Part shown: one piece after another, positions 1 through 64,000 of the stretch
How the letters are laid out: each line of letters opens with the position of its first letter
Numbering within the stretch: the first letter of the stretch is position 1
Source: Clostridia bacterium
GTDB lineage: Bacteria; Bacillota; Clostridia; Acetivibrionales; JAFADI01
Length of the DNA: 64,000 nt
Reading direction: 5' to 3'
Assembly: GCA_026418695.1 (NCBI GenBank)
Contig: JAOAAU010000092.1
Span: forward strand, 1-64,000
Program-made: the position numbers and the translations under genes
The notes under the pieces: generated by a model
Database searches by the model: none
What the model saw: the letters and a program-made list of their open reading frames with translations, nothing else
What the model was told of the DNA's origin: nothing

Positions 1-625
1 CACGTGCATTGAACATATAGGACCACCAGGTGTATGCATCTTTTTTGTCTGGATAAAAATACCGGAAGGTGTCAATGAAGCCGACCCCAAGTAATTCCGT
101 AAACTTACCCCGTTCCTGATCTGTAAAGCCCGCGTTGTTTCTGTTGGAGGAGGGATTTTTCAAGTCGATTTCCTTGTGGGCTACATTCAAGTCCCCGCAA
201 ACGATAACGGGCTTCTTTGAATCCAATTGCTGAAGATGGGCCCTGAAGGCATCCTCCCAAGTCATTCGATAATCCAGGCGTTCCAACTCTCTTTTAGCGT
301 TGGGTGTGTAAACATTGACCAGGTAGAACTCCGCGAATTCAACGGTAATGACCCTGCCCTCGTGATCATGCTCCTCAATTCCTATGCCATAGGAGAGAGA
401 AACAGGCTCAATTCTAGTAAATACGGCAGTACCGGAATACCCTTTCTTCTCTGCATAATTCCAGTACTGATGATAGCCGGCCAATTCAAGGCAAATCTGT
501 CCTTCCTGCAGCTTGGTTTCTTGAAGACAATAAACATCCGCGGATTCTCTCTTGAAAAAATCTAAAAAACCTTTTTCCATACAGGCTCTTAACCCGTTTA
601 CATTCCAGGAAATCAACTTTGTCAT
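1..625 (-). CDS. xth: exodeoxyribonuclease III, 3' part cut off by window edge
   Basis: Reading the minus strand from the ATG at 623-625 gives about 208 residues of an exonuclease III/AP endonuclease, a DNA repair enzyme that cleaves at abasic sites and removes 3' blocks. Seen: the N-terminal LISWNVNGLRA motif, LQETKL with the metal-binding Glu, the central NVYTPNA segment and the GDLNVAH motif. The family is usually about 250 residues, so some 45 C-terminal residues, including the catalytic His region, lie outside the window. The start is fixed by an AAGGAG ribosome binding site just upstream. It is transcribed away from the rest of the window. Family assignment is secure. Confidence 0.93.
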   Translation of the reverse strand, partial: MTKLISWNVNGLRACMEKGFLDFFKRESADVYCLQETKLQEGQICLELAGYHQYWNYAEKKGYSGTAVFTRIEPVSLSYGIGIEEHDHEGRVITVEFAEFYLVNVYTPNAKRELERLDYRMTWEDAFRAHLQQLDSKKPVIVCGDLNVAHKEIDLKNPSSNRNNAGFTDQERGKFTELLGVGFIDTFRYFYPDKKDAYTWWSYMFNAR

Positions 626-713
626 TTATGTTCTCCTTCAGTGAATTATGATGATATCATCGTTTATCAGTATTGTAATGATAACTGTATTCCACAAAAC
701 TTCATACATTATC

Positions 714-1730
714 TTAAGCTTGTGAAGCCAAACTTAATCCTTTTTCATAAGCAGCAATGATCCGGTCCATCAGAGCATTCCATTCTTCATCAATGGTGCA
801 GCGCTCGGGATGAGCTTCGAACCATGCAACGGTCTGCCTGATTCCTTTTTCAAAAGATGTGGTCGATAAGAAATCGGGCACAAAACGCTTGATCTTGCTG
901 TTATCAAACACAGCACTTACGGATTTGTCCCCAATGAGGTTTCCTTCCAGATCCGGAGCAAAAGCAATGATGAAGTCACTGGGAATATGTACGATATTGG
1001 GAACGACTCCGGCTGCACGGCCAATGGCACGATAGATTTGATCCCAGGTCAGTACTTCATCGGAAGTAATATGGAAGGGGTGGCCAATGGCTTGGGAGTT
1101 CCCCATTAAACCGACAAAGCCCTTTGCAAAATCAGTATTGTGGGTCATGGTCCATAAGGAACTTCCATCTCCGTGAACAATGATTTTTTTGCCTTTTTTC
1201 ATTCGGTCCACCAGACTGTAAGGATGATTCCAGCTGTTGAGGGAGGCGGGAATCATGGTGTCCCCGAAAGTGAAGGATGGTCTCACAATCGTTACCGGGA
1301 ATCCGTTTTTACGGTGTTCCTGCATTAACCGCTCCTCGCAGGCGATTTTGTTGCGGGAGTAATCCCAATGCGGATTCACCAGCGGGGTAGATTCTGTGAT
1401 CAGATAATGCGTTGACGGCTTTTGATAAGCCGATGCTGAGCTTATATAAATATATTGGCTGATTCTTCCGCTGAAAAGTGAAATGTCATTTTCAACTTCT
1501 TCGGGCACAAACCCAATCCAATTCACTACAACATCAAATTCAAAACCTTTCAGGACTTCAGACACTTCTTTTAAATTGCGGATATCCCCCTGAATAACAT
1601 TAGCACCCGCCGGAACAAATTCATTTCTTTGACCTCGGTTAAGAAGATAGAGTTCGAAGCCTTTTTCTACTGCCAGTTTTGAGACGGCAGTACTGATCAG
1701 TCCGGTTCCGCCGATAAATAATACTTTCAT
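714..1730 (-). CDS. NAD-dependent epimerase/dehydratase family protein (extended SDR)
   Basis: This 338-residue protein begins with a Rossmann motif, MKVLFIGGTGLIS, and carries the SDR catalytic pair in YSRNKIACE near residue 125, preceded by a conserved Ser-rich strand (YISSASAYQ). That architecture is typical of extended short-chain dehydrogenases acting on nucleotide sugars or similar substrates with NAD(P). The substrate cannot be read from sequence. It appears monocistronic: exonuclease III lies downstream on the same strand after a gap of about 90 bases with its own ribosome binding site. The ATG follows a GGAGGGC-type site. Family is sure, specific reaction unknown. Confidence 0.85.
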   Translation of the reverse strand: MKVLFIGGTGLISTAVSKLAVEKGFELYLLNRGQRNEFVPAGANVIQGDIRNLKEVSEVLKGFEFDVVVNWIGFVPEEVENDISLFSGRISQYIYISSASAYQKPSTHYLITESTPLVNPHWDYSRNKIACEERLMQEHRKNGFPVTIVRPSFTFGDTMIPASLNSWNHPYSLVDRMKKGKKIIVHGDGSSLWTMTHNTDFAKGFVGLMGNSQAIGHPFHITSDEVLTWDQIYRAIGRAAGVVPNIVHIPSDFIIAFAPDLEGNLIGDKSVSAVFDNSKIKRFVPDFLSTTSFEKGIRQTVAWFEAHPERCTIDEEWNALMDRIIAAYEKGLSLASQA

Positions 1731-1965
1731 ATTGCCCTCCTTAAATCCATTCCGTTAAAGTATCTATCAACCAACATCATATCATAATATAAAATGGACA
1801 CACATGTAAATTTTATTAAAATATTACCCGTTTTAAAGATTGGGAAACATCAAAACGTGTAACTATATAAATCGTGAAAGAGATTTTAAAGTGGCAAATC
1901 AGATTTTCACGATAAAAAGTTAAGAAAACTGAATCGCGATGTAAAAGCGTTATTGCGTTCAATAT
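1731..1965. other. AT-rich intergenic region with a small inverted repeat
   Basis: No gene is seen between the epimerase-like gene and the LysM-CAP gene. The stretch is AT-rich and probably carries the promoter of the minus-strand gene ending at 714. A 9-base inverted repeat (ATCGTGAAA with TTTCACGAT) lies near 1868-1913, spaced by about 24 bases. It could be a small hairpin or an operator. Nothing else is recognisable. Confidence 0.4.
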
Positions 1966-2015
1966 AAGATCAAAAAAGGTAGTGCTTTTGCAAAAGCACC
2001 ACCTTTTTTGATCTT
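1966..2015 (-). terminator. long perfect-stem terminator hairpin
   Basis: A 50-base near-perfect palindrome: the arms begin AAGATCAAAAAAGGT and end ACCTTTTTTGATCTT, around a GTGCTTTTGCAAAAGCAC core. T-runs on both strands make it work in either direction, but only the LysM-CAP gene (minus strand, ending at 2040) runs into it. Confidence 0.88.
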
Positions 2016-2039
2016 GACATTCTACATCCTAAGCCGGCT

Positions 2040-2666
2040 TTACCTCAAAGGTTTTATGAACATCTGAGTCCAATAATTCCTTCCCTGAGCGTTCTTTGCC
2101 AGGCCGACTCCTATTTCGGTATAGGAGGGATTCAAGATGTTTGCCCTGTGTCCGGGAGAATTCATCCAACCTGTCATTACTTCCTGGGCAGTCCTTTGCC
2201 CCATGGCGATGTTTTCCCCAGCAGCAGAGAACCTGATCCCGAAGGTTTCCATCATTTTGAACGGAGAACCATAAGTAGGGGAGGTGTGGGAAAAATATCC
2301 CTTGTTCAGCATGTCCTGTGATTTATATCTGGCTACTCTGGAAAGCTCCCAATTTGCCTTCATTGGCGGCAAGCCGTTTTTGGAACGCTCCGCATTCACC
2401 AGACGAATCACTTCGTTTTCAATGGCCTTCACATCGCTGATGTTTGGAATTGTGAGCTTTTGTCCAGGATAAATCATCGCCGGATTCTTTATCTGAGGAT
2501 TCAGGGATTTGATTTCACTCAAGCCAACTTGAAATTTTACTGCGATCTTCCACATGCTGTCGCCCGGCTGAACAGTATAAGCGGTATTCTGAGCAAAAGC
2601 AGTAACGCTGCAAAGCATGATGGTTAGTGCAGATATGGCTGCAATGATGAATTTTTTCATGATCAT
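2040..2666 (-). CDS. secreted LysM and CAP (SCP/YkwD-like) domain protein
   Basis: The 208-residue product has an N-terminal signal peptide (MKKFIIAAISALTIMLCSVT, cut after AFA), one LysM domain at residues 30-75 (YTVQPGDSMWKIAVKF, YPGQKLTIP), and a CAP domain at about 80-205 with the family motifs HTSPTYGSPF, GENIAMG and WMNSPGHRANIL. LysM domains bind peptidoglycan. Bacterial CAP proteins of the YkwD/SafA-associated kind are found at the cell wall or spore coat, with unclear enzymatic function. Translation may start at either of two ATGs (MIMKK); the GAGGTGA site fits both. A strong terminator follows. It is probably exported and wall-bound. Confidence 0.88.
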   Translation of the reverse strand: MIMKKFIIAAISALTIMLCSVTAFAQNTAYTVQPGDSMWKIAVKFQVGLSEIKSLNPQIKNPAMIYPGQKLTIPNISDVKAIENEVIRLVNAERSKNGLPPMKANWELSRVARYKSQDMLNKGYFSHTSPTYGSPFKMMETFGIRFSAAGENIAMGQRTAQEVMTGWMNSPGHRANILNPSYTEIGVGLAKNAQGRNYWTQMFIKPLR

Positions 2667-2857
2667 AAATCACCTCAATGATATTATGTTGAGCTGATAA
2701 CAATTTCACGCAAGCAAATATTTATAATTCAGAGGAATATTGAAACTTTTGATAAAAACTAATCATAAAAATTCAAATTAAAAAACGATCCAGCGGAATC
2801 AGCCGGATCGTTCCCAAATCAATGCGATAGCTAGAAAAGAATATCAATAGAATATAA

Positions 2858-3475
2858 TTAAAGATTCTTTGACTCTGAAAGACTGTCATAAAAAGTCTTA
2901 ACAAATGTATCGATGAAGAAGTCCTTTGATTTTTCAGCATCAAACCCGAAGTCTTCATTAAACTTGTCGGACAAACTGGAATACATCACCATCGGTAAAG
3001 TGTTAAAGAAAAATACCTTCGTAAGAAACTGCTGCTGGTCTACAGAGATATTGTCCGTCTCATCGGAAAAAGCGAGGATGGTACTGAAGAGTTCTTTTAA
3101 TATGGATAGTGAACCGATATTCCCGTTTTTACCCTTAATGAATTCAAGGGTGATGAGCCGGAGCACTTCTTTCCTTTCAAGGAAAAATCCGATCATTATC
3201 TCAATATGCGCCCGAAAACTCTCAGGATGATGAATATCGACATTCGTCATGTTTGCCTGGAACTTGTTTTTCACTTCATTCAACACTCTCAGCAGAAGCT
3301 CTGAAAGAATATTTTCCTTGCTGTTGAAGTGATAGTACAGCATTACCTTGGTCAAACCCGCCTGCTTAGCGATGTCTTCCACCTTGGCCTTGTCAAAGCC
3401 TTTTTCGATGAATTCGCCTAAAGCGGCATTCAGAATTTTTTCCTTTGTCAAGTCACCCATTTTGTTTCCAGCCAT
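2858..3475 (-). CDS. TetR/AcrR family transcriptional regulator
   Basis: A 205-residue protein with an N-terminal TetR helix-turn-helix (ILNAALGEFIEKGFDKAKVE, then GLTKVMLYYHFNSKENIL) and a variable helical C-terminal ligand domain. It is transcribed divergently from the glycosyltransferase at 3759. Two copies of the palindrome AGTTTAAACT lie in the shared intergenic region, one near its own start and one just past the glycosyltransferase promoter. This suggests it represses both itself and the 3759-6464 genes. The ligand is unknown. An AGGTGA site precedes the chosen ATG; the Met six codons later is an alternative start. Confidence 0.9.
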   Translation of the reverse strand: MAGNKMGDLTKEKILNAALGEFIEKGFDKAKVEDIAKQAGLTKVMLYYHFNSKENILSELLLRVLNEVKNKFQANMTNVDIHHPESFRAHIEIMIGFFLERKEVLRLITLEFIKGKNGNIGSLSILKELFSTILAFSDETDNISVDQQQFLTKVFFFNTLPMVMYSSLSDKFNEDFGFDAEKSKDFFIDTFVKTFYDSLSESKNL

Positions 3476-3508
3476 AAAATCACCTACAAATTATTTTTGC
3501 TTACTTCA

Positions 3509-3518
3509 AGTTTAAACT
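3509..3518. promoter_or_regulatory. palindromic operator candidate near tetR start
   Basis: AGTTTAAACT is a perfect 10-base palindrome sitting 34 bases before the tetR ATG. The same decamer recurs at 3638-3647. Placement in a divergent TetR promoter region suggests an autorepression site; this is inference. Confidence 0.5.
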
Positions 3519-3600
3519 ATTGGTTAGAACTTGTTACCATCTTAATACAAAACCTTGGAAAATTCAAGATTCTAATTGTTTTAGAATGATCTTGTGGGTA

Positions 3601-3629
3601 TTGACAAAAACTTCTAAAAGTTATATATT
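3601..3629 (+). promoter_or_regulatory. sigma-A type promoter of the glycosyltransferase operon
   Basis: TTGACA (3601-3606), a 17-base spacer and TATATT (3624-3629) form a near-consensus housekeeping promoter pointing at the gene starting at 3759. Confidence 0.75.
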
Positions 3630-3637
3630 AAACTTAA

Positions 3638-3647
3638 AGTTTAAACT
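3638..3647. promoter_or_regulatory. second palindromic operator candidate, overlapping the transcription start
   Basis: A second AGTTTAAACT, 9 bases past the -10 box of the 3601 promoter, so about where transcription would begin. A repressor bound here would block the operon, which fits the divergent TetR gene. Confidence 0.55.
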
Positions 3648-3758
3648 AATAGTATAATAAATGATCAATTCAATCGGCTTGTTATGTGATGCAACTATAA
3701 AATTAGAATTCTAAAGACTAATTTACCAGTGACCCAGTGTAAGCGTGAGGTGGTCTTA

Positions 3759-4976
3759 ATGTCAAAAGCTATTTATTTCGGTATGCCCTTCCACGGGCAT
3801 GTCAATCCCAGCTTGGCTTTGGTACAGGAACTTGTGAAGCAGGGAGAAGAAATAATCTATTACTGTAAGGAAGAATTTAAAGAAAAGATAACCAATACAG
3901 GGGCAGAGTATCGAGATTATGGGAAACGATTCTTTTTGAATTCTTCCTATGCAACGGATAATTTCCTGAAATTCAGCAGCCTTCTGATGGAAACAACGAG
4001 AATACTGCTGGAGGATTTGCTTGAAGAGGTTCGAAAGGAAAAGCCCCAATACATCCTTCATGATGCCCAGTGTCCTTGGGGAAAATATATGGCAGCTATC
4101 TTGGGTGTCCCAGGAGTCTCAATCATTACGACTTTTGTTTTTTCTATGAACAATGTGTTCAGGATACCAAGTTTTGCTCAAAATGTGTTAAAATTGTTTA
4201 TCAGGGATTTTCCTTCGTTTATAAGGGCTGAAAGTCTTTGCGGCAGGTTGGACAGAAAATACAAGGTGCGCTGCGGATCAACCTTTGATGCATTTACATC
4301 GAAGGAAAAATTGAATATTGTCTTGACATTGCGAGAATTTCAGCCGGAGGCAGACCGCCTTGACGCATCTTATAAATTTGTAGGTCCTTTGCTCAGTCAG
4401 AGAAAAGAAAAAGAAACATTCTTATTGAATACAATGAAGCATAGGCCGATAATTTATGTATCTCTAGGCACTTTATTCAATAAGGATCACTCGTTTTATA
4501 GAAACTGTATGGTTGGACTGAAGGATATGAACTGTCAGGTGGTTATGGCCGTGGGGAAAGGAATTGACCCGGCGGATTTGGAAAGAATACCGGAAAACTT
4601 TATCGTTCAAAACTATGTTCCTCAACTTGAAATTCTTGAAAAGGCGAGCTTGTTTATCACCCATGCAGGGATGAACAGTGCTCATGAAGGTTTGTATTAT
4701 GGTGTGCCGCTGATTGCAGTACCTCAGCAGCCGGAACAAATGGTAGTTGCAGAGCAGATTGAGAAATCCGGCTGTGGAGTATATTTAAGAAAAAAGGACT
4801 TGAGTCCTGAGGGGATCAGAAAAAGTGTTGAAACTGTTTTAAGGGATAGAAGGTATAGGGAGTGCTGCGTAAATATGGCGCTGGCATTAAAACAATCCGG
4901 GGGATATAAAAAGGCTGCAGAATATATACTGGAGAATAAAAAACAAACAACTTCTGAGATAGGGTTTCATATTTGA
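3759..4976 (+). CDS. MGT-family (UGT-like) glycosyltransferase
   Basis: This 405-residue GT-B fold enzyme resembles macrolide glycosyltransferases (GT1), which move a sugar from a UDP-sugar to small hydrophobic acceptors. Seen: N-terminal acceptor domain start (YFGMPFHGHVNPSLALVQEL) with the usual catalytic His in the FHGH segment, and the C-terminal UDP-binding signature THAGMNSAHEGLYYGVPL followed by VPQQPEQ. The start is placed at the ATG at 3759 after a GAGGTGG site; a GTG 30 bases upstream has no site. It is controlled by a strong promoter with a possible TetR operator, which suggests induction by a toxic acceptor. The acceptor is unknown. Confidence 0.88.
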   Translation: MSKAIYFGMPFHGHVNPSLALVQELVKQGEEIIYYCKEEFKEKITNTGAEYRDYGKRFFLNSSYATDNFLKFSSLLMETTRILLEDLLEEVRKEKPQYILHDAQCPWGKYMAAILGVPGVSIITTFVFSMNNVFRIPSFAQNVLKLFIRDFPSFIRAESLCGRLDRKYKVRCGSTFDAFTSKEKLNIVLTLREFQPEADRLDASYKFVGPLLSQRKEKETFLLNTMKHRPIIYVSLGTLFNKDHSFYRNCMVGLKDMNCQVVMAVGKGIDPADLERIPENFIVQNYVPQLEILEKASLFITHAGMNSAHEGLYYGVPLIAVPQQPEQMVVAEQIEKSGCGVYLRKKDLSPEGIRKSVETVLRDRRYRECCVNMALALKQSGGYKKAAEYILENKKQTTSEIGFHI

Positions 4977-5024
4977 GATACTTCCACGAATCTTGAGCAT
5001 TTGAGTTAGTAAGGAGGGCGTTCC

Positions 5025-5858
5025 ATGAAGGTCATACTTGTCTATTTCTCACCAAATACGACTACTCAAAAAATCAGCGGCGAATTGGCAGCATTGTTTA
5101 GAAAAGATCAACATGAGGTTTTGGAATTGAATATTGGAGCAAGGGAAAACCGTGACTTCCAAAAGATTGATTTGGGTATCTTTAATGATGCAGATCTGAT
5201 AGGCATCGGAAGTCCTGTTTATCATATGCGAATGATGCATACGCTCACTTCATTCTTAGAGTTTAGCCTGCCGAAGATCTGCAGCAAGAATAAGAAAGCG
5301 AAATCTTTTATGTATTTGACTTACGCCGGTATAACCACGGGGAAAGCCTTCATCAACACGGCAAAGCTTTTCAAGGCATTGGATATACCGATTATTGGAG
5401 CATTTAAAGTCAAAGCACCCCATTTCTGGCATTTGGATGGATACCCTGATCAGGAAGCCATAGGAACCATAAATCAGTTTTATTCGAAAATGTCCCAAAA
5501 CGGTTTTAGAAAAATAAGCTGGGATAAGATCGAAAAAATGTTCACCTGCCAGAAAACCCTGGTAAAGCTGATATACCCGCTGGTAGGCGTAATAGGAAAG
5601 GTTCGGGAATTGCCCATTGATATTGATAAGCAAAAATGTATTAAATGTAAAAAGTGCGTAAATGAGTGTCCGGTAAATGCTATGGAAATGGACGTTTATC
5701 CTGTGCGAAACAAGAAAAAGTGTATCTACTGTTATCATTGCACAACATTGTGCCCTAAAAATGCAGTGGTTTTCGATGTCAGCAAAATTGAGGGAATGGC
5801 AGCAATGAACATTAAAGTAATCGGCGAGGAACAGCCTCAAAACCAGATTTTTATTTAA
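5025..5858 (+). CDS. EFR1 family ferredoxin-flavodoxin
   Basis: The 277-residue protein joins an N-terminal flavodoxin-like domain (VILVYFSPNTTTQKISGEL binds FMN phosphate; GIGSPVYHMRMM) to a C-terminal pair of [4Fe-4S] ferredoxin motifs, CIKCKKCVNECPVNAM and CIYCYHCTTLCPKNAV. This is the layout of EFR1-type electron carriers of clostridia; partners and substrate are not known from sequence. An AAGGAGGG site lies before the ATG. It follows the glycosyltransferase by 48 bases and may be co-transcribed. Confidence 0.88.
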   Translation: MKVILVYFSPNTTTQKISGELAALFRKDQHEVLELNIGARENRDFQKIDLGIFNDADLIGIGSPVYHMRMMHTLTSFLEFSLPKICSKNKKAKSFMYLTYAGITTGKAFINTAKLFKALDIPIIGAFKVKAPHFWHLDGYPDQEAIGTINQFYSKMSQNGFRKISWDKIEKMFTCQKTLVKLIYPLVGVIGKVRELPIDIDKQKCIKCKKCVNECPVNAMEMDVYPVRNKKKCIYCYHCTTLCPKNAVVFDVSKIEGMAAMNIKVIGEEQPQNQIFI

Positions 5859-6002
5859 CCTATTGGCTATGATTAAGGGAATAGCTTCGGCATCACAGCA
5901 GCCGGTTCTGCTGTCAGCGGGTATAGATGGCCCCGTAGGCATGTTTAAATTGGATTAAATGATCACAAAATCTTAGCCCTGGATTGAACTTTGGAGGGTG
6001 TT

Positions 6003-6467
6003 ATGAAAAAACTGAACCCATTGAGTGACTTCTTTCATTATCACATATTGTTTTTTACCGGGAAAATCGAATTTCCCCGTGAAAAGATTAATCAAGACAT
6101 TAAGATGGAAAATAGAAGTGAATTTAAAATCTTTCTTCATATTGTGAACAAAGAAAAGCTAAGGAACAGCCAGCGGAAGGTGAAACTTATTGTATCCTTC
6201 CGTGTAAAAAAGATGTCTTTATTCCAGAGAAAGCTCTTACCTGTATTAAGTACACCGTTTTTTGCAGGATGTCCCGGGTTTATATCCAAAATGTTTCTTA
6301 TGAATGAGCAGGAAAGAACTTTTCGGGGGATATATGAGTGGGCAAGTGAAGAGGCTGTCAGAAGCTATATTTCCTCGTACCCCAATTGGTTTATGACCAA
6401 AAACGCAGTATCCGGTTCTTTGAGTTACATGATGATAGATGAGTTTCAGCATGAACTGCCATTATAA
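6003..6467 (+). CDS. hypothetical protein, possibly YdhR/ferredoxin-like fold
   Basis: The 154-residue product starts at an ATG after GGAGGG. No family is recognised with confidence. The C-terminal half has hydrophobic strands and an FRGIYEWASEEAVRSYIS segment that resembles the 'gives a stranded product, ages by key position' part of YdhR-like putative monooxygenases with a dimeric alpha-beta barrel; this is a weak resemblance. A central FFAGCPGFISKMFL stretch contains a single Cys. It lies 144 bases behind the ferredoxin-flavodoxin on the same strand and could belong to the same TetR-controlled unit. Confidence 0.65.
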   Translation: MKKLNPLSDFFHYHILFFTGKIEFPREKINQDIKMENRSEFKIFLHIVNKEKLRNSQRKVKLIVSFRVKKMSLFQRKLLPVLSTPFFAGCPGFISKMFLMNEQERTFRGIYEWASEEAVRSYISSYPNWFMTKNAVSGSLSYMMIDEFQHELPL

Positions 6468-6571
6468 ATGATTTCATTTCGTAATCATTCTTTCCTTTCA
6501 CCTGTCACTTGCTTTACATAAAATGAATAAGATGTAGTATTATCAGCGTTTACCGCAAGGAGGCTTAAAAA

Positions 6572-7399
6572 ATGCTATCCCATAAATTCCGCCAATGCCC
6601 TCCTGGCACTATATCTTATTTGGTCCGTCCGGGAGATACGTTTTATAACATTGCCAGAAGGAATAATACTACAATCACAGCCATCATGAATGCAAATCCG
6701 GGAGTGAATCCCAACCGTTTATTTGTTGGACAGCGAATTTGTTTACCGACCCAACCAAGTTTTCCCGCTTGTTCTTCAGGCAGATACTATTCTGTTAAGG
6801 CCGGGGATACTTTGTACTTGATTTCCCGTCGGTTCAATCTCAATTTGAGGGATTTGATCAATGCAAATCCAGGAATCAATCCGGAGCGGATATATATTGG
6901 ACAGGTGATCTGCCTTCCGTCTGTACTTCCTGCAACAAAAAGAATTCCCGTCACCGTAGAAGGAGTAACGGAGTACCGGGAGGCAACGCTGCGAAGGAGC
7001 AGCTTGGGGTATTATATCTATATATTGAACAATTTTACTTTTGCTTCGGAAGAACCGGGCAGAGATGTCGTATTCTCCAATTTTGATGACCGGTTCTTTA
7101 CACGGATAGAACGTCTTCCGAATACTGCGGACCTGGAACAGGTCTATGAGAACTCATTAACGGAGCTAAGGCTGATCGGCATTCCTTTCGAAATGAAAGG
7201 GGAAGAAATTTTTGATCCGTTTTTTCGTCAGGCAATATACTTTTTAGTCGCTTCCAGCTCAGCCTTCTCAAAAATCATCATTATTATGTGTATCGGAGGC
7301 GCTTTATTCCGATTTACGATGTTCCATCCAAATGCCGAAGCAGCGGAGGGGATTATCCCTGGCTTTTATGCCATGCTGAAAACCATCGGAATTTTTTAG
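6572..7399 (+). CDS. protein with two LysM domains and a C-terminal hydrophobic domain
   Basis: The 275-residue protein carries two LysM domains, at residues about 13-58 (YLVRPGDTFYNIARR, LFVGQRICLP) and 68-115 (YYSVKAGDTLYLISRRFNL, IYIGQVICLP). Then comes a 150-residue domain ending in a hydrophobic stretch near FSKIIIIMCIGGALFRF. No N-terminal signal peptide is visible, as is common for spore-associated LysM proteins made in the mother cell. LysM binds peptidoglycan or chitin-like glycans. The C-terminal domain is not recognised. An AAGGAGG site precedes the ATG and a terminator follows at 7413. A spore role is inference. Confidence 0.82.
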   Translation: MLSHKFRQCPPGTISYLVRPGDTFYNIARRNNTTITAIMNANPGVNPNRLFVGQRICLPTQPSFPACSSGRYYSVKAGDTLYLISRRFNLNLRDLINANPGINPERIYIGQVICLPSVLPATKRIPVTVEGVTEYREATLRRSSLGYYIYILNNFTFASEEPGRDVVFSNFDDRFFTRIERLPNTADLEQVYENSLTELRLIGIPFEMKGEEIFDPFFRQAIYFLVASSSAFSKIIIIMCIGGALFRFTMFHPNAEAAEGIIPGFYAMLKTIGIF

Positions 7400-7412
7400 A
7401 ATTGGATTCAGG

Positions 7413-7443
7413 CACTATCTTTGGCTCAAAGGTAGTGTTTTTT
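7413..7443 (+). terminator. Rho-independent terminator of the double-LysM gene
   Basis: CACTATCTTTG, loop GCT, CAAAGGTAGTG, then TTTTTT. The stem has 11 pairs with one G-T pair, 14 bases after the stop codon. Confidence 0.9.
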
Positions 7444-7522
7444 CTTGCGCTTCATCAACAATACTTCAATATGGAAACATCAGTCTTTTGTAATACTTTG
7501 CACTTGTGTTGCCATAAGAAGA

Positions 7523-7626
7523 ACTTATCCGTAAATAGATATAAGCATTCCTCAGAATACTTACTGTTTGATTGTCGATGCATAACGAAGTTTTTTTAAA
7601 AAGTCAAAACTTATTTACGGATAAGT
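7523..7626. repeat. short inverted-repeat element (104 bp, 15-bp perfect arms)
   Basis: ACTTATCCGTAAATA at 7523-7537 is perfectly complemented by TATTTACGGATAAGT at 7612-7626. The 74 bases between are AT-rich and hold no gene. Size and design fit a miniature inverted-repeat element or a transposon remnant, but no target-site duplication is obvious. Paired binding sites are another possibility. Confidence 0.5.
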
Positions 7627-7680
7627 CCCATTTGAATTCACTCACTATCTAGAACCGAGCAATATTATAAAGTAGCGGCC

Positions 7681-8316
7681 TTACTTCATTTCTTTCATAC
7701 TATCCTTGAGATATTGAAGGATTTTATTTTTTTGACTAGCATTGATGACGTTGTCTTTTACCGCTTTATCCAGAGCTTCAACAAACTTCATATGCATATG
7801 GTGCATGCATTTTTCATGCATAAGATGGTCTTGATGATCATGAGAACTACCTTTTTTAGATATCAATATTCCCCTATGATAGAAGGTAGGGAAGCCTTGA
7901 CCGTCCCATTGTTTTACTGTATCTGTATAGGATTCTAGAAGCGTACCGACATCGTTTGTAGATAATTCACCTACCTGCACTTTTTTATTAACAGCTTTGA
8001 TAAAATCCGTTACCAGCTTTTCTTTTTTTTGATCGATAGAAAGGTCATTAAACTCCTTCACTGCTTTCAGCTTTCGATCAATTTTTTCAAGACCGAGATG
8101 AAGCTCATCTTTGCTTATTTTTCCTTGCTTATACTCCTCTTTAACAGTATTTTTAAGGGACTTCAATTCCGCTACGGGATCGATCTTTTCAAACTCAAGC
8201 TTACTAAGCAGAATATTCTGCCCGGATTGCGGCAATGTATCACTTTGAGCAAATACACTTGATGATGCGATCATTACAAATAATAATGTGAAAATTAGGA
8301 TTCTACATGTTTTCAT
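7681..8316 (-). CDS. secreted hypothetical protein with a His/Met-rich segment
   Basis: The 211-residue protein has a clear signal peptide (hydrophobic residues 6-20, cleavage after VFA). The mature part is helical and highly charged, rich in Lys and Glu, and has a His/Met/Cys cluster near residues 160-180 (HDHQDHLMHEKCMHHMHMKF). Such clusters bind copper, zinc or nickel, so an extracellular metal-binding role is possible; this is inference. It has no recognised family. AGGAGG lies 8 bases before the ATG. Its neighbours are unrelated, and it is probably expressed alone. Confidence 0.75.
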   Translation of the reverse strand: MKTCRILIFTLLFVMIASSSVFAQSDTLPQSGQNILLSKLEFEKIDPVAELKSLKNTVKEEYKQGKISKDELHLGLEKIDRKLKAVKEFNDLSIDQKKEKLVTDFIKAVNKKVQVGELSTNDVGTLLESYTDTVKQWDGQGFPTFYHRGILISKKGSSHDHQDHLMHEKCMHHMHMKFVEALDKAVKDNVINASQKNKILQYLKDSMKEMK

Positions 8317-8551
8317 CCCGAGAGCCTCCTTTGATTTGTTACAAATAGTTTATCCTGACGTCGAATAATTAAGAGAGAAGATTAAAGAAATAATGTAAAG
8401 GTTTTATGTGTTAAACAATGCCAAAATAAAAAACTTTGTTCATGTTCAACAAAAATTGCATCCGGGTTAAGTGCGTTTTAATATTTCCCTGGCAGAACTT
8501 TTACTCTATAATAAACTTATTGTTAACATTTAAAGTTGAGGAACTGATTTC

Positions 8552-9823
8552 ATGTCAAAGAGTTTGTACCATATAGAGTTGGAAAAGAATCACCGCTGGA
8601 ATTCCTGGATGAACACGCTGGATGCCACTTTCTTTCAGATCGGATTTGTGTGCTTTGTTCCGGCGGTCATTATTGTAGCCTATTTAAAGCACTATACCGA
8701 TAATGAAATGATCTTGAACCTTCCGGTGTTTATTGCGAATTTTTTCATGTCCCTGGGGCCGTTAATCATGAGCTTCTATTCGGGAAGATTCAAGCGGAAG
8801 AAAAGAATGACCGTACTTTTAGGCTGGTGGCATCGGTTGGCATGGCTGCCGGTCCTTCCTGTGGTGTACTTCCTCAGCGGAAATAAAACCTGGATCATTC
8901 CTGCGTTTTTGATCGCATATGCATTTTTTTATATCGCTTGGAGCAGCGGCATCATCTTCTGGCAGGAGTTGATCGGCCGGGCGCTGGTACCGGAGCGGTT
9001 AAGCAGTGCGATGGGGATGAGAGAGTCTATCAGCAGAGGTGTCGGTTTCGCAGCAAGCTTTGCTGTGATGGCTATTTTGGCTAAAGTAGCTTTCCCGCTC
9101 AATTTTCTTATCCTTTTTAGTATTAGTTTTGTGAGCTGGCTCATCTCTCTCTTCTGGGTGCAGCAGATCAGAGAAGCACCTTATGATGAGATCAGTGATG
9201 AAAAGCCGTCGGGACACTTCAAGAACCTCTTGACGCTTCCGGTCAAAGATGTTTCCTTCCGCTGGTTTATCATTTTTATTCTTTTCCTTTATGGACATTT
9301 ATATGTCGGAGGACTTTACACCGTTGCAGGGATTGAACGTTTCAAGGATATCGTTCAACCAGACCAATTGACCGGTGTGATGAACATTATTACCACCCTG
9401 TCTGCCTGCTTTTTTGCTTTTGCAGCCGGAAAGATTACGGAAAGGGCAGGGAAGTTCTGGAGTTTCCTGATGTTTGTGGTAATCAATATACTGCTGCCTG
9501 TTCTTATGAACTTCTGTTACAGTTATCCTCTTTACCTGGGTTTGTTGGCTCTATCCGGAGTTGTGAATGTCATTTGGCTTGTAGAGTTTACGACCACCCT
9601 GGGATTTTCGACACCGGAGCGGAGACATGAGTATCTGGCAGTGATATCTTTTGTCAAGCTGATTCCCATTGTGATCTATACAAACCTGGGAGGTTTCCTG
9701 GCGAATACATTTTCCCATGACGCGGCATTTATGACTTCTGCCGCTTTTAGCCTGGCAGCTCTGCTGATCCTGGTGTTCAAGCTTCGTCCCTTGTGGAAGG
9801 CCCAAGATGCGGTCAATGATTAG
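8552..9823 (+). CDS. major facilitator superfamily transporter
   Basis: The 423-residue integral membrane protein has about 12 hydrophobic segments and the MFS loop 2-3 signature region with basic residues (YSGRFKRKKRMTVLLG). Its substrate is not deducible. The N-terminus is longer and more polar than usual, with HRWNSWMNTLDATFFQIGF leading into the first helix. A GAGGAA site lies before the ATG. A bidirectional terminator separates it from the convergent 5'-nucleotidase gene. MFS membership is well supported. Confidence 0.85.
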   Translation: MSKSLYHIELEKNHRWNSWMNTLDATFFQIGFVCFVPAVIIVAYLKHYTDNEMILNLPVFIANFFMSLGPLIMSFYSGRFKRKKRMTVLLGWWHRLAWLPVLPVVYFLSGNKTWIIPAFLIAYAFFYIAWSSGIIFWQELIGRALVPERLSSAMGMRESISRGVGFAASFAVMAILAKVAFPLNFLILFSISFVSWLISLFWVQQIREAPYDEISDEKPSGHFKNLLTLPVKDVSFRWFIIFILFLYGHLYVGGLYTVAGIERFKDIVQPDQLTGVMNIITTLSACFFAFAAGKITERAGKFWSFLMFVVINILLPVLMNFCYSYPLYLGLLALSGVVNVIWLVEFTTTLGFSTPERRHEYLAVISFVKLIPIVIYTNLGGFLANTFSHDAAFMTSAAFSLAALLILVFKLRPLWKAQDAVND

Positions 9824-9868
9824 CCTTATAAGAAAACTGAACAGACTGGAAAGTGAAAGATATAAAGG

Positions 9869-9899
9869 AAAGCCTCTGCATCAACTGCAGAGGCTTTCA
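9869..9899. terminator. bidirectional terminator
   Basis: GAAAGCCTCTGCA, loop TCAAC, TGCAGAGGCTTTC: a perfect 13-bp stem between the convergent MFS gene (ends 9823) and the nucleotidase gene (ends 9916). Confidence 0.88.
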
Positions 9900-9915
9900 A
9901 CATTACGGCTAAGTT

Positions 9916-11898
9916 TTATTTTGCAGGAATGATGAGCTTTTGTCCTACAAAAATCAGGTTTACATTTTTGATCTTGTTGATTTTTGCGATTTCCATATAG
10001 GAAACATTGAATTTCTTACCGATCACACTCAGACAATCCCCGGCTTTTACAACATATACGGTTTCACTCTGTGGAGCTGCTTCAACTTTGGGTTCCGGCT
10101 TTATAGCGGTTTCTGTTTTTGAAGGTGCAGCTGGTTCAACCTTGACTTCAGGCTGAGCAGGTGCTTCTTTTTTGACAGTGGTGGATCCCTTGATGAAGGA
10201 CCAGTTGTTTTTAACCGTCGGACTAATGGTCTTCATGTCCTGAACATATTTGATCATAAGATTCCTTACCTGGCCGTCATCTCCCAACTGCTTTGCGGAA
10301 TCATAGGTCACGATGCTCGTGTCGCCCGGCTTCAGCCCGGCTGCTGCCATAAACCCGCCTCCGCCATTAAAGCGATAGTTGTTGATGGCTACAGTAAATT
10401 CATCGGTATCCTGAATTTCTTTTCCGTTATACTTAAGATTCTTGATTCTGCTGCCTACTGGCTGGGTCAGGTCGATTTCATAAGTAGCTCCGTACAGGAT
10501 ATCCAGATTGTAGTCCGGTACGTTCAAGGCCGGATCCTTTTCAACAGGTGCGGAAGGATCGGAAACCTGTTTGTAGTATTTCACGGAGGATTCCATCCAT
10601 TTTTTGATTTGTGCTCCGTTCATTTTAATTCCGTAGAGGAAATTTTCGTAGATGTAAACGGAGGAGATATCCTTAATTTTGATATCGCCTTGAGGTATCA
10701 GTGCACTTGCGCTGAAAGGAGCCGCTATGGACAACTGTGTTCCTGCCATTTTGACCTGGACTTCATTCACCAGATCCATGAGTGCGGAAGGTGCTGTGGT
10801 CTGGGTTTTTCCGGAGTATTCGCCGGTGGACTTGCCAATCACGGTATTGATATATTCCATAGCCTTGTCCTGATAAGGCTGGAGCAAGGTAGTCATGGCT
10901 TCGTCGGCCGGAATCTTGCTGTCCATGATGATGTTCTTGGACGTAAAGCCTTCGATTTTGCCTGCTGCATCGACACTGATATCGATTTGTGTTACAGTTG
11001 CACCGTTCGGCTTTGGTTCAACGATGATCACATCTTTGCCTGCAGGATTCTTAAATATTTCTTTATCAATCTGGGTATGAGTGTGTCCGCAGATGATGGC
11101 ATCAATATCGGAAACACCGGTAGCAACAGCTTTTACCTGGTTCTCAGGAATGGTATCAGTGGCTTTTTCTATCCCGCTGTGAATGACAGCAACGATGGCA
11201 TCGGCGCCCTCCTTCTTCATCACGGGAACCCATTTCTTTGCTTCGTCCGCCAGGTCGTTAAATTCCAAGCCGCTGTAATTGGATTCATTTTCCCAGCTGG
11301 AGATGGTCTTGGTGGTCAGACCGAGGATTCCAATCTTTAAAGTTTTATTGTTCACCGTAACGGATTTCATAAAATAGGGTTTTACAAAATTGGTTTTGTC
11401 CGAGGTTTTATATGTATTTGCGGAAAGTACGGTGATTCCTTCCTTTTGAGCATCGCCGATGATTCTGTTCAGCGTCTGAAGTCCATAATTGAACTCATGG
11501 TTACCCAAAGTCCAGGTATCATACTTCATCGCTCCCATAGCCTTCATCATCGGGTATTCTGCGGTTGTGTCGATCTTATTATAGTAATAGGAGAGAGGCG
11601 TTCCCTGAATCGTGTCTCCTGCATCGACAAGGATGACATTAGGGTTGCCGGCCCTGACACTTTTTACATAGGAGGCAACCTTTGCCAAACCCTGGTCAGC
11701 GGCCTTGCCGGTAAAATAGTTCATGGGGTAAATGTTGCCGTGCAAATCCGAGGTGCCGATGATGGAAATCGTAGAAACATTCGCCGGAGTTTGAACGGGA
11801 TCTGCTGCGAGTACGCCTGCCGGTGCCAGCAATGCAAACAGCGTGAATACTGCTACAAGATACGATAACATAACTTTTGCTTTTGATGCTTTTTTCAT
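9916..11898 (-). CDS. secreted 5'-nucleotidase/2',3'-cyclic phosphodiesterase with C-terminal LysM
   Basis: The 660-residue protein has a signal peptide (to about residue 31), an N-terminal metallophosphatase domain with the di-metal motifs GTSDLHGNIYP, VDAGDTIQG, TLGNHEFNYG and ICGHTHTQID, a 5'-nucleotidase C-terminal domain with the substrate-binding NNYRFNGGGGFMAAAG, a Pro/Glu/Lys linker and a final LysM domain (YVVKAGDCLSVIGKKFNV). The family hydrolyses extracellular nucleotides or cyclic nucleotides for salvage. The LysM would tether it to peptidoglycan. The usual GNHEFD is GNHEFN here. AGGAGGG precedes the ATG. A phosphate or purine scavenging role is inferred. Confidence 0.9.
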   Translation of the reverse strand: MKKASKAKVMLSYLVAVFTLFALLAPAGVLAADPVQTPANVSTISIIGTSDLHGNIYPMNYFTGKAADQGLAKVASYVKSVRAGNPNVILVDAGDTIQGTPLSYYYNKIDTTAEYPMMKAMGAMKYDTWTLGNHEFNYGLQTLNRIIGDAQKEGITVLSANTYKTSDKTNFVKPYFMKSVTVNNKTLKIGILGLTTKTISSWENESNYSGLEFNDLADEAKKWVPVMKKEGADAIVAVIHSGIEKATDTIPENQVKAVATGVSDIDAIICGHTHTQIDKEIFKNPAGKDVIIVEPKPNGATVTQIDISVDAAGKIEGFTSKNIIMDSKIPADEAMTTLLQPYQDKAMEYINTVIGKSTGEYSGKTQTTAPSALMDLVNEVQVKMAGTQLSIAAPFSASALIPQGDIKIKDISSVYIYENFLYGIKMNGAQIKKWMESSVKYYKQVSDPSAPVEKDPALNVPDYNLDILYGATYEIDLTQPVGSRIKNLKYNGKEIQDTDEFTVAINNYRFNGGGGFMAAAGLKPGDTSIVTYDSAKQLGDDGQVRNLMIKYVQDMKTISPTVKNNWSFIKGSTTVKKEAPAQPEVKVEPAAPSKTETAIKPEPKVEAAPQSETVYVVKAGDCLSVIGKKFNVSYMEIAKINKIKNVNLIFVGQKLIIPAK

Positions 11899-12174
11899 TT
11901 GAACCCTCCTTTTGATTTTGTGCGTTAGGAATTTACATCCATCCTATGATACTATATTTATGTTATGTGAAGTAAAAATATGGTTATTTGATGGATAAAC
12001 CTACAAAATCAGGTTACTAAAAATGGAAGACGAAAGAAAGGACAGATGACCTTTATTGGTTAGTTGTAAGTTAATAAATTGTTAATATTTTATTTAGAGG
12101 AATTCAATAAGACGGTTTTATAATGAATTTATGGGGAAACGTTTCCTGATGTTGAAATAAAGGAGAGTAAATTT

Positions 12175-13461
12175 ATGAAAATGAGTAAAACTGCTGCCAC
12201 CATTCTGGCATTTACACTTGGAGCCGTCATCTTTGTGACAACAGCTTTTGCAGATGTGGCACTGGGCTCCGGTTATGATACGCTGAAGGCTTCCATGAAG
12301 CATACGATATCACAAGTATTGAAAAACCAAAAGAATTTTACCTTTGAGTCTTCTTTCGAAATCAAGGACAATGGAACATTTCTGGTTCAAGGGTCAGGGT
12401 TTAGCAAAGTTGACAATGAAAAGAATGAGTTTGAGTCCACTACGGTAAACAAGTACTCGAGCGGAAAAACAACCACGCATTACTCCTACAGCGATAGCTC
12501 CGTAAGAATTTGGAGAAATGAAATGGATACTGAAGAAAAGTACTATATTTCGGAGTATCCCAACAATAATAACAAGGCAATCAAGGATAATTTCCGCAAC
12601 CCTTTTGAACAAAAAGGAGCGGATGAGGCAGAGAAGCTCTTCGATGCAGTGGTTGGCAATCTTAAAAACTATATCCAGGTGGAAAACAAAAAAGATGGCG
12701 GAAAGGAATACACGGGAAGTATTGCAGAAGCTCAGGTTCCTGCCCTTGTTAATGCGGTGTCTTCGTATTTCTTTAAACGATCCGTCATGGATCGTCCGTC
12801 TGATCGTGATGAGTTTAAGTTCCCGCAGCTGGAGAAGGATATTCATATCAGTAAGGTATCTGCAAAAGCCTTGGAGAATAGTTCCGGGATGCTGGAAAAT
12901 GTCCTTGCTGAAGTGACGCTTGCAGGGAAAGACAACAACGGAGTGAATCATGAGCTGTCCATGAATGTTGCTATCAAATTCACCGATATTGATAAGACGG
13001 TGATTTCAAAACCGAATATCGAAGGCAAGAAGATTGAAAAAGTTAGTCCGTATGGGGTTTTTGACAGCAGATATATTGGAGTGTACAAAAACAATATTGT
13101 CATTCTGAAGGATGGCAAGTTCGTGAAGGCTGGAGAAAGGGTTCTGGAAATTATCAAGGTTGACAGCAAAAATATTTCTGGAAGGTACCATGAGGTTATG
13201 AAGCCGGGTTTTGAAGAGTATTCCTCAAAATATGACTTCAGCTTTGAGTGCAGCCAGGAAGACAATAACCCAAATGGTCACAGGTATGCGTTCAGTTATA
13301 TCAACCCGACCGGCAAGAAAGAAATGGGGATGATCAACATGTCCATGAATGGAACGCTGTATCTTAACCTGAACATCGAGATTATAGATGAACACAGTAC
13401 CAGAGGATATGGCATCGGCAAAGAATTTGACGGTGATTTCCATCGGGTATTTGAGGATTAA
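12175..13461 (+). CDS. secreted hypothetical protein upstream of an ABC/two-component module
   Basis: The 428-residue product has an N-terminal signal peptide or anchor (AATILAFTLGAVIFVTTAFA) and a long soluble extracellular part rich in Lys, Asn and Ser, with many beta-type segments; no known domain is recognised. It ends with a polar RGYGIGKEFDGDFHRV segment. GGAGAG precedes the ATG. It is followed after a hairpin at 13472 by the ABC transporter and histidine kinase operon on the same strand. A role as an envelope sensor or a target of that system is a guess from position only. Confidence 0.75.
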   Translation: MKMSKTAATILAFTLGAVIFVTTAFADVALGSGYDTLKASMKHTISQVLKNQKNFTFESSFEIKDNGTFLVQGSGFSKVDNEKNEFESTTVNKYSSGKTTTHYSYSDSSVRIWRNEMDTEEKYYISEYPNNNNKAIKDNFRNPFEQKGADEAEKLFDAVVGNLKNYIQVENKKDGGKEYTGSIAEAQVPALVNAVSSYFFKRSVMDRPSDRDEFKFPQLEKDIHISKVSAKALENSSGMLENVLAEVTLAGKDNNGVNHELSMNVAIKFTDIDKTVISKPNIEGKKIEKVSPYGVFDSRYIGVYKNNIVILKDGKFVKAGERVLEIIKVDSKNISGRYHEVMKPGFEEYSSKYDFSFECSQEDNNPNGHRYAFSYINPTGKKEMGMINMSMNGTLYLNLNIEIIDEHSTRGYGIGKEFDGDFHRVFED

Positions 13462-13471
13462 TAATTGAAGA

Positions 13472-13494
13472 GGGAAGCTGCTTTGCAGCTTCCC
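13472..13494 (+). terminator. GC-rich hairpin, terminator or attenuator without a long T-run
   Basis: GGGAAGCTGC, loop TTT, GCAGCTTCCC: a perfect 10-bp stem 10 bases after the stop codon. The following bases (GGATTGTTAC) have no U-tract, so it may only partly separate the secreted protein gene from the ABC operon. Confidence 0.55.
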
Positions 13495-13618
13495 GGATTG
13501 TTACCAATTGTAAAAGAACTGAAAGCAACTAAACAGAGACGGCAAGATATTCGAGTGTAAACAGATCTGATATTGAAGCTGTCCCTGATTGCGTTATTGA
13601 CTATAAGGGGGCGAATGA

Positions 13619-14344
13619 ATGGAAAAGGCTATTGTCATCGATGGTCTTACGAAAGTATACAAGAATGGAAGAGGGATCTGGGATATTTCTCTGGAAGTGG
13701 ACCAGGGAGAAATCTTTGGATTCTTAGGACCCAACGGTGCAGGAAAAACAACGGCAATGAAAATCATGACAGGGTTAATGAGAGCGGATAGCGGAGATGT
13801 CAGAATTTTTGGGGCAAGCATTTCTCAGAACTATGTACAGGCAATGAAACATGTGGGATGCCTCATTGAGACGGCAGAGTCCTACCCCTATCTCACGGCC
13901 TATGAGAACCTCAAGCTCTTTTCAAGATATTATCCGGAGGTGGATGACAAAAGAATTGAGGAATGCCTTCAAATTACCGGCATGCTAAAATACAAAAAGG
14001 AAAAAGCCAAGCGCTTTTCTCTGGGGATGAAACAGCGGTTGGGCATCGCAGCAGCAATCCTATCAAGACCAAGAGTTCTGATTCTCGATGAACCCTTAAA
14101 CGGGCTGGATGTTGAGGGCATGATTGAGATGAGAAAGCTGATCAAGGGATTAGCCGGTGAAGATAAAACAACGTTTTTTATTTCAAGCCATTTGATCCAT
14201 GATGTAGAACTAACTTGTACAAAAATCGGTGTGATTTATGGGGGTAGGCTGACCAACGTGGATGATACCCGGAATATATTATCCAATTATTCCACATTGG
14301 AAAATTTCTTTATCAGTGAGGTGGACAGAAATGGAAGGGTTTAA
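13619..14344 (+). CDS. ABC transporter ATP-binding protein
   Basis: The 241-residue ATPase shows Walker A (GPNGAGKTT, residues 37-45), the ABC signature SLGMKQRLG near 134 and Walker B (VLILDEPLNGLD). The length and the sequence around the signature fit the DrrA/BcrA-type drug or peptide exporters. It energises the membrane protein encoded by the overlapping next gene. AAGGGGG precedes the ATG. With the sensor kinase and regulator behind it, it resembles antimicrobial peptide resistance modules, but the substrate is not shown by the sequence. Confidence 0.92.
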   Translation: MEKAIVIDGLTKVYKNGRGIWDISLEVDQGEIFGFLGPNGAGKTTAMKIMTGLMRADSGDVRIFGASISQNYVQAMKHVGCLIETAESYPYLTAYENLKLFSRYYPEVDDKRIEECLQITGMLKYKKEKAKRFSLGMKQRLGIAAAILSRPRVLILDEPLNGLDVEGMIEMRKLIKGLAGEDKTTFFISSHLIHDVELTCTKIGVIYGGRLTNVDDTRNILSNYSTLENFFISEVDRNGRV

Positions 14345-15083
14345 TGCAGCATTTTTTAATGAGCTTGACAAACTGCGGAAGAAGAAAAAGATCTTTTGGG
14401 CAGCATTGATATCAATTCTGGCTGTAATCATCGGACAGCTGGCAATCACCATGATCAAAAACGGGTTTGGACTTCGAGTTGCAGGTGGATTGGAATTTCC
14501 AATTACAGTGCTCTCTATCTTTATCTACTCCATCCTTCCGCTTTTTACTGCTTTTGTAGCCATTGACATGTTTTGTGGGGAGTTTTCCTCCAATCACATG
14601 AAGATCACCCTTGCAAGGCCGGTTTCCAGACTGGGAATTTTCAGTGCAAAGATCCTGAATATCGGGGTGTTTATCCTGGTCAATCTGGGTTTTGTCATGG
14701 TGGTATCCCTGGTGAGCGGATTGATTTTCAACCCGTCTTCCGGGAACCTGATGAGCTTTATAAAGATTATTCTGGCCTATGCTTCTACGATGCTGCCGGT
14801 ATTTGTGCTGGCGCTGCTAATTGTCTTTCTTTCCAATCTGTTAAAGAACGGGTTGGCAGTGTTCTTTTTATCCGTAATCCTATATGTAGGGATGATTTTC
14901 CTGAGCATCGTCTTTTCGTCCTACTCAAGCTTTTTTCTTACCTCCATGTTTGATTGGTATACCCTGTGGATTTCTGATTCTCCGAACTATATGAAAATTA
15001 CAAGGCAGTTTTTAATCATGGTAGGTTGTAGTATAATGTTTTTTACAGCAGGGTATGCCCTGTTTGACAAAAAGGATTTGTAA
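14331..15083 (+). CDS. ABC-2 type transporter permease
   Basis: The 250-residue permease has about six hydrophobic segments after a short cytoplasmic start (MEGFNAAFFNELDKLRKKKK), typical of ABC-2 permeases such as BcrB. The start is set at the ATG at 14331, after GAGGTGG within the ATPase gene, giving a 14-base overlap and translational coupling. It forms the membrane half of the exporter. Upstream in-frame codons are shadowed by the ATPase gene and have no binding site. Confidence 0.88.
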   Translation: MEGFNAAFFNELDKLRKKKKIFWAALISILAVIIGQLAITMIKNGFGLRVAGGLEFPITVLSIFIYSILPLFTAFVAIDMFCGEFSSNHMKITLARPVSRLGIFSAKILNIGVFILVNLGFVMVVSLVSGLIFNPSSGNLMSFIKIILAYASTMLPVFVLALLIVFLSNLLKNGLAVFFLSVILYVGMIFLSIVFSSYSSFFLTSMFDWYTLWISDSPNYMKITRQFLIMVGCSIMFFTAGYALFDKKDL

Positions 15084-15095
15084 CAGGTGGGTCTT

Positions 15096-16529
15096 GTGAA
15101 TTTAGGAAGGCGATTTTTCCTTTTGAATTCCATAACGGTATTGATTGCTATCGTGGCTACTTCAGTGGCTGCGGTAGTGTTTTTTGCTGTCCTTGCAAGT
15201 GTTTATGGCCGGAACTCAACAATGGAAGATTTAAAGAGGGTCTATGAGGTTCGGGCGGGCTTTGGAGAGATTAAGAGAAGAGCGGCAGCCGCTAATTTTG
15301 AAAATTTTTTGGATGCCGGATTCCAAAAGGAATTGGCAGTAAGTGTAAAAGCCCTGGGGGCAGACGCAGCCCTGGTAAAGAACCGGGAGATCATATTTTC
15401 AACGAAAAAAATGGACCGGTTGGATTTGGAGAAATGCCTTGGCTTTTTACCGCGGAATGATGAAGAAGGTGTAATTGAGTTAAACAACAGGACTTACATA
15501 TTAGACTATATTGATTTTAATTCCCACGAGGGGAGTAAGGAATTACTGCTGCTGATGGCCCCGGTAAAGGTAAATATGCAGTTTTATCAGATTCTGATCC
15601 TTTTTACGATTTCCTTTTTTGTGCTTACTTTTGTCGGATTGAACCTTTGGGTTTCAATTTCCTTTTCAAAGGGAGTCATTGCACCTGTTTCGAGGCTGAA
15701 AAAGGCGGCTTCCCTGATCAGCTCCGGAGACCTTAGCTGTGAAATCGTTGAAGAGGGTGAAGGAGAAGTAAGAGAATTGTGCAGAACCCTGGAACAGATG
15801 CGGATCAAGCTGAAGGAATCCGTGTATTTGCAGGAGAAATATGATGAAAACAGAAAATTCCTTGTATCGAGCATATCTCATGACCTTAAAACACCGGTTA
15901 CTTCCATCAAAGGATATATCGAAGGTGTTCTGGATGGCGTAGCAAAGACTCCGGAAAAAATGCAGACCTACCTCGAAACTGCCCGCGACAAAGCATTGCT
16001 TGTCAACGCTATGATTGATGATTTGCTTCTTTACTCAAAGCTTGATCTAAACCAAATTCCATTTAATTTTGAGAAGACGGATATGAAAAAATACTTTGAG
16101 GATTGTGTTGCGGATCACCAATATGAATTTGAAAAAGCCAGGATTCATATTGAGTTTGTCTATGAGGCGAAAGAATCGATTTTTGCACTGATCGATAAGG
16201 AAAGAATGAAAAGAGTGATTCAGAACATCCTGGATAACTCTAAAAAATATATGAATAGAACTGATGGGAAGATCCAGCTGATCCTACGGGAAACCCGTAC
16301 GTCTCTGATCATTGAGGTTAAGGATAATGGAGCAGGGATTGACGAGGAGGCACTTCCCTATATTTTTGAAAGGTTCTATAGAGGGGATGCTTCAAGGAAA
16401 AGCAGCGAAGGCAGCGGCCTGGGCTTGGCGATTGCCAGGCAGATCGTGGAGGGACATGACGGAAGGATATGGGCCGTAAGTGCTCCGGGACAGGGGACCA
16501 GCATCCTGATATCTTTGAAGAAGGTTTAA
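15096..16529 (+). CDS. sensor histidine kinase with HAMP domain
   Basis: The protein of about 477 residues has a transmembrane helix at 10-35, an extracellular loop of about 125 residues, a second helix near 150-175, a HAMP region, a HisKA box (SSISHDLKTPVTSIKGYIEG, phospho-acceptor His) and an HATPase domain (NILDNSKKYM, VKDNGAGIDEE, GSGLGLAIARQIVEGH). It should phosphorylate the regulator that follows. GTG at 15096 lies 5 bases after AGGTGG; a GTG 9 bases earlier lies inside that site. The gene starts 12 bases behind the permease, so all four genes probably form an operon. Confidence 0.92.
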   Translation: MNLGRRFFLLNSITVLIAIVATSVAAVVFFAVLASVYGRNSTMEDLKRVYEVRAGFGEIKRRAAAANFENFLDAGFQKELAVSVKALGADAALVKNREIIFSTKKMDRLDLEKCLGFLPRNDEEGVIELNNRTYILDYIDFNSHEGSKELLLLMAPVKVNMQFYQILILFTISFFVLTFVGLNLWVSISFSKGVIAPVSRLKKAASLISSGDLSCEIVEEGEGEVRELCRTLEQMRIKLKESVYLQEKYDENRKFLVSSISHDLKTPVTSIKGYIEGVLDGVAKTPEKMQTYLETARDKALLVNAMIDDLLLYSKLDLNQIPFNFEKTDMKKYFEDCVADHQYEFEKARIHIEFVYEAKESIFALIDKERMKRVIQNILDNSKKYMNRTDGKIQLILRETRTSLIIEVKDNGAGIDEEALPYIFERFYRGDASRKSSEGSGLGLAIARQIVEGHDGRIWAVSAPGQGTSILISLKKV

Positions 16530-16556
16530 TACTTATTGAGGAAAAGGGGGATTTCA

Positions 16557-17252
16557 TTGAAAAGCATACTGATTGTTGAGGATGACCAGAGTATTGCGAA
16601 TCTGCAAAAAGATTACCTGGAGATCAGTGGTTTTTCCGTGACAATAGCAGGGAGCGGCGCAGAGGGCCTGAAAGCTCTCCAGGAAAAGGAATATGATCTG
16701 CTGCTTTTGGATATCATGCTGCCCGGGATGGATGGCTTCGAGGTGCTGAAAAAAATCCGTGAATCCAGCGACATCCCTGTACTAATTGTATCTGCAAGGC
16801 AGGAGGAAATTTATAAGATCAACGGTCTGGGCCTCGGCGCAGATGATTATATCACAAAGCCTTTCAGTTCGGGTGAACTGGTGGCAAGAGTGAATGCGCA
16901 CCTGAATAAGTTTGAACGATTGAAGGAGCGGTTTGAGAATAGAAACGAAGGCAGTAAACTGATTATCCGCGGACTCGAGATACAAAAGGACTCCAGAAGG
17001 GTTTTCGTAAATGGAAATGAGGTTACCATGGCCCAAAAAGAGTTTGACCTCTTGTTGTTTTTAGTACAAAATGCCAACCGGGTTTTTGGGAAAGAGGAGC
17101 TTTTTGAAAGAATCTGGGGCTTGGATGCGCTGGGGGATGCTTCCACCGTCACGGTTCATATTGCCAGAATCAGAGAAAAGATTGAAGCCAATCCGTCAAA
17201 ACCCCAATATATTGATACCGTTTGGGGTTCGGGCTACCGGTTTAGGGTGTAA
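16557..17252 (+). CDS. OmpR/PhoB family response regulator
   Basis: The 231-residue regulator has a receiver domain (ILIVEDD acidic pocket, phosphoacceptor Asp near residue 52 in LLLLDIMLPGMDGFEV, conserved Lys in DDYITKPFSSGEL) and a C-terminal winged helix (VTVHIARIREKIEANP, YIDTVWGSGYRF). It pairs with the kinase encoded just upstream. The start is taken as the TTG at 16557 after GGGGG because the earlier TTG at 16536 has no binding site. It probably regulates the ABC genes and perhaps the secreted protein at 12175. Confidence 0.92.
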   Translation: MKSILIVEDDQSIANLQKDYLEISGFSVTIAGSGAEGLKALQEKEYDLLLLDIMLPGMDGFEVLKKIRESSDIPVLIVSARQEEIYKINGLGLGADDYITKPFSSGELVARVNAHLNKFERLKERFENRNEGSKLIIRGLEIQKDSRRVFVNGNEVTMAQKEFDLLLFLVQNANRVFGKEELFERIWGLDALGDASTVTVHIARIREKIEANPSKPQYIDTVWGSGYRFRV

Positions 17253-17451
17253 GTGACGTTACTGAATATACTATGTTCTTATATCGTATGCTTCAATTTC
17301 TTTAATTCAAACTAATGAATCATTTTCCATGTGAAATACTCTAAGTGCTGCTTAAATTGATCATTTAAGCGACGGTTTGTATTTGGTGTATCAATTGATA
17401 GAACTGTCTTTGGGGCACATAATAAAAGTCAAGAAAAGAATTCCAGTGATT
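17253..17451. other. AT-rich gene-free stretch after the response regulator gene
   Basis: No gene or clear terminator is seen here. Short open frames at 17377-17589 and 17593-17778 cross or lie in the inverted-repeat element, have no ribosome binding site and give low-complexity products. Confidence 0.5.
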
Positions 17452-17882
17452 AATAAACTCACCCCTACCCCCTCTCTTTTCAAAAGAGGGGAGTCAGATT
17501 CTCTTAGAAGTATTTCATTAGTTTATTTACCACTGATTTTACATCTTACATTTCCCCACATTTTAACCTTAAACTTTATCCAAAGGTGATTTATGCGATA
17601 TTCCTTAAATGGCCATATTTCACCTTCTTTTCATGAACTCCGCCATCAATCACAACTACCAGTTTTTTTCATAATAATAAAAGTGGGTAATAAAATATCT
17701 TTTATCTTCATACAGAAAAGGTGCAGCATATTGTCTAAAACTGGTTCCATGCTTTCTTTTACTTACAGTTTCCCATAAAACCTTTTCACCAATGGCCTAT
17801 TCTTAGCTCAAATTACTTTTTGTTTCTCTTTTACTTTTTCCCCCTCTATTGGAAAGAGAGGGGGCACGGGGGTGAGTTTATT
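17452..17882. mobile_element. MITE-like element with about 40-bp terminal inverted repeats
   Basis: The left arm 17452-17491 begins AATAAACTCACCCC and continues CCCCCTCTCTTT with a hairpin-forming AAAGAGGGG end. The right arm 17840-17882 is its near-perfect reverse complement, ending GGGGGTGAGTTTATT. Each arm also folds on itself (CCCCTCT with AGAGGGG). The interior of about 350 bases is AT-rich and gene-free. A non-autonomous transposable element is the simplest reading. No transposase gene or clear target duplication was found. Confidence 0.75.
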
Positions 17883-18044
17883 ATCCCTAAGTCATATACA
17901 TATCATATCATTCGTATCGTTTTTTTTCTTCACTTGACTTATAAACAACAAACTGTCTCTTGATATGCATTTTATTTCAAAAAACTAGCCGTATCTAATA
18001 ATAGTTTTATAACAAATTCAAAAAAAGTACATGGGTATTTTATA

Positions 18045-18073
18045 TTGAACAGGATTCCAACAGGCGTTACAAT
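18045..18073 (+). promoter_or_regulatory. promoter of the hydrogenase operon
   Basis: TTGAAC (18045-18050), 17-base spacer, TACAAT (18068-18073). The Rex-like site at 18078 covers the predicted transcription start. Confidence 0.65.
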
Positions 18074-18077
18074 GGCA

Positions 18078-18095
18078 TTGTCAAATAATTAACAA
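18078..18095. promoter_or_regulatory. Rex-like operator before the hydrogenase operon
   Basis: TTGTCAAATAATTAACAA differs at one base from the Rex consensus TTGTTAANNNNTTAACAA. It lies just downstream of a -10 box, a position that would block transcription. Rex senses NADH/NAD+ and controls fermentative and hydrogen genes in clostridia. Confidence 0.75.
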
Positions 18096-18157
18096 GAAAA
18101 AACGCGCGAATTATTGTATACAATGTACATTCGAATAGTATTTTGGAGGTGCTGTTA

Positions 18158-18640
18158 GTGATTTCAGATAATCAATATATCAATGTAGATACGATCCTGA
18201 ACCGATATGGAAACAAGAAATCTTCGTTGATTGCAGTGTTGCAGGAGATTCAAAATGAATACAAGTATCTTCCGGAAGATGTTTTAGAATATGTATCCAG
18301 GAAAATGGATATCACCCCGTCAAAAATTTTCAGTGTAGCAACATTTTATGAGAATTTTTCATTGGATCCGAAAGGCAAGTATATCATCAAGATCTGCGAC
18401 GGTACTGCCTGCCACGTTCGTAAATCAATCCCCATATTAAACGCCTTAAGAAAAGAGCTGGCTTTAAGCGAGAAGAAACATACGACAGACGATATGCTGT
18501 TCACCCTCGAAACGGTATCCTGCCTCGGGGCATGCGGACTGGCGCCGGTAATTACAATCAATGACAAGGTATATGCCAAGATGACTCCTGAATCAGCGAT
18601 TCAAGTGCTTCAAAACATCAGAGAGGAGGAATCCAAATGA
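18158..18640 (+). CDS. hydC: bifurcating hydrogenase, NuoE-like [2Fe-2S] subunit (HydC/HndA)
   Basis: The 160-residue subunit has a helical N-terminal part (ILNRYGNKKSSLIAVLQEIQ) and a thioredoxin-like [2Fe-2S] domain with ligands in KICDGTACHVR and ETVSCLGACGLAP. It carries electrons between the flavin subunit and the hydrogenase subunit of trimeric [FeFe] hydrogenases, which use NADH and reduced ferredoxin together to make H2 or run in reverse. The start is GTG at 18158, six bases after GGAGGTG; the TTG at 18143 lies at the binding site. The stop overlaps the ATG of the next gene by four bases (ATGA). Confidence 0.9.
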   Translation: MISDNQYINVDTILNRYGNKKSSLIAVLQEIQNEYKYLPEDVLEYVSRKMDITPSKIFSVATFYENFSLDPKGKYIIKICDGTACHVRKSIPILNALRKELALSEKKHTTDDMLFTLETVSCLGACGLAPVITINDKVYAKMTPESAIQVLQNIREEESK

Positions 18641-20508
18641 TCATCAAGGAAAGAAACCAATTCGAAGAATTCTCCGCTGCTGCTGAAAAAGCGCTGGAAA
18701 ACCAGAGAATACGAGTGCTGGTGTGTGCCGGTACGGGATGTGTGGCAGGCGGTTCTATTGAGATATACAACATAATCAAGCAAATGATCGAAGACAACGG
18801 ACTTCTTGTAGATCTCGAAATGACGGAGGAAAAAGAAGGGATCGGTGTTAAGAAAAGCGGCTGTCACGGCTTCTGTGAAATGGGACCGCTGGTCAGAATC
18901 GAACCGTTTAATTACCTGTATGTAAAGGTTGCACCTCAGGATTGCGAAGAGATCGTTGAAAAAACCTTGATCAAGGGCGGTCCGGTAGAAAGGCTGATGT
19001 ACAGCTTTGAAGGTCAGGTATACAAAACTCAGGAAGCGATTCCTTTTTATAAAAAGCAAACAAGAATGGTTCTGGAACACTGCGGAAGCATCGATGCAGA
19101 GTCCTTCCGGGAATATGTCGCAAAGGGCGGCTATAAAGCTTTTACCAAGGTGCTCTATGAAATGACACCGGATCAGGTTTGTAAAACGATTACCGATTCG
19201 AACCTGAGAGGACGAGGGGGCGGGGGATACCCGGCAGGCAGGAAATGGTCCCAGGTATTGGCTCAAAACAGTGATGTGAAGTATGTCGTATGCAATGGAG
19301 ATGAAGGAGATCCTGGAGCTTTTATGGACCGAAGCGTAATGGAGGGAGACCCCCATGGCGTGATCGAAGGAATGCTGATTGCCGGCTACGCAACCAAGAG
19401 TACCGAAGGATATATTTATGTGAGGGCTGAGTATCCGCTGGCCGTTGAGCGGTTGAGGATTGCTATTGAGCAGGCCCGGGAACATGGCTTCCTGGGAGAG
19501 AATATTCTTAACACCGGATTTTCCTTTGATATTCAGATCAACAAAGGAGCCGGAGCCTTTGTTTGTGGAGAAGGCAGCGCTCTAACTGCTTCTATTGAAG
19601 GTGAACGCGGAATGCCCAGGGTGAAGCCGCCAAGAACCGTTGAAAAAGGCTTATGGGAAAAACCGACGGTATTGAATAATGTTGAAACCTTCGCGAATGT
19701 GCCGCTGATTATCAATCACGGAAGCGAATGGTATAAATCCATTGGTCCCGAAAAGAGTCCGGGAACGAAAGCCTTTGCACTGACCGGAAATGTAAACAAT
19801 ACCGGTCTGATTGAAGTACCTATGGGAACTACACTAAGAGAGATCATTTTTGATATCGGCGGGGGAATTCAAAAAGGGAAAAAGTTTAAATCCGTACAGA
19901 TCGGCGGACCATCCGGGGGATGTTTGACCGACGAACATCTGGACCTGCCGCTGGATTTTGACTCCTTGAAAAAAGTAGGTGCCATGATCGGCTCCGGCGG
20001 ATTGGTTGTCATGGACGAAGATACCTGCATGGTGGAAGTCGCAAGGTATTTCATGAACTTCACCCAGAACGAGTCCTGCGGAAAATGCGTTCCTTGCAGG
20101 GAAGGAACCAAGAGAATGCTGGAAATCCTCGAAAGAATTGTTGCCGGAAAAGGCAGTGTTGCAGACCTGGAGATATTGGAGGAACTCGCGGAGACCATCA
20201 GCAGTACGGCGCTTTGTGGACTCGGTAAGTCTGCAGCAAGCCCGGTCGTCAGTACGTTGAAATATTTTAAGGACGAATATCTGGCCCATGTGGTCGATAA
20301 GAAATGTCCGACACGCACTTGTAAAGCACTGAATTCATTTGTGATCAAGAAAGAGAATTGCAAAGGCTGCAGCAAATGTGCCAGGGTATGTCCGATTGGG
20401 GCCATTGAAGGAAAAATCAAGGAGCCCTATTCAATCAAACAGTCTAAATGTATAAAATGCGGTGCATGTGTAGAAGCTTGTCCGTTTTCTGCGATAGAGG
20501 AGGTATAG
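18637..20508 (+). CDS. hydB: bifurcating hydrogenase, NuoF-like flavin subunit (HydB/HndC)
   Basis: The 623-residue subunit shows, in order, a thioredoxin-like [2Fe-2S] domain (VLVCAGTGCVAGG, SGCHGFCEMGP), the NADH- and FMN-binding core (GRGGGGYPAGRKW at about 190; VCNGDEGDPGAFMDR), the SLBB region, a [4Fe-4S] site (NESCGKCVPCREGTKR) and two C-terminal [4Fe-4S] motifs (CKGCSKCARVCPIGAI, CIKCGACVEACPFSAI). It is the site of NAD(P)H exchange and probably of bifurcation. Length fits the family (about 600-625). It is translationally coupled to hydC and followed one base later by the hydA start. Confidence 0.94.
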   Translation: MIIKERNQFEEFSAAAEKALENQRIRVLVCAGTGCVAGGSIEIYNIIKQMIEDNGLLVDLEMTEEKEGIGVKKSGCHGFCEMGPLVRIEPFNYLYVKVAPQDCEEIVEKTLIKGGPVERLMYSFEGQVYKTQEAIPFYKKQTRMVLEHCGSIDAESFREYVAKGGYKAFTKVLYEMTPDQVCKTITDSNLRGRGGGGYPAGRKWSQVLAQNSDVKYVVCNGDEGDPGAFMDRSVMEGDPHGVIEGMLIAGYATKSTEGYIYVRAEYPLAVERLRIAIEQAREHGFLGENILNTGFSFDIQINKGAGAFVCGEGSALTASIEGERGMPRVKPPRTVEKGLWEKPTVLNNVETFANVPLIINHGSEWYKSIGPEKSPGTKAFALTGNVNNTGLIEVPMGTTLREIIFDIGGGIQKGKKFKSVQIGGPSGGCLTDEHLDLPLDFDSLKKVGAMIGSGGLVVMDEDTCMVEVARYFMNFTQNESCGKCVPCREGTKRMLEILERIVAGKGSVADLEILEELAETISSTALCGLGKSAASPVVSTLKYFKDEYLAHVVDKKCPTRTCKALNSFVIKKENCKGCSKCARVCPIGAIEGKIKEPYSIKQSKCIKCGACVEACPFSAIEEV

Positions 20509-20509
20509 G

Positions 20510-22204
20510 ATGATGAAGGGAAGCATGCTGATTGATGGACAAAGAGTGGAATTTAATGATGAAAAGCACATCCTGGAAGTGATAAGAAAGGCAGGAATTG
20601 ATCTGCCGACCTTCTGTTATCATTCGGAACTGAGTGTTTATGGTGCATGCAGAATGTGTATGGTGGAAGATAAATGGGGCGGCACGGTAGCTTCCTGCTC
20701 AACACCTCCCAAGGATGGGATGGAGATTTACACCAATACGGCTAAGCTTAAGAAGCATAGAAAAATGATCCTTGAACTGATTCTTTCCAATCATGACAGG
20801 GATTGCACCGTTTGTGAGAAAAACGGAAGGTGCAAGCTGCAGGAACTGGCAATCCGCTTTGGGGTCAAGCAGGTAAGGTTTGAAGAAGAGAAAAAGGACC
20901 TCATGGTAGACGACAGCAGCACCTCTATTGTAAGAAATCCGAACAAATGCATCCTTTGCGGCGACTGTGTAAGAATGTGTGAAGAAGTTCAGGGTGTCGG
21001 AGTTTTGGGATTTGCTTACAGGGGATCGAAAATACAGGTAACCACTGCTTTCAATAAGCAGATGGATCACGTAAACTGCGTCAATTGCGGACAATGCCGT
21101 ACTGTTTGCCCGACGGGAGCACTGGTGATCAAAAAAGATATGGAAAGGGCTTGGGATGCTCTTTATGACAAAAATAAGCGTGTAATTGCGCAGGTTGCGC
21201 CAGCCGTACGAGTTGCCCTTGGAGAAGAATTCGGATTGGAACCCGGAGAAATCACGATGGGAAAGATTGTTGCAGCTTTGCGGAAAATGGGCTTTGATCA
21301 AGTTTATGATACAGGTCTGGCAGCAGACTTGACGGTAATGGAGGAAAGTGAAGAGTTCAAAAAGCATCTTGAACTGAATGGAACCCTTCCGCTGTTTACT
21401 TCCTGCTGTCCTGCCTGGTTCAAATATGCGGAACAGAAATACCCTGAACTTTTGGAGCATATTTCTTCCTGCCGTTCTCCACAGCAGATGTTTGGAGCGG
21501 TGATCAAAGAGCAGTTTAGAAAAGTGAAGGAAAGTGATTCAAAGGAAAATGTCGTGATCGCCATCATGCCCTGCACCGCTAAAAAATATGAGGCTGCAAG
21601 GCCGGAATACAGGAATAACGGTGAATATGATGTGGATATGGTCATTACAACCCAGGAACTTGCGATGATGATCAAAGAACAGGGCATTATCTTTAACGAA
21701 CTGGAGGAAGAATCGCTGGATATGCCTTTCGGACTTGCCAGTGGGGCAGGAATCATCTTCGGCGTCAGCGGTGGGGTTGCAGAAGCGGTATTAAGGCACT
21801 GCGTTTCCGAAAAAACCCCGGGAAGTTTGAAAGACCTGGCTTTTGTAGGAGTAAGAGGGCTTGATGGCGTAAAAGAAGCCTATGTTGAACTGGAGGGAAA
21901 AGAAATCAAAATCGCAGTCGTGCATGGCTTGAAAAATGCGGAGAAACTGATCAAGTCCATACAAAGCGGTGAAAAGAACTATGATTTCGTTGAAGTCATG
22001 GCCTGCCCGGGCGGATGTATCGGCGGCGCCGGGCAGCCTATTCCGCAGTCGGTTCAGGTACGTTCACAGCGGGCTAAAGGAATTTATAGTGCGGACAATT
22101 CCTCTCCTATCAAAAGATCCGAAGAAAATCCGACCATTATTGCCCTTTACAACGGAATGCTGAGGGGAAACCATAAACTGCTCCATCGACCTAAAACGCT
22201 ATAA
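20510..22204 (+). CDS. hydA: [FeFe] hydrogenase catalytic subunit of the trimeric enzyme
   Basis: The 564-residue protein has an N-terminal [2Fe-2S] domain (Cys 36, 47, 50, 63), a His-Cys3 [4Fe-4S] site (HDRDCTVCEKNGRC), two [4Fe-4S] motifs (CILCGDCVRMC, CVNCGQCRTVCP) and a complete H-cluster: L1 FTSCCPAW with proton-transfer Cys 299 and ligand Cys 300, L2 MPCTAKKYE, and L3 EVMACPGGCIGGAGQP. All catalytic residues are present, so it should be active. It lacks the extra C-terminal ferredoxin domain found in some HydA proteins. GAGGAGG lies six bases before the ATG. The maturation genes hydE, hydF and hydG are not in the window. Confidence 0.95.
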   Translation: MMKGSMLIDGQRVEFNDEKHILEVIRKAGIDLPTFCYHSELSVYGACRMCMVEDKWGGTVASCSTPPKDGMEIYTNTAKLKKHRKMILELILSNHDRDCTVCEKNGRCKLQELAIRFGVKQVRFEEEKKDLMVDDSSTSIVRNPNKCILCGDCVRMCEEVQGVGVLGFAYRGSKIQVTTAFNKQMDHVNCVNCGQCRTVCPTGALVIKKDMERAWDALYDKNKRVIAQVAPAVRVALGEEFGLEPGEITMGKIVAALRKMGFDQVYDTGLAADLTVMEESEEFKKHLELNGTLPLFTSCCPAWFKYAEQKYPELLEHISSCRSPQQMFGAVIKEQFRKVKESDSKENVVIAIMPCTAKKYEAARPEYRNNGEYDVDMVITTQELAMMIKEQGIIFNELEEESLDMPFGLASGAGIIFGVSGGVAEAVLRHCVSEKTPGSLKDLAFVGVRGLDGVKEAYVELEGKEIKIAVVHGLKNAEKLIKSIQSGEKNYDFVEVMACPGGCIGGAGQPIPQSVQVRSQRAKGIYSADNSSPIKRSEENPTIIALYNGMLRGNHKLLHRPKTL

Positions 22205-22254
22205 CACAGAAAATATCTATCAAGTTCACAGTTAAAATGCACATCCTTGAATAA

Positions 22255-22292
22255 GGTGCCCTGTTATTACAACGGTTTTGTTTCAGGGCACC
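22255..22292 (+). terminator. intercistronic hairpin downstream of hydA
   Basis: GGTGCCCTG and CAGGGCACC form a perfect 9-bp stem around a 20-base loop. The downstream bases (AAAATCAAATAATG) have no U-run, so it is more likely a processing or stabilising hairpin or a weak attenuator than a full stop. Confidence 0.5.
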
Positions 22293-22325
22293 AAAATCAA
22301 ATAATGAATAGGAGTGGCGGAGATC

Positions 22326-22568
22326 ATGACGATTTATGTTTGCGTGGGAAGCGCCTGTCACCTGAAAGGGTCTTACAATATCATCAATGAGTTTCAGCAG
22401 ATCATTGATGAAAACGGTTTGGGTGATCAGATTACCGTAATCGCGGCTTTATGCCTTGGCAAGTGTTCAAATGCTGTATCCGTGCAGGTGGATGATTCAG
22501 AAGCAGTTTCCTTGACCCACCAAAATGTCCGCAGCTATTTCGAACAGGTGATAAAGAAAATGTTATAA
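22326..22568 (+). CDS. small thioredoxin-like [2Fe-2S] ferredoxin
   Basis: The protein of 80 residues (84 if translation begins at the GTG at 22314) has [2Fe-2S] ligand motifs CVGSACHLKGS and CLGKC, the same fold as the C-terminal domain of NuoE-like subunits but free-standing. It probably shuttles electrons for the adjacent hydrogenases. A close relative is encoded at 22982. GGAG occurs before both possible starts. Position between hydA and the sensory hydrogenase gene supports a redox role. Confidence 0.82.
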   Translation: MTIYVCVGSACHLKGSYNIINEFQQIIDENGLGDQITVIAALCLGKCSNAVSVQVDDSEAVSLTHQNVRSYFEQVIKKML

Positions 22569-22597
22569 ATAATTCAATTGAAAAGGAGTGGAGAAAG

Positions 22598-22879
22598 ATG
22601 TTGCATTGTGAGTATTGTAATTACTACAAAACATCGAACAGCGGAAACGATCCTGAGACTGAAAAGGTATCAGCCTGTTTGTTTACGGACCATATCTTTA
22701 TTGCGGATATGGAAAAGTCCGATATGGAATACCCCTGCAAGGACGCTACTTATCAGGACTACTTAAACCGTAAAAAAACCTATGTTCGGAACTCTCAGCT
22801 GAGGAATGACGATTGGAAATTTGCCTATAAGAGTAAACGACCGACTCCGGAAAGAGAAAGGTCCAAAGTTGCTGGATAA
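22598..22879 (+). CDS. small Cys-containing hypothetical protein of the hydrogenase cluster
   Basis: The 93-residue protein has an N-terminal CEYCNYY motif and two more Cys residues (ACLFTDHIF, YPCKDATY), which could bind zinc or an iron-sulfur cluster. The C-terminal third is basic and charged (RKKTYVRNSQLRNDDWKF). No family name is recognised. AAAGGAGTGG precedes the ATG, and it lies 30 bases behind the small ferredoxin gene and just upstream of the promoter at 22907, so it is probably the last gene of the first transcript. A role in hydrogenase assembly or regulation is a guess from position. Confidence 0.7.
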   Translation: MLHCEYCNYYKTSNSGNDPETEKVSACLFTDHIFIADMEKSDMEYPCKDATYQDYLNRKKTYVRNSQLRNDDWKFAYKSKRPTPERERSKVAG

Positions 22880-22906
22880 TAAATCTGAGGAAATACAACA
22901 ACCGTA

Positions 22907-22924
22907 TTGACAATTAATTAACAA
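22907..22924. promoter_or_regulatory. Rex-like site 1 at the sensory operon promoter
   Basis: TTGACAATTAATTAACAA has a perfect right half TTAACAA and two mismatches in the left half of the Rex consensus. It overlaps the -35 box, so the left half may be constrained by the promoter. Confidence 0.5.
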
Positions 22925-22935
22925 AGAGTTAAAAT
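22907..22935 (+). promoter_or_regulatory. internal promoter of the sensory hydrogenase genes
   Basis: TTGACA (22907-22912), 17-base spacer, TAAAAT (22930-22935). Two Rex-like sequences overlap it, one across the -35 and spacer and one across the expected start point. Confidence 0.7.
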
Positions 22936-22939
22936 GTAA

Positions 22940-22957
22940 TTGTTAAATAAATAACGA
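22940..22957. promoter_or_regulatory. Rex-like site 2 at the sensory operon promoter
   Basis: TTGTTAAATAAATAACGA has a perfect left half TTGTTAA and two mismatches in the right half. It would cover the transcription start of the promoter at 22907. Confidence 0.55.
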
Positions 22958-22981
22958 TCTCGTGTAATTAGGGGGGGTCAG

Positions 22982-23233
22982 ATGCTTCAAGTTTTCATTT
23001 GTGTGGGAAGTTCCTGCCATCTAAAAGGTTCGTACCAGATTATCCGAACCTTCGAAGAACTTATAAAAAAATACAAGCTGGAAAACAAGGTTGAACTGAA
23101 AGCCTCCTTTTGCCTGGGACAATGCACCAGAGGCGTAGCTGTCAAAGTAGAAAACGAACTGATCGAAGAACTTACAATATCCAATGCCATTGAAAAATTT
23201 GATGAATATATCTATAAGAAGGTTATGGTATGA
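22982..23233 (+). CDS. second small thioredoxin-like [2Fe-2S] ferredoxin
   Basis: The 83-residue protein is a paralogue of the one at 22326: ICVGSSCHLKGSYQII against VCVGSACHLKGSYNII, and CLGQC against CLGKC. It binds a [2Fe-2S] cluster by family. It is the first gene behind its own promoter and its stop overlaps the ATG of the sensory hydrogenase (four bases), so it is likely the electron partner of that protein. GGGGGG lies upstream of the ATG. Confidence 0.85.
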   Translation: MLQVFICVGSSCHLKGSYQIIRTFEELIKKYKLENKVELKASFCLGQCTRGVAVKVENELIEELTISNAIEKFDEYIYKKVMV

Positions 23234-24948
23234 GTATAATTCAGTTTAAAGAAGCCAATTGCAAAAACTGCTACAAGTGTCTCCGAAGCTGTCCGGTGAA
23301 AGCCATCGCCTTTTTCAAGGATCAGGCCAGTATCCTGGAGGAGGATTGCATGTTGTGCGGAAATTGCCTGACAGTATGCCCTCAGAACGCCAAGAGCGTA
23401 AAAAGCGATATCGATACAGTGAAGGAATTTATCAAGAAAAAAGAAAAGGTATATGTCAGCCTGGCACCATCTTATGTAGCTGCATTCGAGACTTCCGACG
23501 AAAGACAAATTATTGCATCCATCAAGAAGCTGGGTTTCACCTATATTGAAGAAACAGCGGTAGGTGCGGTACAAGTATCAAAAGAGTATGAAAAGCTGCT
23601 TCTTGAAAAGAAGATGAAGAATATTATCACTACAGCCTGTCCCTCCATTTCACTGCTGATTCAAAAGTATTACCCGGAGCTGGTTGAACAGATGGCGCCT
23701 GTTGTATCTCCAATGATTGCTCATGCAAAAATGCTGAGAGAGACCTACGGCAACAGAATCAGGGTGGTATTTATCGGACCTTGTCTTTCAAAGAAGGATG
23801 AATGCAGAGATCTTCAAAACAGTGGAGCGGTGGATGCGGTTATAACCTTCGAAGAACTTGAACAATGGCTGGAGACTGAGGGAATCGATCTTGAAATGGA
23901 TTCCGGCGATGAGATTAAAGGCATTAAGGATTTAACCGCGAGGCTTTATCCGATTCCCGGCGGAATCATTAAAACCATCGACAGCAAAAGCCGAAAGAAT
24001 TATAAATGCATCAGTGTAGACGGCGTAGACCGGTGTATGCGAATCCTGGACTCTATAAAAAATGACGGAGTTGAAAACTATTTTATTGAAATGAACAGCT
24101 GCTCGGGCGGGTGCATCGGCGGGCCGTGTATGAAACCATTAAAGGGCGGATTCCTTGAAGCCAGAGACCGGTTAATCGGTTATATCAAAAGAGGTATGAA
24201 GGAAGAACGGGGGCTGTTGGATCAGAACGTCAAAGTCGATTTGAGCAAAAAGTTCTTCGACATGTCCAAAGAACTCAGAGTCCCTTCGGAATCTGTCATT
24301 GCAGCTATTCTGAACAGGATCGGAAAGTTCAATAAAGACCAGGAATTGAATTGTGGCGCCTGTGGGTACTCAAGCTGCAGGGAAAAAGCAATCGCCGTAT
24401 TCAATAATAAAGCACAGCTCCACATGTGCCTTCCCTACATGCGGGAGAGAGCAGAATCCATTTCCAACCTGATCATCAATACGACACCGAATGCGATCAT
24501 TGCGCTGGATACCAATTTATGCATTCAAGAAATCAATCTATCCGCGCAAAAGATATTCAAACTGGATAAGAACATGGAAGGTACCAGCATCTATGAGATC
24601 CTTGAATGTGAAGATTTTCAGAACGTTTTAGACAGCAAAACAAGTATTTACGATCAGAAATTCTACTATGAAAAATATGATATCACCGTAGAACAGACAA
24701 TCATTTACGTACCCGAACAAAATATCGTTGTTGTAATCCTGAAGGACATCACAAAGGAAGAAAAAACAAGACAGCAGATGTACCAGGTAAGGGCGGAAAC
24801 CGTAGACATTGCTCAGAAGGTCATTGAAAAGCAGATGAGAGTCGCACAGGAAATCGCGAGTCTCCTTGGGGAAACTACCGCAGAAACCAAGGTCGCCCTT
24901 ACAAAACTCAAAAAATCCATTATGGCAGAAGAAGGTGAGGTCAAATGA
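23230..24948 (+). CDS. hydS: sensory-type [FeFe] hydrogenase with PAS domain (HydS-like)
   Basis: The 572-residue protein has two N-terminal [4Fe-4S] motifs (CKNCYKCLRSCP, CMLCGNCLTVCP), an H-cluster domain with L1 TTACPS, L2 IGPCLSKKDE and L3 MNSCSGGCIGG, a further [4Fe-4S] site (CGACGYSSC, then Cys 400), a PAS domain at about 410-510 and a C-terminal helix. In L1 the proton-relay Cys is Ala 136, as in the sensory enzyme described from Thermotoga maritima, so it should bind H2 but turn over slowly. The phosphatase gene overlaps its end. It probably senses H2 and signals through that phosphatase. Confidence 0.9.
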   Translation: MSIIQFKEANCKNCYKCLRSCPVKAIAFFKDQASILEEDCMLCGNCLTVCPQNAKSVKSDIDTVKEFIKKKEKVYVSLAPSYVAAFETSDERQIIASIKKLGFTYIEETAVGAVQVSKEYEKLLLEKKMKNIITTACPSISLLIQKYYPELVEQMAPVVSPMIAHAKMLRETYGNRIRVVFIGPCLSKKDECRDLQNSGAVDAVITFEELEQWLETEGIDLEMDSGDEIKGIKDLTARLYPIPGGIIKTIDSKSRKNYKCISVDGVDRCMRILDSIKNDGVENYFIEMNSCSGGCIGGPCMKPLKGGFLEARDRLIGYIKRGMKEERGLLDQNVKVDLSKKFFDMSKELRVPSESVIAAILNRIGKFNKDQELNCGACGYSSCREKAIAVFNNKAQLHMCLPYMRERAESISNLIINTTPNAIIALDTNLCIQEINLSAQKIFKLDKNMEGTSIYEILECEDFQNVLDSKTSIYDQKFYYEKYDITVEQTIIYVPEQNIVVVILKDITKEEKTRQQMYQVRAETVDIAQKVIEKQMRVAQEIASLLGETTAETKVALTKLKKSIMAEEGEVK

Positions 24949-26117
24949 GCCTTTATGTCGATACGGGATTTGAAAGCCTGAACAAGCATCGTGAAGAGCT
25001 TTGCGGTGATAAAGTCGAGATCATCCGGAATGACAACTCTGTTGTGGTGGTTCTTGCAGATGGACTGGGCAGCGGGGTCAAAGCGAATATCCTCGCGACA
25101 CTGACTTCCAAGATCATCGGCACCATCATGGCCAACGGATCAAGCATTGATGAAGCTGTTGAAACCATTGCCAATACTTTGCCGGTTTGTAAAGACAGGG
25201 GAATCGCCTACTCCACTTTCTCCATCCTTCAGATCTTCAATTCCGGGGAAGGGTATCTGGTGGAGTTCGACAACCCCTCCGTTTTCAGATTAAGAAAGGG
25301 AAAACCCTTAAAGATTGAGACAGAGACCAGGGTGATCAGCGGAAAAATCATCAATGAAGCAAGGTTTGCCGTGTCTCCGGAGGACTTGTTCATCATGGTC
25401 AGTGACGGCGTGATCCATGCCGGCGTTGGACACACCTTAAATCTTGGATGGCGATGGGAAAATGTCAGTGAATATATCCAAAGGGTCTATAAAAGTGATA
25501 TCTCTGCAAAAGCCATTACCAAACTTCTGATTTCGGTGTGCGACAGCTTATACGCGCACGAACCCGGAGACGATACAACCGTAGTCACCGTGAATATAAA
25601 AAAACCGGTAAAATTAAGCATTATGGTAGGCCCTCCCGTTGAGGTAGACCAGGACCGGAGTATTGTAGACCGATTTGTTTCGCTTGAAGGGAAAAAGGTA
25701 GTCTGCGGGGGAACAACTTCACAAATTGTTTCCAGGATCCTCAAAAAAGAAATCCGGACCAACTTTGATTACTTTAATCCGGCGGTTCCCCCAACAGCAG
25801 AAATTGACGGCATCAACCTCACAACTGAAGGGGTTTTGACTTTGAGAAAAGCGCTGGATCAGATAAAAGCATGTGCTTCCTCTGAAAGTACAATGCAAGA
25901 CTTCCTGAGCCTTAACAAAAGGGATGGCGCGTCAAGACTGGCAAAAATCCTGCTGGCGGAAAGTACGAATATTCATTTTATTGTGGGGCGTGCAATGAAC
26001 CCGGCACACCAAAATCCTGAGTTTCCATTGAATCTGAGCTTGAAGCTCAATCTGGTTGAAGAAATAGCGGAATACTTAAGAAAAATGGGGAAACAGGTGA
26101 GTATTGAATATCATTAA
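24945..26117 (+). CDS. SpoIIE/PP2C-family protein phosphatase
   Basis: The 390-residue protein has a PP2C-like domain at residues 1-215 with metal-binding Asp motifs VVVVLADGLGSGVKAN, FIMVSDGVIHAG and PGDDTTVVTV. A second domain of about 170 residues follows (PVEVDQDRSIVDRFVSLEGK), not recognised with certainty. It overlaps the sensory hydrogenase gene by four bases (ATGA), so the two are translated together. Such phosphatases remove phosphate from Ser/Thr of anti-sigma antagonists or regulators. Its target here is unknown; an H2-dependent signalling chain is the likely reading. Confidence 0.87.
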   Translation: MSLYVDTGFESLNKHREELCGDKVEIIRNDNSVVVVLADGLGSGVKANILATLTSKIIGTIMANGSSIDEAVETIANTLPVCKDRGIAYSTFSILQIFNSGEGYLVEFDNPSVFRLRKGKPLKIETETRVISGKIINEARFAVSPEDLFIMVSDGVIHAGVGHTLNLGWRWENVSEYIQRVYKSDISAKAITKLLISVCDSLYAHEPGDDTTVVTVNIKKPVKLSIMVGPPVEVDQDRSIVDRFVSLEGKKVVCGGTTSQIVSRILKKEIRTNFDYFNPAVPPTAEIDGINLTTEGVLTLRKALDQIKACASSESTMQDFLSLNKRDGASRLAKILLAESTNIHFIVGRAMNPAHQNPEFPLNLSLKLNLVEEIAEYLRKMGKQVSIEYH

Positions 26118-26126
26118 TTTTTTAAC

Positions 26127-26155
26127 TTGAATTGATAAAATTTTAACAATAATGT
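26127..26155 (+). promoter_or_regulatory. promoter of adhE
   Basis: TTGAAT (26127-26132), 17-base spacer, TAATGT (26150-26155). The spacer is almost entirely a Rex-like operator. Confidence 0.55.
26132..26149. promoter_or_regulatory. Rex-like operator before adhE
   Basis: TTGATAAAATTTTAACAA matches the Rex consensus at all but one defined position. It lies between the -35 and -10 boxes. adhE is a classic Rex target in Bacillota. Confidence 0.75.
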
Positions 26156-26242
26156 AAATATCGGTATGAAAGCCGTTGAGATAGATCAAATCAGCAAAAA
26201 TTCGAATATCGATTGATAAATAGGATAAAGGAGGATGTTATC

Positions 26243-28894
26243 ATGACGGAGAAAATGAAAAACACTTCAAAGGAAAATAATCAAAACCTTAATAAAGAGG
26301 ATGTAAGACAGTCCATTGACAGCCTTGTCTCAAAAGCACAGATAGCCCTGGCGAAGCTGATGGAACTGGACCAGACAAGAATTGACGAGATCGTGAAGGC
26401 GATGGCCATGGCTGGACTGGAAGATCATATGCGACTTGCAAAAATGGCAGTAGAAGAGACTGGCCGGGGTGTCTATGAAGATAAGATTACAAAGAACATT
26501 TTCGCAACCGAATATATTTATCACAGCATCAAGTATGATAAAACCGTTGGAATTATCAATGAAAATGAAAATGAGGACTACTTTGAAGTGGCAGAACCTG
26601 TTGGGATTATTGCTGCGGTGACTCCGGTTACCAATCCTACTTCAACCACAATGTTCAAAGCACTCATTTCGATAAAAACCAGAAATCCCATTATTTTCGC
26701 CTTCCATCCTTCCGCACAGAATTGCAGTGCAGAGGCTGCAAGAATATTACGTGATGCAGCCGTGAACGCGGGAGCTCCGGAAGACTGTATTCTTTGGGTA
26801 GAGAGACCCTCCATCGAAGCAACGCAGCTGCTGATGAATCACAAGGGAGTAGCTCTGATTCTTGCAACCGGAGGCGCGGGCATGGTAGAAGCTGCATATA
26901 GCACAGGAAAGCCTGCATTGGGAGTCGGACCTGGAAACGTGCCCTGCTATATCGAGAAGACCGCAAATGTAAAAAGAGCTGCTACGGACCTGATGGTATC
27001 CAAAACCTTTGATAACGGTATGATCTGTGCATCCGAACAGGCTGTGATCGTTGATAAGGAAATTTCACAAGAGTTTGAAGCATTTATGAAGGAAAATGCA
27101 TGTTATTTCCTCAATCAGGAGGAAACGGCGAAGCTTGCAAAGCTAGCCATAGACGAAGTAAAGTGCGCATTGAATCCGAATATTGTAGGTCAGTCTGCTT
27201 ATACCATTGCCAAGATGGCGGGATTATCCGTACCGGAAAATACCAAAATTCTTATTGCTCGCCAGGAAGGCGTTGGACCCGAGTATCCCCTGTCCAGGGA
27301 AAAGCTAAGCCCGATTCTGGCATACTATGTGGTTGATTCTGTAGAAGAGGGAATTACTAAGGCTGAACAAATGGTAGAGTTCGGGGGCTTAGGACACTCG
27401 GCGGTCATCCACTCCCAGGATGAAAAAATTATCGAAGAGTTTTCAAGACGACTGAAAGCAGGAAGATTGATCGTAAATTCGCCTTCCACCCATGGCGCTA
27501 TCGGAGACATTTATAATACCAATATGCCTTCTCTTACGCTTGGCTGCGGATCTTTCGGAAAAAATTCCACGACCTCCAATGTTTCTGCCGTGAACCTGAT
27601 CAATAAAAAACGTGTAGCAAGGAGAAGGGTGAACATGCAGTGGTTTAAGATTCCTGAAAAGATATTCTTCGAATTCGGTTCAACACAGTATCTCGAAAAA
27701 ATGCCGGATATAACAAAAGCGTTTATCGTGACCGACCCTTATATGGTGAAACTGGGCTATGTCGATAAGGTTCTTTACTACTTGAGAAAAAGGCAGCAGT
27801 ATGTGCACTGTGAGATCTTCTCCGATGTTGAACCCGATCCTTCTGTAGAAACAGTGATGAGAGGCTGCGAATTGATGAACAGCTTCAAGCCCGATGTGAT
27901 TATCGCCCTCGGCGGCGGCTCAGCAATGGACGCTGCAAAGGGAATGTGGCTGTTCTATGAGCATCCGGAAACCGATTTTAATTCACTCAGATTAAAGTTT
28001 GCAGATATAAGAAAGAGAGTATATAAATTCCCTAAACTCGGGAATAAGGCGAAAATGGTAGCCATTCCGACGACGTCCGGTACAGGCTCTGAAGTGACTT
28101 CCTTCGCTGTTATTACGGATAAACAAAGAAATGTAAAGTACCCGCTGGCGGACTATGAATTGACACCCGATGTTGCGATCATTGACCCTGACTATGTGAT
28201 GTCCGTACCGCCTTCCGTAACTGCAGATACTGGGATGGATGTGCTGACCCACGCTATCGAGGCATATGTATCCATTATGGCTTCCGACTTTACGGACGGT
28301 TTGGCCATCAAAGCAATCCAGCTGGTATTTGAATACTTGCCTAAAGCCTATAAGGACGGGAATGACCGTTTGGCCAGAGAAAAAATGCACAATGCCTCCT
28401 GTATTGCGGGGATGGCCTTCACCAATGCGTTCCTTGGGATCAACCACAGCCTGGCGCATAAGCTGGGTGGAGAATTCCACATTCCCCATGGAAGAGCAAA
28501 TGCAGTACTGCTTCCTCATGTAATTGAATATAATGCTCAAAAACCGACTAAATTTGTAGCATTCCCCAAATACGAAACCTTCATTGCAGACAAGAAATAT
28601 GCAGAGATTGCAAAAGCCCTGGGATTACCAGCGTCTACTACGGATGAAGGGGTTCGAAGCCTGGTAAACGCTGTCCGTGAACTGATGAAGGAACTCAATA
28701 TTCCGATGACCATCGCAGATTGCAAGGTAGATGCCAAAAAGTTTATGGCCAAGGTGCCGGAACTGGCAGATAAAGCATTTGAGGATCAGTGTACTCCGGC
28801 AAATCCGAGAATGCCTTTGGTCAGCGAACTTGAAGCAATCTATGTGAAAGCCTTTCAAGGTTCGGAAACAAAAGCGGCAAATAATAATAGGTAA
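26243..28894 (+). CDS. adhE: bifunctional acetaldehyde-CoA/alcohol dehydrogenase
   Basis: The 883-residue enzyme reduces acetyl-CoA to acetaldehyde and then ethanol with NADH. The N-terminal aldehyde dehydrogenase domain (about 1-440) has [15 protein letters not shown], the [11 protein letters not shown] segment and catalytic Cys in GMICASEQ. The C-terminal iron-dependent alcohol dehydrogenase (about 460-870) has [24 protein letters not shown] and the iron-binding His residues in [19 protein letters not shown]. Length is normal. The ATG at 26243 is preceded by AAGGAGG. A TnpB-like gene begins 12 bases after the stop and is probably on the same transcript. Confidence 0.96.
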
Positions 28895-28906
28895 GGGGAG
28901 TCTGGG

Positions 28907-30454
28907 ATGGGTTTACGGACCATTGTTCTAAAACTCCATAAGCCAAGCGCCGGAAAGGAAAAGATCCTTGACAGGGCAATGCTGAACTATAACCTGGCCT
29001 TTGATTACCTGCTGAAAGAGGCTTCGGGAAGTATTGGGGAGATTCTCCCCGACACTCCGGGAAACCGTACGAAATACAATGCCATGACTTTATCCAAATG
29101 GGTCCGCGGAGACTTGAATGAAAGACTGAATCAATACTCGGTGCAGCCTTTCAAGGATTCCTTAAAGCTGGATATTGGAATGACCCTGGCAAGCTATCTC
29201 AAGCTTAAGGAAATTAAGCCTGAGATCGGTTTTCCCGGAGGCAGCGGGCTGCTGGAAATGGAAGCTATACCGGGCAATACGGACTTACACGCTGTCTTGA
29301 ATCGGTTTGAGAAGCTAAGGCCCATATATTTTTGCAGGTATGATCTAAAAAGAAGTTATTGCCTGCTGTATGACCCAGAGAAAAAAAGATATTATGCCAA
29401 ACTGTACCTGATGAATGGCAGCACTGCCAGATCTGTATCCGGGCACCAAAGGGAAAGCGGACCCTTGACTTATGTCCACAAAGACAAGGGCATGCTGGAA
29501 AAGCGAAGAAAAAAGGAAGCGTTCATCCTTGTGCCCCTTTCCTTCGGGAAAAGCCAGGAAAAGGTTCTAACGGAGGCATTGGAGCGGCCTGAAAGCCTGA
29601 GAACAGCAAAGCTCATCCGAAAGAATGGGGAATACTATCTGGCTGTAAGCGTGGATATAGGGGAAGCAGAGAGCATCATCACAGATACTTTTATTGGGGT
29701 TTCAAGGGGACTGAAGCATCCCCTGAATTATTCGGTGGTCAATGGTGCCGGTGAAGTAATGGATTCAGGCGCGATCAACCTAAACAACCATATGGATCCT
29801 CCTTCGAGGATACCGCTGAATGCGCTGCATGAAACTGCCAATGAGATCGTACGAATTGCTTTTGAAAAAAAGGCTCAGGTGATCATGCAGAATCTGGCGG
29901 AGAAGGGCGATCGGATTAGCTGGATGGACCAGGATCAAATCAATCATCAGCCGGTTTTTAAATGCCATGATTATAATCGGCTGGCCGACCTGTTGGAATA
30001 CAAACTGCCTGGAAAGGGGCTGCCGCCACCGGTGAGAGTCAGTTCGGTGGATGTCTTTTATACCTGTCCCAGGTGCGGCTTGAATTCCAGGAAGAACAGA
30101 TTTACCAGGGACATTTTCATTTGCACGCTATGTGGTATGTCCATGGAGGTCGAGAATCTCGGAAGCATGAATATTGCCAGAAAGCTGATCAGCTATAATT
30201 CTTCATCAATCAGGATTAAGGTTGCGAAAACACCCGAGGGAGTTCAATTTACCAATGGTATCCTGGGTCTGGAGCTTTTTAGTCCATATACTGAAAACCA
30301 GTTGGAGAAGCTGAAAAACGAGATTAAACGAATTGTTGAGAATGTTGAAAATACAGTGAATAATTCACGAGGAAAAGAACTGGCAAGAAAAATCAGTATT
30401 GTAAAAAAACTCAGCAGTTCAGAAAACTTTATGGACTTGATTGAATATATTTAA
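28907..30454 (+). CDS. TnpB-family protein with all RuvC catalytic residues replaced (TldR-like candidate)
   Basis: The 515-residue protein has the N-terminal TnpB start (GLRTIVLKLHKPSAGKEKIL), a RuvC fold and a complete zinc ribbon (CPRC at 387-390, CTLC at 406-409). The RuvC Asp (GVDxG in active TnpB) is Ser 266 in GVSRG, the Glu of VMEDL is Gln 328 in VIMQNL, and the Asp of DRDxNAA is Glu 416 in EVENLGS. So it should not cut DNA, yet the frame is intact and has a good ribosome binding site, which argues against simple decay. An extra 85-residue helical tail follows. Nuclease-dead TnpB proteins (TldR) act as RNA-guided repressors. No transposon ends or TnpA were seen. Confidence 0.88.
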   Translation: MGLRTIVLKLHKPSAGKEKILDRAMLNYNLAFDYLLKEASGSIGEILPDTPGNRTKYNAMTLSKWVRGDLNERLNQYSVQPFKDSLKLDIGMTLASYLKLKEIKPEIGFPGGSGLLEMEAIPGNTDLHAVLNRFEKLRPIYFCRYDLKRSYCLLYDPEKKRYYAKLYLMNGSTARSVSGHQRESGPLTYVHKDKGMLEKRRKKEAFILVPLSFGKSQEKVLTEALERPESLRTAKLIRKNGEYYLAVSVDIGEAESIITDTFIGVSRGLKHPLNYSVVNGAGEVMDSGAINLNNHMDPPSRIPLNALHETANEIVRIAFEKKAQVIMQNLAEKGDRISWMDQDQINHQPVFKCHDYNRLADLLEYKLPGKGLPPPVRVSSVDVFYTCPRCGLNSRKNRFTRDIFICTLCGMSMEVENLGSMNIARKLISYNSSSIRIKVAKTPEGVQFTNGILGLELFSPYTENQLEKLKNEIKRIVENVENTVNNSRGKELARKISIVKKLSSSENFMDLIEYI

Positions 30455-30555
30455 ATGGAATCAAAATTTGGTGCTTTTGCTGCCGCACCTTTTGGCTTAC
30501 AGAGTAGGCGCGCTTATACACCGGTATAAGCGTAAAAGCGCAGCTATCCAGAAAG
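30455..30555 (+). ncRNA. candidate structured RNA (possible guide RNA) behind the TnpB-like gene
   Basis: Directly after the stop codon lie two hairpins: GGTGC/GCACC (30470-30489), extended by CAAAA/TTTTG across a three-base bulge, and a perfect 9-bp stem CGCTTATAC-ACCG-GTATAAGCG (30511-30532). TnpB guide RNAs are made from the 3' end of tnpB and the DNA behind it, so this is where one would be. The guide part could not be recognised, and no known scaffold matched by eye. This is inference. Confidence 0.4.
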
Positions 30556-30612
30556 GAAGAGGGGGAGAATTAAGAACTTTAGAATTCTAAAGTTCAGATT
30601 CTCCCCCTCTTC
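30556..30612. terminator. very strong bidirectional hairpin between convergent genes
   Basis: A 15-bp perfect outer stem (GAAGAGGGGGAGAAT with ATTCTCCCCCTCTTC) encloses a 22-base perfect palindrome (GAACTTTAGAA with TTCTAAAGTTC), with a 3 by 2 internal loop between them. It separates the TnpB-like gene (+) from ecsC (-), so it most likely terminates both, although the T-run (TCTATTTG) is weak on the plus side. A cruciform-forming site or part of a mobile element is also possible. Confidence 0.65.
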
Positions 30613-30657
30613 TATTTGTAAAATCAATATGAGTCATCGATGCTTGTGAAAAATGCT

Positions 30658-31380
30658 TTACTTTTGTGGGAGAAGTCTCAATCGATAAGCGTTTTTTGAG
30701 GTTTCTCCAAGCTTATCCATTAACTGATAGTTTGCATAAGCTCCGACAACTGCGCCGATGATCGGGACCAGCTGGAGCATTTTTGCTATATCAATGTAGT
30801 CCCTGTATTCCTGCTGGAAGGTCCTCCAATCGAAGGAACTCATATCATCCGGCAGCCTGGAAGCATAATTGTGCCAGTCCAGCATTTGAAAATAAACCTC
30901 TCGCCGCCGCTGCTGACTTGAAAATGCCAGCTGAAAGATATATAGGATATAAAGTCTTTCTTTATAATTTCCCACATCAAATCCATAGATGGAGGCAGCG
31001 TCAAAAAGAAACTTGAGTTTAAGGCTCAACAGAATCGGAAAATCCGCCATTCCGAGAAAAATACCTCCCGATCCTGTCCAGGCGCCGCTGGCGGCTGCGG
31101 TTTTTTTATAAAAACTTATTTTATCTTTCAAGAGATTTTCACGGTCTCTTAGTGTTGCATAGAGCAGGGGTTCCTTCGTGACCAGTTCGGAACCGAACAG
31201 TACTGCTTTCACCATGTTCTTGATGGCTTCGGTAACGACCTTATGGGCTGTTTCGGGAATGAGTTTGTTTATTTTGACCTGCATCCCTTTAGTAAAAGTA
31301 CTTGCCAGGGAAGGAGCCTTCTCCATCTCTTTTTGCCATATTTTCATCTGCTGCAAGGCTTTCTCTTCGTAGTAATCCAT
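30658..31380 (-). CDS. EcsC family protein
   Basis: The 240-residue protein fits the EcsC family by length and by its layout: a helical start (MDYYEEKALQQMKIWQKEME), a Gly/Ala-rich hydrophobic centre (GSGGIFLGMADFPILLSLKL) and a second hydrophobic hairpin near the end (LVPIIGAVVGAYANYQLM). EcsC-type proteins are membrane-associated and named after the Bacillus ecs operon; their biochemical role is not established. GAGGGA precedes the ATG. It stands alone between a strong hairpin and an inverted-repeat element. Confidence 0.8.
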   Translation of the reverse strand: MDYYEEKALQQMKIWQKEMEKAPSLASTFTKGMQVKINKLIPETAHKVVTEAIKNMVKAVLFGSELVTKEPLLYATLRDRENLLKDKISFYKKTAAASGAWTGSGGIFLGMADFPILLSLKLKFLFDAASIYGFDVGNYKERLYILYIFQLAFSSQQRRREVYFQMLDWHNYASRLPDDMSSFDWRTFQQEYRDYIDIAKMLQLVPIIGAVVGAYANYQLMDKLGETSKNAYRLRLLPQK

Positions 31381-31423
31381 GGGTATCCCTCAAACTCGTA
31401 ATATTTTTCAGGTTTTGACATAT

Positions 31424-31545
31424 ATAACGAACTGTAAAGATAAATCTAAATTCATAAAGAGCCAGGCCATATGTTTTTTAGTCTAAATTGCGAGTTTTAA
31501 ACTCGATTACACCCAACAGGTTATATCAAGTTTACAGTTCGTTAT
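31424..31545. repeat. 122-bp inverted-repeat element with 15-bp perfect ends
   Basis: ATAACGAACTGTAAA at 31424-31438 is perfectly complemented by TTTACAGTTCGTTAT at 31531-31545. Inside is a small perfect hairpin (CGAGTTT with AAACTCG, about 31490). It is gene-free and lies in the ecsC/nox intergenic region. A miniature transposable element or remnant is likely. No target duplication is certain. Confidence 0.6.
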
Positions 31546-31674
31546 CCCTAGTATACGATAGAACGCTCATTTTGTATGAGTATGAATAAATGATTATTTT
31601 TTAATCTTCTGTTTTTGTTTTGATTCCAAAGGGAATATATTAATAAACATTTGTACAGCGTTGTATGCCAATAA

Positions 31675-31692
31675 TTGTTTAGAATTTAACAA
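31675..31692. promoter_or_regulatory. Rex-like operator before the NADH oxidase gene
   Basis: TTGTTTAGAATTTAACAA has one mismatch to TTGTTAANNNNTTAACAA. It lies about 110 bases before the nox start codon. NADH oxidases are known Rex targets. Confidence 0.7.
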
Positions 31693-31803
31693 TGATATAA
31701 AGGCTTTTATTGGATTTTTAACGATGGCAGGGACGTTGAAACGGATAACAAAATCTTTTATAGAAATATGAATTTTAGAAACATAGAAAGGAATGATGAA
31801 GAA

Positions 31804-33129
31804 ATGAAGATGATCGTGATCGGATGTACCCATGCAGGAACTGCTGCTGTTTTAAACATTAAGAAGCTTCATCCCGATGCCGAAATTACCGTATATGAAC
31901 GTAATGACAATATATCCTTCCTGTCCTGCGGTATTGCTTTATACGTAGGGGGGATCGTCCAGGATCCCAGCGGATTGTTCTACTGCTCCCCGGAAAAGCT
32001 AGCTGAGATGGGCGTCGTAACGAAAATGAGGCATGATGTCTTGGATGTGGACTTGGACGGTAAAATAATTAAAGTCTGCAATCTTGAAACCAAGGAAACC
32101 TTCGAAGATTCCTTTGATAAGCTGATTATCACAACGGGCTCGTGGCCCATCATGCCGAAAATCAAGGGGATTGATCTAGAGAATATTTTGATTTCAAAGA
32201 ATTACAGTCATTCCAATACCATCATCGAAAAGGCGAAAACGGCTCAGAAAATCACAGTAGTAGGTGCAGGGTATATCGGTATTGAGCTTGTTGAAGCCTT
32301 CAACGCACAGGGGAAAACCGTATCATTGATTGATAGCCAGGACAGGATACTAAGCAAGTATCTGGACCGTGAGTTTACAGAAATTGCAGAAAAAGCGCTT
32401 TTGGAAAAATCCATCGAACTTCACCTGAATGAGACCATCGAAGGATTTGAGGGGAATAACGGAAAAGTCACCAGAGTTCTTACCAACAAAGGACAATATG
32501 AGACGGACCTGGTGATTCTGTGTATTGGTTTCAGGCCCAATACGGAATTATTCAGGGGGAAGGTGGAGATGCTTCCGAATGGGGCAATCATTGTGGATGA
32601 GTACATGCGAACCAGCAAGCAGGATGTCTTTGCAGCGGGAGACAGCTGTGCAGTTGTTTATAACCCTACCGGAAGGCATGAGTATATTCCTTTGGCAACC
32701 AACGCGGTCCGTATGGGGACTCTGATTGCCAGAAACATAGAGAAACCGACGACGAAGTACCTGGGGACCCAGGGAACTTCGGGAATTAAAATCTTTGATT
32801 ACAATATTGCTGCCACCGGTTTAACGGAAGAAACCGCGAAAATGATGGATATGGATGTGCAGTCTTCCATGCTGGTTGATAATTACCGCCCTGAGTTTAT
32901 GCCGGAATATGAGTCTCTGCAGCTGAAAGTCGTATTCGAGAGCAAGTCAGGAAGGATTGTGGGAGGCCAAATCCTGTCGAAAGCGGATTTGACCCAATCT
33001 ATGAACACCCTGTCCGTTTGCATTCAAAATAGAATGACCATCGATGAACTGGCTTTTGTAGATTTCTTTTTCCAGCCGCACTTCAACAAACCGTGGAATT
33101 TTCTTAATTCGGTTGCACTAAAAGCATAG
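31804..33129 (+). CDS. nox: NADH oxidase/CoA-disulfide reductase family flavoprotein
   Basis: The 441-residue FAD enzyme has an N-terminal dinucleotide fold (MIVIGCTHAGTAAVLNIKKL), the redox Cys 42 in NISFLSCGIALYVGG typical of H2O-forming NADH oxidases, an NADH-binding motif (TVVGAGYIGIELVEAF) and a second FAD motif with the conserved Asp (DVFAAGDSCAV). It probably oxidises NADH with O2 to water, or reduces CoA disulfide; the families overlap. The ATG at 31804 is preferred; an upstream in-frame ATG would add 12 residues unlike the family. It is preceded by a Rex-like site, and a hairpin terminator follows. Confidence 0.88.
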   Translation: MKMIVIGCTHAGTAAVLNIKKLHPDAEITVYERNDNISFLSCGIALYVGGIVQDPSGLFYCSPEKLAEMGVVTKMRHDVLDVDLDGKIIKVCNLETKETFEDSFDKLIITTGSWPIMPKIKGIDLENILISKNYSHSNTIIEKAKTAQKITVVGAGYIGIELVEAFNAQGKTVSLIDSQDRILSKYLDREFTEIAEKALLEKSIELHLNETIEGFEGNNGKVTRVLTNKGQYETDLVILCIGFRPNTELFRGKVEMLPNGAIIVDEYMRTSKQDVFAAGDSCAVVYNPTGRHEYIPLATNAVRMGTLIARNIEKPTTKYLGTQGTSGIKIFDYNIAATGLTEETAKMMDMDVQSSMLVDNYRPEFMPEYESLQLKVVFESKSGRIVGGQILSKADLTQSMNTLSVCIQNRMTIDELAFVDFFFQPHFNKPWNFLNSVALKA

Positions 33130-33138
33130 AGCCTTTCT

Positions 33139-33178
33139 GTGAAAATACCCCTGGCCAATTTCGGCAGGGGTATTTTCA
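33139..33178. terminator. bidirectional terminator between nox and sspH
   Basis: GAAAATACCCCTG and CAGGGGTATTTTC form a perfect 13-bp stem with an 11-base loop, with T-runs on both sides. It serves nox (+) and the spore protein gene (-). Confidence 0.85.
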
Positions 33179-33222
33179 TTATATCCGGAGGAAGAAAAAT
33201 AAAACAAAATGAAAAAACTAAC

Positions 33223-33408
33223 TTAATGGCCTTTGTAATCCGGGCGTATGAGGTCTCTGACAAGGACCTCTCTTTCGTCACCGGTTTTCAAATCTCTGAT
33301 TCTGGCAATATCACCGTTTACACTTTGGATCCATACTGGCGAATCCTGATACAGAACTTCGATTTCATTGCGGGATTCAATAATGCTTAATGCACTTTCA
33401 GTATCCAA
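33223..33408 (-). CDS. sspH: H-type small acid-soluble spore protein
   Basis: The 61-residue protein matches SspH in length and plan: the start MDTESALSIIESRNEIEVLY, then VWIQSVNGDIARIR, and an acidic/hydrophobic end. H-type SASPs are made in the forespore; unlike alpha/beta-type SASPs their function is not well known. The start is a TTG eight bases after AAGGAG. It indicates that the organism forms spores. Confidence 0.82.
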   Translation of the reverse strand: MDTESALSIIESRNEIEVLYQDSPVWIQSVNGDIARIRDLKTGDEREVLVRDLIRPDYKGH

Positions 33409-33628
33409 AAAATCATCTCCTTAATTCGACTTTAACATTATTGTTACACGGAAAAGACAATTTATTTTAAAAGAATTAGAAAATTTACATAATTATACTG
33501 TTTTGCCTGCGCAACTGTGCAAATAGTACCTGAATTGAATAGGTTCTTTAAGTTAACAATAAAAAATAAGACACCATGGAGTTCAAAAAAATAGGAATGA
33601 AATGATTGAAGAAGGTGATGAGATTTTT

Positions 33629-34618
33629 ATGCAAAAGGAATTAAAAAGGGTAGGGACCCATAATGGGAGATTTCATGCGGACGAAACCATGGCAACAGCA
33701 ATCCTTCAGGAGATATTTGATATAGAGCTTGTAAGAACCCGGGACATGGAAGTTCTTAAGACCCTTGATTTGATATATGATGTGGGAGATGGAGAATTTG
33801 ACCATCACCAGGTAGACAAGGAATACCGCGAGACCGGAGTGCCTTACGCGGCTTGCGGACTGATCTGGAGGAAGTTCGGCAGGGATGTGATCCGCTTCAG
33901 GGAACCTTCTTTGGAAGAGGATGCTGTAGAATATATTTTTCAACACATTGATGCAATGCTGATGGAAGGTATAGATGCTTCCGATAATGGCATGAGAACC
34001 GGTTCCGTTGTTGTACCGCTCATGAATATTCCGTCCATCATCGCAGAATTCAATCCCCCCTGGGATTCTGAAAAGCTGGAGGATGAGGCTTTTATGGATG
34101 CAGTGAAGGTTGCATCGGCATTGCTGAATAATATGCTGAATCAACAGCTCTCCATTATTAAAGCCAGGAAATACGTGTTTGATGCGTATAAAAACAGACC
34201 CAGACCCGAACTGCTGGTGCTGGAAAGATCATATCCCTGGACACAGGCTCTGAGTGAAATTGACGTGGAAAATGAAGTTCTGTTTGTGATTTATCCCAGA
34301 GACAATCAATACCTGATTCAGACCATAAGAAGAAATGACGGAATGCGGGGAGATCGAAAAAAGTTACCTGAGGCCTGGGCAGGTAAACGGGATGAGGAAT
34401 TAGGCAATGTGATCGGTATCGATGATGCAATATTTTGTCACTCAGCAAGGTTTATAGCAGGCGCCGGTTCCATGGAAAGTATCATGAAAATGGCGGATAT
34501 AGCGATTGCCGAGCCGGAGGAGGTCATTGAAGAAGTACGGGAGGCGGCTCCGGTTCAGGGTTTTGTCTCTGCATTAAAAGAGTTTTTATTAAAAAAGAGT
34601 ATTTCAATAAAACGGTAA
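33629..34618 (+). CDS. MYG1-family (UPF0160) metal-dependent hydrolase-like protein
   Basis: The protein of about 330 residues has the MYG1 signatures: GTHNGRFHADETMATAIL at the start, YDVGDGEFDHHQ (DHH-type metal site) near 50, and a C-terminal HSARFIAGAGSMES segment. MYG1 proteins belong to the DHH phosphoesterase-like group; the eukaryotic relative is a 3'-5' RNA exonuclease. The bacterial function is not established. Translation may instead begin at the ATG at 33602 (nine residues longer); AAGGTGATGAG lies before the chosen ATG. A terminator follows. Confidence 0.82.
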   Translation: MQKELKRVGTHNGRFHADETMATAILQEIFDIELVRTRDMEVLKTLDLIYDVGDGEFDHHQVDKEYRETGVPYAACGLIWRKFGRDVIRFREPSLEEDAVEYIFQHIDAMLMEGIDASDNGMRTGSVVVPLMNIPSIIAEFNPPWDSEKLEDEAFMDAVKVASALLNNMLNQQLSIIKARKYVFDAYKNRPRPELLVLERSYPWTQALSEIDVENEVLFVIYPRDNQYLIQTIRRNDGMRGDRKKLPEAWAGKRDEELGNVIGIDDAIFCHSARFIAGAGSMESIMKMADIAIAEPEEVIEEVREAAPVQGFVSALKEFLLKKSISIKR

Positions 34619-34628
34619 TCCAATAAAA

Positions 34629-34675
34629 AAGCAACTGTCTGCCGGAAATTGAATATTCCGACGGACGGTTGCTTA
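34629..34675 (+). terminator. terminator after the MYG1-like gene
   Basis: AAGCAACTGTCTGCCGGAA pairs with TTCCGACGGACGGTTGCTT around the loop TTGAATA, with a few mismatches. The hairpin starts 11 bases after the stop codon. Confidence 0.7.
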
Positions 34676-34807
34676 TAAAGCTTTAATCTGTAACGGTTAA
34701 ATTTCATTTTCTCGTGAGTCTTCTTATGATATACTTTTCTTAGAAATCACTGAACGATACAAATTGAACATGTCCAAAACTGAGAAAATTTACTTACAGG
34801 TGAGATC

Positions 34808-35809
34808 ATGAATCATGTTGTTTTACTGCTGTACCTTTTATGCTTTACGGCAGGAATAATTGCAATCACCATGATGGGAACAAACTATTTAAAAAGCAGG
34901 GTAGAAATCATAAAAAACGCCCTTCTGGCGGACATTTTTTTTGCATGCATTTTATTAATTGATTCAATAAATTATTACGGTGAACTGTTGGGAAGAGATT
35001 TCCCCGCATGGTTTTACGGAGTTCTGGTATACGGATTGTTTGGCCTTGTGGCAGTGAAGACCTATTACTTAATGATGATAGCCTGCAACCTGGCAGGGAA
35101 GCTGTTTACCAAAAGACACAAAATCATATTTCGGAGTTTGGTGGTAGTGATCTATGGCGCTCTTATCGGAGTTCACTTATTGTATCAATATGGAATGCTG
35201 GAGCCGGAGATTACCTTAAGTATTGGCTTTTCTATATCCAACGTTGCCGCAGTTTTTGGAAGCTTATTCTGTGTTATGCGAGTATTCTTAGCGAATAAAA
35301 ATAGAATTTCCGAACTAAAGCCCATTGTTCGTATCTGCATGGCAATATTAGTGATTATTGAACCGATTGCCCTTTTGTTTAACTTTTTAGGTTATATGAT
35401 ATCCTTTCAATATCCAATTGCATTTTCACCGATACTGTATTTGCTGATGAACGGTGTCGGAATTGTTTATATACTCAAGGACTTCTTTTCAGAAAAACAG
35501 GGATTGCCCGAAAAAGAGGTTGAGAAAGCGGAACCCTTTGATTATGATATGCTGGCACAAAGATTCGATATCAGCCAGCGGGAAATGGAAATCCTCAAGT
35601 TGGTTTTGGATGGATACAACAATCAGGAAGTAGGGGAGGAGCTTCACATATCCCCTAATACCGTCCGGAATCACATTTACAGCATCTATAAAAAGGCCGG
35701 TGTGAAAAACAGGCTTGAACTTGCAAGCATCATTTCCCAGAATAGCAAAAAAAATAAGCTGATATCAAATAAACGTATCAGTGAGAAGACTTCCAGTCAC
35801 TCCGGGTGA
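34808..35809 (+). CDS. membrane-bound LuxR-family transcriptional regulator
   Basis: The 333-residue protein has about seven hydrophobic helices in residues 1-235 (first helix VVLLLYLLCFTAGIIAITMM) and a C-terminal LuxR helix-turn-helix at about 255-315 (ISQREMEILKLVLDGYNNQE, then HISPNTVRNHIYSIYKKAGV). A membrane sensor joined directly to a DNA-binding domain suggests one-component signalling; the ligand is unknown. AGGTGAGATC precedes the ATG. Its last 32 bases overlap the convergent acetyltransferase gene. Confidence 0.85.
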   Translation: MNHVVLLLYLLCFTAGIIAITMMGTNYLKSRVEIIKNALLADIFFACILLIDSINYYGELLGRDFPAWFYGVLVYGLFGLVAVKTYYLMMIACNLAGKLFTKRHKIIFRSLVVVIYGALIGVHLLYQYGMLEPEITLSIGFSISNVAAVFGSLFCVMRVFLANKNRISELKPIVRICMAILVIIEPIALLFNFLGYMISFQYPIAFSPILYLLMNGVGIVYILKDFFSEKQGLPEKEVEKAEPFDYDMLAQRFDISQREMEILKLVLDGYNNQEVGEELHISPNTVRNHIYSIYKKAGVKNRLELASIISQNSKKNKLISNKRISEKTSSHSG

Positions 35810-36320
35810 TGGTCATTTCAAAAACACCCCAGGTTCCGGCTGCAGTCTCATAAACGTGTTCCCGAAAACTGACTTTTTTGAATCCTGCGTTTTTATAACA
35901 TCGTATGGCATTGTGATTAAAATCAAAAACATTCAATGACAGTTTCTCAAGTTCGAAATCAAGGAACCCTTTCTGAACCATGGCTTCTAGTGCCGATTTC
36001 CCATAGCCGCGGTTTCTGTTGCCGGCCTCCCCGATCAGAAATCTTCCAATGGTTGCACTTCTTTTCTCCCGGTCTATCCTGAAAAGTTCAATCGTACCGA
36101 TCGTTTGGTTGGTTTCAGCATCGAGGATTTTATAAATATAGGTATCTGAACCATCCTGATTCACGCCCTCATCAAACCTGTCTTTGATCTTTACCGTGGT
36201 GATTGGGTATTCATATCCCGGACCGGCCCATTGATAAAGAAAGGCTGTATCCTTTCCTTCGTTCCATTCAACGATTTTTCTAAAATCCTTTTCTTCCAGC
36301 AATTCTAATTGGATCATCAT
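35778..36320 (-). CDS. GNAT family N-acetyltransferase (RimJ/RimL-like)
   Basis: The 180-residue protein shows the GNAT core: a beta-strand region TIGTIELFRIDREKRSATIG, the acetyl-CoA loop GNRNRGYGKSALEAMV, and the ending LNVFDFNHNAIRCYKNAGF. It acetylates an amine with acetyl-CoA; the substrate is unknown. AGGAA precedes two adjacent ATG codons. The 3' end overlaps the convergent LuxR gene by 32 bases. A second GNAT gene lies 24 bases upstream on the same strand, so they may form an operon. Confidence 0.87.
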   Translation of the reverse strand: MMIQLELLEEKDFRKIVEWNEGKDTAFLYQWAGPGYEYPITTVKIKDRFDEGVNQDGSDTYIYKILDAETNQTIGTIELFRIDREKRSATIGRFLIGEAGNRNRGYGKSALEAMVQKGFLDFELEKLSLNVFDFNHNAIRCYKNAGFKKVSFREHVYETAAGTWGVFEMTITRSDWKSSH

Positions 36321-36344
36321 CGTATGTTCCTTTCTTTTAGAAGC

Positions 36345-36848
36345 TTAGATATTGATAAGTTCTTTTTCCATCCACACAACATCAAAGCGCTTGCCCATCT
36401 TGAACCCGATATGGTGAAGCCTGCCACATTCTCTGAAACCATTCCGCAGGTGGAATTCCAGACTCTGAGTATTTAAGGAGGAAATATTGGCCAGCAGCCG
36501 CTTGATGCCCAGCTTTTTGGCATCTGCTTCAAGTAGCTTTAAAGCTGCTTTACCGATGCCCTTTCCTGTAGCGTACCGATCAATAAAATAGGTTGCTTCC
36601 GCAGTATCTTTAAAGGTAGGTAAGGGGTTGTAGGCTCTAAGGAAGCAGAAGCCTAATACTTTTTCATCCTCGTTGTTTTGGATGACATAAGCAGGGTACC
36701 CCTTGGTCATCTCCAGAAATTTGCCATAGAACTCATAAGGGAGCTTTACGGGTGGATAAGCTGCAAAACTGTTTTCAGCATAATCATTGAAGATATCCAT
36801 GACTTTCTTTGTATGGTTTGCGGTCATCATCTCAAATCTGATGTTCAT
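36345..36848 (-). CDS. GNAT family N-acetyltransferase (phosphinothricin acetyltransferase-like)
   Basis: The 167-residue protein has an N-terminal ANHTKKVMDIFNDYAENSFA helix, the strand VLGFCFLRAYNP, the CoA-binding loop RYATGKGIGKAALKLLEADA and a C-terminal SLNTQSLEFHLRNGFRECGR. This resembles the PAT/yncA subgroup of GNATs, which acetylate small amines or amino-acid analogues; the substrate is not known here. It is the first gene of a two-gene minus unit, divergent from the MocR regulator. AAGGA precedes the ATG. Confidence 0.85.
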   Translation of the reverse strand: MNIRFEMMTANHTKKVMDIFNDYAENSFAAYPPVKLPYEFYGKFLEMTKGYPAYVIQNNEDEKVLGFCFLRAYNPLPTFKDTAEATYFIDRYATGKGIGKAALKLLEADAKKLGIKRLLANISSLNTQSLEFHLRNGFRECGRLHHIGFKMGKRFDVVWMEKELINI

Positions 36849-36869
36849 GTTTTCACGTCCTTTTCTTGA

Positions 36870-36946
36870 TTGTACCGATATAGTTATAGTATAATTTGGA
36901 TAAATGTGGTTGACAATGTTGTGAAATTAAAACTATACCGGTACAG
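36870..36946. promoter_or_regulatory. inverted operator pair and promoter between GNAT and mocR genes
   Basis: TTGTACCGATATAGTT (36870-36885) and AACTATACCGGTACAG (36931-36946) are inverted copies with 14 of 16 bases complementary. TTGACA at 36910 with TATACC at 36934 is a plus-strand promoter candidate, covered by the right copy. The divergent MocR protein is the likely binder. Confidence 0.6.
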
Positions 36947-36960
36947 ATGTGAGGGGATCC

Positions 36961-38343
36961 ATGAAAAACAAGTATCATCAGGTCGTAATCCATATTAAAC
37001 AGCAGATTCAGGACAAAAGTCTAAAGCCGGGCAGTAAAGCTCCGTCCATCCGGGAAATCTGCGAAATCTTTGGCTGTAATAAAGCAACGGCGATCCGGGC
37101 TTATGAAGAACTTCAAAAGGAGCATGTTATTTTCTCGGTTCCCAAAAGTGGATTTTATGTGGTTGAACGGGATACGGAACCAAAGCGCCAGGATGATTCC
37201 GTCATTGATTTCTTAACAGCCTGTCCGGACGAAGAATTGCTGCCGTATCAGGAATTTCAACACAGCATCAATCAGGCCATCAAAGTCTATAAAGATCATA
37301 TGTTCAGCTATTCTGACGTACAAGGTCTTCCAACCCTCAGAAAGGTGATGAAGGATCATCTTCGGGATTCGCAGATCTTTTGCGGAATCGATCAGATTTT
37401 CATTACCTCGGGTTCTCAGCAGGCATTATACATCTTATCCAAAATGTCTTTTCCCAACGGAAAACGTAATGTGCTGATAGAACAACCAACTTATTACGGG
37501 ATGATTAAAGCTTTAGAGCTGAACCAGATTACAGCCATCGGAATTGAGCGTAAAGCGGACGGGTATGATATGGACCGTCTGGAAAGCATTTTCCGGAGCA
37601 ATGACATCAAATTTTTTTACATGATTCCGAGATTCCACAACCCAACCAGCTTTTCACTGCAGGCGGACCAAAGGAAGCAGATCTTGAAGCTGGCTCAGAA
37701 ATATGATGTGTATATCATTGAGGATGATTATCTTGCCGAATTGGAAACCAACTCAAAGATGGATCCCATGTTTGCAATGGAACCATCTAACAGGGTAGCA
37801 TACATCAAAAGCTTTTCCAAAACGTTGCTGCCGGGTTTGCGGCTGGGAGTTGCAGTTCTGCCGCAGCTGCTCATTAATTCATTTTACAGCCACAAAGCTT
37901 GCTGTGATTTGTTAACCAATACTTTGTCCCAGGGTGCCCTGGAGATTTATCTGAAAAGCGGAATGTATGACAATCATTTAAAGCATATCCGAAGCTTTTA
38001 TTGTGATCAGATGAAGACTCTGAAGAATGCTATTGAGGGCGAGCCTACTCTCAAGAACTGTGGCTCAGTTCCGGAAACGGGCTTTTTTGTATGTCTGGAG
38101 CTTCCGGAAAATATCAGGGCTCGGGCATTGGAAGAGGCTTTAAAGATGAAAAAAGTTTATCTGACCAGTATAGACCGAGTCTTTTTACCGGGTTTTGAGA
38201 AATCCAACCTGATCCGATTATGCGTATGCAGGGTGAAGAAACAGCAAATCCACAGAGGAATCAGACTGCTAGCAGAGGTATTGGAAAAGGAAACAGGAGA
38301 CACCTGTACCCTGAAGCAAACAAATGTGAACAGCTTTTTTTAA
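36961..38343 (+). CDS. MocR-type regulator: GntR DNA-binding domain fused to an aminotransferase-like domain
   Basis: The protein of about 460 residues has an N-terminal GntR winged helix (LKPGSKAPSIREICEIFGC, ATAIRAYEELQKE) and a class I aminotransferase-like domain at about 110-450, with the PLP lysine in YIKSFSKTLLPGLRLG. MocR proteins usually sense PLP or amines and act as regulators, not as aminotransferases. ATG at 36961 is chosen; the GTG 12 bases earlier lies in the binding site. It ends 4 bases inside the convergent dehydratase gene. The target may be the divergent GNAT pair. Confidence 0.9.
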   Translation: MKNKYHQVVIHIKQQIQDKSLKPGSKAPSIREICEIFGCNKATAIRAYEELQKEHVIFSVPKSGFYVVERDTEPKRQDDSVIDFLTACPDEELLPYQEFQHSINQAIKVYKDHMFSYSDVQGLPTLRKVMKDHLRDSQIFCGIDQIFITSGSQQALYILSKMSFPNGKRNVLIEQPTYYGMIKALELNQITAIGIERKADGYDMDRLESIFRSNDIKFFYMIPRFHNPTSFSLQADQRKQILKLAQKYDVYIIEDDYLAELETNSKMDPMFAMEPSNRVAYIKSFSKTLLPGLRLGVAVLPQLLINSFYSHKACCDLLTNTLSQGALEIYLKSGMYDNHLKHIRSFYCDQMKTLKNAIEGEPTLKNCGSVPETGFFVCLELPENIRARALEEALKMKKVYLTSIDRVFLPGFEKSNLIRLCVCRVKKQQIHRGIRLLAEVLEKETGDTCTLKQTNVNSFF

Positions 38344-39341
38344 TTTCTGCCAGCCGTGCCATGCTCAAAACATGGTGATTTTATTGCTTGTGAAACCTCC
38401 TCTGAGGAAGCGTTGCAGCCGCTCATTTGCAATACGACTTTTTTCCCTTTCAAAACCTCCCTGAGCTTTAATGCAGCCATAATCGTAGAAGCGCCGGCTC
38501 CTTCAGCCAGATTTTTTGTATAGTACATTGCCAGAGCGATTCCCTGCACTATTTCATCCTCATCAAGCAAGACGAAGTGATCTAATTTTTTGCTATAGAT
38601 ACCGAAGGGAATCTCATAGGCCTTTCCTGTTGCGAAGCCGCCTGCGAAGGTTTTATTCTCGCCAGTTCGAATTTCATTGGCCTTCCAGGAGCAATAAGCC
38701 GCAGATGAAGCTTTTGCCTGAACGGCAATAACCTGAATTTTGGGATTGATGGTTTTCAATACGGTGACAGCTGCAGCAGCTTCACTTCCTCCTCCAATGG
38801 GAACAATCATTACATCAATGTCCGGCAGGTCTTCAAGAATTTCGAGAAATTCTGATCCCACCCCGTTGATCAAATGGGGCTCATTGGCGGGATGGATGTA
38901 ATAAAGCTCCTCTTGCCTGGATAATTGGTCAACAACTTTGGAGGCTTCATCAAAATTTTTTCCTGCTTCCAGGAGTTTTGCTCCAAAGGAACGGATGAGC
39001 TCATTTTTCGCCGGATTGTTGTTTTCAGGGACTACAATGGTTGCATCGAGTCCGAACCAATGGGCGGAGGCGGCTACAGACAGTCCGTGATTCCCGGTTG
39101 AAAAAGTGATGACGCCCTTTACACCTGCTTTTCTAAGGTGATGCATGATGTTTACGCCGCCGCGGATTTTAAAAGAACCCGTCGGATGATGATTCTCATG
39201 TTTGATGAAAATATCCATTCCACAGTCTTTCGACATCCGAGCATAGTGGTTCAGTTGCGTTGGCTTGAGGTAGCTTTTTATAATCCTTTGCGCACGGATC
39301 ACTTCCTGAAGTGAAACCGGATACTGTTTGAATTCGTCCAT
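38340..39341 (-). CDS. threonine/serine dehydratase-like PLP enzyme
   Basis: The 333-residue fold-type II PLP protein has the cofactor lysine in HPTGSFKIRGGVN, the substrate loop FSTGNHGLSVAASA and the PLP phosphate loop VPIGGGSEAAAA. This is the layout of threonine ammonia-lyases without a C-terminal regulatory domain (compare TdcB). Exact substrate (Thr, Ser, or another hydroxy-amino acid) is not fixed. AGGAGG precedes the ATG. A cupin gene lies upstream on the same strand, with a terminator in between. Confidence 0.85.
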   Translation of the reverse strand: MDEFKQYPVSLQEVIRAQRIIKSYLKPTQLNHYARMSKDCGMDIFIKHENHHPTGSFKIRGGVNIMHHLRKAGVKGVITFSTGNHGLSVAASAHWFGLDATIVVPENNNPAKNELIRSFGAKLLEAGKNFDEASKVVDQLSRQEELYYIHPANEPHLINGVGSEFLEILEDLPDIDVMIVPIGGGSEAAAAVTVLKTINPKIQVIAVQAKASSAAYCSWKANEIRTGENKTFAGGFATGKAYEIPFGIYSKKLDHFVLLDEDEIVQGIALAMYYTKNLAEGAGASTIMAALKLREVLKGKKVVLQMSGCNASSEEVSQAIKSPCFEHGTAGRN

Positions 39342-39465
39342 GGGACACCTCCTGTGAGTCTGAAATTCGTGATAATTACCAGCTTAACTTTTGAATGTAT
39401 GGTAGCATAATTCATCAATCGGTAAAACACCCAATACATATAAATTTATCGCCATCCAATGCAAA

Positions 39466-39500
39466 AAAGCCAGTCGGAGCGTTCTGCCCCGACTGGCTCA
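39466..39500 (-). terminator. hairpin terminator of the cupin gene
   Basis: AAAAGCCAGTCGG and CCGACTGGCT form a 10-bp stem around AGCGTTCTGCC; on the minus strand it is followed by TTTTTTG. It lies about 13 bases past the cupin stop codon. Confidence 0.8.
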
Positions 39501-39512
39501 CTTTTGGCTCTG

Positions 39513-39878
39513 TTAAATCCACTCCAGGTTGTTATCTGTCAAGCTTCCGCCCGCTGTTCCGGTATTCACCGTAGCGGCAGGCTCAATCAACAGAATCTTG
39601 CATTCCCCGATGCTTTTGGGCTTGTGTTCGACTCCCTTGGGGATGGATACCATCTCCCCCTTTTTCAAGTGCAGAACTTGATCGGGTAAAGCGATTTCCA
39701 GCTCACCGTCAATCACAACAAATACTTCATCTGTTTCAGGATGGCTGTGCCAGATGAATTCCCGGTTCATCCGCACCAGCTTGAAATAGTAATCGTTCAT
39801 TTGAGCAATGACTTTATAGGAATGAAGCTCACTGATTTTTACAAATTTTTCTTCAAAATTAACGACTGAAACATTCAT
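39513..39878 (-). CDS. small cupin domain protein
   Basis: The 121-residue protein is a single-domain cupin with metal-binding motifs FIWHSHPETDEVFVVIDGEL and KGEMVSIPKGVEHKPKS. Such proteins bind a metal and may act as isomerases, dioxygenases or sensors; function is not set here. AAGGAG precedes the ATG. It is divergent from the LysR gene at 40016 and could be its target. Confidence 0.87.
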   Translation of the reverse strand: MNVSVVNFEEKFVKISELHSYKVIAQMNDYYFKLVRMNREFIWHSHPETDEVFVVIDGELEIALPDQVLHLKKGEMVSIPKGVEHKPKSIGECKILLIEPAATVNTGTAGGSLTDNNLEWI

Positions 39879-40015
39879 TTTAATCTTCTCCTTCCAAAAT
39901 TAAATAGTATAAAAAAATGGATATCCTTTAGAAATTATGGTAACATGAAATCAGTGATTAGTAAAATTGATAATATTGATGGATATATTCAATAATTTTG
40001 ATGAGTGGAGTGGTC

Positions 40016-40903
40016 ATGATGGATTTAAGGCAATTGAACACTTTTGTCACGATTGCAAAGCTTCAAAGCTTTACACAGGCAGCAGAAATTCTGGGGTATG
40101 CACAATCGACCATTACAACGCAGATTCAACTGCTGGAAAAAGAACTTGAGACAAAGCTCTTTGAACGTTTGGGCCGAAATATTTCTTTGACCTCTGAAGG
40201 GCAAAAACTGTTACCTTATGCAAAGCAGATACTGAGGCTTTCCTCTGAAGCGAAAAGTGCTGTTTCAAGTTCGGACATTCCGAAAGGGACACTCACCATA
40301 GGGGCTGTTGAGTCATTATGTATTGTCCGCCTGCCTGAGCTGTTAAAGGAATACCGTAAGCGATACCCGGAAGTGGAGATCTCGCTGAAGTTTGGGAGCA
40401 GTTCGGATTTTTACCGCTATTTACGGGATAACACCATTGATATAGCATTTTTTCTGGACCGGAAAATCGAATCAGAAGATTTGATCAGTGAAATACACTT
40501 TCAAGAACCCATGACCCTGCTGACAGCGCCGGGGCATCCGCTGGCCTTGAAGGAAAAGGTGCTTCCGGGAGACCTTGACAATGAACCGTTTATTCTTACA
40601 GAGACGGGATGCTGCTACCGCGCAGCTTTCGAAAACATTATCAACAGATACGGGGTGCAGCTCCGATCCGTACTTGAGACGGGAAGCGTTCAGGCCATAA
40701 AACAGCTTGCAATGAGCGGCTTGGGGATTACGCTGCTGCCAAAGGTTGCGGTTGAGGAAGAGCTGGCACAGAACCGTCTGTTGAGCTTGAAATGGGGAGG
40801 GCCGGAGATTGAAATTTTTACGCAAGTCATTTACCATAAGGATAAATGGATTTCTGCTCCGCTGAATGCATTTCTGGAACTCGTAAGGGAAATGCTGCCC
40901 TAG
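40016..40903 (+). CDS. LysR-family transcriptional regulator
   Basis: The protein of about 295 residues has an N-terminal LysR helix-turn-helix (MDLRQLNTFVTIAKLQSFTQ, AAEILGYAQSTITTQI) and a substrate-binding domain (TLTIGAVESLCIVRLPEL onward). It is divergent from the cupin gene, the classic placement for a LysR activator and its target. Translation starts at one of two tandem ATGs at 40016/40019 after GGAGTGG. The effector is unknown. Confidence 0.9.
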   Translation: MMDLRQLNTFVTIAKLQSFTQAAEILGYAQSTITTQIQLLEKELETKLFERLGRNISLTSEGQKLLPYAKQILRLSSEAKSAVSSSDIPKGTLTIGAVESLCIVRLPELLKEYRKRYPEVEISLKFGSSSDFYRYLRDNTIDIAFFLDRKIESEDLISEIHFQEPMTLLTAPGHPLALKEKVLPGDLDNEPFILTETGCCYRAAFENIINRYGVQLRSVLETGSVQAIKQLAMSGLGITLLPKVAVEEELAQNRLLSLKWGGPEIEIFTQVIYHKDKWISAPLNAFLELVREMLP

Positions 40904-40969
40904 AAATAAAATATTTGGTGCCATGAAGTAAATCTGATAGTGTTAGTCAAGATAAAGGAGAATGTAAAG

Positions 40970-41224
40970 ATGAAATGTCGAATGGGATGTGCGGCTTGCT
41001 GCATTGTGGTTTCAATATCGTCACCCATACCCGGGATGCCCGAAGGAAAACCCGCTGGGGTTCGCTGCATCCAGCTGACCGAAGATAATCTATGCATGCT
41101 TTTTGGAAAGCCGGAAAGGCCGAAGGTTTGTCTTAGCTTGAACCCCTCGGAAGAAATGTGCGGAAAGACCAATGAGCATGCATTTGAATATCTAGGGTCT
41201 CTTGAGGATGCAACAAAACCCTGA
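40970..41224 (+). CDS. YkgJ-like Cys-rich cluster protein
   Basis: The 84-residue protein has the YkgJ-type cysteine pattern CRMGCAACCIV, then CIQLTEDNLCMLFG and RPKVC. These proteins are thought to bind zinc or an iron-sulfur cluster; their function is not known. The ATG at 40970 follows AAGGAG; an upstream in-frame start would add 10 residues outside the family pattern. It stands between LysR and a convergent peptidase gene. Confidence 0.83.
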   Translation: MKCRMGCAACCIVVSISSPIPGMPEGKPAGVRCIQLTEDNLCMLFGKPERPKVCLSLNPSEEMCGKTNEHAFEYLGSLEDATKP

Positions 41225-41236
41225 ATGTATTATTTT

Positions 41237-42097
41237 CTATTCCGTAAATCTCCCCAGATCGACCCATTCTTGCTTGAGGATGGACCACCAATCCACGGCC
41301 AGGCCATTTAATATATAATCGTAGGGGAGCCAGCCGTAGCCGTTTTCACCCCACTCGGATCCCCAGGAATTTCTGATTAAGATGGCGCCTTTGCTTACAA
41401 TCCCGCCTTTATTGACGATTTCGATTTCATCATCGTAGCCGACAGCGGCAACCGCATGTCCGCCTTCCAGTTTTTCTTTTCCATTGGGAAAAGGAATCCT
41501 GCCTGTTTGACTGGCATCCCGAATGGATTGATAGACAGAAAATCCAAAGGCAGCGGGTATTCCAGCATTCAGATACTTCTTTACACTGTCCAGTACTTCT
41601 TTTTTAGACAGGTTGGGGGGATCATGACGGAAATAGCTGATACACTGGTAGTTTTGACCGAACGCATAACAGAAAGCATTGGGTTCCTCGTCGAAACGGG
41701 TGGTTTCATAAGGCCAGTATTCTTCAGGAGGCATGCCGAACATGACCAAGGCGCCAATGGTAGTACGCAGAAAAGCTCCGGTATCCCCGGTGTACTTTAG
41801 CAGATTTCTTGTGGTTTTATATAAAAATAGTCTGGAACCATCAATAAATTTGGCAAAAGTGCGATTTTCAAAATATTCGACAAGGGCTGCAACAGCATGG
41901 GCAGTACAGGAGCCTAGATCTTTCTGGTTCTCTATGGGTGAACACCATTTTCTCAGATCGATTCTGGCTGGCAGCGCAGCGGATTCCTGATTTGATTTAG
42001 CTGCGTTCAGCATTTTACTGACTTGTTTAGTTTCACTGGTATAATCGCGGATGTCCGGATAATCAGGAATCCAACCGTACCGATACTTGTAACTCAT
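41237..42097 (-). CDS. papain-like (C1) cysteine peptidase
   Basis: The 286-residue protein has the C1 catalytic set: Cys in LGSCTAHAVAALVEYF with the preceding oxyanion Gln in ENQKDLGS, His in EGGHAVAAVGYDDE, and Asn in ILIRNSWGSEWGENGYG. No signal peptide or long pro-domain is seen, so it is probably cytoplasmic or exported in an unusual way. Its N-terminus (YRYGWIPDYPDIRDY) is shared with bacterial C1 peptidases that have a short start. GAGGTG precedes the ATG. Confidence 0.9.
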   Translation of the reverse strand: MSYKYRYGWIPDYPDIRDYTSETKQVSKMLNAAKSNQESAALPARIDLRKWCSPIENQKDLGSCTAHAVAALVEYFENRTFAKFIDGSRLFLYKTTRNLLKYTGDTGAFLRTTIGALVMFGMPPEEYWPYETTRFDEEPNAFCYAFGQNYQCISYFRHDPPNLSKKEVLDSVKKYLNAGIPAAFGFSVYQSIRDASQTGRIPFPNGKEKLEGGHAVAAVGYDDEIEIVNKGGIVSKGAILIRNSWGSEWGENGYGWLPYDYILNGLAVDWWSILKQEWVDLGRFTE

Positions 42098-42219
42098 AAC
42101 AACACCTCACTATTTACATTAATACCATAATATTACAATTGGGACATGCCGTCAAGAATTCGAAACACTGGTGACGGAACAGAAAATACTCTCTTAATAG
42201 AATCTATCAAACAATATAT

Positions 42220-43260
42220 TTAATTTTCATGGGTGTTTTGCCCTTCGAAAACTTTTCTCAACCCTTCATCCATATGCCCTTTCCAGTTTCCCCAACTGTG
42301 GCTTTCAGCATATTTCATATAATCAACGATGCTTCCCCGGGCTTTAAGAACTTTGTACATGACATCGTTCATTTCTTCCGTATCTGCAATGGTACCTGTT
42401 TGCAGGCAAAATCGGATATGTGCAATCTCCCTTTCCTGGAGAATGTCAAAAATCAGCCATTCCTTCGGCCAGAAAGATCCTGATTGGGACAATACCCTGC
42501 AGAACAGATTGGAATTAGCAGCCAGATAGATTGCTGTCAGGCCGCCCCAGGAAACCCCCATCAGGGTTCTGTCTACTCCGTTTTCGCCTGAAATATACCG
42601 GCTTTCAACAAAAGGTAAAAGCTCGGTGATCACGTAATCATAATACGGTTCATAGAGGGTATACTCTTTTGTTCTTTCGTGAGGATCTACAAGAACGACG
42701 ACAGCTTTGGGAATTTCCCCTTGAGCAATCAAGTAATCAAATACAAGGTTTGCAGATGCGAAATTGAGATAGTCCGAACCATCCAGAGCGTACAGGATAT
42801 GTCGTGCAGCGGTTTTGTCATAACCAAAGGGAAGATAGACATGATATTTCATTGTTTCCTGCAAATGATTGCTGAAGTAATCCTGATTGTAAGCTACAGT
42901 TCCCCGTGGAACATCACTATGGATGATTCTTTCATAGTTGCTGTGGTATTGAGGCATGATCAGCGTTGAATTGTATCCGGAGCCGCCGGGGGTCATATTC
43001 TTATTGTTGGGATCTGTAATCCAGTTGCCGTCGACAACAAATTTGTAATCAAATCTGGAATTGTCGGGAAAGTCCTTTTTGAGATACCATAAATCCTTTT
43101 CAGGTGCTTTTTTCATTGGATCGTCACGTTCCCAACTGTTATAATCCCCCACCAAATAGACAGAGTCTGCTTTTCCTGAATAGACAAAAAGAACGCCGTC
43201 AGCATGGACAATGGGAGAACCTTTTTCCAGAACATCTTTTCCTATTCTATCAATATCCAT
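42220..43260 (-). CDS. Fes-like esterase with N-terminal CBM48-like domain
   Basis: The 346-residue protein has an N-terminal glycogen-binding-like (early-set Ig) region (VYLVGDYNSWERDDPMKK) and an alpha/beta-hydrolase of the enterochelin-esterase D type, with nucleophile Ser in LMGVSWGGLTAIYLA, a His in AESHSWGNWKGH and YALDGSDYLNF. The usual substrates of this family are siderophore esters or acetylated glycans; the substrate here is not known. The start is ATG at 43260 after AGGAG. Sequence before it is open but overlaps the divergent transporter region and looks non-coding. Confidence 0.83.
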   Translation of the reverse strand: MDIDRIGKDVLEKGSPIVHADGVLFVYSGKADSVYLVGDYNSWERDDPMKKAPEKDLWYLKKDFPDNSRFDYKFVVDGNWITDPNNKNMTPGGSGYNSTLIMPQYHSNYERIIHSDVPRGTVAYNQDYFSNHLQETMKYHVYLPFGYDKTAARHILYALDGSDYLNFASANLVFDYLIAQGEIPKAVVVLVDPHERTKEYTLYEPYYDYVITELLPFVESRYISGENGVDRTLMGVSWGGLTAIYLAANSNLFCRVLSQSGSFWPKEWLIFDILQEREIAHIRFCLQTGTIADTEEMNDVMYKVLKARGSIVDYMKYAESHSWGNWKGHMDEGLRKVFEGQNTHEN

Positions 43261-43479
43261 ATCAAAACTCCTGTTAAACATTATTTTTAGTGTTGCAGCG
43301 GTCAGAATTATGTTTTCTTGATCTGACTGTATCAAAACAGGAATATTTTGTCGTAATGTCAATAGGCGTATTAATCTGTGTTGAAAAGAAGGTTGTATAA
43401 AGCAGGTACATTGTTGAACATTTGCGTTTACGGCGGAATATCCTGTAGTACAAGAAAAACAAAGAAAAGGGTGGTGTAT

Positions 43480-44889
43480 ATGGGAGTTGAACTCAATGCA
43501 CTTCATGGGGTTTACCTGATTTTTATACTAATGATTATCGCTATTATGGTGATGAGAAGAGATACCAGCCTGATTTGCATCGTGGGGATATTCTGTATCG
43601 GGTTTGCTGCAACCGCATCGGTTTACCAGTCTGTGATGGGAGTTTTCAACAGCTTGATCTATGCGATTAAAGAGCTGATGGGAACGATTCTGATCATATC
43701 GGTAATCTCAGCCATGAGTAAAGAACTGTTAAGTTCGGGGATTAACGAGGTCATGGTGCATCCCTTTACAAAATTGATCAGGAATCCAACCCTGGCATAC
43801 TGGGTGATTGGATTGGTCATGATGGTCATTTCCTGGTTCTTCTGGCCGTCTCCTGCAGTAGCTTTATTAGGTGCGGTGCTGCTGCCTGTTGCCTTAAGAG
43901 TTAAACTGCCTGCCATGGGCGTTGCAGTTGCTATGAATCTGTTCGGACACGGAATAGCCTTGTCAGGGGATTATGTCATTCAAGGCGCTCCCAAACTAAC
44001 TGCTGACGGAGCCGGGATTCCTGTGGGAGATGTTGTAAGTGCGAGCATTCCGCTGGTATTTATCATGGGATTTGTCACTACCGTGATTGCTTTCTGGTTC
44101 TTGTACCGGGATATGAAAAAAGGTGTCTTGGTTGTAGAGGAAAACACAGCTTCAATTCAGCAAGAGAACCTGGATACGGCTGAAAGTGATTCGGGAAAGA
44201 CGCTTTCTCGAAAAACAAAAATATTCTTCGCTGTTCTCGTGCCTATTCTTTTTTTGGTAGATATCGTGGTAATGTCCGTTGTCAAACTTCAGGGGGGCGA
44301 TGCAACAGCCCTGATCGGTGGTACTGCTTTATTCATTTTGATCCTGATCTCTTCTTTTACATACGGAAGAAAAAGTCTTGAAAAAATCACTTCAAGATTT
44401 ATTGATGGCATGCAGTTCGGAATCAAAGTGTTTGGTCCTGTAATACCGGTAGCTGCCTTCTTTTACCTCGGAGATTCCGGCTTTATCAGCATTTTTGGCG
44501 AGCTTCTGCCCAAAGGCTCTCATGGACTGGTCAATGACCTGGGAGTTGCGTTGGCAAATACAGTACCATTAAACTCTGCAGTTGGTGCGGTTACAGCAAC
44601 GGTTGTAGGCGCTATCACCGGTTTGGACGGATCCGGATTTTCAGGTATCTCTCTTGCAGGCTCCATTGCCAAGTTGTTTTCTGCAGCGATAGGGGCAAGT
44701 GCGGCAACATTGACAGCCCTTGGGCAAGTGGCAGCCATCTGGGTTGGCGGCGGAACTTTGATTCCATGGGCACTCATTCCGGTAGCTGCGATTTGCGGTG
44801 TGGATGCTTTTGAGCTTGCCAGGCGCAATTTAAAACCTGTGGTGATTGGTTTGGCGATCACAACAATCGCAGCCGTATTCCTTGTTTAA
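43480..44889 (+). CDS. multi-pass transporter, ion or C4-dicarboxylate-like
   Basis: The protein of about 469 residues has about 12 hydrophobic segments, and internal repeats typical of the Dcu/Gnt/YfcC-type carriers (VISWFFWPSPAVALLGAVLL; GAITGLDGSGFSGISLAGSI). A family at this level is likely; the substrate is not. The start is ATG at 43480 with GGGTGG upstream; in-frame codons before it lie in the divergent promoter region. A c-di-GMP riboswitch and a flagellin gene follow. Confidence 0.78.
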   Translation: MGVELNALHGVYLIFILMIIAIMVMRRDTSLICIVGIFCIGFAATASVYQSVMGVFNSLIYAIKELMGTILIISVISAMSKELLSSGINEVMVHPFTKLIRNPTLAYWVIGLVMMVISWFFWPSPAVALLGAVLLPVALRVKLPAMGVAVAMNLFGHGIALSGDYVIQGAPKLTADGAGIPVGDVVSASIPLVFIMGFVTTVIAFWFLYRDMKKGVLVVEENTASIQQENLDTAESDSGKTLSRKTKIFFAVLVPILFLVDIVVMSVVKLQGGDATALIGGTALFILILISSFTYGRKSLEKITSRFIDGMQFGIKVFGPVIPVAAFFYLGDSGFISIFGELLPKGSHGLVNDLGVALANTVPLNSAVGAVTATVVGAITGLDGSGFSGISLAGSIAKLFSAAIGASAATLTALGQVAAIWVGGGTLIPWALIPVAAICGVDAFELARRNLKPVVIGLAITTIAAVFLV

Positions 44890-44953
44890 GAGTAAGGAAT
44901 GAAGAAACATGGAATGATGATGACAATGTCGAAAAAATAGGTACTTTGTATTA

Positions 44954-44982
44954 TTGATTTCCATACAAAACCAATATATAAT
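44954..44982 (+). promoter_or_regulatory. promoter of the riboswitch-controlled flagellin gene
   Basis: TTGATT (44954-44959), 17-base spacer and TATAAT (44977-44982), about 20 bases before the riboswitch. Confidence 0.7.
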
Positions 44983-45002
44983 GTAAATATAAAATCTCTT
45001 TT

Positions 45003-45084
45003 GATAAAGGCAAACCTGTTGAAAAGCAGGGACGCAAAGCCACGAATCTAAAACAGAAATGTCATGATCGTCGGGCTGCCGGAA
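45003..45084 (+). ncRNA. cyclic di-GMP-I (GEMM) riboswitch before flagellin
   Basis: The aptamer has the conserved core AAAGGCAAACC, a GAAA tetraloop in the P1b hairpin, GGGACGCAAAGCCACG, and the distal GGGCTGCCGG. It is followed by a terminator hairpin at 45106 and the flagellin start at 45232. This is the usual layout of a c-di-GMP-controlled transcription attenuator. High c-di-GMP usually lowers motility, which would favour termination; direction of control cannot be read from sequence. Confidence 0.88.
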
Positions 45085-45105
45085 GTTCTTCAATGTAGAA
45101 TGATC

Positions 45106-45132
45106 AACATTGCTGACTTTGGCAATGTTTTT
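45106..45132 (+). terminator. riboswitch expression-platform terminator
   Basis: AACATTGC, loop TGACTTTG, GCAATGTT, followed by TTTTGTTTTATT. It lies between the GEMM aptamer and the flagellin gene, so it would stop transcription in the off state. Confidence 0.85.
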
Positions 45133-45231
45133 GTTTTATTACGATATATTTTGGGAAAGTAAGGATTGTCCGGACAGTTTCCAGGGAATCATCAGAGAAA
45201 ATATTCTCAGATGGGATAGGAAGGTGATGGT

Positions 45232-45981
45232 ATGAGAATCGAGGGTGCACTCCAAAACAGTTATGAAAGCTTGTCATCCATGCAGCGTATTAACAGTGCG
45301 GCGGATGATGCTGCCGGTTTGGCGATTTCACAGAATCTCACGGCGGAAACCAAGGGCTATGACAAAGGCACGGACAATGCTTTGTCTATGAATGATCTTG
45401 CAAAGACTGCGGATGGAGCTATGTCGTCTATTCATGACAGCCTGCAGAGAATGAGGGAACTTGCGGTTCAGGCCTCCAATGGTGTGTTGACAGGAGATGA
45501 CAGGAAACTTATTCAAGAAGAAATCGACCAGTTGAAGCAATCCATCGGAGGGGTGGTTCAGAATACCCAGTTCAATACGCAGAAGCTTCTGGATGGAACC
45601 TTCAAGGATAAAAACATCGCCATGAATCCTTCGGGAACAGGGATGAAGATGAATATTCAGAACACCGGACTGGAAGCCTTGGGCATAAAAGACTTTGATG
45701 TCACCAAGGATTTTGATATTAAGACACTGGATAATGCCATTTCACAGGTTTCTGATGCCAGGAGCCAGTTGGGGGCCACATCCAATCGAATCATGCATGG
45801 AGTGAGCATCAATCAGATTTCTAGTGAAAATCTTACAGCTTCAAAAAGCAGGATGGTGGATTTGGATATTCCCAAAGCAATTTCCCAGATGAAAACACAG
45901 GAAATCCTGCAGCAGTATCAATATTTTGCTCAAAAGCAGGCAGCAATGCAGAAAAGTGGTACGCTGAGCTTATTAGGATAG
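45232..45981 (+). CDS. short flagellin with a reduced N-terminal segment
   Basis: The 249-residue protein has the flagellin core (RINSAADDAAGLAISQNL, LQRMRELAVQASNGVL, NTQFNTQKLLDG) and a C-terminal flagellin helix ending QKSGTLSLLG. The variable D2/D3 region is almost absent. The N-terminal part before RIN has about 17 residues instead of about 33, so part of the coiled coil that forms the filament core is missing. It may be a minor or specialised filament protein. AAGGTGATGGT precedes the ATG; expression is under a c-di-GMP riboswitch. A terminator follows. No other flagellar gene is nearby. Confidence 0.9.
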   Translation: MRIEGALQNSYESLSSMQRINSAADDAAGLAISQNLTAETKGYDKGTDNALSMNDLAKTADGAMSSIHDSLQRMRELAVQASNGVLTGDDRKLIQEEIDQLKQSIGGVVQNTQFNTQKLLDGTFKDKNIAMNPSGTGMKMNIQNTGLEALGIKDFDVTKDFDIKTLDNAISQVSDARSQLGATSNRIMHGVSINQISSENLTASKSRMVDLDIPKAISQMKTQEILQQYQYFAQKQAAMQKSGTLSLLG

Positions 45982-46002
45982 TTTAAAGCAATGAAATAAG
46001 AA

Positions 46003-46031
46003 AGGGATCGTGCACATACGATCCCTTTTTT
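46003..46031. terminator. bidirectional terminator after flagellin
   Basis: AAAGGGATCGT, loop GCACAT, ACGATCCCTTTTTT: a perfect 11-bp stem between the flagellin gene (+) and the aldo/keto reductase gene (-). Confidence 0.9.
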
Positions 46032-46034
46032 GTG

Positions 46035-47165
46035 TTAGCCTCCGGATAAAGCGAGATGGCTTTCCGCCAGCTGTTCACGGATTTTAATCTTCTGAGGACA
46101 TTTTGTTTCGCAGGCACCGCATTGGTTGCAGGCATCCGCTCTTTTTCCCGGAACCCACTCATTGGTACCGATTTCTGCATATCCATTTTTGGAGAAGTCT
46201 TCGATATTATAAATCTTATGATAATTCATCATCCTGAAAATATGAGGAATGTTGACGCCCTGCGGACAAGGCATGCAGTAAGCACAGCCGGTGCAATAAA
46301 GCTGGGCCAGTTTTTCATTCTCCTGCATCAAGGCATTGATGGCTTTTACTTCATCATCACTCAATGGTTCATATCTGGATGCGGTTGCTGCATTTTCCTC
46401 AACCATCTGAAGGGTTTCCATACCGGAGAGGGCGCAATCAATGTTAGGATTGGAGAAAACAAACCTTAAGGCCATTTCTGCGCTGCTCTTCACATTCACG
46501 CCAAGCTTTTCAGCAACCTCTTTGGGGAGGCCGGAAACTCTGCCGCCGCCCAAAGGCCCCATGATCACAACACCAAGACCTTTGGATTTGGCATAAGCCA
46601 TGGCTTCTTCATTGCTCCGGTCAACTGCGCTGTACTGACAAAGTACAGACTCAAAGATTCCCAGGTCAACAAGCTTTTTCATGTTTTCAGGCTTGTCGTG
46701 GAAGGAAAAAGAGATGTGCTTGATCAGGCCTTCCTCTTTAGCCTTGTAAGCTTCATCCAGCCATTTCACCTTTTTGTCGGTTTCATGGAAGCTGTCAAAA
46801 CCAATGCCGTGGAAGTGATAAAAGTCTATGTAATCAATATCCAGTCTGCGGATCTGTTCTTCCAGGATTCTTCTGTAGTCCCCGACCTTTTTGAGCAAAT
46901 GTCCGGGACTCTTGGTTGAAACGTAGACCTTGTCGCGGAAGCTCTTGATTGCTTTTCCCATGGCCGCCTCGCTCAAGCCTCCGTTATAAAAGTAGGCTGA
47001 GTCATAGTAGTTGACACCTAGTTCATAAGCGCGCCGGAGCATCTCTGATACTTTATCCTGATCTACAACATTGTTATCGTTGATCTTCACCATGGGGAGA
47101 CGCATGCACCCAAAACCCAGAGCGGAGATTTTGATTCCCGTATTTCCAAAATCTTTATAAATCAT
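46035..47165 (-). CDS. aldo/keto reductase with C-terminal [4Fe-4S] domain
   Basis: The 376-residue protein has an AKR barrel with catalytic Asp/Tyr in YDSAYFYNGG, Lys in VSTKSP and His in DFYHFHGIG. A C-terminal ferredoxin-like extension follows, with CTGCAYCMPCPQGVNI and CNQCGACETKCPQKIKI. Such fused enzymes are common in anaerobes, where the clusters probably bring electrons to the carbonyl reduction. The substrate is unknown. GGAGGG precedes the ATG. Confidence 0.9.
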   Translation of the reverse strand: MIYKDFGNTGIKISALGFGCMRLPMVKINDNNVVDQDKVSEMLRRAYELGVNYYDSAYFYNGGLSEAAMGKAIKSFRDKVYVSTKSPGHLLKKVGDYRRILEEQIRRLDIDYIDFYHFHGIGFDSFHETDKKVKWLDEAYKAKEEGLIKHISFSFHDKPENMKKLVDLGIFESVLCQYSAVDRSNEEAMAYAKSKGLGVVIMGPLGGGRVSGLPKEVAEKLGVNVKSSAEMALRFVFSNPNIDCALSGMETLQMVEENAATASRYEPLSDDEVKAINALMQENEKLAQLYCTGCAYCMPCPQGVNIPHIFRMMNYHKIYNIEDFSKNGYAEIGTNEWVPGKRADACNQCGACETKCPQKIKIREQLAESHLALSGG

Positions 47166-47389
47166 AGTTTCCCTCCTGTTCTTTCAATAATTGCATTTTA
47201 ACATAATTATTTCTAGTTGTTCAAATGATAATTTAGTTTCCCGAAGAATCCTTATTGTTATATTCCAAAGGTCATCGATCTCCAGCTTGATAAAAAATGC
47301 CGGAGATGGTATGGTAAGAGGGAAATACGTAAGAATAACCATTATGAAGCAATCATAGTCAAACATTTTACTGCTGCGGAGGGGTAGGA

Positions 47390-48406
47390 ATGCAGAGACC
47401 GGTCATAGGAATTCCGATGGGAGATCCGGCAGGGATTGGCCCGGAAATCATAGTGAAATCGCTTTTAGATAAAAAACTGTATGAAGTTTGTAAACCTTTA
47501 GTGATAGGAAATTATGAGGTATTAGCCCAGGCAGTGCGCATTTGCGGGCTTGATATGAAACTCAATACAATAGGGAAAGCAGAAGCGGGTACATATAAAG
47601 CAGGAACCATTGATGTCATTGACCTTGGAAATGTAGACATAAAATCGTTGGAAATAGGCAAAGTCCAGGCTTTGGGGGGAAGCGCCGCTTTTGAATATAT
47701 TCAAAAAGCAGTAGAATTGGCTTCAGGGAAAGAAGTTGCTGCCATTGCAACAACGCCCATCAACAAAGAGTCCTTAAAGGCTGCAAAGATTGATTTTATT
47801 GGACACACTGAGATTCTGGCGGGATTGACAAATACCAATGATCCTTTAACGATGTTTGAAGTGAGAGGCATGAGAGTATTTTTTCTTACAAGACATGTTT
47901 CCCTTAGAAATGCCTGTGACCTGATAACAAAACCAAGACTTTTGGATTACATCCGTCGATGTACCGAAGCGTTGAAAAGATTGGGGGTTGAAGGCGGGAC
48001 TATGGCGGTTGCCGGATTAAACCCTCACAGCGGTGAGCATGGGCTTTTTGGGGATGAAGAAGTGAAAGAGATTGAACCTGCCGTGATTGAAGCTCAAAAG
48101 AAGGGATATCGTGTAGTTGGCCCTATCGGCGCAGACTCTGTATTTCACATGGCGCTACAGGGGAAATTCAATTCGGTGCTTTCTCTGTATCATGATCAGG
48201 GACATATCGCAACAAAGACACTGGACTTTGAGAGAACTATTGCCATCACCATCGGGCTGCCGTTTTTAAGGACTTCCGTAGATCATGGAACGGCGTTTGA
48301 CATCGCCGGAACCGGACTGGCAAGCCCGGTTAGCATGACGGAAGCAATTCTGCTGGCGGCAAAGTATTCTCAAGGATACAATCTTTCAAGTTCAGAAGGA
48401 ATTTAG
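47390..48406 (+). CDS. pdxA: 4-hydroxythreonine-4-phosphate dehydrogenase (PdxA family)
   Basis: The 338-residue protein has the PdxA motifs [10 protein letters not shown] near residue 10, the metal-binding HTEILAG and [15 protein letters not shown], and [14 protein letters not shown] at the end. PdxA oxidises 4-phosphohydroxythreonine with NAD in pyridoxal phosphate synthesis. Many Bacillota lack that route and instead use the family (PdxA2/DtnK-linked) for threonate catabolism; no pdxJ, dtnK or kinase gene is adjacent, so the role is open. GGAGGGG precedes the ATG. Confidence 0.9.
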
Positions 48407-48890
48407 TAATAATGAACAATAAGTGTTATCCGTATGGATATTTTTTCCGATATATTATCATGAATACCGGTATCCGGTGATGAATCATGATTCTTTTTCC
48501 AACTCATACAAAAGATGAACATAAGCTTGTGATTTTAATGTTATTAATAATGATATGGATGAAGCACGGAGCTTGATATCAGCATCACAAGGAAGTGTTT
48601 TTCTTTCATTTGTCTCAGGGAGGAAAGCGGGGAATTTGTATCATTTGAATTTGATTTCAAAGCGATACCAATCTACCTCGTTGATAGTGTGGTTTGCATG
48701 CCTTGACGGCGTGCATTTTTGACCACCAGGCTCGCCTGTTGTAATATTCAGCCTTGAACCTTAAAATCAAAGTATCCAATCCAACTTAAGAGAAAAGGGC
48801 AGAGACAGTATGTTTAAAAAGTCAAGACTTTTTAGTTTGTTTACTGCGCCCATAAAAGCCTATCTATCAAATTAAGGAGGATTATCTGAT
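48407..48890. other. 484-bp gene-free region with two hairpins
   Basis: No coding frame is supported. A terminator-like hairpin, GCATGCC-TTGAC-GGCGTGC followed by ATTTTT, lies at 48696-48720, far behind pdxA (290 bases), so a small RNA or a lost gene may end there. A second AT-rich palindrome (AAAAAGTC with GACTTTTT) lies near 48816-48833. The rest is AT-rich without recognised motifs. Confidence 0.4.
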
Positions 48891-49964
48891 ATGAGGATTC
48901 AAAGTTCTATGGTTCAGATGCTTGGCGTGGTAAATCACTCGGATAGGGAGGAACGGGATCATCTCCAAATATCATTTTCAGACTTCATGAAAGTTGGTCA
49001 AAGGGATCGGCTCATTCACATTACAGCGGATACCCAAGGAAGGGAAACAACCTCACTGTCAATTAGATTTATTGAGAAGAGGTCGCAAATCAGAATTATA
49101 ATCATATCGAACAACAGCCCGACAGAGGGAGACCCGGTACTGATCAACGAGAAGGACAAGCGTAAAATGATTGCTCTGCAGGAGCTTATTGAAAGATTGA
49201 CCGGCAAGAAAGTAAAGTTTTATGCGAAAAGAGATTTTGAGGATGAGATCGAAGATCTGCAGTGGATATCCCTTCGCAGGGGGGCCGGAAATATAGTATT
49301 TCAAACGGACACTGGGAGCAAACCCGAAACCGGAAATTCTGAAAATGAGTCGGTAACCTTCGTTTCAAAAGGCATCATTAAAACCAGTGATGGAAGAAGC
49401 ATTGATTTTAATGTGAATTTGAGGCTAAGTAAGGAATTCATGCGAGAAAACCATATAACAGCACAGAATACGGCATTTATCGATCCACTGGTCATCAATT
49501 ATGAAGGAGACAGTACGGAATTGACGGGTGAAGAATTCAGTTTTGATATCGATTTGGATGGAGGAACGGAAAACATTGCTTTTGTAGGAAAAGGAAGCGG
49601 ATTTCTGGCAATTGATCTGAATAATGACGGAGTTGTAAATGACGGCAGTGAGCTCTTTGGACCCAAATCCGGAAATGGCTTTGGGGATCTGGCAGTGTAT
49701 GATTCCGACAAAAACAACTGGATCGATGAAAATGATCCCGTTTTTGAAAAGCTTCGGATTTGGACCAAGGATTCAGAGGGGAAGGATATATTGTTTGCCC
49801 TAGGGGTAAAGGGAATTGGTGCGTTATATCTTGGTAATGTGAGCACGGAGTATGCAATCGGTGATACCCCGGACAGTTTGGATGCCTATATGAGGCAAAC
49901 CGGTATTTTTATTCGAGAGAACGGTACTGTAGGAACCATACAGGATCTGGAATATGTAATCTGA
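48891..49964 (+). CDS. hypothetical protein with Ca-binding-like repeats
   Basis: The 357-residue product has no signal peptide. The N-terminal 130 residues are unrecognised. The C-terminal part has aspartate-rich loops of EF-hand/VCBS-like type: AIDLNNDGVVNDGSELFGP at about 240 and AVYDSDKNNWIDENDPVFEK at about 265, followed by KLRIWTKDSEGKD. Such loops bind Ca2+ in bacterial surface and phage proteins. A location or partner cannot be given. AAGGAGG lies 10 bases before the ATG. Confidence 0.75.
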   Translation: MRIQSSMVQMLGVVNHSDREERDHLQISFSDFMKVGQRDRLIHITADTQGRETTSLSIRFIEKRSQIRIIIISNNSPTEGDPVLINEKDKRKMIALQELIERLTGKKVKFYAKRDFEDEIEDLQWISLRRGAGNIVFQTDTGSKPETGNSENESVTFVSKGIIKTSDGRSIDFNVNLRLSKEFMRENHITAQNTAFIDPLVINYEGDSTELTGEEFSFDIDLDGGTENIAFVGKGSGFLAIDLNNDGVVNDGSELFGPKSGNGFGDLAVYDSDKNNWIDENDPVFEKLRIWTKDSEGKDILFALGVKGIGALYLGNVSTEYAIGDTPDSLDAYMRQTGIFIRENGTVGTIQDLEYVI

Positions 49965-50071
49965 TCCCGGGTGCCTTGACGATTTTAAATACTTTAGAAC
50001 AGTAAAACTTTCAAAGCAGCGTTTGATTGTAGTTGTATGAGATTATTCCCCGGTTAAAGCTGACTGATTTG

Positions 50072-50118
50072 GATATCAAAAAGCCGTAAAGTTGTTGTCT
50101 TATGGCTTTTGATATCCT
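50072..50118. terminator. long hairpin before the SDR gene
   Basis: GGATATCAAAA and TTTTGATATCC with inner AGCC/GGCT pairing form a stem of about 15 pairs around an 18-base loop, about 110 bases after the stop of the Ca-binding-like gene. It may terminate that transcript although no T-run follows directly. Confidence 0.5.
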
Positions 50119-50226
50119 ATATTTTTTTGATGATATCATAATAGTTGCGAAATTTTTGGTGAACTGGTGTATAATAGTATTTGTTTTATGAGTAATGGAA
50201 AAATTTATCCAATGAGGTGAGACTCC

Positions 50227-50946
50227 ATGGGAAAATTTGCATGTGTAACCGGAGCGGACAGGGGCTTGGGCCTGGAACTTGTAAGACAGCTCTTGGGACA
50301 GGGATATGCGGTATTTGCAGGAAGACTTCATGAGCAAGGAGATGAACTGGACGAATTAAAGCAGCAGTTTGGAGATTTTCTTGAGACCGTTAAAATGGAT
50401 GTTGGGGACAATGACAGTGTTAAAGCAGCATGCAGCCATATTGCAGGCAGAACGGAGAGTCTGGATCTTTTAATCAATAATGCGGCTATCCTTGGAGACA
50501 TCGAATCTACAATTTTTGATGAGTTGGATTTTGAAGACATGTTGAGGGTTTACAATACCAATGCTCTGGGAGCACTAAGAGTGACAAAAGGTCTTATTCC
50601 GCTGATCCTCAAAGGTTCAGACAGGCTTGTTGTCAATATTTCCTCGGAAGCAGGCAGTATCAATGACTGTTATCGTACGGAATGGTTTGCTTACTGCATG
50701 TCCAAAGCTGCTTTAAACATGGAGTCCAATCTGATTCATAACATTCTCAAGAAAAAAGGCGGGCATGTATTGGTATTTCATCCCGGCTGGATGAGAACGC
50801 ACATGCGCGGGGTTGTTGATGATAAAGCTCCCCTGAGTCCTGGAGAGTCTGCGGAAAGCATTGTGAATATCCTGTTGCACCATGAAAAGTATAAGGCTGA
50901 GAAACCGGCATTTATTGACTATACCGGGGCAGAATTGCACTGGTAG
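50227..50946 (+). CDS. short-chain dehydrogenase/reductase family protein
   Basis: The 239-residue classical SDR has the cofactor motif TGADRGLGLELVRQLL, NNAAILGD, and the catalytic YxxxK in FAYCMSKAALNME with Ser in VVNISSEAGS. It uses NAD(P) to oxidise or reduce an unknown small molecule. The next gene, a ThuA-like protein, starts 42 bases downstream on the same strand; both may act on sugars, but this is only position. GAGGTGA precedes the ATG. Confidence 0.88.
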   Translation: MGKFACVTGADRGLGLELVRQLLGQGYAVFAGRLHEQGDELDELKQQFGDFLETVKMDVGDNDSVKAACSHIAGRTESLDLLINNAAILGDIESTIFDELDFEDMLRVYNTNALGALRVTKGLIPLILKGSDRLVVNISSEAGSINDCYRTEWFAYCMSKAALNMESNLIHNILKKKGGHVLVFHPGWMRTHMRGVVDDKAPLSPGESAESIVNILLHHEKYKAEKPAFIDYTGAELHW

Positions 50947-50988
50947 GCTTTTTAATTTTAATATTATATTATAGAAGGAGCATTGAGG

Positions 50989-51624
50989 ATGAAAAAAAAG
51001 AATGCGATCGTTATCGGAGATATTACAAGAGTAAAATACCATCCGCTAAAGGGCGTGGATGACGAATTGTCTGGTATTTTGGAAGAAGAATTTTCAATTC
51101 AGTTTTCGGAAGATTATGAGGTGTTCAACCTCGAGAAGCTGAAGAATTATGATCTATGTATTTCCTATGTGGATTGCTGGGACGAGAAGATCACCCCGGG
51201 ACAGACAGGGGCCTTGTTGGCTTATGTTGGCCAGGGTGGGGGATTGCTTGTAATCCATAACGGCATTTCACTTCAAAACAGGTATGAACTCTGCCAAATG
51301 ATAGGGGCCAAGTTTACCGGACATCCTCCGATGACCAGCTTGAATTTCCGGAATGAAGCGCCTCAGCACCCTATCATGATCGATGTAGAAGCATTTGAAA
51401 TTGTGGAGGAGCCCTATCGGTTTGAGTTTGATAATTTTACAGAAAAGACCATCCTATTGGCGTATGAGTATGAAGGCGTTTCTTATCCGGCAGGATGGAC
51501 ACATGAGTTTGGAGAAGGCAGAATTGTTTATTTGGCACCCGGCCACCAGGTGAGCTCCTTTAAAAGCCCGGAATACAGAAAGGTCATACTAAAAAGCGGA
51601 TTGTGGGCTGCCCGGAATATATAA
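50989..51624 (+). CDS. ThuA-like domain protein
   Basis: The 211-residue protein matches the ThuA (trehalose utilisation) family: a glutamine amidotransferase-like fold with VGQGGGLLVIHNGISLQ, ELCQMIGAKFTGHPP and WTHEFGEGRIVYLAPGHQ. ThuA-like proteins take part in disaccharide metabolism; the reaction is not known. The ATG at 50989 lies 8 bases after AAGGAG. It forms a likely two-gene unit with the SDR upstream, ended by the hairpin at 51725. Confidence 0.87.
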   Translation: MKKKNAIVIGDITRVKYHPLKGVDDELSGILEEEFSIQFSEDYEVFNLEKLKNYDLCISYVDCWDEKITPGQTGALLAYVGQGGGLLVIHNGISLQNRYELCQMIGAKFTGHPPMTSLNFRNEAPQHPIMIDVEAFEIVEEPYRFEFDNFTEKTILLAYEYEGVSYPAGWTHEFGEGRIVYLAPGHQVSSFKSPEYRKVILKSGLWAARNI

Positions 51625-51724
51625 CATAATTATTTTAAAAAAGAAGAAGGAACACTTCTTTTGGTAAGGCATGCTTAGATAAAAACTATATGCGATTCAT
51701 TTTTTGGAAAATTAAGATTTTCTT

Positions 51725-51768
51725 TTGCCAATGTCAAATATCTACATTATTTGACATTGGCTTTTCTT
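51725..51768 (+). terminator. terminator after the ThuA-like gene
   Basis: GCCAATGTCAAATA and TATTTGACATTGGC form a perfect 14-bp stem, followed by TTTTCTTATATTT. Confidence 0.9.
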
Positions 51769-51839
51769 ATATTTAAAATGGTTTTATACCTAAAAAATAT
51801 CTCCAATTATTCGTACTTTATTTGAAGGAAGTATTGCGC

Positions 51840-53885
51840 ATGGGACATAGAATGTTTTCAAAATTAAACAATATGATACTAAGCCACTTTAAGTTAAGTA
51901 TTATCGTTGTTAACGACATCGTCATCATTGCTGTTTTAGCATTATTCTATCCAATATTTCCAACGTTGATGGGGTATCCTCCTGATGCGATACAAATCTC
52001 CAAACTTGCTTCAATCAGTATTGATATACAGTTCATTGTTGCTATGATCATTAGTATAGTCGCAGGAACCCTTAGTATGATAATCGCTTTAAAAGATTTT
52101 GACAAATTGGATTATCAGGCGCCGTTGCCAGACCAGGAATTAATCAAATTCAATAACATTCGAAAGAAAAGTATTAACCTTCCCTACCTGATTTATATCT
52201 TCCAGTTAGGTTTTCTGTTTGTTCCATCGGTCTTTATTTTGGCAATAGCTATGGTGGTTAATAATGCGCCGCTGGTTGTTATCATTAGAATACTATCTCT
52301 TGTATTTACGATTTCTTCACTAATTGCTATTGTTTCCCATGTTTTTGTAAAGAGAATATTCACAGCGCTATTGTTAAAAATTCATACGGAAGATAAAATT
52401 GAGGGAATACGCATTAGCCTTAAAACTAAAATTTTCCTGCAAATTATCCCGATGTTTATGGTTTCCATTCTTTTTACGGGCATGTTGGGATATGCGCGTA
52501 TTATGGAAGAAAAGGGTGATTTGACTTACCGGATCTGCCGAGATATTTTATACAACGCAAGGGGACTGGAACAGGCAACAACCGTTGAGCAAATATTTCA
52601 AGCCTTTAAGTATGAAGAAATTGAGAATGCAAAGATTACTTGCTTTGTAGTATTGAACGGTAAGTTTATTGACTCTGATCACTATAAACCAACACTGTAT
52701 TTTAATTATTTTCTTAACCATCCTGTTGGCAGTAAACATGACCGAGTTTATGGGGATACGAATGAAGTGCAGGGTGTCGTAAGGCAGATCAACGGCGCTA
52801 TGGGGAATATTACGGTAGGGATCAAATATGAGTTAACATCCCCTAAAACCCTATCATTTTTTATCATCGCTTTTTTATCAATCCTTATCATGTTCTCTCT
52901 GATCCTATACTATATCATTATGACGTTTGTCAAAGAAATAACCATAGTATCCAAAAGACTCAATGAGATTTCGGAAGGCAATGATATTGCCGCTTATCAC
53001 AAAATACCCGTTACATCCAATGATGAACTCAGTGATCTGGTGATTGAATTTAACAGGCTGAGGGTAAAGCAGTTTGAATATGATAAGCTGAAAACCGAAT
53101 TTCTGGCGAATATCTCCCATGAATTAAGAACGCCGATCAATCTTCTGTTTTCTTCCATCCAGCTATTGGAACTGTATATCAAAGGCGGCATCGATAAAAA
53201 TCTGGATAAGTTCGGCAAGAGTTTTAAGGGGATGAAACAAAATTGCCTTCGTTTATTAAGGCTGATCAACAACCTCATTGATGTAACAAAGATCGATGCG
53301 GGGTATCTGGAATTGCACCTGAAAACCATCGATATTGTAAATCATATCGAAAGAATAGCCATGTCCACCACCGGATTGATGAAGAGCAAGGGAATCACCC
53401 TGGAATTTGACACCGAAGAGGAAGAAGTTTTGATGAGCTGTGATTTGGACAAGATCGAAACCATTGTTTTAAACCTGCTTTCCAACGCGATCAAGTTTAC
53501 GAAAGAAAACGGAAGGGTTTTTGTGAATTTGTTTTGCAGGGAGGATACTTTTATTATTTCCATTAGAGATACCGGCATAGGAATCCCTGCGGATAAACTG
53601 GAAACCATATTTGAAAGGTTCAGGCAGGTGGAGCAGTCTCTTGTCAGAAGCCATGAAGGAAGCGGTATTGGCTTATCCCTCGTCAAATCCCTTGTAAAAT
53701 TGCACGGTGGAAGTATCGGGGTAATAAGTGAGGAAGGGGTTGGCAGTGAATTTATCATAGAGCTGCCGATAATGGTGATCCCAGGATCGGAAGAAGTGCC
53801 AGGAGCTTTTGAAAGCGAGAATGTAAACAGTTCGGGCGTTAAAAGAGTAAATGTAGAGTTTTCTGATATTTATGATTCGGATTGA
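51840..53885 (+). CDS. orphan membrane sensor histidine kinase
   Basis: The 681-residue kinase has an N-terminal block of about six to seven hydrophobic helices (to about residue 205), a putative periplasmic sensing loop (about 210-340), a further helix near 350 and a HAMP-like region. A HisKA box with SHELRTPINLLFSSIQLLEL and an HATPase domain (NLLSNAIKFTKE, DTGIGIPADK, GSGIGLSLVKSLVKLHGG) follow. The ATG at 51840 follows AAGGA; an upstream TTG at 51822 lies before that site. No response regulator lies next to it. Confidence 0.9.
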   Translation: MGHRMFSKLNNMILSHFKLSIIVVNDIVIIAVLALFYPIFPTLMGYPPDAIQISKLASISIDIQFIVAMIISIVAGTLSMIIALKDFDKLDYQAPLPDQELIKFNNIRKKSINLPYLIYIFQLGFLFVPSVFILAIAMVVNNAPLVVIIRILSLVFTISSLIAIVSHVFVKRIFTALLLKIHTEDKIEGIRISLKTKIFLQIIPMFMVSILFTGMLGYARIMEEKGDLTYRICRDILYNARGLEQATTVEQIFQAFKYEEIENAKITCFVVLNGKFIDSDHYKPTLYFNYFLNHPVGSKHDRVYGDTNEVQGVVRQINGAMGNITVGIKYELTSPKTLSFFIIAFLSILIMFSLILYYIIMTFVKEITIVSKRLNEISEGNDIAAYHKIPVTSNDELSDLVIEFNRLRVKQFEYDKLKTEFLANISHELRTPINLLFSSIQLLELYIKGGIDKNLDKFGKSFKGMKQNCLRLLRLINNLIDVTKIDAGYLELHLKTIDIVNHIERIAMSTTGLMKSKGITLEFDTEEEEVLMSCDLDKIETIVLNLLSNAIKFTKENGRVFVNLFCREDTFIISIRDTGIGIPADKLETIFERFRQVEQSLVRSHEGSGIGLSLVKSLVKLHGGSIGVISEEGVGSEFIIELPIMVIPGSEEVPGAFESENVNSSGVKRVNVEFSDIYDSD

Positions 53886-53907
53886 AGGAACTAATGCGAC
53901 ATACAAA

Positions 53908-54762
53908 CTATATAATATTACTTTTCCTGTAGGAAGTTGGGGAGCAGCCTTTTAATTGTTTGAAAACCCGGTTGAAGGTTTTGATGCTGTTAAAGCCGGA
54001 TTTGAAAGCGACTTCGGTAACGGAATCGCTGGAGGTATCCAGAAAAAAGACTGCTTTTGAGATCCGTAAATTGTTTAGATACTCAATAAAGGTCATGCCT
54101 GTAGCCTCCTTGAAAAACCTTGTGAAGTGAAACAGGCTGAAATTTGCGATCCTGGCAACCTCATCCAAGCCAATTTCTCTATCAAAATTGTCTTCTACAT
54201 ACTTAAATACCTGCTCCAGCCTCTCCAGCCTGTTCAAATGCCGGCGTTTATCCCTTTGGGAGTATTTCTCCATGGGAACCTGCCTTAACAGGACGACGAG
54301 AAGGTCGTACAATCTTGCTTTCAATGCAATTTTATACCCTTCCTGTTTTTTTTGGTATTCTTGTGCAATCTGTAAGATTTGCGCTTCGATTTCCTTATGG
54401 GCTGAAAAATCCGGATTGCTTTTGGCGAACCTGTCAAATCTGATTAAAGGGGAGAGGAACCTCCGGTCTCGCATTACTGTTGAAAAAGATTCAAAGACCG
54501 ACAGTTCAAACTGAAGTATGATCCTTCTGCTTCGCTTGGGCTGCGGAATAAAGGAATGAACATCCCCTGCGCCGGCAAGGAGGATATCCCGGGGATTGAG
54601 GCAGTATACTTCATTGTTCAACCCCACTTTAAGCGTTTCATCCAGAACATAGATGATTTCGATTTCTTCGTGCCAATGCGGCGGAAATTCTGCCATATCC
54701 GTAATGATCAGATTAAATGGAAAACTGGAATCAACGATGTTTTTCTGGTGCCATGCTTCCAT
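53908..54762 (-). CDS. AraC-family regulator with cupin sensor
   Basis: The 284-residue protein has an N-terminal cupin (FPPHWHEEIEIIYVLDETLK, then NPRDILLAGAGDVHSFIP) and a C-terminal AraC double helix-turn-helix (IGLDEVARIANFSLFHFTRF, then SDSVTEVAFKSGFNSIKTFN). Such proteins usually sense sugars or similar ligands. The ATG at 54762 follows GGAGGAG; an upstream in-frame start would add nine residues. It converges on the orphan kinase gene. Its target is not evident. Confidence 0.9.
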   Translation of the reverse strand: MEAWHQKNIVDSSFPFNLIITDMAEFPPHWHEEIEIIYVLDETLKVGLNNEVYCLNPRDILLAGAGDVHSFIPQPKRSRRIILQFELSVFESFSTVMRDRRFLSPLIRFDRFAKSNPDFSAHKEIEAQILQIAQEYQKKQEGYKIALKARLYDLLVVLLRQVPMEKYSQRDKRRHLNRLERLEQVFKYVEDNFDREIGLDEVARIANFSLFHFTRFFKEATGMTFIEYLNNLRISKAVFFLDTSSDSVTEVAFKSGFNSIKTFNRVFKQLKGCSPTSYRKSNII

Positions 54763-54982
54763 CAGTTTTTCTCCTCCATAAGAAGACACGTTTCCCTAAT
54801 TAGCTTAGGTGATTTAACTGTTTGAGAATACGCATATCACTAATATTTTATCCAAACCACGTCTTTGGGGCAAGCTGAGATTTGCTTATGAATAAGGTAA
54901 TACTGAATAACTATGGGGCGGAATCCTTACAAAAAAGGCCGCATTTTATGAATGCAGCCGGTTTTACGATATTTTTTTAAAA

Positions 54983-55216
54983 CTAATGCAGAAGAGTGGT
55001 TGATCCCTGCAAATTGTAGCCGTTGATTGCCAATAACGATTCACACCGGTATTTCAATTCGAATTTTTTGATTTGATCGATGTGGTTTTCAATAAAAAGA
55101 AGTTTGTTGGCCGTTAGTTTGGCATAGTCTGTTTCTGTGAGTTCACCTGAACGATACAGCTGGTAAATCTTTTCAATAAACTCTACCAGGACATCCACCA
55201 TTTGATCAAGAATCAT
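54983..55216 (-). CDS. small helical hypothetical protein
   Basis: The 77-residue protein (ATG at 55216 after GGGGAG) is rich in Leu, Ile, Lys and Glu and predicted all-helical (LVEFIEKIYQLYRSGELTET, ADYAKLTANKLLF-like part). It has one Cys. No family is recognised. The nearest plausible control element on the same strand is the c-di-GMP riboswitch about 435 bases upstream. Confidence 0.6.
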   Translation of the reverse strand: MILDQMVDVLVEFIEKIYQLYRSGELTETDYAKLTANKLLFIENHIDQIKKFELKYRCESLLAINGYNLQGSTTLLH

Positions 55217-55589
55217 TCCAAATCTCCCCTTCAAAATAATTTAAATAATTTGAATCTTCTCATAGTTTCTGTTCATGATAAGCATTCGTATATAATGCAA
55301 ATTTCTTTAAAAAGAACAAAAATTAGACAAAATTCGATAAATTGATCTATGCATAATTATCGGACGATTGCAGTGAATTGTCAACGAAAAAGTGTCGGTA
55401 TTGCGGCAAACGGAGGAAGCCCAAAGGATTATGCATGGACGTTCAGAACCAGCAGATAATCGACTGTGACATAAAAAACCTTCTTGATGTTATAAGTACT
55501 GTCTAAGCGAATGACAGAATTCAACCTGGAGATATCGCAGCATGAGAATGAAGTTGCATTATGAGGAAGGGTTGTAAACAGGCTAAAAT
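55217..55589. other. gene-free leader between riboswitch terminator and the small gene
   Basis: No coding frame is supported here. Short minus-strand frames lack ribosome binding sites. The region could be an untranslated leader, a lost gene or a small RNA. Confidence 0.4.
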
Positions 55590-55617
55590 GATAAAAGCGC
55601 CTCGAAAGCAGGCGCCA
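55590..55617 (-). terminator. terminator downstream of the minus-strand c-di-GMP riboswitch
   Basis: On the minus strand GCGCCT, loop GCTTTCG, AGGCGC, followed by TTTTATCATTTT. It would end leader transcripts of the riboswitch at 55651. Confidence 0.82.
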
Positions 55618-55650
55618 AAGAATACGGATTATACTGTTCATGCAGTACTG

Positions 55651-55731
55651 CTTCGGCAACCTGGCAATCTTAGGAGTTCCTCCCTTAGACCCATGGCTTT
55701 GCGACCTTACTTTTCAATAAGTGTGCTATTA
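55651..55731 (-). ncRNA. second cyclic di-GMP-I (GEMM) riboswitch
   Basis: On the minus strand: AGCACACTTATT-GAAA-AGTAAG (P1b with GAAA loop), GTCGCAAAGCCATGGGTCTA, GGGAGGAACTCC, and the distal CAGGTTGCCG. These match the GEMM-I core with ACGCAAAGCC changed to TCGCAAAGCC. A terminator follows at 55590. No obvious gene lies just behind it; the next on this strand is the 77-residue protein at 55216. Confidence 0.75.
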
Positions 55732-55901
55732 TCGACAATAATTTGGTTAACCATTTACATAGTACCATAGCACTATATAAATTGCAAGAAAAAATAGGGC
55801 TATTTACCTAAAAATGTTTTAAAACAGATACTTATCTATAGGATTGATGGTCAGACGCATGCCAAAAACTAACCGGACGCATTGCAATACGGCTTCCCGA
55901 T

Positions 55902-56531
55902 TTATGCTTTCTCCCAATTTGTAAGGATGCTTCTGACTTTATCCACCAGCATGGAAACAGCAACATGGTTCATGCCGCCCTCGGGAATGATGATGTCGGC
56001 ATGCTTCTTATTCGGTTCAATAAAAGCTTCATGCATAGGCTTTACTGTGCTTAAGTATTGAGTGACAACGGAATCAATATCCCTACCGCGTTCATGAATA
56101 TCCCGGACCAACCTTCGGGCAAACCGGATATCCGCGTCTGTATCCACGAAAATCTTGATATCCATCAGTTCAATCAAGGCCGGATTTTCGAAGATCAGGA
56201 TACCTTCAAGAATGATGACCCTTTTTGGCTCTTCGAGAACGAATTCCTCAAGCCGACGGTGCTCGATAAATGAATAGACCGGCCGCTCGATCGGCTCCAT
56301 TTTTTTCAGTTTTTTCAATTGATCAATCAGAAGCTGAGAATCAAAAGAATTCGGATGGTCAAAATTTAAATTCTTTCTGTCTTCAAAGGATAGATGGTCA
56401 AAGGACTTATAATAGTAATCCTGGCAAAGGAGTGTAACATCCTCCTGGAATTCTTCCTTGAGCCTGTTGGCAAGGGTGCTTTTCCCGGAACCGGTTCCTC
56501 CTGCGATTCCTATAATAACAGCTTGCTTCAT
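55902..56531 (-). CDS. udk: uridine kinase
   Basis: The 209-residue kinase phosphorylates uridine and cytidine with ATP or GTP in pyrimidine salvage. It has Walker A (GIAGGTGSGKSTLANRL), NFDHPNSFD with the catalytic Asp region, YSFIEHRR, and VIILEGILIFENPAL. Length is normal (about 210). The ATG at 56531 follows GGAGG; a GTG one codon earlier is an alternative. It lies near deoD, another nucleoside salvage gene, but on the opposite strand. Confidence 0.93.
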   Translation of the reverse strand: MKQAVIIGIAGGTGSGKSTLANRLKEEFQEDVTLLCQDYYYKSFDHLSFEDRKNLNFDHPNSFDSQLLIDQLKKLKKMEPIERPVYSFIEHRRLEEFVLEEPKRVIILEGILIFENPALIELMDIKIFVDTDADIRFARRLVRDIHERGRDIDSVVTQYLSTVKPMHEAFIEPNKKHADIIIPEGGMNHVAVSMLVDKVRSILTNWEKA

Positions 56532-56968
56532 CACAAAGCCTCCAATGTGGTTAAGATGGTTTTAATGAATGGATAGAAAAAACAGAATGCTTCTTTAGAG
56601 ATTATTTTAGCATGAGTGAGGCAAATTTGGAAGAAATATGACGAAGAAGTACTTTTTATTTGATATAAATCCATAGTTAGGCTTCAAAGAGATACTATTC
56701 CTGACCCTGTAAATGGGCGAGGGTTAAGCAGAATTTTATTATACTTGGATTATTTATTGTTTATTACTTGATACAATATAACATAAATTTTATCGATTAA
56801 TATTTGTGACAAATCGGGAATACTTCTAATATGTATATAAGGCTCAGCCACAGCCCGGATTTTGGAAAGAAGTAAACATATTTCGAGTTTCTTTGCATAA
56901 TTTGTTTGTTTTTTCCTGGGTGGAGGTTATAATCTTATTAAGACTTAAAATTAGGAGTGATCTGATTT
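56532..56968. other. AT-rich divergent intergenic region between udk and deoD
   Basis: It holds the promoters of both genes but no gene. The sequence before deoD was checked for a purine riboswitch and none was recognised. AT-rich blocks near 56750-56810 give several possible -10 boxes, none convincing. Confidence 0.4.
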
Positions 56969-57676
56969 ATGATTCCAACACCGCATATTGAAGTAAAAGA
57001 AAAAGGTATCATCGCAGAGACTGTGCTTCTGCCCGGAGATCCCTTGCGCGCCAAGGTGATTGCAGAGACTTATCTTGAAAACCCGGTACAGTTTAATACT
57101 GTGAGAAATATGTTTGGATATACCGGAACCTACAAAGGTAAAAAAGTTTCCGTCATGGGTACCGGAATGGGGATGCCTTCCATCGGCATATACTCTTATG
57201 AACTCATTCATTTTTACGGAGTGAAAAACCTGATCCGTGTCGGTTCCTGCGGTTCTTTACAAGCAGATGTAAAGGTCAGGGATATTGTTATCGGAATGTC
57301 AGCGTCAACCAACTCCAATTATGCGGCTCAATACGGGCTGCCGGGGACTTTTGCACCGACTGCTTCCTGGGAGCTGCTGAAGAAGGCCGTTGAAGTTGCT
57401 GAAAAGAAATCCGTCAGCATCAAGGTAGGCAATATCTTCTCCTCCGATATCTTCTACAATGACGACAGAGAATCCTGGAAAAAGTGGGCAGGCATGGGCG
57501 TGCTGGCAATAGAAATGGAAGCGGCGGCACTTTATATGAATGCTGCACGTGCAGGAGTCAACGCGCTGTGTATTTTAACGGTTTCTGATTCCCTGGTGAC
57601 TCATGAAGAGACTACTGCAGAGGAAAGACAGAATACCTTCACACAAATGATGGAGATTGCACTGGAACTGGCATAA
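56969..57676 (+). CDS. deoD: purine-nucleoside phosphorylase, DeoD type
   Basis: The 235-residue enzyme cleaves purine (deoxy)nucleosides with phosphate. Motifs: [13 protein letters not shown] at the start, [14 protein letters not shown], the [16 protein letters not shown] loop, RVGSCGSLQ and [14 protein letters not shown]. Length matches hexameric bacterial PNP. AGGAGTGATC precedes the ATG. It ends at a bidirectional terminator shared with hsp20. Confidence 0.94.
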
Positions 57677-57687
57677 CTTATCTTTAT

Positions 57688-57725
57688 AAAAGAGGCCAAA
57701 GGGATAGTACCCTTTGGCCCCTTTT
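57688..57725. terminator. bidirectional terminator between deoD and hsp20
   Basis: AAGAGGCCAAAGGGATAG pairs with the TACCCTTTGGCCCCTTTT arm: GGCCAAAGGG and CCCTTTGGCC form a perfect 10-bp core with T-rich 3' ends on both strands. Confidence 0.88.
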
Positions 57726-57746
57726 ATATTGTTTCTTCCTACCCTG

Positions 57747-58175
57747 CTACTGAATATCAATTTTTCTTCCCCTCATATTCGAAGGCTCAACCTTGGGCAC
57801 AACGATGGACAAGATCCCATCCTTATAATCTGCTCTGGCCTTGTCCGACACTACTTCAACAGGAAGCGGGATGGTCCTTGAAAAGCTGCCATAATATCTT
57901 TCTGCCCGGAAAGTATGTTCATCCTTGTAATCGTTATCTCTTTTGGTCTCACCCGACAAACGGATAGAATTTTCATCCACGTAGACATTCAAATCTTCTT
58001 TGGAAACTCCGGGTATTTCCGCTTTGACAATGAATTCTTTCTCGGTCTGATAGACATCGACCCTGGGGGCCGTTGATTTCCCGAAAAAGCTGAAGGGGGA
58101 GTTTTCCAGGAAGTTATTCATCTCTCTTCCGGTGGTTTCTAAGGATCTGAAAGGATCCCAAGGACTTAAACTCAT
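57747..58175 (-). CDS. Hsp20/alpha-crystallin family small heat shock protein
   Basis: The 142-residue protein has an alpha-crystallin domain at about 40-135 (VKAEIPGVSKEDLNVYVDEN, YGSFSRTIPLPVEV, DGILSIVVPK) and a short hydrophobic N-terminus (WDPFRSLETTGREMNNFLE). It binds unfolded proteins without ATP. AGGAGG lies before the ATG. No CIRCE element was recognised upstream. It stands alone. Confidence 0.93.
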   Translation of the reverse strand: MSLSPWDPFRSLETTGREMNNFLENSPFSFFGKSTAPRVDVYQTEKEFIVKAEIPGVSKEDLNVYVDENSIRLSGETKRDNDYKDEHTFRAERYYGSFSRTIPLPVEVVSDKARADYKDGILSIVVPKVEPSNMRGRKIDIQ

Positions 58176-58420
58176 GATTTTTCCTCCTAAAATCTTTTTG
58201 TTAGTTTTTGTTTTTTACACCTTTTTATGAGTGAAAGGTGCGGAATTTGTGAATTTGATCTGGCCTTAAGATTAGCATGCCTGATGAACTGCCATTGGTC
58301 GGGAGATTCTATAAAAGACTCTATAAAAACGTTCTATAAAAAACCTGTTGACCTGACTATTGCCTTATAGTTTATGATTTTTAAATGAAGAGCACAAACT
58401 GCCCGGTGGAGGGGACTTTC

Positions 58421-59641
58421 ATGATTAATAAAAATTACTTTCTATTGTGGTCCGGAAAAATTATTTCTGAAATCGGAGATAAATTTTATGCCATCGCCAT
58501 GGCCTGGTGGATTCTGATGAAAACTAATTCTCCTGCTGCCATGGGAGCTTTTATGGCTGCATCCATGCTGCCTCAATTGATTATTGGAATATTCAGCGGT
58601 CCTTTGATTGATCGCTGGAACCGCAGAAGCATTTTGGTTGTGTCTGATTTACTCCGAGGTCTTTTAATCTTTGGAGTGTTCTTGCTGTCTCGATTCGAAA
58701 TTCTGGAAATCTGGCATGTTATTGCTTCAGCGGCTGCGGTTTCAATGGCTACTGCCTTTTTTGACCCTTCTGTGCAGGCTGTGATACCTGAAATTGTTGA
58801 AGCGGAGAAACTCCCAAAGGCAAACGCTTTAAATCAACTGGTAGAGGGAATTTGCATGGTCATTGGCCCGATCCTTGGCGCTGCAGCTGTCAGCTTTCTA
58901 GGATACGCTTCAGTTTTTTTGATCAACGGTATTTCATATCTAGCTGCGGCGATTTTTGAAGCCCTGATGACTGTCAACCCTACGAATCGAACCAGCGCTG
59001 AAGGCAATCTCTGGATGGAGATCAAAGATGGATTTCGCTTTGTGATGAGTCAAAAAAGAGTTGCAGTGATTATTGCCACGATTGGCATTGCCCATTTTTT
59101 CATCGGAGGTGTGACGGTTGCTATACCGTTTCTAGCAAAAGGGTTGGCGGGAGATGGAGTAAGAAATCTCGGAAACTTGGAAATGGCGATGGGAATCGGT
59201 CTGCTGCTAGGATCATTATATTTCAGCATTAAGAGTAAAAGCCGGCTCAAGGATCAATACCTGTTTTGGATAATGACAGGAGTTGGAAGCTGCCTGTTTG
59301 GAATAGGAATGGTACAGCTCCTAAGAGTCAATGCTGTAATCCCCTATATGGGAATATTGCTCTTTCTTGGGGTTGCCATCGTGAATGCATCTGTTTTTTG
59401 GCAGTCCCTGCTGCAGACCAATACGCCGAATCAAATCGCCGGGCGAATATTCAGCGTTTCTTCGCTGGTAGGGAATGTATCCCTCCCAATCGCTTATGGT
59501 TTGTTTGGAATGATATTGAACTATCAACCTCTTTGGGTGCTGATGATCACCAGCGGGATTGCATTGGCTGCAATCAGCACGGTTTTTAGGATCTTTTATG
59601 AAAACCTTGGGGAAAAGAAACTAAAGATGGAATTTGAGTAA
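58421..59641 (+). CDS. MFS transporter, drug-efflux like
   Basis: The 406-residue protein has about 12 hydrophobic helices and the MFS loop motif GPLIDRWNRRSILVVSDLLR. It resembles macrolide/multidrug efflux carriers of the MefA/MdtG-like type with a short loop pattern; substrate not known. The ATG at 58421 follows GGAGGGG; the upstream in-frame ATG at 58385 lacks a site. Three copies of TCTATAAAA lie upstream at 58308-58341. Confidence 0.87.
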   Translation: MINKNYFLLWSGKIISEIGDKFYAIAMAWWILMKTNSPAAMGAFMAASMLPQLIIGIFSGPLIDRWNRRSILVVSDLLRGLLIFGVFLLSRFEILEIWHVIASAAAVSMATAFFDPSVQAVIPEIVEAEKLPKANALNQLVEGICMVIGPILGAAAVSFLGYASVFLINGISYLAAAIFEALMTVNPTNRTSAEGNLWMEIKDGFRFVMSQKRVAVIIATIGIAHFFIGGVTVAIPFLAKGLAGDGVRNLGNLEMAMGIGLLLGSLYFSIKSKSRLKDQYLFWIMTGVGSCLFGIGMVQLLRVNAVIPYMGILLFLGVAIVNASVFWQSLLQTNTPNQIAGRIFSVSSLVGNVSLPIAYGLFGMILNYQPLWVLMITSGIALAAISTVFRIFYENLGEKKLKMEFE

Positions 59642-59756
59642 TAAGATGAGCATTCTCTTTGATATATTTTCTTCATTTCTATGGGCTGAAATCTGCTATT
59701 ACGCTATAATGAGATTGGATTCGAACTAGTAAACTGAAGAAGGCAGGTTTCACCAG

Positions 59757-60473
59757 ATGTACAGGAAAAAGACCATTCTCATTCTAATTATCCTGGTTTT
59801 TAGTTTTATGGCAGGGCTGATCTTATCGGGGCAATTCATAGTGGATACTATCCCGATGAGCGACATACAGTCGTCGGAGAGTAACCCGGATAGAACGGAA
59901 AATATATTTCAGCCAACTAAAAGTAACCTGGATATCAAAATTAAAAAATCAGCAGAGGAGAATAATCAGCGCTTAAATAACTCCTTTGATATTAAAACAG
60001 GAATTGAAGAACTAAAAGGTAAAGCTTTGGAAGAAAATGATTTCGTCCTGTCAGACGGTAAAAACAATATTGCGTTGGATATCAAATATGAGAATTTTAA
60101 AGACTATAAGGAAACTCAAAGCAGTTTTCTTGGAGAGTTTTTTTATGGAGATTTTGCCTACCGGTTTTATTTACATGAGTTCGAAGGCTTCAGTATCTAT
60201 AGCTCAAATGCAAGGTATGACGTCAAAAATAGAGATTTCAACGAATATTATATCGTGAATGTTTTTGTGAAGGATTCTGTTTTTAAAACAGCCAGAGGAA
60301 TTTCTACCGGCACTGGGCGGAAGGATGTCATCAAAGCATATGGAGAAGGAAAAGAGCTTATAGATAAAAAGAATAGGATTGGGCTGGAATATCGGATGAA
60401 GGAAAAGTTATTCCTGTTCCAGCTGGATGAAAAAAATCAGGTGGAAGAGATTACTATGAAAATAGACATGTGA
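59757..60473 (+). CDS. membrane-anchored hypothetical protein
   Basis: The 238-residue protein has an N-terminal membrane helix (ILILIILVFSFMAGLILSG) and an extracellular part with two predicted regions: a charged linker (about 35-80) and a beta-rich domain (about 90-238) ending ISTGTGRKDVIKAYGEGKEL. That last motif resembles the PepSY/BamE-like 'GxxxxDVxxxYG' pattern of small lipoproteins. No function is recognised. The ribosome binding site (AAGGCAGG) is weak. Confidence 0.7.
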   Translation: MYRKKTILILIILVFSFMAGLILSGQFIVDTIPMSDIQSSESNPDRTENIFQPTKSNLDIKIKKSAEENNQRLNNSFDIKTGIEELKGKALEENDFVLSDGKNNIALDIKYENFKDYKETQSSFLGEFFYGDFAYRFYLHEFEGFSIYSSNARYDVKNRDFNEYYIVNVFVKDSVFKTARGISTGTGRKDVIKAYGEGKELIDKKNRIGLEYRMKEKLFLFQLDEKNQVEEITMKIDM

Positions 60474-60560
60474 TCGGAAAGAAATAGAAAGAATATGATC
60501 GGATATGGAAGGATAAGCCAGTTGAATTAAGATGACAAACCATCATTAAAATCTTCTTAT

Positions 60561-60589
60561 TTGACATAATTAGACATTCCCTATATAAT
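60561..60589 (+). promoter_or_regulatory. consensus promoter of the NlpC/P60 gene
   Basis: TTGACA (60561-60566), 17-base spacer, TATAAT (60584-60589): a perfect sigma-A promoter. Confidence 0.85.
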
Positions 60590-60604
60590 TTTTTCGTATG
60601 AAAA

Positions 60605-60805
60605 GTACGGCTGAATCTCCTTGCAAAAGGAGTACGGAGGAACCAATCACAGGGGTTAATCTGATCCGGATGTTGGAAGAATGATTGAGTAGGTTGATTT
60701 GGGATTATTATTCTTTTTCTCGCCTCTCACATCCCGCTTCTCGCATCAAGAAAAGTAGGGTGATCCTGTTACCCGAACCCGTCAGCTAACTTCGGAAGCT
60801 AAAAT
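60605..60805 (+). ncRNA. cyclic di-AMP riboswitch (ydaO/yuaA type) before the wall hydrolase gene
   Basis: The leader has the ydaO core elements GGAGTACGGAGGAACCAAT, GGGGTTAATCTGATC and the 3' part TACCCGAACCCGTCAGCTAA followed by CTTCGGAAGC. This class senses c-di-AMP and is often found before NlpC/P60 and other wall hydrolase genes in clostridia. It ends about 10 bases before the coding start. The mechanism here is not clear because no separate terminator was recognised; the ribosome binding site GGGAGG lies just at its 3' end, which allows control of translation. Confidence 0.85.
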
Positions 60806-60816
60806 GGGAGGGTCTG

Positions 60817-61716
60817 ATGTTAAGGTTAAAGAGGCGTTATGCAATCTTTCCGATGCTTGCTCTGTTTTTAGCATCGAGTTTTACTTTCTTATTTCCAAAC
60901 GGGCATATTCAAACGGATGTCCATCAGGTACAAAACAGCAATGAATCAGCAACTTGGAGTGAGTTAAGCAGGCTTCAAACTCAGATAAATGGGAATACTT
61001 TGCAGCAGTCAAACAGTTTTGAAACATCTATTCAAGATTCAGGTTCCATGGATTCAATGGCTGAAGCCGATCTGGCGGACAGAGGAACAAAAAGCCAGAG
61101 CTCTGCGAATTATACACACAAAATCAAAGCCGCGGATGTGAACTTAAGGGAAAGTCCAAATACAACTTCAAAAGTGGTCACCCGTTTGGGCGTGGATGAC
61201 AAGGTCAGCATCCTCAGTCGATCCGGGGAATGGGTCAAAGTCAAGACAACGAGCGGAACAACAGGCTGGGTAAAAAACGAATTTGTTGTTTCCAAGGATA
61301 CTGTGACTACAAAGAAGGCTCCAAAACCGGTACCTGTTGGTCAACAAGCCGTGGGCACTGCAAAAAAGTATCTTGGGGTCAAATATGTATGGGGCGGTAC
61401 TTCTCCAAAAGGGTTTGACTGTTCCGGACTCACAAAATATGTTTATTCCAAGTATGGAATACGATTGAACCGAGTGGCTGCAGATCAAGCGAAGCAGGGG
61501 ACCAAGGTGACCAGGGATAAGCTGAAGGCAGGAGATCTTGTTTTCTTTGATACCGATGGGGGACGCAATTATATTAATCATGTGGGTATGTACATAGGCA
61601 ACGGGCAGTTTATTCACGCATCATCGGGGCGTAGGACCCATAGGGTCACTGTATCAAGTCTTTCGGACAGCTTTTATTCCAAGGCTTTTATTACTGCAAG
61701 AAGAATTGTCAATTGA
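60817..61716 (+). CDS. secreted SH3b and NlpC/P60 peptidoglycan hydrolase
   Basis: The 299-residue protein has an N-terminal signal (FPMLALFLASSFTFLFPNG), an SH3b domain at about 105-160 (AADVNLRESPNTTSKVVTRL, SGEWVKVKTTSGTTGWVK) and an NlpC/P60 domain at 175-295 with catalytic Cys in KGFDCSGLTKYVY, His in INHVGMYIGNGQF and a following polar residue in FIHASSGRR. It cuts peptide stems of peptidoglycan. It is controlled by a c-di-AMP riboswitch, which suggests a link to cell-wall stress or osmotic balance. Confidence 0.93.
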   Translation: MLRLKRRYAIFPMLALFLASSFTFLFPNGHIQTDVHQVQNSNESATWSELSRLQTQINGNTLQQSNSFETSIQDSGSMDSMAEADLADRGTKSQSSANYTHKIKAADVNLRESPNTTSKVVTRLGVDDKVSILSRSGEWVKVKTTSGTTGWVKNEFVVSKDTVTTKKAPKPVPVGQQAVGTAKKYLGVKYVWGGTSPKGFDCSGLTKYVYSKYGIRLNRVAADQAKQGTKVTRDKLKAGDLVFFDTDGGRNYINHVGMYIGNGQFIHASSGRRTHRVTVSSLSDSFYSKAFITARRIVN

Positions 61717-61734
61717 ATTTAGATTTCTATTTAT

Positions 61735-61767
61735 AAAAACCGGTTGAGCGCTATCAATCGGTTTTTA
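61735..61767 (+). terminator. terminator after the NlpC/P60 gene
   Basis: AAAACCGGTTGA, loop GCGCTA, TCAATCGGTTTTT: an 11-bp stem with a T-run, about 20 bases after the stop. Confidence 0.88.
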
Positions 61768-61979
61768 TGCTTTTATGCATAGGGTTAAAAGATGAATAGA
61801 CAGCTATCCGCTTCATTTTCACAATAATTCTGTAAAAAGCTGAATAGGTTATAGCAATTTACCATTAATCATATATAATTGTCTATAGAACCATCATTTC
61901 TTTTAGACCGGAAATATTCAATGAAGAGAGACTTTTCCCAGATTCTCCGGCGATGAAATTTCTGAAAGGGGCAGCGAGC

Positions 61980-62759
61980 ATGAAGATACTTGCAATTAAT
62001 TCGAGTTTTCGTGGAAACAAGGGATACACAAAATATCTGATTGATAAGCTTTTTGATGGAGCAAAAGAAGCAGGAGCGGATTGCGAGCTGATCAATCTGT
62101 CCGAATTGAACATCAAACAATGTATTGATTGTCAGGTGTGCCAGACGGAAACGCATTTCCTGCAATGTATTCATAAGGATGATGCTGCGATGGTATATGA
62201 TAAAATGAGAGCAGCAGATTTGATTGTTTTTGCAACACCGGTGTATGTCTTCAGCATGTCGAGCTTGCTTAGAATACTCATGGAGAGATATTATTTCACT
62301 TGCAAAATGAGTGTCTTCAGCTTTACCAAAAGCGGACTGTTTTTTCACAATGTAGACAAGAGGATTTGCTCGAAGCCTTTTGCGGTGCTGATTACGTGCG
62401 ATAATACCATGGATGAGACCCCTCAAAGCATCATTGATTACTTTAAGATTTATTCCAAATTTATGGATGCGAAGTTAGCCGGTATTTTGGTCAGAAAATC
62501 CGGTAGCTTGGTCGGACACGGAAAAGAACCCGAAAAAGAAGCGAAATATCCTGCAATACTGGATATCTACGATGCATACCGCCAGGCAGGAAGTGAACTT
62601 GCTGCTCGGGGACAAATAGAACGTAAGACGCTGAAACGAGCAAACAAACCCCTCGTTCAGATTCCACCGCTGGCAAAGCTCATGATGAGATTTCCCTTTG
62701 TTCAAAAAGAGGTTGAAAAGAGATTTGCACTTTCCATGGAAACAGCTATAAAAAGATAA
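61980..62759 (+). CDS. flavodoxin-like NAD(P)H-dependent oxidoreductase
   Basis: The 259-residue protein has an N-terminal FMN-binding flavodoxin-like fold (MKILAINSSFRGNKGYTKYL) and a central FATPVYVFSMSSLLRIL loop. Cys-rich residues LNIKQCIDCQVCQTETHFLQ after the fold are typical of clostridial iron-sulfur flavoproteins, which hold an iron-sulfur cluster or a metal there. The ATG at 61980 follows AAAGGGG. Its partner is not known. Confidence 0.86.
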   Translation: MKILAINSSFRGNKGYTKYLIDKLFDGAKEAGADCELINLSELNIKQCIDCQVCQTETHFLQCIHKDDAAMVYDKMRAADLIVFATPVYVFSMSSLLRILMERYYFTCKMSVFSFTKSGLFFHNVDKRICSKPFAVLITCDNTMDETPQSIIDYFKIYSKFMDAKLAGILVRKSGSLVGHGKEPEKEAKYPAILDIYDAYRQAGSELAARGQIERKTLKRANKPLVQIPPLAKLMMRFPFVQKEVEKRFALSMETAIKR

Positions 62760-62913
62760 TTTACTTACAAATCAAACATTATTTGCGTTCCAACGTAAAA
62801 TAAGATAAATGGAAAGTAAAAATAAACTTCTATCATTTTTATGAATTACTTCATAATTTACAATAGTTGCATTGACTCAATAGAAATTTTAACTGTGAGG
62901 AGAGATTTTTTTT

Positions 62914-64000
62914 ATGTATGTAATCACATACTCTCTTCGAAAGGATGAACCCAATTCTGAAAACTTCTACAATACTGTTGCGGTTTTTACGGATGAAGTA
63001 TTAATTGAAGCAGGGGGGCTCCTGGCGGATATAACTGAAGATTATTATGCTTTTCTGGCGGAAGGCAAAGAAGAGCTTCCAGCAAAAGAAGAGCTTCCAG
63101 CAAAAGAAGAGGTAATTCTGGAACTCCTCATGCTGGGCATCTTATGGAGGGTATACAGCGGAGATGCTATGAAGCTTGGTGAGGCCTCGGGCCGAATGCT
63201 TACATCCCTGTCTGAGATAAGGCAGGATGCGGGCAGATTCAAGCCGGGGGTAGATTTTCTGAAGGGGATCATGTCGACCCTGTTTCTTTCCCCGGACCTG
63301 TATGATAATATGCTGGCCGCTGATCCGGATACCAATCATTTCAATATGCTGCTGCTATGGCTGGAAGCTACTGGGGAATTCAAGCAGGAAGTAAAAAGGC
63401 TGAGAAAGTGGCAAAAATTCCTGGAGTCCATTCCTCACGCTAAGGCAGTAGATACACTGGAATCGATATTTGCGCTGACACTCTGGTTTGAAGTCCGAAC
63501 CAATGAAGTTCTCGGAACCTTTACGCCCAATGTGGACCGCTATTTGAACGAAATTCGCCCTGAAAGGTATTGGCATGAAGATGTGATTTTCTGCGGCAGG
63601 AGAAGGCTGGAATACCATTTGAATATGGTGGGCGCGGAGATCATGAACAGGACATACAGGAAGGCATTCCTGAATAAAAAAAGAAAGATCATTTTATTGC
63701 CGGCATGCATGAGAATCCTCCCAGCCGGGAAGTGCAGAGCCAAGGCAGTGGGCGGTGCCTATCAGTGTTCAGAATGTTCTGTGGAATGTTCTGTAGGTAG
63801 GGTGACCAAACTCGGGAAAAAGTATGGTGTTGAGGTCATTATTGTTCCTCATGAATCCTCAATCTCCAACAGCGGGAATGACTTGATCTTTGAAGAGGAT
63901 ACAGGAGTCATCGGTGTTGCATGTGTTTTAAATCTGATTTCCGGAGGGTGGATGCTCAAGGAGCGAGGAATCCCTGCGCAGTGTGTTCTACTGGATTACT
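62914..64000 (+). CDS. DUF116-like protein, cut off at right edge
   Basis: About 362 residues are visible before the window ends. The C-terminal part has the DUF116 pattern: LLPACMRILPAGKC, then CSECSVECSVGRVTKLGKKY, then VIIVPHESSISNS. The first 240 residues are helical and not recognised, including the imperfect repeat KEELPAKEELPAKEE at about residues 52-66, made by an 18-base tandem duplication in the DNA. The Cys pattern suggests metal or cluster binding. GAGGAGAG precedes the ATG. The true length is unknown. Confidence 0.8.
   Translation, partial: MYVITYSLRKDEPNSENFYNTVAVFTDEVLIEAGGLLADITEDYYAFLAEGKEELPAKEELPAKEEVILELLMLGILWRVYSGDAMKLGEASGRMLTSLSEIRQDAGRFKPGVDFLKGIMSTLFLSPDLYDNMLAADPDTNHFNMLLLWLEATGEFKQEVKRLRKWQKFLESIPHAKAVDTLESIFALTLWFEVRTNEVLGTFTPNVDRYLNEIRPERYWHEDVIFCGRRRLEYHLNMVGAEIMNRTYRKAFLNKKRKIILLPACMRILPAGKCRAKAVGGAYQCSECSVECSVGRVTKLGKKYGVEVIIVPHESSISNSGNDLIFEEDTGVIGVACVLNLISGGWMLKERGIPAQCVLLDY

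What the first reader, a model, noticed from the sequence alone, without database searches (positions are those of the whole stretch)
28907..30454. Nuclease-dead TnpB-like protein encoded directly behind adhE
All three RuvC catalytic positions are changed (Ser 266, Gln 328, Glu 416), while the zinc ribbon and the reading frame are intact. Nuclease-dead TnpB proteins have been shown to act as RNA-guided repressors (TldR) near flagellin and oligopeptide-transporter genes. Here one sits 12 bases after adhE, in a Rex-like hydrogen/ethanol cluster, with its own ribosome binding site and an extra C-terminal helical tail. That makes it a candidate domesticated, RNA-guided regulator of fermentation. 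I do not know whether this association has been described.
Basis: partly seen in the sequence, partly recalled or inferred. Interest (0 to 1): 0.92.

Follow-up and report, generated by a model that had tools for sequence, protein, structure and literature searches.

The report
RNA-guided switch for hydrogen metabolism
A dead relative of the Cas12/TnpB gene-cutting enzymes, found beside a hydrogen-sensor-like protein and a small structured RNA, appears to have become an RNA-guided regulator that finds hydrogenase and alcohol-dehydrogenase promoters by a guide of only about six letters.

Summary
Window 28907-30454 encodes an intact 515-aa Cas12f/TnpB-fold protein without the RuvC triad. It is not a decaying transposon gene. 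In 37 genomes (window plus 36 relatives, 31-51% identical) it stands with open frame behind a HydS-like [FeFe]-hydrogenase and a SpoIIE-type phosphatase (37/37). The first RuvC Asp is lost and the four zinc Cys are kept in 37/37. The adhE link is incidental (7/37).

New here: directly 3' of the gene lies an unclassified, covarying pseudoknotted RNA (36/36 with sequence available). It ends ...GCAGC|TATCTA and runs into a terminator-like hairpin, leaving little room for a guide. ACCGTATCTA is the most widely shared 10-mer upstream of these genomes' hydrogenase operons; its TATCTA equals the hexamer at the RNA's guide position. Most sites lie 17, 35-36 or 46-48 nt before the -35 of sigma-A-like promoters, an upstream-activator layout, and two precede Fe-alcohol dehydrogenase genes. 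None of 26 comparable hydC promoters from genomes without the gene has one.

Best reading: a domesticated RNA-guided transcription factor with an ultra-short, nearly fixed guide, coupled to H2 sensing. RNA binding, DNA binding, base pairing and activation are inferred, not shown; guide-target covariation is only partial.

The parts
28907..30454 (+). Nuclease-dead Cas12f/TnpB-like protein (TnpBL), 515 aa
30468..30551 (+). Conserved pseudoknotted RNA; scaffold to 30544, then guide-position TATCCAG 30545-30551
   Evidence: E 1.9e-14 in own genome; no credible Rfam family
30554..30614 (+). Terminator-like hairpin beginning at nt 10 after the scaffold
17988..17997 (+). Putative target site GCCGTATCTA upstream of hydC (5 of 6 letters match the window's own guide TATCCA)
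18045..18073 (+). Putative sigma-A promoter of the hyd operon: TTGAAC-17-TACAAT; the -35 starts 47 nt after the site
18078..18095 (+). Rex-like operator TTGTCAAATAATTAACAA
   Evidence: read; Rex consensus recalled
18143..22204 (+). hydC-hydB-hydA (NuoE-like, NuoF-like, group A [FeFe]-hydrogenase): proposed target operon
22982..23233 (+). Thioredoxin-like ferredoxin (name recalled), usual gene before hydS
23230..24948 (+). hydS-like gene: [FeFe]-hydrogenase domain, Fe-S domain, C-terminal stretch weakly like AtoS; no Pfam PAS match
24945..26117 (+). SpoIIE-type phosphatase, 390 aa
   Evidence: PF07228 6.3e-16, above cut-off
26213..28894 (+). adhE, in this position in 7 of 37 genomes

Best explanation
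TnpBL is a domesticated, nuclease-dead Cas12f/TnpB-like protein. It binds the pseudoknotted RNA encoded directly 3' of its gene. The RNA carries a very short, nearly fixed guide (mostly TATCTA or TATCTG; TATCCA in the window), hemmed in by a terminator-like hairpin. The complex recognises a TAM-like A-rich CCN stretch plus about 6 bp opposite the guide. Such sites precede hydrogenase operons, the hydS operon itself in some genomes, and Fe-alcohol dehydrogenase genes in two. It binds at helical steps upstream of sigma-A-like promoters and most likely helps RNA polymerase (class-I-like activation). HydS senses H2 and, through the SpoIIE-type phosphatase, sets its activity. Shown by computation: conserved operon, lost RuvC Asp, conserved RNA with pseudoknot, shared promoter motif equal to the guide hexamer, stepped spacing. 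Inferred: RNA binding, DNA binding, base pairing, activation rather than repression, control by H2.
For: HydS-like and phosphatase genes upstream in 37/37 genomes, frame open, first Asp lost 37/37, Cys4 kept 37/37. Fold: nearly whole-length Foldseek hits to Cas12f-sgRNA-DNA complexes, best AsCas12f1 E 9.8e-15, TMq 0.53 (model pLDDT 84.9, pTM 0.59). RNA: 17 of 17 first loci, 28 of 29 named loci (in L213 the contig ends 67 nt after the gene). In 391 class genomes the protein is in 15 and the RNA in those 15 plus 2 loci without related genes. Structure: 97.9% of cells paired, 16 double-change cells against 5.1 shuffled (0/500); pseudoknot 100% paired with 2 covarying pairs. Motif: TATCTA follows ACCN upstream in 19 of 37 genomes, next hexamer 5; top shared 10-mer ACCGTATCTA, 14 genomes (sense strand). 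hydC promoters carry it in 16 of 21 carriers and 0 of 26 non-carriers (10, 16; Fisher 1.4e-8). 28 of 30 sites precede a promoter scoring 10 or more (31% of random positions), 25 of 28 in three distance classes. Genome-wide 12-mer hits include two Fe-ADH promoters at 47 and 50 nt. Hairpin after the scaffold starts at median nt 11. Partial covariation: TATCTT/TATCTT in Anaerobacterium (L194/L082), TATTTA/TATTTA in L209 and L210.
Against: Covariation is incomplete: window guide TATCCA, site TATCTA; L033 guide TATCTA, site TATTTA; L202 and L206 only TATTTA candidates with TATCTA guides; seven of twelve TATCTG-guide genomes have TATCTA sites (G-T wobble); L196 also has a TATCTT site. No site found before hydC of four Christensenella-type genomes. 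A 6-bp guide is shorter than any I recall. Some target promoters have perfect -35/-10 boxes and should need no activator. Genomes are related, so counts are not independent; site pattern and distance classes were fixed after seeing data. The 12-mer is not enriched genome-wide. One of five covariation measures (number of pair types) does not beat shuffles (186/500). No Pfam PAS match in HydS. No experiment links HydS, phosphatase and TnpBL.
Confidence: 0.72

Rival explanations
1. Same RNP and sites, but it represses (TldR-like) or counter-silences, for example by blocking upstream contacts of RNA polymerase or competing with another activator.
For: Known nuclease-dead TnpBs are described as repressors (passages of PMC13418256). 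Several target promoters have consensus boxes.
Against: Sites lie 17-50 nt upstream of the -35, not over the promoter, at stepped distances.
Confidence: 0.2
2. TnpBL recognises the promoter motif by protein-DNA contacts alone; the RNA is a structural cofactor and the guide identity is coincidental or vestigial.
For: Guide and target variants often do not track one another.
Against: The hexamer at the expected guide position is the top hexamer after ACCN in the promoters; two lineages show matching changes.
Confidence: 0.12
3. The ACCGTATCTA motif belongs to another regulator of the hyd operons, and TnpBL does something else in the HydS pathway.
For: The motif is part of a promoter region that also has a Rex-like site.
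Against: Motif absent in 26 of 26 non-carrier hydC promoters, six of them close orthologues, and it equals the RNA end.
Confidence: 0.07
4. Decaying transposon gene carried along behind a hydrogenase operon.
For: Triad lost; TnpB ancestry.
Against: 37/37 open frames at 31-51% identity, fixed synteny, single copy in own genome, invariant Cys4, R267 in 36/37, conserved RNA.
Confidence: 0.01

Closest known systems
TldR (TnpB-like nuclease-dead repressors; Wiegand 2024 recalled, not held; PMC13418256, passages seen)
   Same: RuvC-dead TnpB-like protein beside host genes, guide RNA encoded at the locus, promoter targets, seed of nucleotides 1-6 needed.
   Different: Here hydS/phosphatase genes instead of fliC, csrA or oppF (recalled); almost fixed ~6-nt guide followed by a hairpin; sites upstream of the -35, fitting activation; several promoters apparently served by one guide.
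Nuclease-dead Cas12f with sigma factors for RNA-guided transcription (recalled; PDB 9n9c and 9n9m, dCas12f-gRNA, seen)
   Same: Dead Cas12f-like fold; site upstream of the start.
   Different: Ordinary sigma-A-like boxes follow the sites; linked to hydS and phosphatase genes. A sigma gene nearby was not looked for.
Cas12f1 / TnpB nucleases (AsCas12f1, CnCas12f1, TnpB 8h1j)
   Same: Overall fold and zinc ribbon.
   Different: First RuvC Asp lost in 37/37. CRISPR arrays and transposon ends were not searched.
HydS / HfsB sensory [FeFe]-hydrogenase systems (Ruminococcus albus, Thermoanaerobacterium; PMC5707799 passages and Discussion, PMC11837493 passages)
   Same: HydS-like protein plus serine phosphatase; hfsB deletion changes adhE transcripts and ethanol yield, mediator unknown.
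   Different: The word 'transposase' has 0 hits in those two texts; the phosphatase occurs in 108 of 391 genomes, TnpBL in 15.

Membership tests
TldR | TnpB-like protein with inactivated RuvC | tested here: met
   Position 266 never Asp in 37/37
TldR | Guide RNA encoded next to the gene | tested here: inconclusive
   Conserved RNA 3' of the gene in 36 of 36 genomes with sequence; binding and guide use not shown
TldR | Guide matches a promoter of an associated host gene | tested here: inconclusive
   TATCTA sites before hyd/hydS operons, only ~6 nt, with mismatched cases
TldR | Acts as repressor | not testable with these tools
   Site positions argue rather for activation
TldR | Association with fliC, oppF or csrA | tested here: not met
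   Neighbours are hydS-like and phosphatase genes in 37/37; the other genes were not searched for by name
Active TnpB/Cas12f nuclease | D-E-D RuvC triad | tested here: not met
Active TnpB/Cas12f nuclease | Cas12f/TnpB fold with zinc ribbon | tested here: met
IS200/IS605 element | Multicopy or mobile, transposon ends | tested here: inconclusive
   Single copy in own genome, fixed synteny; ends not searched
dCas12f-sigma systems | Dedicated sigma factor gene nearby | not tested
   Neighbours were compared only with window proteins

The most novel reading that the evidence does not exclude
A family of RNA-guided transcription activators, wired to an H2 sensor, that uses one vertically inherited ~6-nt guide as a fixed specificity element to run a hydrogen/alcohol regulon: RNA guidance turned into an ordinary transcription factor.
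Probability: 0.5. Interest if true: 0.95.

Novelty: new variant of a known kind. Interest (0 to 1): 0.92.

Why it matters
How HydS passes its H2 signal to gene expression is open in fermentative bacteria; hfsB deletions shift ethanol yield through an unknown mediator (PMC5707799, Discussion). This finding names a testable mediator, with RNA, guide and sites, in one branch of such operons. It would also extend RNA-guided transcription factors from repression to probable activation with a guide of about six letters, kept from Ruminiclostridium to Christensenella.

Tried and rejected
Transposon decay: rejected. adhE as conserved partner: rejected, 7/37. Known RNA family: 3 gathering hits in the window, none at this RNA; at E up to 10 the stretch gives miRNA, snoRNA and one DUF805b model (E 3.2), taken as chance. 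Single-sequence scans of genome contigs and viral contigs found nothing; the alignment scan gave 29 loci. Two extra RNA-model hits (G252, G326) lie in loci without homologues of the window genes, taken as chance. AAACCKTATCTA counts do not separate carriers from others (211 of 391 genomes match), so the evidence is positional. In the own genome ACCKTATCCA gave 35 hits against 11 for the reversed pattern, ACCKTATCTA 12 against 14; of 42 stretches fetched 3 had a promoter score of at least 10.5 and none was a convincing target. No site found for Christensenella; Caloramator L206 and L202 gave 1-mismatch candidates.

A control of mine was faulty and was redone. Searches took the first 1500 bases of each of 30 non-carrier hydB loci as upstream, but those loci are not turned to the match, so for the 12 minus-strand ones the wrong side was read (one search gave 1 of 30). 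Read correctly, 0 of 30 match, but only 10 of these stretches hold 150 nt or more before hydC: 0 of 10, six of them close orthologues. For 16 more I fetched the missing stretch: 0 of 16. The last four (L162, L172, L180, L181) are cut by contig ends. A looser near-match, TCCGTATCTATG, is in L165.

Orientation: read the sense strand only. One search read both: ACC[GT]TATCTA 22 sense and 2 antisense; the two (L201, L204) are the same sites seen from a divergent neighbour.

Rows dropped: of 32 hits I examined 28; L135, L136 and two hits without a locus were left out. 16 of 28 lie before hydrogen or alcohol genes or the small gene beside the RNA; 15 of these have a promoter scoring 10.5 or more at 17, 36 or 46-50 nt (L234 has none); of the other 12 one (L239) scores 10.5 but has no gene found. 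One search merged sites sharing 20 downstream bases, leaving 30. One search used 21 of 37 carriers (hydC hit of 60% or more, 150 nt upstream). One search had 95 hydB matches; 30 became loci.

Full report
What was checked. The ORF at 28907-30454 is real, 515 aa, 12 nt behind adhE with a ribosome-binding-like AAGGGGAG. Family libraries recognise a TnpB/Cas12 zinc ribbon and RuvC remnants below their cut-offs. It is single copy in its own 4.2-Mb, 83% complete genome.

Orthologues. A search of 60 genomes (own included) gave full-length relatives in 16 others; two further genomes had only weak zinc-ribbon-like hits. Class-wide the profile is in 15 of 391 genomes, and an alignment scan of named genomes gave 29 loci, among them Ruminiclostridium papyrosolvens, R. 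cellobioparum, R. hungatei, R. sufflavum, Pseudobacteroides cellulosolvens, Anaerobacterium chartisolvens, Petroclostridium, Caloramator quimbayensis, Caproiciproducens faecalis and Christensenella species. Counting each genome once I worked with 37 including the window. In 37 of 37 a HydS-like gene and a SpoIIE-type phosphatase gene stand upstream; the immediate neighbour is the phosphatase gene in 30 and adhE in 7. The phosphatase is wider, 108 of 391 genomes at E 1e-40, so TnpBL belongs to one branch of such operons. The window's HydS has a [FeFe]-hydrogenase domain, an Fe-S domain and a C-terminal stretch weakly like AtoS; Pfam finds no PAS domain in it, so the name HydS rests on likeness.

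Dead nuclease. Position 266 (first RuvC Asp) is S, A, T, G or V in all 37. The second position keeps Glu in 11 and the third Asp in 12; none has the triad. The four zinc Cys and G264 are invariant and R267 is kept in 36. The AlphaFold2 model (pLDDT 84.9, pTM 0.59), made from the window and 28 named loci, matches Cas12f-sgRNA-DNA complexes along nearly its whole length, AsCas12f1 first (E 9.8e-15), with TnpB lower.

The RNA. Reading downstream of the genes showed a conserved element, found in 17 of 17 first loci. It has stem 1 GGTGC/GCACC with loop TTTTGCTGCC, stem 2 CTTAC-AGA-GTAAG, a variable stem 3, then GTGCAGC-TATCTA and a terminator-like hairpin. Loop GCTGC pairs with GCAGC, a pseudoknot that covaries as GCTAC/GTAGC and GCTGT/ACAGC. 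For three helices 97.9% of cells pair and double changes are 16 against a shuffled mean of 5.1 (0 of 500 as high); the number of pair types does not beat shuffles (186/500). A covariance model found it right behind the gene in 28 of 29 named loci; in the 29th the contig ends. Class-wide it is in exactly the 15 carriers plus two chance-like hits. Rfam has no credible match. The best hairpin after the scaffold starts at nt 6 to 33, median nt 11, in 36 genomes, weak in a few such as L201 and L205; so little room is left for a guide.

The sites. Looking for the RNA's end in front of operons revealed AAAAACC[G/T]TATCTA. With 450-nt sense-strand upstream segments of 37 genomes and no alignment, the most shared 10-mer is ACCGTATCTA (14 genomes) and the top hexamer after ACCN is TATCTA (19 genomes; next 5). 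The guide-position hexamer is TATCTA in 19 genomes, TATCTG in 12, TATTTA in 3, TATCTT in 1, TATCCA in 1 (window), missing in 1. Sites are in 16 of 21 hydC promoters of carriers. Four of the five misses are Christensenella-type; the fifth (L203) has a site before another gene further upstream. In non-carriers 0 of 26 hydC promoters have one (10, 16; Fisher 1.4e-8, ignoring kinship), after a faulty first control was redone (see Tried and rejected).

Covariation of guide and site is present but partial. Anaerobacterium has TATCTT on both sides (L194/L082); L209 and L210 have TATTTA on both. Against: the window has guide TATCCA with site TATCTA, L033 guide TATCTA with site TATTTA, L202 and L206 only TATTTA candidates, L196 guide TATCTG with one TATCTT site, and TATCTG guides face TATCTA sites through a wobble. 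I therefore call base pairing likely, not shown.

Position. 28 of 30 sites precede a sigma-A-like promoter scoring 10 or more, against 31% of random positions (2352 of 7636). 25 of 28 fall at 16-18, 35-37 or 46-48 nt before the -35 (15.8% of random ones; classes chosen); the others are at 25, 25 and 33. L192 and L196 carry two sites 29-30 nt apart (as L122 and L125). ACC[GT]TATCTA is found 22 times in sense and twice in antisense, both at divergent gene pairs. This is the layout of an upstream activator. Genome-wide 12-mer hits in carriers led to further promoters: Fe-alcohol dehydrogenases in L220 (perfect boxes, 50 nt) and L226 (47 nt), and a small gene beside the RNA (L232, 47 nt).

Literature. 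PMC13418256 (passages) describes TldRs as RNA-guided repressors and a seed of nucleotides 1-6. PMC5707799 (passages; Discussion) reports that deleting hfsB, a hydS homologue, raises adhE transcripts, mediator unknown. PMC11837493 (passages) recounts HydS of R. albus. PMC13104023 (passages) deals with another HydS and added nothing on outputs. Wiegand 2024 and Altae-Tran 2023 are not held. Nine searches showed, in the rows listed, no paper on a TnpB-like protein with HydS; two lists were cut at 20 rows and the library lacks most subscription papers.

Verdict. An RNA-guided-transcription-factor-like system, best described as a new variant of the TldR/dCas12f kind, with a hydS operon, a nearly fixed ultra-short guide and activator-like sites. 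It appears to work like a TldR in targeting; I do not file it as a TldR, because the repressor role is untested and the associated genes differ.

Noticed in passing
44999-45083 (+), 55652-55737 (-), 60599-60815 (+): Two c-di-GMP-I riboswitches and one c-di-AMP riboswitch.
   Followed up: no
L232 (G034) and L023, downstream of the RNA: A small Cys-containing protein (MKLELDVYS...) is encoded right after the RNA and in L232 has its own guide-like site 47 nt before a -35; function unknown.
   Followed up: partly
Downstream of the RNA in L026, L028, L029, L032-L034: A second conserved noncoding stretch that looks like a yybP-ykoY-type riboswitch (recalled likeness, not searched in Rfam).
   Followed up: no
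L255 2670-3761: A HydS-phosphatase pair without TnpBL is followed by a gene that looks like a LytS-type kinase (recalled likeness), suggesting other outputs of the same sensor.
   Followed up: no
30658-31380 (-): A 240-aa protein next to the RNA with no NCBIfam match.
   Followed up: no
L207, L208, L211, L123 (Christensenella-type): These carriers keep protein and RNA (guide TATCTG) but show no [AG]CCN-TAT[CT]T site before hydC; their targets are unknown.
   Followed up: partly
L188 (JAJGRE010000001.1): The record is titled Calditrichales bacterium, yet the contig has the same length as G207:C7, which the genome search places in the window's class: probably a misnamed record.
   Followed up: no
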